Below the pieces are notes generated by a model that saw only the letters and a list, made by a program, of their open reading frames with translations, searched no databases and was not told where the DNA came from. Shown in pieces: positions 1-43,368 of a DNA stretch of 43,368 nucleotides. How positions within the stretch are numbered: the stretch's first letter is position 1; every line of letters starts with the position of its first letter. The stretch lies in the NCBI GenBank assembly GCA_012517115.1, contig JAAYVP010000313.1, positions 1 through 43,368 of the forward strand, read 5' to 3'. This DNA is from Brooklawnia sp. GTDB taxonomy: Bacteria > Actinomycetota > Actinomycetes > Propionibacteriales > Propionibacteriaceae. Position numbers and translations under genes: made by a program.

Positions 1-3
1 GAG

Positions 4-786
4 ATGACCCCGGACGCCGACGGCACGCTGCCTGAGGGAATCAAGGGGCATGTCGAGTTCTGCGGGGTCGACTTCAGTTACACCCCGGAGCGTCCGCTTA
101 TCGCCGGGTTGGATATGGCGGCCCAACCCGGCCAGACCATCGCCATCGTGGGCCCCACCGGCGCCGGGAAGACCACTCTGGTCAACCTGCTGGAGCGGTT
201 CTACGAGATCGATGGCGGTCGGATCCTACTGGACGGGGTCGACATCGCCTCGGTGCCGCGAGCTACGCTGCGCAGCCAACTCGGCATGGTGCTGCAAGAC
301 ACCTGGTTGTTCGGCGGCACCATCCGCGAGAACATCGCCTACGGCAAGCCGGGGGCCACCCGGGACGAGGTAATCTCCGCTGCGACTGCGGCCCACGTGG
401 ATGCGTTCGTCCACCAGTTACCCGACGGCTACGAGACCGTCATCAACGAGGAGGGGACGAACGTTTCCGCTGGCGAGAAGCAGCTAATCACAATCGCCAG
501 GGCGTTCATCGCAGATCCGGAAGTACTGATCCTGGACGAGGCGACCTCCTCGGTCGACACCCGCACCGAGGTGCTGGTGCAGCAGGCCATGGCCAGGTTG
601 CGGTCGGGACGAACCTCGTTCGTGATCGCCCATCGGCTTTCGACGATTCGGGACGCCGATCTGATCCTGGTGATGGCCGAGGGCGCGATTGTCGAGCAGG
701 GCAGCCACGACGAGTTGATCAAAGCCCGGGGCGCCTACTACGACCTCTACCAGTCGCAGTTCGCAGCCGCGCTGGGTGAGGTCTGA
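4..786 (+). CDS. ABC transporter ATP-binding protein, C-terminal nucleotide-binding domain (partial; begins upstream of window)
   Basis: Walker [13 protein letters not shown] signature [16 protein letters not shown], Walker [12 protein letters not shown]-loop VIAHRLSTI; exporter-type NBD. Confidence 0.93.
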
Positions 787-855
787 TCGCTAGTCCACCG
801 GCCCCCCGGGGTAGCTGTGCCCGCGGTCAGGGCCGGGCTGACATGGCTGAGGTGG

Positions 856-1503
856 CTACTCGGCGGTGGTGCCAGCCAAGGCTGACGCCACCTGGGCACA
901 AGCGTCCTGTCCTAGAATCCCGATGCCGCGGTAGAAATCGGTGTCAGCGCCCAGTTCTACGCGTTTGAAGAACTCGGGGGCCCACTTGAGCAGGTGCTCA
1001 CGGCAGAACTCGGCATGGGCCTGGGCATAGCTTTCAGCCCAATCGGTATCCTCGGCCTCGACTGCATCCAACGCACGCGTGAGCAGCGTGCCACAGAACT
1101 CGAGCTCGAGGCTGATGTGGTCGTCCGGTTCACGGTTCAGCTTCGGTGCTTGCAACCCAAAGCGTCGGTAGAAGTCGCGCACCTGAAGCGTCTGCGCCTC
1201 GAAAACCAAACCCTCGCGCGACAGATAGACCGACTCCCACGGCACGGCTTTGACCTTGCCCGGACCGCGAACGAGCCGGAAGTGGTCGTCGTGGACCGCA
1301 GCAGCCGTTTCACCGCGCGCTGCTGACCGGCCCAGCAACGCCAGGCCCTCTGTGGTCCGCTCCCCATCGGGCAACGGCCAATCGGCCAGCAACTCCGCCG
1401 ACCGCATCCGGTCGAGACTGTCCTGGTCGGGGGACGCGGCAAACAGTCGGCCGAGCACGGTCCAGGTGGCCGCCCAGGCGTCCCAATCTTGCGCAGAGGT
1501 CAT
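856..1503 (-). CDS. TorD/DmsD-family molybdoenzyme chaperone-like protein
   Basis: TorD-like core PWESVYLSREGLVFEAQTLQVRDFYRRFGLQAP...DHISLELEFCGTLL. Confidence 0.8.
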   Translation of the reverse strand: MTSAQDWDAWAATWTVLGRLFAASPDQDSLDRMRSAELLADWPLPDGERTTEGLALLGRSAARGETAAAVHDDHFRLVRGPGKVKAVPWESVYLSREGLVFEAQTLQVRDFYRRFGLQAPKLNREPDDHISLELEFCGTLLTRALDAVEAEDTDWAESYAQAHAEFCREHLLKWAPEFFKRVELGADTDFYRGIGILGQDACAQVASALAGTTAE

Positions 1504-1526
1504 GGGGTCATGCTAGATGGTGGGCT

Positions 1527-2030
1527 GTGACCATCCATTCGAGCCATCCGTTCGCCGGAGCCGCGCACGAACCCGGACGCCGCTTCCGCGGCCGGTTGGG
1601 TGGACGCGTCAGTTTGTGGACGGCGGGGGTCGGCGTTAGACGGGCCGGGTTGACCGTGACCTCTCTGCTCGCGGTCGGTGGGGACCCTTGGCGGCTGGTG
1701 GCGGCGCTCGACCCAGACGCCGAACTCACCGAAGAGTTGATCGGCACCGGACGCGCGGTGGTGACTCTGCTGACTTCGGGACAGCTGCGATTGGCGGAGG
1801 GGTTCGGCGGCGGGCCCGCGCCCGGTGGGGCATTCCGGATCGGCGACTGGGTGGACACGCAATGGGGTCCGCGTCCGACCGAGGCGGCCACCTGGGCCGG
1901 CCTCGAACTGGAGTCGCGGGCGACGATGGGCTGGTCACTGCTGGTCACCTGTCGGCTGACCCAGGTCGAGATCGCAGACGACGAGCCGTCTCCACTGCTG
2001 CACTATCGCGGCCGCTACTCGTCGAACTGA
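1527..2030 (+). CDS. flavin reductase-like (FMN-binding split barrel) family protein
   Basis: VSLWTAGVGVRRAGLTVTSLLAVGGDPWRLVAALDPDAEL... GRAVVTLL ... PLLHYRGRY pattern of flavin reductase-like domains. Confidence 0.65.
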   Translation: MTIHSSHPFAGAAHEPGRRFRGRLGGRVSLWTAGVGVRRAGLTVTSLLAVGGDPWRLVAALDPDAELTEELIGTGRAVVTLLTSGQLRLAEGFGGGPAPGGAFRIGDWVDTQWGPRPTEAATWAGLELESRATMGWSLLVTCRLTQVEIADDEPSPLLHYRGRYSSN

Positions 2031-2141
2031 TCCACGCGAATGATCGGCGCCTTCGCGGGGCTCTGTGGCAGACGACGGCCGCGGCTCAGTAGACGGTCCC
2101 GGTAGCCGGACGTGGGGCCCGGCCTTGTACTCTTGGGTCCG

Positions 2142-2717
2142 ATGGACAGCGAGATTTTTGCCTCCGAGCGCAATCACCACCTGCGGTTCCGGCTCATTTA
2201 CCGCATTCTGCTGGGCATTCTCCTGCTTGGCGCAGCGGTCCTGCTGGTCTGGGCCGCGTTCTCGGTTAGTGCCCGGTCCGGCTGGGTAGTGAGCATCGGT
2301 TTCGCGGTCATCACCGCCTTAGTGCTGGCGATGGCTTGGCGGATGGATCGTGCACATCCCGACTTGCTGGCCACCACCGGCCCCTGGTCGCATGGGCAGG
2401 TCTATTCCGGTTCGCAGGCGAATGAGATCTGGAACTCGATGGGCAAGGTGGTCGTCCGGCACCAGATGGGTTTTCGGCGTCTCACCCAGACCACCGCGAT
2501 GGCGGACCGTCCAGGCAGCTTCCTGTATCGCAAGGGTGTGCACCTGATCGACGTCCGCGATTCCGAGGACCATCCCGGCTGGACGGTGGTATCGGTCTTC
2601 GCCACCCCCGATCTACCCACCACCATGACCGACTTCGGACGTGGCAGTGGTATCAACAACGAACTGCTGTCGGCGGTGCCGGGGCACCGCCGTCCGGGTG
2701 ACCCCGACCTTGGCTGA
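2142..2717 (+). CDS. hypothetical membrane protein
   Basis: ORF with two N-terminal hydrophobic segments; start ATG 2142 chosen over the earlier in-frame start. Confidence 0.6.
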   Translation: MDSEIFASERNHHLRFRLIYRILLGILLLGAAVLLVWAAFSVSARSGWVVSIGFAVITALVLAMAWRMDRAHPDLLATTGPWSHGQVYSGSQANEIWNSMGKVVVRHQMGFRRLTQTTAMADRPGSFLYRKGVHLIDVRDSEDHPGWTVVSVFATPDLPTTMTDFGRGSGINNELLSAVPGHRRPGDPDLG

Positions 2718-2758
2718 CCAATTTCTGCCCCGGACGCGGAGTGCGACAGGATGATGAC

Positions 2759-4216
2759 ATGACTGCTGAGCTGCTGGCGGGCCGCTACGAACTGGTTTCG
2801 CCTGTCGGCAAGGGCGCCACCGGCCAGGTTTGGCGGGGCCTCGACACCTTGCTGGAGCGTCAGGTGGCGATCAAGCTGGTCGACTTCGAAGGGGCGCGCG
2901 ACCCTGCGATGGCCGAACGGTTCCGTCGCGAAGGCATCGCGATCGCTGGTGTGCGACACGACGCCATCGTCCAGATCTTCGATACCGGCGCGGACGACCG
3001 GCGCGGCTGGCTGGTGATGGAGTACCTCAACGGCCCCAACCTCAACAAGATCGTACAGGACGCCGGACCCCTGACCTACGAGATCGGTATGCCGCTGCTC
3101 GCCAGGGTGGCTGATGGCCTGCAAGCAGCCCACGACGCAGGCGTCACCCATCGCGACGTCAAACCGGCGAATATCGTCCTGGACGCCGCACCCGATGCCG
3201 CTGGCACGCTCCCCGATCTGATCGCGCATCCCGAACTCGGCCGCCCGGTGCTGGTCGACTTCGGCATCGCCCGGCTGGTGGACCAGGCTGGGACGCAGTT
3301 GACACGTCCGGCCACGGCTATCGGCACCGCGGCCTACATGTCGCCCGAGCAGGCTCGTGGCCTGGCGACCGGGCCCGCCTCCGACGTCTACTCGCTGGCG
3401 TGCGTCGCGTACCACACCTTCCTCGGCCGCCCGCCGTTCACCGCAACCAGTTCGGTGGCGGTGGCGCACGCCCAGGCCTACGACACCCCCGTCCCGCTGG
3501 CCGAACTCAGCCCCGACATCCCACCAGCCCTGAACAGCCTGGTCTCGCGGATGCTGCTGAAGGACGCCGGGCAGCGGCCGAGCGCCCACGAAGTGGCAGC
3601 CGAGTTGCGGGCCATCGCCAATGATCCTGGGATGGCCCCGACGGCCATGCTTGCCGGGCTGCCACCCCAGGCGCTGCCTCCAGAGGCTGCCACCGCAGTG
3701 CTGGTTCCGCAGGCTGCCGTCGCACCCACGGCAACCTTGGCCGAGGGTATGGACGTAGTCGCACCGGTCGCCGCTGCGGCCACGACCGGCCAGCCTTATC
3801 CGGCGCTCACACCGGTCGAAGAGGACACCGAGAAGCGGGCTTCCGGTGGTGGCTTCCACAATGCGGGACGCTGGTTGGTCGGGTTGCTGGTGCTGGGTCT
3901 GGTGGCTGCCCTGGTCTACACGTGGACGGCACGGGCATCCGACCCGCGACCGGCGCCCACCGTGACCATGTTCACCACCGCCCCCCAGACCACGGCGTCC
4001 CAGACCACCACCCAGGCGACGCACAGCACGGCCACACAGCCGACCACCACGGCTCCGACGACTTCAGCCGCCACCCAGACCACGGCGCCACCGGCCACCA
4101 CCAGCCAGCCCACCGAGGCACCCACGACCGCGGCCCCAACCACCACCGAGGCGCCAGCCACCACTGCGCCACCCGCCACGACGGAGCCTCCTGCGGGCGG
4201 CAGCCCGGCGCGCTGA
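2759..4216 (+). CDS. serine/threonine protein kinase with single TM and Thr/Pro-rich extracytoplasmic tail
   Basis: GRYELVSPVGKGATGQVW glycine loop, VAIKLVD, THRDVKPANIVL catalytic loop, DFGIARL, GTAAYMSPEQARG; TM WLVGLLVLGLVAALVYTW then T/P/A-rich tail; no PASTA repeats. Confidence 0.95.
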   Translation: MTAELLAGRYELVSPVGKGATGQVWRGLDTLLERQVAIKLVDFEGARDPAMAERFRREGIAIAGVRHDAIVQIFDTGADDRRGWLVMEYLNGPNLNKIVQDAGPLTYEIGMPLLARVADGLQAAHDAGVTHRDVKPANIVLDAAPDAAGTLPDLIAHPELGRPVLVDFGIARLVDQAGTQLTRPATAIGTAAYMSPEQARGLATGPASDVYSLACVAYHTFLGRPPFTATSSVAVAHAQAYDTPVPLAELSPDIPPALNSLVSRMLLKDAGQRPSAHEVAAELRAIANDPGMAPTAMLAGLPPQALPPEAATAVLVPQAAVAPTATLAEGMDVVAPVAAAATTGQPYPALTPVEEDTEKRASGGGFHNAGRWLVGLLVLGLVAALVYTWTARASDPRPAPTVTMFTTAPQTTASQTTTQATHSTATQPTTTAPTTSAATQTTAPPATTSQPTEAPTTAAPTTTEAPATTAPPATTEPPAGGSPAR

Positions 4217-4287
4217 GATCGGCACCCCGAGCACATTCACCCGTCCAGCCCCCGGAACGTGTTGCTGCAGGGGCCTCCGGAGGATGA

Positions 4288-5658
<1,371 letters not shown>

Positions 5659-5682
5659 TCTGCCACGTTCGCGGCGGCGAAC

Positions 5683-6141
5683 TCAATCGTCAGCGGGCCA
5701 GGGGTTGAGGTGGACGTCCGCCCATTCGCCCCTGGCCTGCCGGAGCATCGCGGTCGAGCCGGTCGCGCACAGCGCAACCCCGGTGTAGCCGAGGGCGTGC
5801 CAATCGTTGGCGCCGCGCGTTGTCAGGAACGCGACGAAGATGCCGTAGCCGGCGGTCAGCCACATCACGATGGCAGTGATCGTCACCCCGACCAGCACCA
5901 GTTTCAACGGTTCCCTCTCGGGCACCCGGGCGCTTCCGACTCGTTTCAGACGTTCGGCGTTTCCCTTGGTCACCAGCCAGATGGCCAGCACGAACAGCCC
6001 TGAGAGCACGGTCGTGAAGGCGACCTGGCCGGTGCTGGCGGCCTGTGCGACCTGTCCGCCGACCATGCCTGATGCACCAGCCACTGCCCCAAGTTGCATA
6101 GCAAGCAGCGGCCACCGGTCGCGCCAGGCCAATCGTGCCAT
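5683..6141 (-). CDS. hypothetical membrane protein
   Basis: Start ATG at 6141 (MARLAWRDRWPLLAMQ...), several TM segments; start overlaps the stop of the upstream ATPase gene (TGATG). Confidence 0.65.
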   Translation of the reverse strand: MARLAWRDRWPLLAMQLGAVAGASGMVGGQVAQAASTGQVAFTTVLSGLFVLAIWLVTKGNAERLKRVGSARVPEREPLKLVLVGVTITAIVMWLTAGYGIFVAFLTTRGANDWHALGYTGVALCATGSTAMLRQARGEWADVHLNPWPADD

Positions 6142-7718
6142 CAGCGCCGACGCCCGGTACCGAACAGCGAGCGGGCGATCTCGCGTCCGGCCGAGCGTGC
6201 GAACTGCTTGACCACGCTCGAATTGACCACCTCGCCGAGCAGCGACTTCTCGTGCCGGGCCGACGCCTTGGACTGCGCCGGAGGCGACCAGGTGGTCCGT
6301 TCCGCTGATCCGGGACGCTGCGCCTCGGCTTGGGCGACGGCTGCTCCCTCGGCCAGTCGACGTGCCAACATCTCGTGTGCCGAGTCGCGGTTGATCTGCT
6401 GGCCGTATCTGCCCAGTAGGGGGCTGGCTGTGATGACCTGGTCCATCCTTGCCGGGTCGCTGGGGCCCATCCGTGACTCGGGGGCGAAGATCCGCGTCCA
6501 CGCCACCGGGGTGGGCGCACCGTCGGGGTCCATCACAGTCACCACGGCTTGACCGATACCCAACTGGGTCAACAATTCGGCTAGATCGTACTTCGACTTG
6601 GGAAACGTACTCACCGTCGCCTTCAGCGCTTTCGCGTCGTCCGGTGTGTGCGCCCGCAACTGGTGCTGGATGCGGCTGCCGAGTTGGGCGAGCACGTCGG
6701 CTGGCACATCCTTCGGTGTCTGGGTGACAAAGAAGATACCGACCCCTTTCGACCTGATCAGCCGCACCGTCTGGGTGATTTGGGCGATGAAGGCCTTGGA
6801 CGCGTCGCTGAAGAGCAGATGTGCCTCGTCAAAGAAGAAGACCAGCTTCGGGCGATCAGCGTCGCCCACCTCGGGCAGGTCATGGTAGAGGTCGGCCAGC
6901 AGCCACATCAGGAAGGTGGAGAACAGGGCGGGGCGATCCTGCAAGTTGGGCAACTCCAGCATGCTGACCACACCGGCACCGTCCGGCGTGGCGCGCAGCA
7001 GATCGCGGGTGTCGAACTCGGGTTCACCGAAGAAGACCCCCGCGCCTTGCTGGTCCAGGTTGACGATCTTGCGTAGGATCACGCCGACGGTCTGTGGGCT
7101 GAGCCCGCCAACCTGCTTCAGCTCCGGCTTACCCTCGTCCGAGTCGAGATACTTCAGCACCGCGACTAGGTCTTCGAGGTCGAGCAACGGTAGCCCTGCC
7201 TGGTCGCAGAAGTGGAACACCAGCCCGAGGGATGACTCTTGGGTCTCATTCAGGCCGAGTACCTTGCTCAGCAGGATCGGGCCGAAACTCGAGATGGTGG
7301 CCCGGAGCGGGATGCCGCGGCCTTGACCGCCCAGGGCATAGAACTCGACGGTAGGCGCGCTGGGTGACCACTGCTGGCCGTTCTTCTGCGTTCGCGCCAG
7401 CAGTTTCTCGCTCGGCGTGCCGGGCGTAGCCAGGCCAGAAAGGTCGCCCTTGATGTCAGCTGCGAAGACCGGGACGCCGGCCCGGGCGATCTGCTCGGCC
7501 AAGACTTGCAGGGTGATTGTCTTGCCCGTGCCGGTTGCCCCGCAGATTAGGCCGTGCCGATTCAGCATGCTGAGCGGAATGCGGATTCGGGTGTCCGATA
7601 CCGGCGTGTCGTCGACGCTGAGCACACCCAGTTCGACTGTCGGCTCTGCGAAGGTGTACCCGTCTCGGATTGCGCCGACGGCCTCGTCGGACATCGGTTC
7701 AGCGAAGTCAGCGGACAT
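6141..7718 (-). CDS. HerA-like / DUF853 family ATPase
   Basis: Walker A GLICGATGTGKTITLQ, PVFAADIKGDLSGLA, KLVFFFDEAHLLF, IRSKGVGIFFVTQTPKDVPADVLAQLGSRIQHQLRA. Confidence 0.9.
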   Translation of the reverse strand: MSADFAEPMSDEAVGAIRDGYTFAEPTVELGVLSVDDTPVSDTRIRIPLSMLNRHGLICGATGTGKTITLQVLAEQIARAGVPVFAADIKGDLSGLATPGTPSEKLLARTQKNGQQWSPSAPTVEFYALGGQGRGIPLRATISSFGPILLSKVLGLNETQESSLGLVFHFCDQAGLPLLDLEDLVAVLKYLDSDEGKPELKQVGGLSPQTVGVILRKIVNLDQQGAGVFFGEPEFDTRDLLRATPDGAGVVSMLELPNLQDRPALFSTFLMWLLADLYHDLPEVGDADRPKLVFFFDEAHLLFSDASKAFIAQITQTVRLIRSKGVGIFFVTQTPKDVPADVLAQLGSRIQHQLRAHTPDDAKALKATVSTFPKSKYDLAELLTQLGIGQAVVTVMDPDGAPTPVAWTRIFAPESRMGPSDPARMDQVITASPLLGRYGQQINRDSAHEMLARRLAEGAAVAQAEAQRPGSAERTTWSPPAQSKASARHEKSLLGEVVNSSVVKQFARSAGREIARSLFGTGRRR

Positions 7719-7767
7719 GGGATCAGCATGCCACGAGGTGACTTCGGTGCGCGCTTAGGATGGTCGG

Positions 7768-8061
7768 GTGATCTTCAAACGAGTCGGCGACGGACGGCCA
7801 TACCCCGATCATGGCTATTCCCATCGGGACTGGGCGGCGGTTCCGCCGCAACAGGTCCGGCTGGATCAGCTGGTCACCACCAAACGAACCCTTGAACTGG
7901 ACACCCTGTTGGACGAAGATTCCACGTTCTACGGCGACCTGTTCGCCCACGTGGTTTCCTGGCGTGGCGAGCTCTACCTCGAAGACGGGCTGCATCGCGC
8001 GCTCCGTTCGGCACTTCAGCAACGCCGGACGGTTCATGCTCGAGTCCTGGAACTGCGCTGA
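7768..8061 (+). CDS. conserved actinobacterial protein of the type often annotated VapB-family antitoxin-like
   Basis: VIFKRVGDGRPYPDHGYSHRDWAAVPPQQVRLDQLVTTKRTLELDTLLDEDSTFYGDLFAHVVSWRGELYLEDGLHRALRSALQQR; GTG start; no VapC-like neighbour. Confidence 0.65.
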   Translation: MIFKRVGDGRPYPDHGYSHRDWAAVPPQQVRLDQLVTTKRTLELDTLLDEDSTFYGDLFAHVVSWRGELYLEDGLHRALRSALQQRRTVHARVLELR

Positions 8062-8123
8062 CCACGTGGTGAAGTAGGCTTTCGCCACATATCGGGCAGA
8101 CCGCGAAGGGACCGGAGCGAAGA

Positions 8124-8651
8124 GTGCGGAGATCGTTACGCAAATGGGCGAGCCCAATCACCCTGCTCATGCTTCTTGGCCTTCTTGGCTGGGGTCTGTG
8201 GTGGGGCTGGCAGCAACTGAGCCGTCCGGCGCAGGTCGTCCCAGCCGCACCCTGCGTCACACACTCGGCCTCCGTGCTCACCTCTACTCAGGTCACCGTC
8301 CAGGTGATGAACGCTGGCACCGTGGCGGGTCTCGCGGGTCAAATCACCGAGCAGTTGAGAAACAAAGGCTTCACCACCAAGCCACCGAGGAACACCGACG
8401 GACCGATCGACAACACCGTCGTGGTCGGTGCCACCGCAGACGAACCTGCCGTGCAACTGGTTCTCGGCTTCTTCCCCGGCGCCGAGGTTCGGTCCGACGG
8501 CCGCACCGACGGCACAGTCGATGTCCTAGTCGGTGACACTTTCGGTGGCTTCAATGAGGCCGCGCCCACCGAGATCGGCGTGCCGGGTGGCACAGTCTGC
8601 CTGCCGGAATCCACCTCCACTCAAGCGTCGCCAGCACCTCAAGCTCCCTGA
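8124..8651 (+). CDS. LytR C-terminal-domain protein (membrane anchored)
   Basis: N-terminal TM; VTVQVMNAGTVAGLAGQITEQLRNKGFTT...VVVGATADEPAVQLVLGFFPGAEV typical of LytR_C. Confidence 0.75.
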   Translation: MRRSLRKWASPITLLMLLGLLGWGLWWGWQQLSRPAQVVPAAPCVTHSASVLTSTQVTVQVMNAGTVAGLAGQITEQLRNKGFTTKPPRNTDGPIDNTVVVGATADEPAVQLVLGFFPGAEVRSDGRTDGTVDVLVGDTFGGFNEAAPTEIGVPGGTVCLPESTSTQASPAPQAP

Positions 8652-8673
8652 CAACCCGGGCGCCGGGGCGCAC

Positions 8674-9987
8674 TCATCTCGAAGAGCTGGGAGCTTCCCC
8701 GGGCGCGGCAGCCTCTCCGTTGGCTTGGGAATCCGTCGACTCGGGTGGGGCCTCCTGCTGGTCAGCGAGTCCGCCGACTGCTGGCAGCACGTCAGTTCCC
8801 CAGACATTGGACGCAAGGTCCACCCCGCTGGCCGCGTCCTCGTCGGTCTGCGGGTTGTAGTCACCGGTGTCGGCGAGCGCGGAGCGCGCCTGCGCAGCCG
8901 AGAGCCCGGTGAGCCCAAGCAGGTCGACCACGATCGCTCGTAGCAATGACATCAGGGTGGCGTTGCGCCAGTCCCCGGGGTCGCTGACCATCTCTGCGGG
9001 GCGCAGGGTCGCCGCCAATTCGACAGTCGCGTCCCGAGCCTGCGTCGGACGCTGCCAGCTGCCTACGCCTATGCCGACCTCCTCCAGCCGGTCAGCGGTT
9101 TGCCTCATCATGGCCGCTATCCCGGGCATGGGACCCACTTCCCTGACCATCCCACGGGCCTGTCGTTGCATCATCGACAAGGTGACATGCAGGCGTTCGG
9201 TCAGCTCCAGCATGCGGTCGAGTTCAGCCAGCTCGGCGCGGGAACCGATCGCGACCGGGCTGATTGCCGCGGTCTCCTGGGCCGATCCCAACGCCCTGAT
9301 GGCGTCATTGAGAGACTCGCGCATCGAGATCAGTCGGCCCCGCAACGCTGCGATAGCGTTCGCGTCGCCACCGTCAACGTGCTTGCCGAGCTGACGCAGA
9401 ATGCGGGACGCTTCGCCGAGCGAGTAGGCGACGTAGCGACGCGGTCGGGTCACGATGTTGGTCGGTAGGATCGCTGTGCCGACCAGCGCCACCCCGGCGC
9501 CGATCAAGGCGTTGAGCCAACGATCCAGTGGGCTGCTTCCGGCGACGCCGCTGCTGACCATCATGCCGGCCACCACGATCGAATTGATGGCGGTTTGAAA
9601 GGTGACCAGGTCGCTGCGATGGATGAAGCGTCCGATCAGCGGTGTGACGAGCAGCAGCGCGAGGAGTTGCCAGGCGCTGAAACCCGAGTAGTGCCCGATC
9701 AGTCCGCCGATCAGGACGCCAGTGCTGGTGCCCAGGCCGATCTCGATGACCTTGCGGGGCTCCCGGTTCCGCGAGAACCCCATGCACAGAAATGTCACGA
9801 TCGGCGCAAAGATCGGGTTCGGGTCGTCCAGCAGTGAGCGGCACAGCAGCCACGACAGGGTCGCGAAGACAGCGGTCTGGGTATTAGGGACGACTGCACC
9901 AGCAACCCGCGTCCATCCCTGGCGGAACTGCGCGACGATGTACGACTTCCACCGGAACCAGAACGATCCGTCAACCGCTTCGATCAC
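8674..9987 (-). CDS. FUSC family / aromatic acid exporter-like membrane protein
   Basis: FAPIVTFLCMGFSRNREPRKVIEIGLGTSTGVLIGGLI...; multiple TM segments followed by coiled cytoplasmic part. Confidence 0.75.
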   Translation of the reverse strand: MIEAVDGSFWFRWKSYIVAQFRQGWTRVAGAVVPNTQTAVFATLSWLLCRSLLDDPNPIFAPIVTFLCMGFSRNREPRKVIEIGLGTSTGVLIGGLIGHYSGFSAWQLLALLLVTPLIGRFIHRSDLVTFQTAINSIVVAGMMVSSGVAGSSPLDRWLNALIGAGVALVGTAILPTNIVTRPRRYVAYSLGEASRILRQLGKHVDGGDANAIAALRGRLISMRESLNDAIRALGSAQETAAISPVAIGSRAELAELDRMLELTERLHVTLSMMQRQARGMVREVGPMPGIAAMMRQTADRLEEVGIGVGSWQRPTQARDATVELAATLRPAEMVSDPGDWRNATLMSLLRAIVVDLLGLTGLSAAQARSALADTGDYNPQTDEDAASGVDLASNVWGTDVLPAVGGLADQQEAPPESTDSQANGEAAAPGEAPSSSR

Positions 9988-10078
9988 AACGCCGAAGCCT
10001 ACCCTCGGCGATCATCGGGCCGACCGGCAGTGAAATGCCCCGTTCGCAACCGACGGGCCTGACCGCTACCGTCAAGCC

Positions 10079-10669
10079 ATGGAGCAATCAAGTGCTGCAG
10101 TCGAACGGTCGGTTGTCGAATCGCTGCTCGACCACGAGCGGTACGAAGAGATCTGGCAGCGGCTGCCCGCCAGCACCTACTTTGCGGCCTGGCGTGCGGT
10201 GAACGCGCGGGCACTGGGCGTCCTGGCAGCCATCACCCTGCAGCAACTGGCGCATGCGCAGGCTGCTTCGGGCACCGCCGATGTATACCCGTGGGTGTCT
10301 CGGGCGATCGACGCGGCCCGGACGACCGAACTGAACGAGGACGTGTTGACCCAGGCTTGGCTGGCCGACCAGCATGACCGGGGCGTCCGGCTCGCGACCG
10401 CCCATCCTGATCGCGGCGATGCGACGGGGATCGGGGCGTTGCGAGCGGTCCTGGGTGCCCGGCTGATGGCCGCTGAACTCGACGGCGACAGCGTCCGGGT
10501 GCGGCAGTTGACCAAGGACGCCAGCGACCCCGTCGAAGTGCGGGAGTCGTTGGTGCAGTTGGCAGATGCCTTGGCGCGTGACCTGGCCGAGGCAACCGGC
10601 GGCAGCCGAGAGACGGTGCTGCGGGCTTTGGTGGCTGACGCGGATTCTGGTTCCGATTCCGGGTTGTGA
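10079..10669 (+). CDS. hypothetical protein
   Basis: Single long ORF with consistent GC3 bias; no recognisable domain. Confidence 0.5.
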   Translation: MEQSSAAVERSVVESLLDHERYEEIWQRLPASTYFAAWRAVNARALGVLAAITLQQLAHAQAASGTADVYPWVSRAIDAARTTELNEDVLTQAWLADQHDRGVRLATAHPDRGDATGIGALRAVLGARLMAAELDGDSVRVRQLTKDASDPVEVRESLVQLADALARDLAEATGGSRETVLRALVADADSGSDSGL

Positions 10670-10710
10670 CTTCAATGTGGCTCGCGTGTCGAACCGGCCG
10701 AGAGGCAGAA

Positions 10711-10739
10711 CCCCCCGATCGCGTGAGCGATTCGGGGGG
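10711..10739 (-). terminator. GC-rich hairpin downstream of tRNA-Ser(CGA)
   Basis: CCCCCCGATCGC-GTGA-GCGATTCGGGGGG inverted repeat with 1-nt bulge, immediately 3' of the tRNA. Confidence 0.6.
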
Positions 10740-10746
10740 CCAGCGG

Positions 10747-10831
10747 CGGTGACGGAGGGATTTGAACCCTCGGTGGCTTGCACCACACCCGCTTTCGAGG
10801 CGGGCTCTTTCGGCCGCTCAGACACGTCACC
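10747..10831 (-). tRNA. tRNA-Ser(CGA)
   Basis: GGTGACGTGTCTGAGCGGCCGAAAGAGCCCGCCTCGAAAGCGGG...GGTTCAAATCCCTCCGTCACCG; anticodon loop CTCGAAA, long variable arm. Confidence 0.93.
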
Positions 10832-10899
10832 GCCTGTCAGCTTACGTCAAGGTGAACCGCGTTCGCCAATCGACGACGAGACTCGGTCGGGCGTCCATT

Positions 10900-11337
10900 T
10901 CATTCGCGCCGTTCGGCGAAGAAGTCTCTCAGCTGTGCTGCCGCGGCATCGGCCATAACGCCGCTAACCACAATGGGCCGGTGCAGCAGCCGTGGGTCAC
11001 GCAGCAAGTCCCACAGAGAGGTCACCGCGCCTGCCTTTGGGTCGAAGGCACCGAAGACCACCCGCTCCAGCCTGGCCGCGACGATGGCTCCGGCGCACAT
11101 CACACACGGCTCCAGGGTGACTACCAGCGTGCAGCCGGGCAGTCGCCAACCCTGCCCGAGTCGTTCCGCGGCACGTCGCATCGCCACGATCTCGGCGTGC
11201 GCAGCCACGTCGTTAGTCAGTTCACGCGCGTTGCCGCCGGTAGCGATCAGCGCACCGGACGGATCCAGCACCACGGCCCCCACCGGAACCTCACCGTTGG
11301 CGGCTGCGTCGGCGGCGGCGCACAGCGCCCGCCGCAT
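10900..11337 (-). CDS. tadA: tRNA-specific adenosine deaminase
   Basis: HAEIVAMRRA and PCVMCAGAI zinc/catalytic motifs; VFGAFDPKAGAVTSL. In-frame CTG at 11358 could be the true start. Confidence 0.93.
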   Translation of the reverse strand: MRRALCAAADAAANGEVPVGAVVLDPSGALIATGGNARELTNDVAAHAEIVAMRRAAERLGQGWRLPGCTLVVTLEPCVMCAGAIVAARLERVVFGAFDPKAGAVTSLWDLLRDPRLLHRPIVVSGVMADAAAAQLRDFFAERRE

Positions 11338-11354
11338 CGCGGCGTCCCAGCGGC

Positions 11355-11999
11355 TCAGTTGACCGCCCGCTCGAACGATGAGGTGAACTTCATCAGGTCG
11401 ACCAGCCGGTGCACCAGTTGGTCGGAGTCCTCGTCAAGGTCACCGGCGATCTGCTCCAGGTCGAACTCGCTGACTCCCTGGTCAACCAGCATGTCGAAGT
11501 CACCGATGGGTTCAGAATCACCGTCAGGATCGGGCACCTCTAGGCCGAGGTAATCCACGACGTCGCGCGCGATGGGCCAATCGTTGGCCGCGATCGAGTC
11601 GTTCAGCAGCACCTGGGTGTTGCGGCCCCGTACTCGACACAGTACGAAGAACTCGCCAGCGATGGAGATCACGCCCAGGGCCCCCGCATCGCCGGGCAAC
11701 CTGCGGAGTTGGTCGACCAGGTCGTCAAGGTCGTTGGCCATCTGGGGGGTCAGCTCGGTGGCGACCGCAACCCCATCCTCACGGTAAAGGGCTACCGCAA
11801 AGTCGATATCGTCGGCGGTCGCGTCCTCGTAGAAGTCATCGTCGTCGTCATCGAGATCGTCGAGATCGTCGTAGTCATCGGGGATAACCCCGCCGTCGAG
11901 GTCGCTATCGTCATCGAGATCGTCGACAGAGTCGAGCGAATCGTCGAGTTCTTCATCGACGAACAGCTTGTCATCGGCGTCCATCTTTTGGCTCCTCAA
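11355..11999 (-). CDS. tRNA adenosine deaminase-associated protein with acidic N-terminus
   Basis: Located directly upstream of tadA; DIDFAVALYREDGVAVATELTPQMANDLDDLVDQLRRLPGDAGALGVISIAGEFFVLCRVRG typical of this actinobacterial family. Confidence 0.8.
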   Translation of the reverse strand: MRSQKMDADDKLFVDEELDDSLDSVDDLDDDSDLDGGVIPDDYDDLDDLDDDDDDFYEDATADDIDFAVALYREDGVAVATELTPQMANDLDDLVDQLRRLPGDAGALGVISIAGEFFVLCRVRGRNTQVLLNDSIAANDWPIARDVVDYLGLEVPDPDGDSEPIGDFDMLVDQGVSEFDLEQIAGDLDEDSDQLVHRLVDLMKFTSSFERAVN

Positions 12000-12133
12000 C
12001 CTTCCACCTGGTCAACCTAATACCGGGGCCTACCCGTCCTCAATCGTCGCAGATCGAGCCACTGTCCAAAACCCGGGGCCCAAGATTCGCCTGAGCGACT
12101 CGCCTGTCCGGTGCCTGTGCCAAGGTGGGATCC

Positions 12134-12775
12134 GTGCACCTCAAAGTACTTGACCATCCATTGGTGGCTCACAAGCTAACCCACCTGCGCAACGTGAAAA
12201 CCGACAGCCCGACCTTCAGAGCGTTGGTGGACGAGTTGGTCACCCTGCTGGCCTACGAGGCAACCCGAGGTGTGCGGGTGACACCGGTGCGCATCACCAC
12301 TCCGGTCGCCGAGACCGAAGGCGTCGAGTTGGCAGACCCCAAGCCCTTGGTGGTCCCCATCCTGCGTGCCGGGCTGGGCATGCTGGGTGGCATGACCCGC
12401 CTCATGCCGACGGCGGAGGTCGGCTTCGTAGGCATGATCCGAGATGAGCAGACGCTGCAGCCCTTCACCTACGCCGAACGGTTGCCGCAAGATCTGTCGG
12501 GACGGCAGTGTTTCGTCCTTGATCCCATGCTGGCCACCGGAGGGTCACTGGGCGGCTGCGTGCGGTTCCTAGCTGACCGCAAAGCCGACGATGTCACCTG
12601 CGTCTGCCTGCTGGCTGCCCCCGAAGGCATTGAGCGCTTCCGCATGCTGGTTGACGAGCTTCAGATCTCGACCACCTTGGTGGTGGCTGCGGTCGATGAG
12701 CGACTCAACGAGCTCGGTTACATCGTGCCTGGTCTCGGCGATGCGGGCGACCGGCTCTACGGCGTAGTCGACTGA
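12134..12775 (+). CDS. upp: uracil phosphoribosyltransferase
   Basis: [66 protein letters not shown] start inferred. Confidence 0.95.
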
Positions 12776-13857
12776 GTCTGGTCGAGAGCCTCCATCTCAG
12801 CATCCAGCTGTTCCGCCACGGGCGCATCGATTGCCTCTTCGGCCTTGGCCCCCGCTGACTGGACAGCAGACTCGCCGTCGGTCTCGGATGTCCAGGCCTG
12901 CGCGCTGCGCGGATTAAACGGGTCTGTGAACGCGCTTTGTGGGCTGCCGAGGGTCGCCAGCATCTGCCGCACGTTCGCCAACTGAGCGGTGATCGAGTCA
13001 CGGCGTGCCGTGGCGGCCGCCAGTTCACGTTCCGAGTTCTGCCTGATCCCCTCGGCACGCCGCTTGGCCTCTGAAAGCAGTGTGGACGCCTCCGCCTGGG
13101 CGTCGCGCACGATCTGATCGGCCTGTGCGCGGGATTCGGTGGTCACCCGCTCCGCCTCGCCGCGGGCCTCGACCAGTTCCTGGGTGGCCAAGTCGATCTC
13201 CTGGGTCTTCTTAGCCAGCGTCTCGTTCAACTCGTTCATCGCGGCGGTTCGCCGCTCGGCGAGCGCCCGCTCGAAGTCGGCGGCCGCCTGGGCGGCCCGT
13301 GCGCGCTGCCCCTCATAAAGCGCCTCGGCCTCCTCGCGGCGGGCCGTCGCCTCGGCTTCGGCCTCCTCGCGCAGCTGATCGGCTTGCTGTTTGGCATCCT
13401 TGATGGTGCGGGCGGCTACAGCCTGAGCTCGCAAGATCGTCTCAGCCGCCTCACGCTCGGAGTTCAACGCAGTGTCGGCGGCCAGCTGCTGGGCCTCGGC
13501 CGTCAGACGTTCGTACTCAGTGCTCGCGTTCTCACGTAAGTGGTCAGCCTCCTGCTGGGCGAGTGTGAGCATCTGGCCGATGCGTTCACCCAGGTCGGCG
13601 TAAGAGAGCGGCACACCGTGGTCTTGTTCGGCTCGCGCCTCGGCCAGCGCCTGTTCGAGCATCTCGATCCGACCTGTGAGGTCACCAGCCTGCTGACGTT
13701 GCTTGGTGATCTCCACCGACTGTCTGGCGTTGTCTTCACGGGCGCGGGCGAGATCGGTCTGGAGCTGCTCGACCGTTGACCGAAGCTGGTGCACCCGCTG
13801 GTCGACCTCGGCGGGCTCGTAGCCCCTTCGCACCAGGCGGAACTGGCTCTCGGTCAT
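12757..13857 (-). CDS. DivIVA-domain coiled-coil protein
   Basis: N-terminal [22 protein letters not shown] (DivIVA-like) followed by long Ala/Glu/Arg-rich coiled coil. Confidence 0.8.
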
Positions 13858-14171
13858 CGTTGATCTCCTCGGGTATCGCTGTCGTTGTCGGCTGGTTGGG
13901 GATCTGGGTCCGGATCATCGACGCTGAGAATCGGCACCGCGAGCGCTTCGATGACGCCCGACAAGTTCCCCAGTTCGTTGGCGATGCTATCGCGTTGGCT
14001 GGCCTGCAGGGCAACCTCGCTGCGGGCCAGCTCCAGCATCGTTTGGGCGTCGGCGCGAATTCGGTCGGCATCACGGCGCATCTGGTCGGCGAAGTTCTGT
14101 GCAACCTCAAGGATCTGCGAGGCACGCCGACCGAGATCATCCTCGTGCAGAATTATGTCGCTGGCGGCCAT
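13854..14171 (-). CDS. DivIVA-associated coiled-coil small protein
   Basis: MAASDIILHEDDLGRRASQILEVAQNFADQMRRDADRIRADAQTMLELARSEVALQ; 4-bp ATGA overlap with the DivIVA-domain gene. Confidence 0.6.
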   Translation of the reverse strand: MAASDIILHEDDLGRRASQILEVAQNFADQMRRDADRIRADAQTMLELARSEVALQASQRDSIANELGNLSGVIEALAVPILSVDDPDPDPQPADNDSDTRGDQR

Positions 14172-14258
14172 GATCCAATCCTCCCATCCACTCGGCGGGC
14201 ACCCGCCGGGGGTATGGATCTCGGGGGGAAAGAACTCCCGCCACCCTAGGCAACCCAC

Positions 14259-14280
14259 GATCAGCAGTACCAGGGGGAAC
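14259..14280 (+). repeat. Motif C, distal copy (att-like; resembles menB 3' end)
   Basis: GATCAGCAGTACCAGGGGGAAC vs GATCAGTAATACCAGGGGAAAC at 17488-17509 (19/22 identical). Confidence 0.65.
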
Positions 14281-14327
14281 ATCGGCATGGGTGACGGTGG
14301 GTGTTGATCGTTGTTGGCATGTGCTGC

Positions 14328-14342
14328 CTGACCTGCGCAAAC
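14328..14342 (+). repeat. Motif A, left copy
   Basis: CTGACCTGCGCAAAC vs CTGACCTGCGAAAAC at 17467-17481 (14/15). Confidence 0.6.
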
Positions 14343-14385
14343 GTCGTTGACGTTGCCGGTGCTAGATGGTCGCTCTGTGTCGTCC

Positions 14386-14406
14386 TGCCACATTCTTGCC
14401 ACATCT
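14386..14406 (+). repeat. Motif B, left copy (internally repeated TTGCCACA-like unit)
   Basis: TGCCACATTCTTGCCACATCT vs TGCCACACTCCTGCCACACAT at 17429-17449; each contains two TGCCACA units 11 bp apart. Confidence 0.65.
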
Positions 14407-14609
14407 CCGAGGCTGCTCAGGAGCCGAACCGGGATGGCGTGGTCGATCGGGAGCCCTCAGGCCACCAGCCCGTCGTGGATTCCGTCGAGGTGGCCGCTGA
14501 TGCTGTCACTCTGGTCGTGGAACACGAGACCGACGATGTAGAACGGCGAGTGTTTCTCGTCCGGCCCGAAGTCATCTGACTCGTCGATGAAGATGCTGAG
14601 TTCTCGCAC
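14403..14609 (-). pseudogene. DUF3800-like protein, N-terminal relic with in-frame TGA
   Basis: VRELSIFIDESDDFGPDEKHSPFYIVGLVFHDQSDSISGHLDGIHDGLVA*GLPIDHAIPVRLLSSLGD; similarity continues in the same frame past the stop, then ends at the motif B repeat. Confidence 0.55.
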
Positions 14610-14757
14610 GACCTGCTCCAGAAACAACTTCAGGCGGGCGATGCCCGGCTTGAAGGATGTGGCGAAGGTAGCTCCGCAAAAAGGGTGGACCATGACCCGA
14701 AGGTCAGCCCAGTGAAACAAATCAAGCACGCGGGTTAGGCACGTCGGAGGCCAACAC

Positions 14758-15248
14758 CTACACCCCTGGCGGAGGGTAGTCAGCCGTCATGCCCGCTTCG
14801 ACCAGGTTGGGATGAACGCCCGCCCCTTCGAGCGCAGCCAGCCGCGCCGAGATGTCTCGTCGTCCTGCTCCGGGCCCAAGCCCGCTCTCGATCGCGCGGG
14901 CCAGGACGGCCGCCTCACCCCCGTGGTTTCGTGCGTGCCGCAGGTGCCCAGCGGCCTCAGCGTAGGCCGCTGGGGCCGTCCCGTAGCCGTCGCCTCCGGC
15001 ACCGTTCTCGGCTGCATCCCTGCAGCAGAAAACCAACTCAAGGTGGCTGACCAGTTCCGCGCCCTTGAACTTGCCGGGCAAGGGGAACTTGGTGGTCGAG
15101 AGGAACCCGGGTACAGCCAGGTGTATTGCTCGATGAGGCGCGCGAGCACTTCGTCCTGCGGCTCGCTCCACCACGCGCGGATGTGTTGGTTCTCCGCGTG
15201 CGAAGCCGGCGCGGTCCACAGATACGAGGTGTTGTCAGGTGCCGTCAC
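14758..15248 (-). CDS. Unrecognised third gene of the Nmad operon, with an internal -1 frame change (programmed frameshift or disrupted gene)
   Basis: GTG start at 15248 overlapping the Nmad3 end; MTAPDNTSYLWTAPASHAENQHIRAWWSEPQDEVLARLIEQYTWLYPG in one frame, continuing FLSTTKFPLPGKFKGAELVSHLELVFCCRDAAENG...MTADYPPPGV in the -1 frame; both parts have coding-like GC3. Confidence 0.55.
15105..15111 (-). other. Slippery-type heptamer C_CCG_GGT at the frame junction
   Basis: X_XXY_YYZ pattern in phase with the upstream frame; slipping -1 gives the downstream coding frame. Confidence 0.4.
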
Positions 15249-16122
15249 GCCCAACCTCCACATCGAGGTCTCCAGCCGTTCGCGCGGCATCCAGCAAGCC
15301 ACGAAACCAACCGAACGCTTCTGGGTAGTAGGCGGTGTCAAGAACGAACTCCTGGCCACGGGCAACGCTCTTCAGACGGACCCGGTCGCCATCGACGTTC
15401 CAGCGGTCCGGCTTGTCGTGGAACCCAAGTGCCGGTCGGGTGCCGCCGGGAGCGAACCATCTTGGCAGGTCCCAGACGGACCTACTGCCGCCGACCATCG
15501 TCAGTCGAAGTCGGTCATCGTAGTGGTCGAAGACACCCGCACCGGGCAGGTCGAGGTCGACTCCATCGAGGGTGAGCTTGTCGCATGCGGTGTAGACGGT
15601 GTTGCCGCGTCCACGTGGGCTTGCGATATGGGGGTGGTACTTCATCCAGGCGGGGTGCTCGACACTACCGACCGGGACGACTTCGTCGATCTGCATCCAT
15701 CCCCAGATCACGTGCAGGTCAGGCGCGCCTGGCACGTAACGCAGTCGCCCTCCAGATGATGTCGCCCGCCGGAACCAGCCGAAGAAGAGGAACAGGTCGC
15801 CGGGACCGACCCCTTCTCGTGTCAGGACGGATTGCGCGGCGTCGACCTGACCGAAGAGCGGCCGCCAGCTCGGTTCGCGGGGATAGGCAGACTCGATCAG
15901 GTCGGGGTCGAGGTGCGCGAAGTGGTCAGCTCGCGTCCGGCCGTTGGTCAGTTCGACCGCGACACTGCCGAGGTTCTGGCCTGCGATGGTGATGTCTTGG
16001 TAGCGGATCGGTGACTGCTTGTCCGGGATCGGCATCGGGATCATCGAGCCGTCGTCCAGGATGGGGTTGGCGACCTTGCCCGCGCTTGCGTCGAATGCCT
16101 TGCGGCTCAGGATCAGCTTCAC
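15235..16122 (-). CDS. Nmad3-like (nucleotide modification associated domain 3) protein
   Basis: MKLILSRKAFDASAGKVANPILDDGSMIPMPIPDKQSPIRYQDI...HLDPDL...GVGPGDLFLFFGWFRR...HVIWGWMQIDEV matches remembered Nmad3 pattern. Confidence 0.75.
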   Translation of the reverse strand: MKLILSRKAFDASAGKVANPILDDGSMIPMPIPDKQSPIRYQDITIAGQNLGSVAVELTNGRTRADHFAHLDPDLIESAYPREPSWRPLFGQVDAAQSVLTREGVGPGDLFLFFGWFRRATSSGGRLRYVPGAPDLHVIWGWMQIDEVVPVGSVEHPAWMKYHPHIASPRGRGNTVYTACDKLTLDGVDLDLPGAGVFDHYDDRLRLTMVGGSRSVWDLPRWFAPGGTRPALGFHDKPDRWNVDGDRVRLKSVARGQEFVLDTAYYPEAFGWFRGLLDAARTAGDLDVEVGRDGT

Positions 16123-17036
16123 GTCTCACGCCAACTCTGGTCGCCCGTCTTCCACTGCGTCGGCGCATCCAGGACGCCGCCGGGGAGGTCTGCGAACCAT
16201 CGGGCGACGGTATCAATCTGGTCGGTGCTGAAGTTGGAGCGGTGGCCACGGCCAACGGCAAGGAACTGGAGTTCGTCGGGCAACGCTGGCCCGCTTCGCC
16301 CCCAGTAGGTGAAGCGATCGCAGACGAGCACGTGGTTGCCGCCCAAGTCAGTCCATTTGGTACCGGAGTCCTCCGACCCGTCGGATCTGGAGTGGGACGA
16401 GGGTAACTGGCGGAAGCCGCCATCGACGGGCTGGTAGATGTTGTCGCCTACGCGATGGACGATCTGGGGCGAGGTCATGACCGGCCGCCGTTCCTGATAC
16501 TGCGGATTGGTCCAGTACTGCTCGAATCCGATCACGTCGGCGACCTGCGCTGCATATACGACATGTTCGCTGCGGCTCGACAGCCCGACGATAATGTCGC
16601 CAACGTTCGCGACCCGGCGAATCCGCGGCTTGCAGCAGGCGAGCGTCAGGACTCCGCGGAAAGGGTGCGGCGAGAAGCCTGTGTCGTGAACCACGACGTA
16701 GGAGAAGACTCGGTTCGTCTGGACCGGATCGCCAACCTCCCACGTCCGCCCCCGCCTCGGCACGAACGACACGGTGACGCCGTCAGGGCCGGGTGCTTCC
16801 CGGTGAGGGGCTTCGCGGTTCAGGGTGGCGACCGGCTCGTCATCCCATCGCGGTCCGCATGACACTGACGCCGCCGGGGTGATTCGGCGCGCAAGGGTAG
16901 GCGACGCGACTACCTCACTCGCTGTCCCTCGGGTCCACGAATGACCACAGCGCTCGCAGGTGATCTGATGACGACCGTCGCCGAGCCCGACTCCACGCAG
17001 CTCCACATCCTCGCCGCAATTGGAGCAGTCGATCAT
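16119..17036 (-). CDS. Nmad2-like (nucleotide modification associated domain 2) protein with N-terminal zinc ribbon
   Basis: VFSYVVVHDTGFSPHPFRGVLTLACCKPRIRRVANVGDIIVGLSSRSEHVVYAAQVADVIGFEQYWTNPQYQERRPV...GDNIYQP; N-terminal CSNC...CERC; 4-bp overlap with the next gene. Confidence 0.75.
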   Translation of the reverse strand: MIDCSNCGEDVELRGVGLGDGRHQITCERCGHSWTRGTASEVVASPTLARRITPAASVSCGPRWDDEPVATLNREAPHREAPGPDGVTVSFVPRRGRTWEVGDPVQTNRVFSYVVVHDTGFSPHPFRGVLTLACCKPRIRRVANVGDIIVGLSSRSEHVVYAAQVADVIGFEQYWTNPQYQERRPVMTSPQIVHRVGDNIYQPVDGGFRQLPSSHSRSDGSEDSGTKWTDLGGNHVLVCDRFTYWGRSGPALPDELQFLAVGRGHRSNFSTDQIDTVARWFADLPGGVLDAPTQWKTGDQSWRET

Positions 17037-17182
17037 TGGTCACCTCCCTCGGTCTGCTCACCATGACAACGGTATCGAGATGCGCCGAGCCGACAGGACT
17101 CTGGAAAGCCCCCGGATCACTGGTCGTTGCTGGCTGTTCAACTTTCTGGTCTGACACGCCTCAGAGTCGCTCTCAGACCCTG

Positions 17183-17449
17183 TCAAAGCGTCGGCGCATG
17201 CATGCTACGAGAATTCGTAGACGGTCCGCCCCTCCTGGGCGGGCCGAGGGCGTCGGCCCAGGCGCGCCGGTCCCAAATCTCCCGGTTGATCCACGCCGCC
17301 TGCACCGGCTCCACCGTGACGGGCTCAGCGGGGTCGCGGTAGCACAGGCCGCCGTGGTGGGCACGCTCGCTGGCACCGGGCAACTGGTCGTGGTCGAGGG
17401 GGCAGCCGGGGAAGTCAACCGAACTCCTTGCCACACTCCTGCCACACAT
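17183..17449 (-). CDS. small ORF or coding remnant at the island edge
   Basis: VDFPGCPLDHDQLPGASERAHHGGLCYRDPAEPVTVEPVQAAWINREIWDRRAWADALG has strong GC3 bias; no recognised family; begins inside motif B. Confidence 0.35.
   Translation of the reverse strand: MCGRSVARSSVDFPGCPLDHDQLPGASERAHHGGLCYRDPAEPVTVEPVQAAWINREIWDRRAWADALGPPRRGGPSTNSRSMHAPTL
17429..17449 (+). repeat. Motif B, right copy
   Basis: TGCCACACTCCTGCCACACAT. Confidence 0.65.
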
Positions 17450-17466
17450 GGCGACCTAAACCATCG

Positions 17467-17481
17467 CTGACCTGCGAAAAC
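17467..17481 (+). repeat. Motif A, right copy
   Basis: CTGACCTGCGAAAAC. Confidence 0.6.
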
Positions 17482-17487
17482 ACGCCA

Positions 17488-17509
17488 GATCAGTAATACC
17501 AGGGGAAAC
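17488..17509 (+). repeat. Motif C, menB copy (att-like; contains menB stop codon)
   Basis: GATCAGTAATACCAGGGGAAAC; reverse complement encodes ...FPWYY-stop of MenB. Confidence 0.65.
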
Positions 17510-18413
17510 TCGACCAGTCAGGCTCCCGCTTGGCCAGGAAGGCGTCCCTTCCCTCCGCGGCCTCGTCGGTCATGTAGGCAAGGCGAGTCGCCTCACCGGC
17601 GAACAACTGTTGCCCCAGCAGACCGTCGTCGGGCAGGTTGAAGGCGTACTTCAGCATTCGGATCGCTGTCGGTGACTTGCCGCAGATCTTGCGGCCCCAC
17701 TCCAGTCCCGCGTCCTCAAGCAGCGCGTGCGGGACGACCTTGTTGACCATGCCCATCCGTAGCGCGTCCTGCGCCGAGTAGGTGTCGCCGAGGAAGAAGA
17801 TCTCACGGGCGAACTTCTGGCCGACCTGCCGAGCCAGGTATGCCGACCCGTAGCCGCCGTCGAAGGATGCGACGTCGGCGTCGGTCTGCTTGAACCGGGC
17901 GTGCTCGGCCGAGGCGATCGACAGGTCACTGACGACGTGCAGGCTGTGCCCGCCGCCCGCCGCCCAACCACTGACCAGGCAGATCACCACCTTGGGCATG
18001 AACCGGATCAATCGCTGTGCCTCCAGGATGTGGAGCCGTCCAGCTCGCGCCCGGTCAACGGTGGACGCGTCCTCGCCGCCGGCATACTGGTAGCCGGACT
18101 TGCCCCGGACGCGCTGGTCACCGCCGCTGCAGAAGGCCCAGCCACCGTCCCGGGGGCTGGGGCCGTTGCCGGTGAGCAGCACGCAGCCGATATCCGGCGA
18201 CTGCCGGGCGTGCTCGAGAGCGAGCAGCAACTCGTCCACGGTGTGCGGCCGGAAGGCGTTGCGCACCTCCGAGCGGTTGAACGCGATCCGCACCACTCCC
18301 GGGCTCCCGGCTCGCTGGCCAGCACGGTGGTAGGTGATGTCGGTGAACTCGAAGCCAGGCTCCTCGTCCCAAAGTTCGGGGCGGAAAGGATTAGTGGATG
18401 CGTCGCTGCTCAT
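17490..18413 (-). CDS. menB: 1,4-dihydroxy-2-naphthoyl-CoA synthase
   Basis: Crotonase fold, FCSGGDQRVRGKSGYQ, GWAAGGGHSLHVVSDLSIAS, QTDADVASFDGGYGSAYLARQVG; start MSSDAST. Confidence 0.96.
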   Translation of the reverse strand: MSSDASTNPFRPELWDEEPGFEFTDITYHRAGQRAGSPGVVRIAFNRSEVRNAFRPHTVDELLLALEHARQSPDIGCVLLTGNGPSPRDGGWAFCSGGDQRVRGKSGYQYAGGEDASTVDRARAGRLHILEAQRLIRFMPKVVICLVSGWAAGGGHSLHVVSDLSIASAEHARFKQTDADVASFDGGYGSAYLARQVGQKFAREIFFLGDTYSAQDALRMGMVNKVVPHALLEDAGLEWGRKICGKSPTAIRMLKYAFNLPDDGLLGQQLFAGEATRLAYMTDEAAEGRDAFLAKREPDWSSFPWYY

Positions 18414-18475
18414 AGGTTCCAAGGTAGCGGCCGGCTCGTGCCAGGTGGCGTCGCCGCTAGCTGGCCAGCCGCGCG

Positions 18476-19072
18476 CTACCGCCTTGTCGCCTGTCCGGCG
18501 GCCCGCGCCAGCGCCGAGTCGCTGCCTTCGATGGCTGCGAAGACGATCGCTGTCAGGTGGCTGGTTGCCCACGCGAGCAGCAACGCGACCCCCAACACAG
18601 AGGCGACCGTCTCGGGGACGCCGAAGACCTGTTCCAGCCAGGACGGCGCCGCTGGGCCGGTGTCACCGAAGTCGTACAAGACCAGCGCAGCCAGCAAGTG
18701 GGCTGCGTAAGAAACCAGCATCAGGATGGAAGAAACCGGGCCGCCGGCCGCTGGTCGTACCTTCTCGGCGCGGACGGTTACCAGGATCGCCAGAACGATC
18801 TGCGGGAGACCAAAGGCGACGAGTCCGAAGAACATGTAAGAGACGGTGATCCAACCCGCGACACCGGTCCCGAAGCGGATCACCACGAACAGCACCGGAA
18901 CCAGCAGGCCCAGCCACGCGAACCAGACTGCGGTCCTTTGCAACGGCGACGCCGGTAACGTCCATTTGGGTGTCTTGGCCTGCCCCCACCGGTTCTGCGG
19001 CGGGCGGGGTTGGCTTGGCCAGTGCCCAGACGGTGGGTGTGGGGGCTGACTCACCGAGCCATGGTGCCACAT
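18476..19072 (-). CDS. hypothetical membrane protein
   Basis: Pro-rich N-terminus and four hydrophobic segments; start uncertain (ATG 19072 or GTG 19054). Confidence 0.6.
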   Translation of the reverse strand: MWHHGSVSQPPHPPSGHWPSQPRPPQNRWGQAKTPKWTLPASPLQRTAVWFAWLGLLVPVLFVVIRFGTGVAGWITVSYMFFGLVAFGLPQIVLAILVTVRAEKVRPAAGGPVSSILMLVSYAAHLLAALVLYDFGDTGPAAPSWLEQVFGVPETVASVLGVALLLAWATSHLTAIVFAAIEGSDSALARAAGQATRR

Positions 19073-19185
19073 GGTCCGCGGCGGACGACAGTCAAAGCCG
19101 CATCGCAATAGGGCGCGGACCCGCAGGCCTACCGTCCCGCGAGCAGGTAGCCTAAGTCCTCAGCCGTCGCCGATGGGAGGTTCGG

Positions 19186-20040
19186 ATGCGTCGCTGTGCT
19201 GTGATCGGCAACCCGATCGCCCATTCACTGTCACCCCTGCTGCACCGCACCGCCTACGCGCAGCTCGGGATTGCCGACGAGTTCCGCTATGACGCCTTCG
19301 AAGTGACACCCGAGACGCTGCCGGGTTTCTTGGCCGGCCTTGGGGACGAGTGGGTGGGCCTGAGCGTCACCGCACCCAACAAGCAGGCCCTGCTCGACCA
19401 CGGCGAACCAGACCCAGTCGCTGCCGCACTGCGTGCCGGCAATACCTTGATCCTGGGCCGCGGCGGCAAACCCAACCGCATCTACAACACCGATGTGACC
19501 GGCCTGCTGGCTGCGCTTGACCGCGCCGGGGTTAACCGAGCGTCCACCGCCATTCTGCTAGGCAACGGGGCCACCGCCCGCAGCGCGCTATGGGCGGCCG
19601 GACGCCTAGGGGTTCGCGAAGTAGTGGTTTGCGCCCGGGACGCCGCGCGGGCGCTGGCGAGTCTGGCCGACATCGCCACCCGGGCTGAAGTCGAGTTGGC
19701 GGTGCAGCCTTTCGGACGCCCACCCGAGCTACCTGCGGCGTGGGGTGGACAGGCAGACCTTCTCATTTCCACAGTTCCGGTCAGACTCCCACCGGAACTG
19801 GCGTCAGCGCTGGTCAAGCTGGCGTCCACGGTCTTCGATGTGGTCTACAACTTTTACCCGTCTCAGCTCGACAAGGCGGCCGCTGAGGCGGGAGTCGCCT
19901 TGCTGGACGGCCTCGACCTACTGGTTAGTCAAGGGGTCGACCAGATCCGCCTGATGACTGGACGCGACGCTGATCCGGCACCGTTGCTGACGGTCTGCCG
20001 AGCCGAGGTGCTGCGGCGGACATCTGGAAAGGAGTTCTGA
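19186..20040 (+). CDS. aroE: shikimate dehydrogenase
   Basis: AVIGNPIAHSLSPLLHRTAYAQLGI, GLSVTAPNKQALL, YNTDVTGLLAAL, LLGNGATARSALWA. Confidence 0.93.
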   Translation: MRRCAVIGNPIAHSLSPLLHRTAYAQLGIADEFRYDAFEVTPETLPGFLAGLGDEWVGLSVTAPNKQALLDHGEPDPVAAALRAGNTLILGRGGKPNRIYNTDVTGLLAALDRAGVNRASTAILLGNGATARSALWAAGRLGVREVVVCARDAARALASLADIATRAEVELAVQPFGRPPELPAAWGGQADLLISTVPVRLPPELASALVKLASTVFDVVYNFYPSQLDKAAAEAGVALLDGLDLLVSQGVDQIRLMTGRDADPAPLLTVCRAEVLRRTSGKEF

Positions 20041-20043
20041 TCG

Positions 20044-20550
20044 ATGGCACGCAGGAAGGAACAACGGCCGCGTCCACCTCGTCCCGCGCTGAAGCTGAAC
20101 CCAGCAATCGGCATGACGCTCGGTGCGATCGGGTTGGGTGTCGGGTTGTTGGGCCTGGCCTGGCTAGCAGCGGGCGACGACAGCTGGTTCGGCCTGATCT
20201 GGGCCCTGCCGGGCGCCTACGTCCTGCTGCAGCCGTTGCGCGGCATCGTCCGCGGCTCCGACGAGCAACTTCGGATCGCACTGCACAAGATCGACCTGTC
20301 GAAGCTGACCAAAGTGGCCGTGTACGAACGCACCCAGTGGGGCCTCACGTATGGGGTTGCGGTGCTGAGGTTCCCGGATCACGTGGAAGAGGTGCTGGGG
20401 TCATTCTTGTCTACCAAGTCGTTCACGAGGCTGGTGGAATGGCTGGGGGTGCCGATAGAGGTGTTGCAGGGAGCTTGGACCCCACGTCAACTGGCTGCGG
20501 CCCGCCCAGATCTGGTACCAACTCCGGGGACAGCATCGAAGAAGAAGTAG
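20044..20550 (+). CDS. hypothetical membrane protein
   Basis: Two TM segments, 3 bp downstream of aroE. Confidence 0.55.
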   Translation: MARRKEQRPRPPRPALKLNPAIGMTLGAIGLGVGLLGLAWLAAGDDSWFGLIWALPGAYVLLQPLRGIVRGSDEQLRIALHKIDLSKLTKVAVYERTQWGLTYGVAVLRFPDHVEEVLGSFLSTKSFTRLVEWLGVPIEVLQGAWTPRQLAAARPDLVPTPGTASKKK

Positions 20551-20562
20551 CGCTGAACCTGG

Positions 20563-20635
20563 CGCACTCGGAGGGACTCGAACCCCCAACCTTCTGATCC
20601 GTAGTCAGATGCTCTATCCATTAAGCTACGAGTGC
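20563..20635 (-). tRNA. tRNA-Arg(ACG)
   Basis: GCACTCGTAGCTTAATGGATAGAGCATCTGACTACGGATCAGAAGGTTGGGGGTTCGAGTCCCTCCGAGTGCG; anticodon loop CTACGGA. Confidence 0.94.
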
Positions 20636-20810
20636 AGTGCCCCAATGGGCAGTTGCCAACACTAGCGCATCGCGCACAGCTGACCAAAATCGCGCAGCGG
20701 CCGCCGGCAGCCACCAACGCCGCGTTCGCCGCCCGACAGCGTCTTGGAGATCCTCAACCGGGCCATTTGCGAGCTGACAGGCGCCCACCGGGGCGTCCGG
20801 CAGGTGATGG

Positions 20811-20900
20811 CGGAGGTGGCGAGATTTGAACTCGCGATCGGGTTGTCCCCGAAACCCGCTTAGCAGGCGGGCGCCATAGACCTGACTAGGCGACACCTCC
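20811..20900 (-). tRNA. tRNA-Ser(GCT)
   Basis: GGAGGTGTCGCCTAGTCAGGTCTATGGCGCCCGCCTGCTAAGCGGGTTTCGGGGACAACCCGATCGCGAGTTCAAATCTCGCCACCTCCG; anticodon loop CTGCTAA. Confidence 0.92.
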
Positions 20901-21092
20901 GTGACCGTCGAGAGCGATGCCGCACCCGAACGTCTGCTCAAGGTTAGCGACTCGACCCGCCCACCGCAAAGCCTGCCGGTTGATTGGAGAATTCCGTGCG
21001 CGGTTGGATGCACAGCCCAAGCACGATCCATTACTGTGTGTCAAGCGTCTATGCTGAGGCCAAACGCGCTGCCCTGGGGAGAGGAGCCGATC

Positions 21093-22859
21093 TTGTCGCA
21101 TCCAGACGAGAGCCAGCCCCCTGCTGCACGTCGTGGTTTTGAAGCCCCCAGCTACGAGACGGAGCCTACGTCCTCACCTCCAAGGCACGCCGCTGGTGGC
21201 ACGTATGGCGCTCCACGCGCGCTCGAGCCAGGCGAGCGCAGCTTCCACGACGTTTCCCCCTCGGGTCGTCCGGCGTCGGCGGCGTCTGCTGCTCGTCCCG
21301 ACCGCAGGTTCCGGGGCGCCGTGGTACGCACATTCGCCAGCGCGATCATCCCGGGGCTCGGCCTGATCCGCACTCGCGCCCACAACGCCGGGGTCCTGAT
21401 CTTGACCATGCTGGGGGCGGCCGCTGTGGCGCTCGTCCTGTTCATTCGACGCAATCCGGCGATGGTGGTCGGCAGCGCGCTGCAGGCCGATTGGATGCTC
21501 GCGATCGGTGTGGCGCTTGCGGTACTCGGGCTGGTTTGGGTCACCATCATCGTCGGCACCTTCCTGGTCAGTCGGCCGCGGACGATGACCCAGTCGCAAC
21601 GGGCCATCGGATCTGCCGTCGTCGGAGTCCTGTCACTGCTGGTCAGCGCCCCCATGGCGGTCGCCTCCGCCTATTCGTTCCAGACCGCCACGCTGTCCGG
21701 CGGCATCTTTGAGTCGGAAGGCAACGCTCAGTCGCGGACTCGTCCGACGCTCGACAGCCGTGATCCGTGGGCCAACAAACCCCGGGTCAACGTCCTGCTG
21801 CTCGGCGGCGATTCAGGTGAGGGACGCGAAACCGACCTCGGTGTCCGCACCGACACCATCATGCTGGCGACGATCGACACTGACACCGGCGCAACCGTGA
21901 TCATCCAGTTGCCCCGCAACCTGCAGTACCCGATCTTCCCGCCCGGCTCGCAGCTGGCAGAGGTTTTCCCCTACGGGTTCAATGACGGCGGGAACTCCTT
22001 CTTGAACGCGGTCTGGCACGATGTTCCGACGATGTATCCCGATCTGTTTGCCGATACCGACTACCCGGGCGCCGACGCCCTGAAGCTGGCGGTCGAAGGG
22101 ATCACTGGACTGCCGGTCGATTACTTCGCGCTGGTCAATATCGATGGCTTGGTCGCGTTGGTGGACGCCATGGGCGGTGTCCGGTTGAACGTGAACTTCC
22201 CGATCGCCATGGGTGGCAGTGACGATGGCTTTGACTGCGGTAAGGACGGGTGGATCCCGGAGGGGCCCGACCAGTTGCTCGACGGTCACCAGGCCATGTG
22301 GTACGCACGCAGCCGCTGCAACTCCCCCGGTGGCGACTTCGGACGGATGCAGCGCCAGTCCTGCCTCGTCGACGCGGTCATCGACCAGGCGGATCCGGCA
22401 GTGATGGTGACCCGCTACGAGGGAATCGCGAGGGCTGCCAGCGACATGGTGTCCACTGACATCCCACAAGAACACATCTCGGCAATGGTCGCACTCGCCC
22501 TGCGCGTCCAGAGCGGCCATCGCGTGGGTCGGCTGGCCTTCGTCCACGGCGAGAACGGCTACTACTCTGACGGGCCCAATTTCGACCTCATGCACCAGCA
22601 GGTCACGGCAGCCATTGAGTCCATGGCAGAACCCCCGGCTGATGCGCCAACTCAACCGGCGCAGACCGAGCTACCCGCGCCAGCCGACACGGCCGGTGAA
22701 GCGCCTGCCGGTCAAGCACCTGTTGAGCAGACCACCGAGCAGCCTGCGGTGGACATTGCGGATGCCTGCGCGTACCGCCATGAGGAGCCGAATGCCAACG
22801 TGCCGATCCCGGCGACTGTGCCCGTCTACAGTCCGCCGGCCACTGAACCCGAGGGCTGA
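21093..22859 (+). CDS. LytR-CpsA-Psr (LCP) family protein
   Basis: VLLLGGDSGEGRETDLGVRTDTIMLATIDTDTGATVIIQLPRNL...LVNIDGLVALVDAMGGVRLNV...LLDGHQAMWYARSR; probable TTG start preceded by GAGAGGAG. Confidence 0.9.
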   Translation: MSHPDESQPPAARRGFEAPSYETEPTSSPPRHAAGGTYGAPRALEPGERSFHDVSPSGRPASAASAARPDRRFRGAVVRTFASAIIPGLGLIRTRAHNAGVLILTMLGAAAVALVLFIRRNPAMVVGSALQADWMLAIGVALAVLGLVWVTIIVGTFLVSRPRTMTQSQRAIGSAVVGVLSLLVSAPMAVASAYSFQTATLSGGIFESEGNAQSRTRPTLDSRDPWANKPRVNVLLLGGDSGEGRETDLGVRTDTIMLATIDTDTGATVIIQLPRNLQYPIFPPGSQLAEVFPYGFNDGGNSFLNAVWHDVPTMYPDLFADTDYPGADALKLAVEGITGLPVDYFALVNIDGLVALVDAMGGVRLNVNFPIAMGGSDDGFDCGKDGWIPEGPDQLLDGHQAMWYARSRCNSPGGDFGRMQRQSCLVDAVIDQADPAVMVTRYEGIARAASDMVSTDIPQEHISAMVALALRVQSGHRVGRLAFVHGENGYYSDGPNFDLMHQQVTAAIESMAEPPADAPTQPAQTELPAPADTAGEAPAGQAPVEQTTEQPAVDIADACAYRHEEPNANVPIPATVPVYSPPATEPEG

Positions 22860-22885
22860 TCGCGCGGTTCCACGGCTCTGCGGCG

Positions 22886-23350
22886 TCAGCGCTCAAGCGA
22901 ACGCATCCTGCGCGCAATGTCATCAGCGATTGCGCGCATCTGGTCGTCCAGTTGCCCGCCCGGCGCCTGGATAAACGTTCGGTCGACGCGGCCTCGGGCG
23001 ATCACCAGACGCGATCCGTCCGGGGTGGCGGACACAGCGTCCACATCGATCCAGGCACCACTCTTGTGATAGCCGGGCCCCAAAACCTCGTAGCCGTCCG
23101 GCGATAGCGTGATGTGCAGCGTGCGGGTCCGCATGAAGATCACCGTCGTGATCGCCAAGGCGAGGCCAGCCACCGCCAACAGAGCGCCGACCACCACCAG
23201 CGCCACGTTACGCGGCTCGGGCCAGCCGGCGAGCACAGCGGCCACGCCTGCCACCAGGGTGAGACCGGCGATCGCCCACGCGCGCACCGGAGTCCGGGGA
23301 CGCAGGGCGTAGTACGTGGCATCACCGGATCTCGAATCGGTGGCAGCCAT
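22886..23350 (-). CDS. hypothetical membrane protein with PH-like C-terminal region
   Basis: Two TM segments then LHITLSPDGYEVLGPGYHKSGAWIDVDAVSATPDGSRLVI. Confidence 0.55.
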   Translation of the reverse strand: MAATDSRSGDATYYALRPRTPVRAWAIAGLTLVAGVAAVLAGWPEPRNVALVVVGALLAVAGLALAITTVIFMRTRTLHITLSPDGYEVLGPGYHKSGAWIDVDAVSATPDGSRLVIARGRVDRTFIQAPGGQLDDQMRAIADDIARRMRSLER

Positions 23351-23379
23351 AGCGTCTCCTTCCAGGGCACGGCGGAGGG

Positions 23380-23462
23380 CGGCGAGAGTGGGATTCGAAC
23401 CCACGGAGCTTTCGCTCGGCCGCTTTCAAGGCGGCTGCACTAGTCCACTATGCGATCTCGCC
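23380..23462 (-). tRNA. tRNA-Ser(TGA)
   Basis: GGCGAGATCGCATAGTGGACTAGTGCAGCCGCCTTGAAAGCGGCCGAGCGAAAGCTCCGTGGGTTCGAATCCCACTCTCGCCG; anticodon loop CTTGAAA. Confidence 0.92.
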
Positions 23463-23519
23463 AGAGGCAGAACCATGCTAGCCCACCACTGGCCATGCTT
23501 CGGATGGCAGGCTGAGAGC

Positions 23520-24491
23520 ATGTTCGCGATCACTCTTGAAGGATTCGGTGGCACCGAGAAGATGCGCTGGACCGAGGTGCCGACACCGGAACCCGGCCCA
23601 GGCGAGGTGCGGGTCCGGACGGTAGCGGTTGGCGTGAATCGCGCCGACCTGCTGCAGCGCCAGGGATACTACCCACCGCCGCCGGGGGTGTCCGACCTGC
23701 TCGGCCTGGAGTGCTCCGGCGTCATTGACGCGATCGGCGAGGGAGTGGCCGAACAGCAACTCGGCGACGAGGTGGTTGCGCTGCTGGCCGGTGGCGCCTA
23801 CGCCCAGTACGTGGTCGTTCCGGCTGGCCAGGTGACGCGTCCCCCGGCCAATGTCGACTTGGTCAGCGCGGCCGGGCTTCTTGAGGTCGCGGCTACCGTG
23901 CTGTCCAACCTCGACCGCACCCAACTGCGCAGCGGCGAGACTTTCCTGGTCCACGGTGGTGCTGGCGGCATCGGCACCTTCGCGATCCAGTACGCGAAGG
24001 CGTTGGGCGCCAAGGTGGCCACCACCGCGTCCGAGGCCAAGCTCGATCACTGCCGGCGATTGGGCGCCGACATAGTGATCGACTATGCGCGCGACTGGCT
24101 CACCGAACTGCTCATGGCCACCGAGGACCGCGGCGTGGACGTCATCCTCGACATCATCGGGGCGAAGTACCTCGACCAGAACATCTCGGCACTTCGCCCC
24201 GACGGCAGGCTGGTGATCATCGGGATGCAGAAGGGCACCAAGGCCGAACTCGACATCGCCAAATTGCTTAACAAGCGGGCCACCATCACCGCCACGAGCC
24301 TGCGCATGCGTTCGGTGGAGCAGAAGTCCGAGATCGTCCGGCAGGTCACCGAACGGGTCTGGCCGATGATCGCCGCAGGACTGATTAAATTGGCCCCGGA
24401 GACGAGGTTCCCCCTGCGGGAAGCCGCCACCGCCCACGAGATCTTGGCCTCCGGAAGCAACGTAGGGAAACTTATCCTAACGGTAGAGTGA
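23520..24491 (+). CDS. NAD(P)H-quinone oxidoreductase (PIG3-like)
   Basis: RADLLQRQGYYPPPPGVSDLLGLECSG, FLVHGGAGGIGTFAIQYAKALGA. Confidence 0.92.
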   Translation: MFAITLEGFGGTEKMRWTEVPTPEPGPGEVRVRTVAVGVNRADLLQRQGYYPPPPGVSDLLGLECSGVIDAIGEGVAEQQLGDEVVALLAGGAYAQYVVVPAGQVTRPPANVDLVSAAGLLEVAATVLSNLDRTQLRSGETFLVHGGAGGIGTFAIQYAKALGAKVATTASEAKLDHCRRLGADIVIDYARDWLTELLMATEDRGVDVILDIIGAKYLDQNISALRPDGRLVIIGMQKGTKAELDIAKLLNKRATITATSLRMRSVEQKSEIVRQVTERVWPMIAAGLIKLAPETRFPLREAATAHEILASGSNVGKLILTVE

Positions 24492-24559
24492 GTGAAGATC
24501 GGCTTTTCGGAGTCACGAAGATACTGCCCATCACAGCGGAGTGACAGGAAGTTGCACAG

Positions 24560-28066
<3,507 letters not shown>

Positions 28067-28090
28067 GCTGCAGGGGGTTAAGGTCGGGTT

Positions 28091-28840
28091 GTGTATTCCC
28101 ACGACATCGCCACCCTGACCAGTTGGCTCGACGAGGCCCGGTCGGCCGTCTTCTTCGGCGGCGCTGGTGTCTCCACTGCGTCCGGCATTCCTGACTTCCG
28201 GTCGGCCGCCGGGCTCTACGCGTCCCAGGGCCCAGGTGGTCGTCCTCCCGAGTACCTACTCAGCCACGACTGCTTGGTGGACGAACCTGCGGAGTTCTTC
28301 GCGTTTCACCGCGCGAATCTCGTCCACCCGGAAGCCAAGCCGAATCCCGCTCACACTGGGCTCGCCGAGCTTGAGGCCCAGGGACGCCTGGCCGCGGTGG
28401 TCACGCAGAACATCGATGGTCTGCACCAGTTGGCAGGCTCACGGGTCGTCTACGAGTTGCACGGCTCGGTGGAGCGCTACCACTGCCTGGGACGCGACCG
28501 TCATCAGTTCACGCTGGCGCAAATCCCGGACGAGCCGGTCGTGCCCAACTGTCCGCGTTGTGGAGCGATGGTCCGTCCCGATGTCGTCTTGTACGGTGAG
28601 GCTCTGGACGCGGAGGTGGTCGACGCAGCCGTGGCTGCCGTGCGGCGCGCTGATCTGCTGCTGATCGGCGGGACCTCGCTGAATGTCTACCCGGCCGCCG
28701 GTCTGCTGCACTACTACCGGGGTGACCGGCTCGCGTTGGTGAACCTCTCCGAAACTCCGATGGACTATCAAGCCGATCTGGTGATCCACGCCCCGATCGA
28801 CGAGGTGCTCGCCGAGGTCTGCAAGCGGCTCTTCGGCTGA
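28091..28840 (+). CDS. Sir2-family NAD-dependent protein deacylase
   Basis: FFGGAGVSTASGIPDFRSAAGLY, VVTQNIDGLHQLAGS, ELHGSVERYHCLGRD, CPRCGAMVRPDVVLYGEAL. Confidence 0.95.
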   Translation: MYSHDIATLTSWLDEARSAVFFGGAGVSTASGIPDFRSAAGLYASQGPGGRPPEYLLSHDCLVDEPAEFFAFHRANLVHPEAKPNPAHTGLAELEAQGRLAAVVTQNIDGLHQLAGSRVVYELHGSVERYHCLGRDRHQFTLAQIPDEPVVPNCPRCGAMVRPDVVLYGEALDAEVVDAAVAAVRRADLLLIGGTSLNVYPAAGLLHYYRGDRLALVNLSETPMDYQADLVIHAPIDEVLAEVCKRLFG

Positions 28841-28841
28841 C

Positions 28842-28869
28842 ACCGCGCGGGATCCGCGACGCGGTTTTT
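28842..28869 (+). terminator. probable Rho-independent terminator downstream of the sirtuin gene
   Basis: ACCGCG-cgggatccgcga-CGCGGT followed by TTTTTC. Confidence 0.65.
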
Positions 28870-28927
28870 CTCATCTGTCAATCTGGTTGTTGCGCAGGCG
28901 TCACTCACAGATGGGAGCATCAGCCGC

Positions 28928-29749
28928 ATGACATGGCGTCCGGAGCTGGTAGCACTGGATATCGACGGCACCCTGGTCGATCGTCAGGGCAACCTACCGC
29001 TCGACGTCAAGTCGGCCGTGCAGCGGGTCGTGGCCAGTGACACCCCGTTGGTATTGGCGACCGGACGCGCCTGGCTGGACACCCGTCCGGTCTTCGAGCA
29101 ACTGGAGCTACCGCCCGGGCCGGTGGTCTGTTCAAACGGAGCCGTAGTGCTGGGGCATCCCCCGTCGGATGAGCGTCGAATGGTGACCTTCAGCCCGGCT
29201 GAGGTTATCGGCACCGTGATCGAGCATGTCCCAAACGCGCGCATCGCAGTCGAAGAGTTGGGCGTCGGTTTTCGGCTCAATAGGCTCTTCCCCGAAGGTG
29301 ACCTGCGGGGACGGCTGACTATCCAGTCGCTGGCTGAGTTGGCGGCTCAGCCCGTCCCCAGAGTCATCGTTTGCGACCCAGACGCCCGGCAGGAAGATTT
29401 CGTCGCACTGGCCACCTCGATCGGAATGCACGGGGTCAGCTACTCGGTCGGCTGGTCGGCGTGGCTCGACATCGTGCCGTCCGGCGTCAATAAGGCCACC
29501 GCGCTGGCTGGTATCTGCGCCGAACTCGGGATCGCCTCAGACAATGTGCTCGCTTTGGGTGACGGTCACAACGACCTCGAAATGCTGGCCTGGGCTGGCC
29601 GTGGCGTGGCGATGGGTGGCTCCCCTCGCGAAGTCCAGGCAGCCGCCGCAGACGTCGCGGCCACCTTCGAGGACGGCGGCACTGCCGTCGAGTTGGAGCG
29701 TTGGTTCGGGCAGCCAGATCGGCTCGATACGCTGCGCCTCACCGCCTAA
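28928..29749 (+). CDS. HAD-superfamily (Cof-type) hydrolase
   Basis: VALDIDGTLVDRQGNLP, GVNKATALAGICAELGIASDNVLALGDGHNDLEMLAWAGRGVAMG. Confidence 0.92.
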   Translation: MTWRPELVALDIDGTLVDRQGNLPLDVKSAVQRVVASDTPLVLATGRAWLDTRPVFEQLELPPGPVVCSNGAVVLGHPPSDERRMVTFSPAEVIGTVIEHVPNARIAVEELGVGFRLNRLFPEGDLRGRLTIQSLAELAAQPVPRVIVCDPDARQEDFVALATSIGMHGVSYSVGWSAWLDIVPSGVNKATALAGICAELGIASDNVLALGDGHNDLEMLAWAGRGVAMGGSPREVQAAAADVAATFEDGGTAVELERWFGQPDRLDTLRLTA

Positions 29750-29914
29750 AACTTGCTGGACGCAGCGAACGCGCACCACAACCGATGACGCAAGCCCTAG
29801 CTGCGAGTCGAGTTCGCGACTATCCTACCTGTGGAGTGACAGCCCTTTCCAACGATGGCTGCCTGAACAGCGATGTCGGGGCAGCCGCATTCGACTTCTG
29901 AACAGGAGAGATCG

Positions 29915-31390
29915 ATGGCCATTGGCGTAACCGAGCCCGTCGCAAAGCAGCCCGGCAGCGCGAAGCGTCCCTTCGGGATGCGCGACAAGGTCGGGTACAT
30001 GTTCGGTGACTTCGGAAACGACTTCACCTTCATCCTGCAGATGATGTTCTTCATGCTCTTCTACACCAACGTAGTGGGCATTCAACCCGGTCATGTCGGT
30101 CTGCTCTTCCTGGTCGCGCGCATCATCGACGGCTTCACCGATGTCGGCATGGGCATCCTGGTCGATCGGCTTCCTGTCAAGGCAGGCGGCGACAAGTTCA
30201 AGCGGTGGATCAAGTTCATGGCTATCCCGGTGGCTGTGGCGTCCGCCTTGATGTACATGTCGTTCGTCGCGGATTGGGAAAGCTACACCATGAAGGTGGT
30301 CTACATGGCCGCCACCTACTTCCTGTGGGGCTCGGTCACCTACACGGCGATCAACATCCCCTACGGTTCGATGGCTTCGGTGATCTCGGCCGATCCTGAC
30401 CATCGCGCCCAGCTTTCGGTTTTCCGCTCAACCGGGGCGAACCTGGCGATGCTGATCATCTCGTCGGTGCTGCCGCTGTTCGTCTACACCACCAACGCCG
30501 AAGGCGTTGCGGTGTTGGATGGACCCCGGATGACGATCGCTGCGGTGGTCTGCGCTGTCTTGGCGGTGGTCTGCTACGGCCTGTGTTTCCTCAACGTCGA
30601 GGAACGCATTCAAGCCAAGCCCCAGCCCAAGGGCGAGAGCGCCGGTATCGGCAAGATGCTCGGCTCGATCACTACCAACAAAGCCCTGCTCACCCTGATC
30701 CTGGCGGCGCTGCTCCTGCTGCTCGGCAATCTCTTCTTGTCCGGCATGATCGGCTACACCTTCCTCACCTACTTCGGCAACGGAAAGCTGCAGTCCTTAG
30801 CCTCGCTGGCTTCTCTGCTCCCCACATTCGCCCTGCTGGTCGTCGCACCCTGGTTGGGGAAGCGCTTCGGCAAAGCCGAGACTGGCAGTGCCGCGATGAT
30901 CTTCGGTGGAGCGGTTATGCTGCTCGCCTATTTCCTGCACCTCCAACAACACCAGGCGATCTTGTGGATCGTGCTGTACTCGGTCGCAGGCTTCACGATT
31001 GCGATTTTCAACTTCTTGGTCTGGGCCTTCATCACCGACGTCATCGACTTTCAGGATGTGCGCACCGGTCAGCGAGACGACGCCACCGTCTACGCGTTGT
31101 ACTCGTGGGCTCGCAAGGTCGGGCAGGCGCTGGCCGGCGGGCTCACCGGTGCGGCACTTGGCTGGATCGGATTCAGTGTGGATGCCGCGAAGGCTGGTCA
31201 GCAGCAGTCGGAGGAAGTCGTCAACGGCATCTACCTGCTGGTCAACGTGGTTCCGGGTGTCTGCTTCGTCCTGGTCGGGTTGGTGCTGTTCTTCCTATAC
31301 CCGCTGAAGAAGGCGGTCATTGCCAAGAACGTCGAGATCCTTGCCGCCCGTCGCGCTGGCACCACTTTGGCGGAAGACCCGCTGAAGTGA
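29915..31390 (+). CDS. MFS transporter, glycoside-pentoside-hexuronide (GPH)/cation symporter family
   Basis: GYMFGDFGNDFTFILQMMFFMLFYTNVVGI, RIIDGFTDVGMGILVDR, 12-TM hydropathy; RBS AGGAGAGAT. Confidence 0.9.
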   Translation: MAIGVTEPVAKQPGSAKRPFGMRDKVGYMFGDFGNDFTFILQMMFFMLFYTNVVGIQPGHVGLLFLVARIIDGFTDVGMGILVDRLPVKAGGDKFKRWIKFMAIPVAVASALMYMSFVADWESYTMKVVYMAATYFLWGSVTYTAINIPYGSMASVISADPDHRAQLSVFRSTGANLAMLIISSVLPLFVYTTNAEGVAVLDGPRMTIAAVVCAVLAVVCYGLCFLNVEERIQAKPQPKGESAGIGKMLGSITTNKALLTLILAALLLLLGNLFLSGMIGYTFLTYFGNGKLQSLASLASLLPTFALLVVAPWLGKRFGKAETGSAAMIFGGAVMLLAYFLHLQQHQAILWIVLYSVAGFTIAIFNFLVWAFITDVIDFQDVRTGQRDDATVYALYSWARKVGQALAGGLTGAALGWIGFSVDAAKAGQQQSEEVVNGIYLLVNVVPGVCFVLVGLVLFFLYPLKKAVIAKNVEILAARRAGTTLAEDPLK

Positions 31391-31423
31391 CGCGTCCAGC
31401 TGATTAGACGGCAGCTCATCCCA

Positions 31424-31464
31424 GCAGAAGGCAGCCCACCGCAAGCCGGTCGGCTGCCTTCTGC
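31424..31464. terminator. bidirectional terminator-like hairpin between convergent genes
   Basis: GCAGAAGGCAGCC ... GGCTGCCTTCTGC, 13-bp perfect stem. Confidence 0.7.
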
Positions 31465-31480
31465 GTCCCCCGCCAGCGGT

Positions 31481-32884
31481 TCAGAGCCGGACTACCTCAC
31501 CGTACGAAGGGACCACCGCAACGACTCCGAGTTGCTTCCGGATCCGGCGGGCCAGCGCATACGCCGAGTCGGGTTCACCGTGGACGCAGTAGACCGAACT
31601 GGGTCGCGGCGTCATGTCGGCGAGCCAGTCGATCAGGTCGGAAGCGTCGGCATGCACGCTGAACTCGTTGTCCTGCAGCACCTCGGCCCGCACTGGCACG
31701 TACTTGCCGTACATCTTGAGTTCGCTCGCGCCGTCGACCAGTGCACGGCCACGGGTCCCGTTTGATTGGAAGCCGGTGAAGACCACCGCGTTGTTCGGGT
31801 CAGGCAACATGTGCTGCAGGTGGTGGACGACGCGGCCGCCAGCTGCCATCCCGGAGGCCGAGATTATGATCGAGGGTTTCGTCGGCCTGTTCAGGGCGAT
31901 CGAATCCTCCTTCGAGCGCGCCTCGCGCAGCGTGGGCAGGTTGATGAAGGGTCGGCCGCGGAACTCAGGGCCGATCTCATAGGCCAGCGCCGGATCGCAG
32001 TAGACATCGAGCGCCGCCAACCCCATTGGAGAGTTCACGAAGATCGGAATGTCAGCGTTGATCCGGCCGGTTTCCATCATCTGCTGCAGGGTGAGCAGCA
32101 CCACCTCAGTACGATCGACAGCGAAAGCCGGGATCAACACGTTGCCACCGCGGGCGACCGTGCGGTTGATCAGGTCGCCGAAGGCCTCATGCTCGACCTC
32201 CGGTTCCGGGTGCTCACGATCACCGTAGGTCGACTCGATCAATACTGTCGGTGCGCCCTCGGGGACCTCACGATCGGCCAGCACTGGGTGCTGGTGGCGT
32301 CCCAAGTCGCCGGAGAAGACGATCGCGTCCTCCTCGGGGTCGGCTCCGTCCACCCACATCCGGATGCTCGCCGAACCCAGGATGTGGCCGGCCCGCCACA
32401 TCCGCATCTGAAGGCCGTCCAGCAACTCGAAATCACTGTGGTATTCAACAGACCGGAACAAGGGCAGCGTGTCCTCGACGTCTTGAGCGGTGTAAAGCGG
32501 TTGCGGATCGGCGTGCCGCGAGTAGCCGCCGCGGCGAGCGTCCTCGGCCTCGCTCTCTTGGAGATGCCCGGCGTCACGCAGTACGATCTCAGCCAGCCGC
32601 CGGGTGCCCTCGGTCACGTAGACCGGGCCCCGGAAGCCATGCTTCACCAAGGCCGGCAGGTATCCGCAGTGATCCATATGGGCATGAGTGAGCACGACGG
32701 CATCGATGGTTGCGGGGTTGGTGGGGAACCGCTCCCAGTTCAGTTCACGCAGTTCCTTCTGACCCTGAAACATGCCGCAGTCCACTAGGACGCGTCGTTT
32801 GCCGGCCAGGGTGACCAGGAACTTGGATCCCGTGACCGTCTGCGCGCCGCCGAGGAACGTGAGGGACAAATGCTGATTGGCCAT
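31481..32884 (-). CDS. MBL-fold beta-CASP metallo-hydrolase (RNA-specificity-domain type)
   Basis: VLTHAHMDHCGYLPALVKHGF, AGHILGSASIRMWVDG, FSGDLGR, SASGMAAGGRVVHHLQHMLPDPNNAVVFTGFQ, FSVHADASDLIDWL. Confidence 0.93.
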   Translation of the reverse strand: MANQHLSLTFLGGAQTVTGSKFLVTLAGKRRVLVDCGMFQGQKELRELNWERFPTNPATIDAVVLTHAHMDHCGYLPALVKHGFRGPVYVTEGTRRLAEIVLRDAGHLQESEAEDARRGGYSRHADPQPLYTAQDVEDTLPLFRSVEYHSDFELLDGLQMRMWRAGHILGSASIRMWVDGADPEEDAIVFSGDLGRHQHPVLADREVPEGAPTVLIESTYGDREHPEPEVEHEAFGDLINRTVARGGNVLIPAFAVDRTEVVLLTLQQMMETGRINADIPIFVNSPMGLAALDVYCDPALAYEIGPEFRGRPFINLPTLREARSKEDSIALNRPTKPSIIISASGMAAGGRVVHHLQHMLPDPNNAVVFTGFQSNGTRGRALVDGASELKMYGKYVPVRAEVLQDNEFSVHADASDLIDWLADMTPRPSSVYCVHGEPDSAYALARRIRKQLGVVAVVPSYGEVVRL

Positions 32885-33040
32885 GCCCCAAGCTTGGTCG
32901 CTGGCGGGGCTGGCCACCCGGTTTTCGCACCACTGGTCGCCGGGCTGCAATCACGCACGTCCTTCAGCATCGGGCGCTGTCGCGGTGCTGACCGCCGGTT
33001 CCGGGGCTCCCTGAGAACCTTCCAGTCGGCCCCGGGTCGA

Positions 33041-33108
33041 GAATCGCGCACTGGTTGGACGAAAAGGCCGCGTAACGTGGCAGTGACGGCAACCAGTGCG
33101 CGAAATTC
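33041..33108. repeat. long inverted repeat in the intergenic region
   Basis: GAATCGCGCACTGGTTG (33041-33057) and CAACCAGTGCGCGAAATTC (33090-33108); 13-bp perfect core plus GAAT/ATTC extension, 32-nt loop. Confidence 0.7.
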
Positions 33109-33205
33109 GACTGCCGGTAAGGGGGACCTCGGAAGTGCACCGGCGGGGCGAGGCTACCCCGAGGCAGACTCGAAGTCCGAGGCCGCCGCCACTCGAGGCC
33201 TACCG

Positions 33206-33274
33206 GATCGAAGTGGCGCCCCCGGACTATCAAGATCGAAGTGGCGCCCCCGGACTATCAAGATCGAAGTGGCG
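33206..33274. repeat. 28-bp tandem direct repeat, about 2.5 copies, abutting the serS stop codon
   Basis: GATCGAAGTGGCGCCCCCGGACTATCAA x2 (33206-33233, 33234-33261) plus partial GATCGAAGTGGCG (33262-33274). Confidence 0.9.
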
Positions 33275-34549
33275 CTATCGGCGCGCTTCGAAGACCGCGC
33301 GGCCACCCAGGTAGGGACGCAGCACCTCGGGCACGGTCACCGAGCCGTCGGCGTTCTGGTAGTTCTCCAGGATCATCAGAATCGACCGCGCCATCGCGCA
33401 CAGCGTGCCGTTCAGCGTTGCCACCGGACGCGGCCCCTGCTCGTCCCGGTAACGGATGCCGAGGCGACGGGCCTGGAACTCGGTGCAGTTGGACGTGGAG
33501 GTGATCTCGCGGTAGCGATCCTGGCTCGGCACCCAGCCGTAGCAGTCGTACTTGCGGGCCGCCGACAGCCCCAGGTCGCCGGACGCCACGTCCAAGACCT
33601 GGAAGGGGATGCCGAGCGAGGTGAGGAACTGCTTCTCGTAGTCGAGCAAGCGTTCATGCTCAGCCTCGGCGTCCTCCGGACGGCAGTAGACGAACATCTC
33701 GAACTTGTCGAACCAATGGACGCGGAAGATGCCGCGGGTGTCTTTGCCGTAACTGCCGGCCTCGCGACGGTAGGCGGGGCTGAAACCGGCGTAGCGCAAC
33801 GGCAGTGACCCGGCGTCCAGGATCTCGTCGGAGTGGTAGGCCGCCAAGGGCACCTCTGCGGTACCCACCAGGTAGAGGTCGTCCCGCTCCAGGTGGTAGA
33901 CGTCGTCGGCGGCCTGGCCGAGAAAGCCGGTGCCCTCCATCGCGCTCGGCTTCACCAGCGCTGGCGGGATCATCGGCGTGAATCCCCACTCCAGCGCCTT
34001 GGCCAGCGAGTGCTGGATCAGCGCGAACTCGAGCAGGGCGCCGGGGCCGGTCAGGAAGTAGAAACGAGAACCCGAGACCTTGGCGCCACGCTCCATGTCG
34101 ATGGCGCCGATCGCCTCGCCGATCTCAAGATGGTCACGTACCTTGATCGACTCGGCCGCGAAGTCGCGCGGTGTCCCAACGGTCTCGATCACATAGAGGT
34201 CGTCCTCGCCGCCGGTCGGCACGCCATCGATCACGATGTTGCCGAACTGCTTCATGATCTGGTCGAATCGCTCCTCGGCGGCGTCCACCGCGCTGGACAG
34301 CTGTTTGACCTGGGCGGCTAAGTCCTTCGTGCGGGAGAGCAGTTGCGTCTTCTCATCGCCCTTGGCCCGGGCCACCTGCATACCCAGCGACTTCTGCTCG
34401 GCACGAGTGGTCTCGAAGGCGCTGATCGCCGACCGGCGAGCGTCATCGGCAGCGATGGCCTCATCGACCAACTCGACGGACTCGCCGCGGGCCTGCTGGG
34501 ATCTGCGGAGACGGTCTGGGTCGGTGCGCAACACCTTGGGGTCGATCAT
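33275..34549 (-). CDS. serS: seryl-tRNA synthetase
   Basis: [91 protein letters not shown]. Confidence 0.96.
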
Positions 34550-34624
34550 GGCGCACATCCTAGCGAAGGCCCCCACTGGCCATTCCGTCGTAGTGTGGTG
34601 TCATCGTCCAAGTTAGGTGCTCAC

Positions 34625-35611
34625 GTGGAAATCAACTCACCCGGGGCTGCACAGGAAGGTGGGGCCACTGCCCGTCGGCTTGCCGTTGTCTTCAATCCGA
34701 CCAAGGCCGTCGACGAAGCGTTGTTCACCTCGATCAGCAAGGCAGCAGCCCGGCAAGGCGGCTGGGAGCCGCCATTCTTCTTGCCGACAGTGGCGGCCGA
34801 CGCGGGACGAGCCGCCACGCAGCAGGCGTTGCGCTTGGGTGCCGACATGGTCATCGTTTCCGGTGGTGACGGCACGGTTCGCGCGGTCGGCACCTCCCTC
34901 CAAGGCAGCGGTGTGCCCTGCGCGATCATCCCTTCGGGCACCGGCAACCTGCTGGCCCGCAACCTGGGAATCCCTCTCGACCACGATCGGGCGCTCGAAG
35001 TGGCCTTCCGGGAACGACCCCGGCGGATCGACTTGGCCAAGCTCGTGCTCGACCACGACGAGGAGAATGCGATTACCTTCACCGGCATGGCCGGTATCGG
35101 CTTCGACGCGGCCATGATGCGCGACACCGACGAGGGTTTGAAGCGGGTCGTCGGAAGCGTCGCCTATGTGGTCGCCTTCGCTCGGCATATCGGCATGCGG
35201 CCTCGCCCGGTACGGATGCGATTGAGTGGCCAACCCGAAGTGCGTCGCCGAGCGGTGCTGATGATGGTCGGCAACACCGGTCAGTTGCAAGGCGGGGTCT
35301 GGCTCTTCCCGGGCGCCAAACCGGACGACGGCCAACTAGACGTTCTGATCACCGCACCCACCCACCTCGGCAAATGGGCGAAGTTGCTGAGTGTGCTGCT
35401 TCGCCGGTCACCAGACCCTGCGGTCGAGTACTGGTCGGGTTCGCGGGTGGTCTTCGAGTTGGACGAACCGATCGCCTGTGAAGTGGACGGTGACATTGAG
35501 GGGTCGGGCACCCACTTCGAGTTCAGCGTGATGCCGGGCGCGATGCTCGTGGTCGCTCCCGCGCCGGGTGTCGCTCCGGACGGTTACGGCGCTCACACGT
35601 GGGGTCGGTGA
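34625..35611 (+). CDS. diacylglycerol kinase family lipid kinase
   Basis: LAVVFNPTKA, VIVSGGDGTVRAVGTSL, IIPSGTGNLLARNLGIP, GMAGIGFDAAMM; GTG start. Confidence 0.92.
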   Translation: MEINSPGAAQEGGATARRLAVVFNPTKAVDEALFTSISKAAARQGGWEPPFFLPTVAADAGRAATQQALRLGADMVIVSGGDGTVRAVGTSLQGSGVPCAIIPSGTGNLLARNLGIPLDHDRALEVAFRERPRRIDLAKLVLDHDEENAITFTGMAGIGFDAAMMRDTDEGLKRVVGSVAYVVAFARHIGMRPRPVRMRLSGQPEVRRRAVLMMVGNTGQLQGGVWLFPGAKPDDGQLDVLITAPTHLGKWAKLLSVLLRRSPDPAVEYWSGSRVVFELDEPIACEVDGDIEGSGTHFEFSVMPGAMLVVAPAPGVAPDGYGAHTWGR

Positions 35612-36507
35612 AGTACTTCGAGCCAGTCCCTGGCCCGACTGTAGTCGGCATCCTCACCCCCGTAAGGCACCTTGGGTGGCTTGCGATCGGCGCGCGGGTA
35701 ACTGCCCAGGAAGACCACGTCCTTGCAGATGCGGTGCAGGCCCATAAGCGCCTCCGCCAGTCGCAAGTCGTCGATGTGGCCTTCCGCGTCCATGCTGAAG
35801 CAGTACTCTCCCAGAGTCGTCTTGGTCGGACGCGACTCGATGCGGCACAAGTTGACCCCACGGACTGCGAGCTGTTGCAGGATCTCGAGCAGCGCACCGG
35901 GGTGGTCTTCGTGCATGTAGGCGACCAGGGTCGTTTTGTCGTGACCGGTGCGATCCGGGCAGGGACCTGGCCGAGTCACCAGGACGAAACGGGTGGCGGC
36001 ACTGGGGTTGTCGCTGATGTTCGTGGCCACACTGACCAGCCCGTACATCTCACCCGCCACCGGCGCGCAGATCGCGGCGTCGAACTCCGACTCCGGATAG
36101 CTGACGACCTGCGCAGCGCCAGCGGTCGACCCTCGCTCAATGACCATGGCATCGGGCAGGTGGGCGTCCAGCCAGCCGCGCACTTGGGCGATCGCATGCG
36201 GGTGGCTGATCACTCTTTGGACTTGAGTCAGCGTGGTGCCGGGGCGAACGCACAGGTCGAAGCTGACTGGGATGACGACCTCGGTGACGATCTGCAACGG
36301 CGCGGTGGGCAGCGCCAGATAATCCAGGGTGGCGCTGACCCCGCCCTCGATTGAGTTCTCGATCGGCACTAGGGACGCGTCCACCTGGCGGTCGCGCACC
36401 GCGTCCAGCGCCCGGGCGACGGTTGGAAAGGCGATCGCTGGCTCGTCGCCGAGGGTGAGCAGCGCCTGATGGGTGAAGGTGCCCTCCGGCCCAAAGAATC
36501 CACGCAT
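35593..36507 (-). CDS. pheA: prephenate dehydratase
   Basis: MRGFFGPEGTFTHQALL, VPIENSIEGGVSATLDYLA, ACT domain HPGALLEILQQLAVRGVNLCRIESRPTKTTLGEYCFSMDAEGH. Confidence 0.95.
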   Translation of the reverse strand: MRGFFGPEGTFTHQALLTLGDEPAIAFPTVARALDAVRDRQVDASLVPIENSIEGGVSATLDYLALPTAPLQIVTEVVIPVSFDLCVRPGTTLTQVQRVISHPHAIAQVRGWLDAHLPDAMVIERGSTAGAAQVVSYPESEFDAAICAPVAGEMYGLVSVATNISDNPSAATRFVLVTRPGPCPDRTGHDKTTLVAYMHEDHPGALLEILQQLAVRGVNLCRIESRPTKTTLGEYCFSMDAEGHIDDLRLAEALMGLHRICKDVVFLGSYPRADRKPPKVPYGGEDADYSRARDWLEVLHRPHV

Positions 36508-36529
36508 GCCGCACAGACTAGTCCCGAAG

Positions 36530-36545
36530 ATACCCCATGGGGTAT
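36530..36545. promoter_or_regulatory. 16-bp perfect palindrome ATACCCCATGGGGTAT, candidate CsoR/DUF156-family operator
   Basis: Read directly; sits between divergent pheA and a small CxxC membrane ORF. Confidence 0.55.
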
Positions 36546-36554
36546 GCTGTCCGC

Positions 36555-36824
36555 ATGCCATGTTCCCCGTGCACGTTGACCCTTCCGCTGATGGTCGGCC
36601 TGGCGGTGGGCATGAACTCGTCTGCCGGTTGGGGTTTACTCGCCGGCATGGTGGCCCTCATCATCAACCTCGGCCTCGACCGGGTTCGCGGCAACCCCGG
36701 ATGTTCGTTGGTGAGCCGAACTAGACGGGCATCCGCGCACCCGAGCCTCGCCCAGCCGGTGGCCGACCATGGCATCCGGGTGCCAGATTCAGTTGGGGGG
36801 AAAGTGGGGGCCCACCGCGATTAG
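36555..36824 (+). CDS. small predicted membrane protein with N-terminal CxxC
   Basis: MPCSPCTLTLPLMVGLAVGMNSSAGWGLLAGMVALIINLGLDRVRGNPGCS; coding-like GC3 in the first ~55 codons; C-terminal extent uncertain. Confidence 0.45.
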   Translation: MPCSPCTLTLPLMVGLAVGMNSSAGWGLLAGMVALIINLGLDRVRGNPGCSLVSRTRRASAHPSLAQPVADHGIRVPDSVGGKVGAHRD

Positions 36825-36855
36825 GCAAGTGCGGTTCCGCGGCCAGACTGGACCT

Positions 36856-37200
36856 ATGGCCATGCCCTATTCTGAACCGCCCACCGACAACTACCGCACC
36901 GACGGCGACGCCACCGTCCCGGACTGGCACAGCCCCTACGAGCCGGACAGCGCAGCCACCCCCGCGGTCCGCCCCACCGCCGAAATCAGTGCGCAGCACG
37001 CGGACTCCCAACTCGAACGACGCGCTATCACCGTGCGAATCGTGATCGCGCTTGTGCTCGCGGTGCCTCTGACGGCGATCGCCGGTGGCATCATGGGTGG
37101 CGGCCTGAGTTCGTTGTTGGGGATGGCGCTTGCCTGGGCAGGCATTGCGCTGGTGGTCTACCTGAGTCACGGCAAGGGCTTCCCGTTCCCAAGGAGCTGA
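36856..37200 (+). CDS. hypothetical membrane protein
   Basis: MAMPYSEPPTDN... hydrophilic N-terminus, two C-terminal TM segments. Confidence 0.6.
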   Translation: MAMPYSEPPTDNYRTDGDATVPDWHSPYEPDSAATPAVRPTAEISAQHADSQLERRAITVRIVIALVLAVPLTAIAGGIMGGGLSSLLGMALAWAGIALVVYLSHGKGFPFPRS

Positions 37201-37225
37201 TGTCGGCGCTGTCCGTCTCCCAAGC

Positions 37226-38089
37226 TCAGCGCAGAAGCTTGCTCATCCGGCGGTCGGCCAGTAACTTACCGCCGGTTTGGCAGCCAGGGCAGTACTGCAG
37301 CGAGGAGTCGGCGAAGCTAACCTCGGCGATGGTGGTGCCGCAGACATCACAGTTCTGGCCAGTACGGCCGTGGACGCGCATCGCCGCGCGTTTGTCGTCC
37401 TTCAGCTTGTCGGGCGACAGCCCGGCACTACGGGCCAGGGCATCGACAAGCACCTGCCTGATCGAGTCGTAGAGTACTTGGCGCCCGCAGTCATCCAGGC
37501 TGGACGCCGGGGTGAAGGGCCCCATCCGAGCAACGTGCAGGATCTCATCGCTGTAGGCGTTGCCGATTCCAGCGATCACCCGCTGGTCGCGCAGCACCCC
37601 CTTGAGTTGGGCACGCCCCGCAGCGTCGAGGATGACGTCCAGACTGGCCCGAGTGAACGAGGTGGCCAATGGGTCAGGCCCGAGGGTGGCGATGCCGGGC
37701 ACCGCCATCGGGTCGGGGATCACATAGACGGCGAGCTTGCGCTGCGTGCCCGCTTCGGTGAGGTCGAAACCGGACCCGTCGTCCAAGGTCATCCGTAGAC
37801 TCAGCGGCCCCCTGCCAGGCCGGGCCGTAGTGGTGGGCTGGGACGCCCGCCAGATCAGCCAGCCCGCGCGAGCGAAATGGAAGATCAAGTGCACGCTCTG
37901 AGCGTCCACATCGATGAACTTGCCGTGCCGAGCAACGTCGGTGATTTCCAGACCCAGTAGCGCGTCCAACGGGGGTTGATAGGTCTTCAGGGCCGCGAAA
38001 TCGACCAGTTGGACGCCGGCGATGACGCGCCCCACTAGTTTTCCGGCCAGCCAGTCGCGCAGCGCCTCGACCTGAGGCAGCTCAGGCAT
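37226..38089 (-). CDS. Fpg/Nei family DNA glycosylase
   Basis: MPELPQVEALRDWL, GIGNAYSDEILHVARMGPF, zinc finger CDVCGT...YCPGCQTGGK. Confidence 0.93.
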   Translation of the reverse strand: MPELPQVEALRDWLAGKLVGRVIAGVQLVDFAALKTYQPPLDALLGLEITDVARHGKFIDVDAQSVHLIFHFARAGWLIWRASQPTTTARPGRGPLSLRMTLDDGSGFDLTEAGTQRKLAVYVIPDPMAVPGIATLGPDPLATSFTRASLDVILDAAGRAQLKGVLRDQRVIAGIGNAYSDEILHVARMGPFTPASSLDDCGRQVLYDSIRQVLVDALARSAGLSPDKLKDDKRAAMRVHGRTGQNCDVCGTTIAEVSFADSSLQYCPGCQTGGKLLADRRMSKLLR

Positions 38090-38124
38090 CGTCCCTCCTC
38101 CAAGTCCCAGGCAACTCCATGGGT

Positions 38125-38289
38125 TCAGGTGTTCGTTGGCTCCTCCTGGTCAGAATCCACCGACTCGGCGGGTCGGTCGGGCTGATCCGGCTGATTCGCA
38201 ATCTGCTCCCGGGCCGCTCGAGCCTCGCGCTCGTTGGTCACCCACCCCGGAACGCCGCGCTTGCGGGGATCAACTGCTGGTTCGGACAT
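38125..38289 (-). CDS. short hypothetical protein
   Basis: MSEPAVDPRKRGVPGWVTNEREARAAREQIANQPDQPDRPAESVDSDQEEPTNT with AGGAGG-type RBS upstream. Confidence 0.45.
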   Translation of the reverse strand: MSEPAVDPRKRGVPGWVTNEREARAAREQIANQPDQPDRPAESVDSDQEEPTNT

Positions 38290-38444
38290 GGCGTACACCT
38301 CCTTGGGTGAGGCTGGCGGCCAGCGACGCTGACTGCAAACGAACTCATCCACCAGCACCCACTGCCACCATCGTCCGCTCTTCAAGACCAGAAAACCAGC
38401 CGCCGCAGCTCGACCAGCCAATCCTGCTCACTAGGTCCGCCGGA

Positions 38445-39149
38445 TCAGCAGGTCGGTGCCAATCGCCAGTCGCCGGGACGCCGCATACGCGCCCACTCGG
38501 TCTGCGGGGCGGCCAGTGCCGTCGCTAGACGACTCAGGTAGTCGGCACGCGAGATCTCGCTCGCGCCCAGGCTGGCCAGGTGCCCGGTCTGCCACTGCAC
38601 ATCGAGCAAGGCGTCCCCGTCCGGGCGCGCTCGCAGCTCATTGACCAGCCTGGCCAGCGCTACCTTGGACGCGTCCCTGCCACATACGGTGTCGTGAAAC
38701 ATCGACTCCCCGGCGAACAGGCCCCGCAGGCTTACGCCATAGAGCCCGCCAACCAGGCGACCCTCGCGGTCCCAGGTCTCAATGGAGTGCACCACCCCGG
38801 TTTCATGAGCTTGGGTGAAGACGCGGCGGATGTCGTCGTCGATCCAACCGTGCGGTCGGGCCGGGTCAGCGCAGCGCTCGAGCACTGCCGGGAAGGCCCG
38901 ATCGACGGTGGTGGTATAGCGTCTGGCCGACTTGACGAGGCTGCGAGTGACGCGCAGGTCGTCCAGTTCGAGAACTGCCCGACGCATCGGCGACCACCAG
39001 CCCATCACCGATTCAAAGGACGACTCATGCAGCGGCATCGGGAAGGCGCCGGAACAGTACGCAGCCAGCACCATCGACACGTCGAGATCGTCACTGAACG
39101 CGATCAGGTCTTGATCTGGCCATTGGGCCGGCGGACCGAAGACCTGCAT
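38445..39149 (-). CDS. aat: leucyl/phenylalanyl-tRNA-protein transferase
   Basis: AAYCSGAFPMPLHESSFESVMGWWSPMRRAVL, GWIDDDIRRVFTQAHETGVVHSIETWDREGRLVGGLYGVSLRGLFAGESMFH. Confidence 0.95.
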   Translation of the reverse strand: MQVFGPPAQWPDQDLIAFSDDLDVSMVLAAYCSGAFPMPLHESSFESVMGWWSPMRRAVLELDDLRVTRSLVKSARRYTTTVDRAFPAVLERCADPARPHGWIDDDIRRVFTQAHETGVVHSIETWDREGRLVGGLYGVSLRGLFAGESMFHDTVCGRDASKVALARLVNELRARPDGDALLDVQWQTGHLASLGASEISRADYLSRLATALAAPQTEWARMRRPGDWRLAPTC

Positions 39150-39191
39150 GTACACGCGTCTAGTCTGACACCGCGCACCCACCCAGAGCTC

Positions 39192-39209
39192 GCCCAACTC
39201 GAGTTGGGC
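39192..39209. repeat. 18-bp perfect palindrome upstream of aat
   Basis: GCCCAACTCGAGTTGGGC read directly. Confidence 0.8.
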
Positions 39210-39330
39210 ACCTAAGGGCCCCGGCCAGGTGACTAGCGCGGCGAAGTCGTCGGGCAGGCCGGCTCCACGCGGATTGTTGACCTGCCGAGCGGCCGGTGAC
39301 TACCGAACCCGGCAAGGTGCGTCACAGCCG

Positions 39331-40617
39331 TCAGCGCTCGTGCCGCGGCACCCACTCCGACTTCGGGTTACCGACGTAAAGCTGTCGTGGCCGGTAGATC
39401 TTCTGGGCAGGGTTGTCGTGCAGCTCTTTCCAGTTGGCGATCCAGCCGGGCATGCGTCCAATCGCGAACATCACGGTGTACATGTTCAGCGGAATGCCGA
39501 TCGCACGCAGGATGATCCCCGAGTAGAAGTCGACGTTCGGGTAGAGCTTGCGTTCCACGAAGTAGTCGTCCTGCAACGCCTCTTCGGCCAGCTCCTGAGC
39601 CATACCCAGTAGTGGGTCTTGGATCTTCATCGAATTGAGCAGCCGCTCGGCCGCCGTGCGCAGGATCTTGGCGCGCGGATCGAAGTTCCGGTACACCCGG
39701 TGCCCGAACCCCATCAATCTGCGGTCGTTCGAGCGGTCCTTGACCTCGGTCAGGAACTGGTGCGGCGTGAGCCCCTCGCGACGCATCCGCTGCAGCATCT
39801 GCACCACCGCGACATTCGCGCCGCCGTGCTTGGCGCCCCAGAGCGCCACCACCCCGGCCGAACAGGACGCGTACAGGTTCGCCTCGCCGGAGGCGACCAT
39901 CCGCACCGTCGAAGTGGAACAGTTCTGCTCGTGGTCGGCGTGCAGCACGAGAAACAAGTTGAGTGCGTGGCTGACCTCTGGGGTCGCCACGTACTCCTTG
40001 TAGGGCACCGAGAACATCATGTGCAGGAAGTTGTCGACGTACTTCAAATCGTGCCGCGGGTAGATGATCGGGTCGCCGATGCTTGACTTGTAGGACGCCG
40101 CAGCGATCGTGCGGCTCTTACTGATGAGCCGGGCAGCGTAACGCTGCAGAGTGGCGTCGTCGCCAGGATCGATCTTCGGCCGCTCATGGGTCGACAGTGC
40201 ATTGATCATCGCCGACATGATGGCCATCGGGTGCGATTGGGTCGGGAAGGCCTCGAAGTGCTTGTTCATCGCCTGATGCAGCGCAGACGACTGCGTCAGT
40301 TGCTCGGCGAATTCCTCGCGTTCGGTACTAGTGGGCAGGTGGCCGAAGATCAACAGGTAGGCGGTCTCGACGAAGCTGCTGCGCTCGGCGAGCGTCTCGA
40401 TGGGGATGCCCCGATAACGGAGGATGCCCTCATCTCCGTCGATGAAGGTGATCGCGGATTGGCAGGAGCCAGTATTCACGTAGCCGTCGTCGAGGGTGAT
40501 GTAGCCGGTTTGGGAACGTAGTTTGCTGATGTCGATGGCACGCTCACCCTCGGTGCCGACGAGGATCGGCAACTCGTAGGTTCGCCCGTCGAGCTCCAGT
40601 CGAGCGAATTCTGTCAT
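39331..40617 (-). CDS. gltA: citrate synthase
   Basis: ILRYRGIPIETLAERSSFVETAYLLIFGHLPT, LHADHEQNCSTSTVRMVASGEANLYASCSAGVVALWGAKHGGANVAV, MGFGHRVYRNFDPRAKIL. Confidence 0.97.
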   Translation of the reverse strand: MTEFARLELDGRTYELPILVGTEGERAIDISKLRSQTGYITLDDGYVNTGSCQSAITFIDGDEGILRYRGIPIETLAERSSFVETAYLLIFGHLPTSTEREEFAEQLTQSSALHQAMNKHFEAFPTQSHPMAIMSAMINALSTHERPKIDPGDDATLQRYAARLISKSRTIAAASYKSSIGDPIIYPRHDLKYVDNFLHMMFSVPYKEYVATPEVSHALNLFLVLHADHEQNCSTSTVRMVASGEANLYASCSAGVVALWGAKHGGANVAVVQMLQRMRREGLTPHQFLTEVKDRSNDRRLMGFGHRVYRNFDPRAKILRTAAERLLNSMKIQDPLLGMAQELAEEALQDDYFVERKLYPNVDFYSGIILRAIGIPLNMYTVMFAIGRMPGWIANWKELHDNPAQKIYRPRQLYVGNPKSEWVPRHER

Positions 40618-40796
40618 GCGGCCCCTTCCATCTAATGGCGTTCTTTGGTCGCGGATCCCCCGCCTCATCGCGGAACGATTCCAGATTACGGTCTGTGCAC
40701 AACACACTGGTCAGGGCCGAATCCGGGCAACGCGCTCTTCGTAGCTGGGGGCTTACGAGCTAGCGTAGTGGCATTCCTTCGCTTGCAGGAGCATTT

Positions 40797-41498
40797 ATGC
40801 CCGACCCTGATCAAATCGGCAAGTCAATCATCGCTGCCGCACCGGTGAGCGCCCCCAACACAGCCGGACGCCTGCTTCGGCGGGTCCTGGAGTTCGCGAT
40901 CGATGGCAGCGAGCAGCTGCCGGGCGCCCGGATCGCGGCCGGGCATCAGCTGGTGAAGCAGGGCAGCGCCGAGGGTGCCATCGATAGCCTGATCCGCAAT
41001 CACGCGGCGATGTGCGGGGCACAGGGTTTCGTGACGAACCTCGGCGGTTTCGTGACACTGGTGGTCGGCGCACCCACGAACCTGGCTGGGATCGCACTCC
41101 TCCAGAGCCGCATGGTGGCCGCCATCGCCCACCTGCGCGGCTACGATCTAAACGATTCACGCGTCCGGCATGCGGTATTGACCACGCTGCTAGGCAAGAA
41201 GATCGTCGACGACCTAGTCGAGAGAGGCGAACTGCCCGGCTCGCCTCTGGTGCTGGCCACCGCGCCGGGTCTAGACCGTGAACTTGAGCAGCTGATCGCC
41301 CAGCGCGTCATGACCGCCTTGCTGACCACCGTGGGCGGCAAACAGGCCATCCGCCTGATCGCTCGAGCAATCCCCGTAGTCGGTGGTGGGGTGGGCGCAG
41401 CCACCGATTCCTGGAACACCCTGGCGGTGGGACGCTACGCCCGCGAGCAGTTCATCAGTCGCCGGCGGGCCGATAATACCGCTGCACCCGGGCAGTGA
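40797..41498 (+). CDS. EcsC family protein
   Basis: GFVTNLGGFVTLVVGAPTNLAGIALLQSRMVAAIAHLRGYDLND; RAIPVVGGGVGAATDSWNTLAVGRYAREQF. Confidence 0.75.
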   Translation: MPDPDQIGKSIIAAAPVSAPNTAGRLLRRVLEFAIDGSEQLPGARIAAGHQLVKQGSAEGAIDSLIRNHAAMCGAQGFVTNLGGFVTLVVGAPTNLAGIALLQSRMVAAIAHLRGYDLNDSRVRHAVLTTLLGKKIVDDLVERGELPGSPLVLATAPGLDRELEQLIAQRVMTALLTTVGGKQAIRLIARAIPVVGGGVGAATDSWNTLAVGRYAREQFISRRRADNTAAPGQ

Positions 41499-42615
41499 TC
41501 AGGCACGTCACCTCGTAACTTATCGTCCCCATCAGATCGGCCAGTTCGTCGGTGCCGATGAACTGGTCGCCCTGCCGACCCAGAATCACCACCTCATCAC
41601 CTACCGCAGCCGGCGCCGACCCGTCAGGCGTGACGGGTCCCAGGTCGAGCATCGTCTGATCCATACAGATGCGGCCGACCACCGGGTGGGAGCGCCCGCC
41701 GACCAGCATGCGGCCGCGATTCGAATTCAGCCGGGAGTAACCGTCGGCATAACCCACCGGCACTGTGGCTATCCAGCTGTCCACCGGGGCGGTCCAGGTT
41801 CGTCCGTACCCGACGGTTTGACCGGCCGGGACACGCTTGACGTGGCTCACCCGGGATTTCCAGGCCAGCGCCTGCCGCAGTTCCACCGAACGCGGAGTGG
41901 CGCGGGCGTCCGGGTAATAGCCATAGGCCATGATGCCGGGGCGCACCATCGTCAGCGGGCCCAGATCGTAGCCGAGGATGGCTCCGGAGTTGGCGGCATG
42001 CGCGAACGGCACCGACGGTAACCCGGCTGCGGCCCGGACGTCCTGGATCTGGCCGACGACCGAGACGAACCGGGCGAGTTGCGCGCTGGTGAAATCAGCT
42101 CCGGCAGGGGTGTCGCTGGTCGGTAGGTGGGTGAAGATGCCGTCGAAGCGCAGGGACGCCCGGCCGGCGATCCGCTCGGCCAGTCTGGCCGCGTCCTCGG
42201 GTTCGCAGCCGATCCGGCGCATGCCAGTATCGATCGCGAGGTGGACACCGTGGCGGCGTCCGGCTTCTTCGGCGACTTCGGCCAGCGCGTCAATGGTCTG
42301 CTCGTCGTGGACTGTCAGCGACAAATCGTGAGTGACGGCCGCCTTCAGTTCGTCGTCGAAGGCGGGCGAGAGCCGCAGTATCGGCATCTCAATGCCAGCG
42401 GCGCGCAGTTCGATGCCCTCCGGCGTGGTCGCCACCGCGAACGCGTCGGCGAGGCGTCGGGACGCCAGGTATCGCGCGACTGGGATTGCCCCGTGTCCAT
42501 AGGCGTTGGCTTTGACAGCCACCATGACCTGCGCGCCGGGGGCCAGCGTACGCACCTGTTGCACGTTGTGCTCGATGGCGCCCAGATCGACCTCGACGTG
42601 CGTGGCGTAGAGCAT
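41455..42615 (-). CDS. alr: alanine racemase
   Basis: VMVAVKANAYGHGAIPVARYL PLP-lysine motif; FDGIFTHLPTSD; VGRICMDQTMLDLG. Confidence 0.96.
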   Translation of the reverse strand: MLYATHVEVDLGAIEHNVQQVRTLAPGAQVMVAVKANAYGHGAIPVARYLASRRLADAFAVATTPEGIELRAAGIEMPILRLSPAFDDELKAAVTHDLSLTVHDEQTIDALAEVAEEAGRRHGVHLAIDTGMRRIGCEPEDAARLAERIAGRASLRFDGIFTHLPTSDTPAGADFTSAQLARFVSVVGQIQDVRAAAGLPSVPFAHAANSGAILGYDLGPLTMVRPGIMAYGYYPDARATPRSVELRQALAWKSRVSHVKRVPAGQTVGYGRTWTAPVDSWIATVPVGYADGYSRLNSNRGRMLVGGRSHPVVGRICMDQTMLDLGPVTPDGSAPAAVGDEVVILGRQGDQFIGTDELADLMGTISYEVTCLITARVQRYYRPAGD

Positions 42616-42717
42616 GCGGCCATCCTGCCACCGCGCACCCGGAGCAGCGTGCAGCCACGGTGGATTGAAACGCCCAACAGGGCAGCTCGACCCTTGGCCG
42701 CGTTGAATCCAGGGTGC

Positions 42718-43368
42718 TCAGAACAGCAGTGCCAGCTCCGGGGCGCTCAGGATGGTCGAGATGTCGGCGAGGAACTGGGAACCCTGTTCCCCGTCGATCA
42801 GCTGATGGTCGAAGCTGAGCGCCAGGGTGGTCACCCAACGCGGCTCAATGCGTTCATCGTCCCCGGAACCGACGACCCAAGGCTTGCGTTTGATCGCTCC
42901 CATCGCCAGAATCGCCGATTCGTCCCCGTTGATGATCGGGGTGCCGGTGTCAATGCCGAAGACGCCGACGTTGGTGATGCTGAATGTGCCGCCGGCGTAG
43001 TCGGCAGGTTGCAGCTTGCCATCACGGGCGGTCACCACGAGATCGTTGATCGCGTTGCACAATTCCACCAGGCTGAGCTTGTCCGCCCCCTTGATCACCG
43101 GGACGAGCAGGCCGCGCGGGGTCGCGGCCGCGATGCCCAAGTTCACCTCGTCGTGGTAGACGATCTCGCCCGCGTCGGCGTCCCAGGACGCGTTCAGCTC
43201 GGGGTGGCGGGCCATTGCCAGGCACACGGCCTTGGCGTGGATCAGCAGTGGCGAGACATGCAGGCCAGCGAACTCGCGGCGCGCCTTGAGCACTTCGACC
43301 AGCCGCTTGGACTCGCTGATGTCGATGGTGTTGAACTCCGTGACGTGCACGTGCTTGGCGATCGACTC
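42718..43368 (-). CDS. 2-oxoacid dehydrogenase E2 acyltransferase, C-terminal catalytic domain (5' end beyond window)
   Basis: GTFSITNVGVFGIDTGTPIINGDESAILAMGAIKRKPWVV; LALSFDHQLIDGEQGSQFLADI catalytic His motif. Confidence 0.93.
   Translation of the reverse strand, partial: ESIAKHVHVTEFNTIDISESKRLVEVLKARREFAGLHVSPLLIHAKAVCLAMARHPELNASWDADAGEIVYHDEVNLGIAAATPRGLLVPVIKGADKLSLVELCNAINDLVVTARDGKLQPADYAGGTFSITNVGVFGIDTGTPIINGDESAILAMGAIKRKPWVVGSGDDERIEPRWVTTLALSFDHQLIDGEQGSQFLADISTILSAPELALLF

Follow-up and report, generated by a model that had tools for sequence, protein, structure and literature searches.

How did a 3.2-kb segment come to lie between the vitamin-K-synthesis gene menB and the genes that normally follow it in a Brooklawnia genome, and can it still move? 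The window analysed here is the whole 43,368-nucleotide stretch of contig JAAYVP010000313.1, and the segment in question occupies positions 14259-17509 (Table 1). A first-pass annotation had read its two ends as attL and attR of a tyrosine-recombinase element inserted at the menB 3' end, on the strength of three repeated motifs and in spite of an interior devoid of recombinase genes.

Attachment site anatomy at the menB 3' end

Re-reading the sequence confirms the motif pairs C, A and B at the two ends, in the same orientation and in mirrored order, with 19/22, 14/15 and 17/21 identical positions, respectively. Each copy of B contains two TGCCACA sites in direct repeat at 11-bp spacing (TGCCACA-N4-TGCCACA). 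Motif C occurs twice in the window, and its right copy coincides, as had been proposed, with the last menB codons and stop (17490-17492, minus strand). Exact A and exact paired B are each confined to the two element ends within the whole 2.88-Mb assembly. The window cores are mismatched at 2/18 positions, which is unusual for att cores. The lack of a recombinase gene also holds: domain searches of the ORFs in 14259-17509 turned up neither a recombinase nor a relaxase, and no RNA families were detected in 12000-19500.

Table 1. Coordinates of the element, its cargo and the host flanks in the window
Feature	Position	Strand	Remarks
upp, host flank	12125..12775	+	synteny in 6/6 congeners
DivIVA-domain host gene, flank	12757..13857	-	
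Small coiled-coil host gene	13854..14171	-	flank; directly after menB in most congeners
Core C', distal att core	14259..14280	-	2 mismatches vs menB core within 18 bp
Motif A'	14328..14342	-	starts 66 bp ahead of distal core, class-typical spacing
Motif B', distal paired predicted arm sites	14386..14406	-	
DUF3800-like fragment	14457..14729	-	~first 39 of 149 profile positions; E=0.0036, under Pfam cut-off
153-aa open frame	14758..15219	-	no family; coding status uncertain
Cargo gene 2, Nmad3 (PF18754)	15235..16122	-	295 aa; E=5e-78; 4-bp overlap with gene 1
Cargo gene 1, Nmad2 (PF18753)	16119..17036	-	305 aa, N-terminal zinc-ribbon-like segment; E=1.3e-63
Motif B, paired GTGGCA-type predicted arm sites	17429..17449	-	11-bp period
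Motif A	17467..17481	-	GTTTNCGCAGGTCAG; 8 bp past menB stop; common to both arm classes
Core C, menB-proximal att core	17488..17509	-	CCCCTGGTAYTAYTGA; final menB codons + stop; core also in 32/397 genomes
menB, host target gene	17490..18410	-	ends ...FPWYY-stop; Pfam ECH_1; 82-86% identical in congeners

Close relatives supply the empty site. All six congeneric genomes examined (6/6) carry an insert-free menB site, with menB, coiled-coil/divIVA and upp in conserved order, and the gap between the menB stop and the following gene measures about 60-460 bp in these congeners versus 3.3 kb in the window. G613 differs in that menB is directly followed by divIVA, with no coiled-coil gene detected. 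Nmad2 and Nmad3 are absent from the menB-upp stretches of the six congeners. The C-terminal codons of menB read YYY in congeners versus WYY in the window, so that the exact crossover point is not placeable, and an attempt to position it from the core mismatches failed. The flanking coiled-coil gene encodes only 105 aa in the window, against an open frame of roughly 480 aa or more in congeners. Its halves correspond to the two ends of the longer gene, with about 370 aa missing between them.

Could the segment simply be vertically inherited host genes that happen to lie between chance repeats? The short length of the repeats speaks for this, and nothing else does. The empty-site alleles of the six congeners refute it, the same anatomy recurs at menB in many genomes, and the chance test was negative: 300 Markov-random pairs of 160x160 bp yielded no 22-mer match with three or fewer mismatches and no 15-mer match with one or fewer. 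A purely vertical origin can be given almost no credence.

Integrases and arm classes at menB

The arrangement is not peculiar to the window. Of 397 genomes from the order, 32 have the junction formed by the menB end, 8 bp and motif A, as does a Marmoricola MAG, and a distal second core preceded by A' was recognized in 17 genomes when up to 40 kb downstream of menB was retrieved. An A-B pattern searched without the core gave nine matches in the 397 genomes, 9/9 at menB; A and B are therefore part of a menB insertion system and not the dispersed repeats whose discovery would have spoken against the original proposal. A search for these repeats at menB with an adjacent integrase found integrase-bearing elements with the same anatomy. 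An intact tyrosine integrase lies just within the menB junction and points at it in G256, G176, G679, G560, G564, G566 and G727, and truncated integrases occur in related elements of G483, G713, G166, G536, G606 and G532. A contig of G755 begins at the menB junction, has TGTGGCA-type arms resembling those of the window and terminates in an integrase that shares 82% identity with the G727 enzyme; its assignment is to the same genus, although with 8% contamination a foreign origin is possible. In G502, another member of the Propionibacteriaceae, a related integrase directly follows a menB with the YYY core variant. These elements, together with the empty sites, support the attL/attR interpretation and make the menB 3' end a recurrent tyrosine-integrase target in Propionibacteriales.

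The elements fall into two arm classes, with GTGGCA or GTCCGC pairs, that have core and motif A in common. The spacing from A' to the distal core is 65-68 bp with GTGGCA arms and 75-76 bp with GTCCGC arms. Integrases of different classes share 27-35% identity over their first ~55 residues versus 56-72% over the remaining domains; within a class the N-terminal and remaining parts are conserved to a similar degree. By sequence comparison, then, the integrase N-terminal domain tracks the arm motif. Since the divergent part of the integrase covaries with the divergent arm motif, the GTGGCA and GTCCGC pairs are probably arm sites, and the common core would be read by the shared integrase domains. 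The earlier model, in which C was the core and both A and B were arm-type sites, thus survives for the B pairs. It does not for A as a class-specific arm site, because A occurs in elements of two different arm classes; A is better described as a second conserved att motif. Two integrase lineages that share core and A and differ in N-terminal domain and arm sites constitute a natural experiment on arm-site specificity.

One integrase-bearing GTGGCA-class relative is the G727 element (21.3 kb), which carries genes for a TrwC relaxase and a 79-aa HTH excisionase-like (HTH_17) protein beside the integrase, and is a candidate helper. It also has an apparent copper/heavy-metal cargo, judged by eye from a P-type ATPase and a metal-binding domain (L196/L221). 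At the same site in G045 (L124/L125), a 23.7-kb GTCCGC-class element is followed by a GTGGCA-class junction at reversed-region position 24588. The Marmoricola MAG (L045) has at 1735-3640 a GTCCGC-class junction, a Fic-like gene (by eye) and a short menB-integrase remnant, and this stretch is probably another decayed element.

Phages, too, typically use tyrosine integrases that act on core and arm sites, which raises the question of a prophage remnant instead of a mobilizable-element derivative. The segment contains no convincing PHROG match and no family of known phage function, the phage integrase that comes closest shares just ~30% identity, and the exact core-A junction is present in no viral contig; the GTGGCA-class, integrase-bearing G727 element carries a relaxase. 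A phage ancestry is accordingly very improbable. A plasmid origin of the integrase was also considered and rejected, as no plasmid integrase exceeded 60% identity.

The ends, the empty sites, the integrase-bearing relatives at the same site and the conservation of ends among elements all point the same way at the sequence level: 14259-17509 is very probably a small cis-mobilizable (CIME-type) element, integrated at the menB 3' end by a tyrosine integrase specific for menB and belonging to the GTGGCA arm class. Enzymes of this sort are encoded by integrative mobilizable elements in relatives, such as that of G727. Integration would proceed by recombination of an attP core with the last menB codons, keeping menB intact and duplicating the core at the distal end. 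The B pairs would act as integrase arm sites and A as a further conserved att motif. The cargo is an intact Nmad2-Nmad3 operon of putative function, accompanied by probable gene debris.

A two-gene cargo

The Nmad2 and Nmad3 reading frames are intact in the window, and the DUF3800-like fragment is probably the remnant of a truncated cargo gene. The same Nmad2-Nmad3 unit, in the same gene order, is found in two other genomes, G628 and G696; the G628 proteins are 62-64% identical to the window pair. Nmad3 is present in only 3/397 genomes. It was found in no phage records or viral contigs, and plasmids gave two distant matches of 42% identity. In G628 (L246, G628:C22) the unit lies away from menB; next to it are genes for a nucleotidyltransferase-like protein and its small partner, which together resemble a HEPN/MNT toxin-antitoxin pair.

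The operon is most likely a putative anti-phage or nucleotide-modification module. A published list of predicted, untested defence genes includes NMAD domains (PMC13092281), and PADLOC returned no known anti-phage system for the window cargo; because the listing is one of predictions only and the PADLOC match is lacking, a defence role is a guess, if one with moderate support. No solved structures match the cargo proteins by sequence, and structure predictions for Nmad2 and Nmad3 (mean pLDDT 42 and 46) were left out of the argument.

Integrase-less elements and their counterparts among known systems

Small size is a recurrent property of GTGGCA-class elements. Among complete elements, 8/11 of the GTGGCA class versus 0/7 of the GTCCGC class measure 1.3-3.6 kb (Fisher p=0.004, indicative only as the genomes are related), with class assigned from the distal ends: two of the eight small GTGGCA elements, that of G574 and the second unit of G743, have no clear menB-proximal arm pair. 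None of the eight has an intact integrase. G483 retains a C-terminal fragment, and the menB-integrase profile found none in the others. Typable cargo consists of toxin-antitoxin genes (PIN/Phd in G304, AbiEi/AbiEii in G737 with homologues in G743, ParE/antitoxin in G518 and G574) or, in the window, of Nmad2-Nmad3. The ends are alike, with a mean identity of 82-87% between elements (73-75% for the window versus the others), and the interiors beside them and the host flanks are at about the shuffled level, 61%. Such well-preserved ends around interiors that have been swapped are what one would expect of units undergoing recombination now or in the recent past. Most cargo blocks shared by small elements are 75-90% identical versus 82-92% for menB, and so not clearly above menB between species. 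Elements also stack in tandem at menB in G743, as well as in G737 and G045, where the arm classes are mixed. The G743 array (L203; region positions 941, 4551 and 6919) comprises two consecutive small units with no integrase detected, each of which ends in a full distal att half; another A-like motif comes after them.

Did these elements lose their integrase in place, or was it supplied by another element? In the former case a full mobilizable element would have inserted by means of its own integrase, and internal deletions would later have removed the integrase along with the transfer genes; only the att ends and part of the cargo would be left, and the element would now be immobile. The six truncated integrases of related elements, the DUF3800-like fragment left in the window and the divergence of the window cores are what such decay might leave behind. 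Independent decay, however, would be expected to erode the ends and leave more backbone, and it sits uneasily with equally small elements in many genomes, with well-kept ends and unrelated interiors, and with the integrase-less tandem units of G743. Decay in place is plausible, at rather less than an even chance. Because of the conserved ends, the swapped cargo and the tandem units in which no integrase was detected, we lean slightly toward supply in trans. A broader proposal, to be held tentatively and just short of evenly balanced, is that the menB mini-islands form a class of integrase-less cassettes, in each of which ~240 bp of conserved attP-type ends enclose a single exchangeable module for toxin-antitoxin or defence functions. 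Resident mobilizable elements would supply the menB-specific integrases that move these cassettes in trans, and the cassettes would stack in tandem at menB. Such minimal elements offer a direct test set for trans mobilisation of toxin-antitoxin and defence genes.

A helper integrase resident in this MAG was sought and not found: the assembly, though only ~92% complete and in 446 contigs, yielded no menB-type integrase, the best match having 29% identity (E=2e-12). Given this and the two core mismatches, the window copy may be stuck unless a helper enters.

How does the element compare with known systems? An empty attB in 6/6 congeners and a cognate integrase at menB in relatives place it among tyrosine-integrase islands. 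The segment gave no convincing match to the structural, packaging or regulatory genes of a prophage or phage satellite, and it lacks the integrase and mobilization gene (relaxase) that an integrative mobilizable element would carry; the window element matches the G727 element in core, motif A, arm sites and spacing, but differs in having neither integrase, excisionase nor relaxase. Integron cassettes are likewise small recombinase-less units, often with toxin-antitoxin cargo and possibly moved in trans. The menB elements, however, have a two-ended attP with arm sites in place of a single attC hairpin, and lack an integron integrase. No earlier report of menB as an attachment site was found in the open-access literature, weak evidence in itself.

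The closest counterpart is the CIME, a cis-mobilizable element that has lost its integration and transfer genes and kept attL and attR (PMC5704250). In the window, core, A and B are present at both ends, the ORFs between them include no integration or conjugation genes, and the att anatomy is that of the G727 element with its integrase and relaxase. Like CIMEs, the element abuts a conserved gene at its 3' end, in a site shared with integrase-bearing elements, and has relatives in tandem arrays. The menB elements differ from CIMEs in their attachment site, the menB 3' end, in their length of only 1.3-3.6 kb and in their recurrence across many species, where the ends are conserved and the cargo is exchanged.
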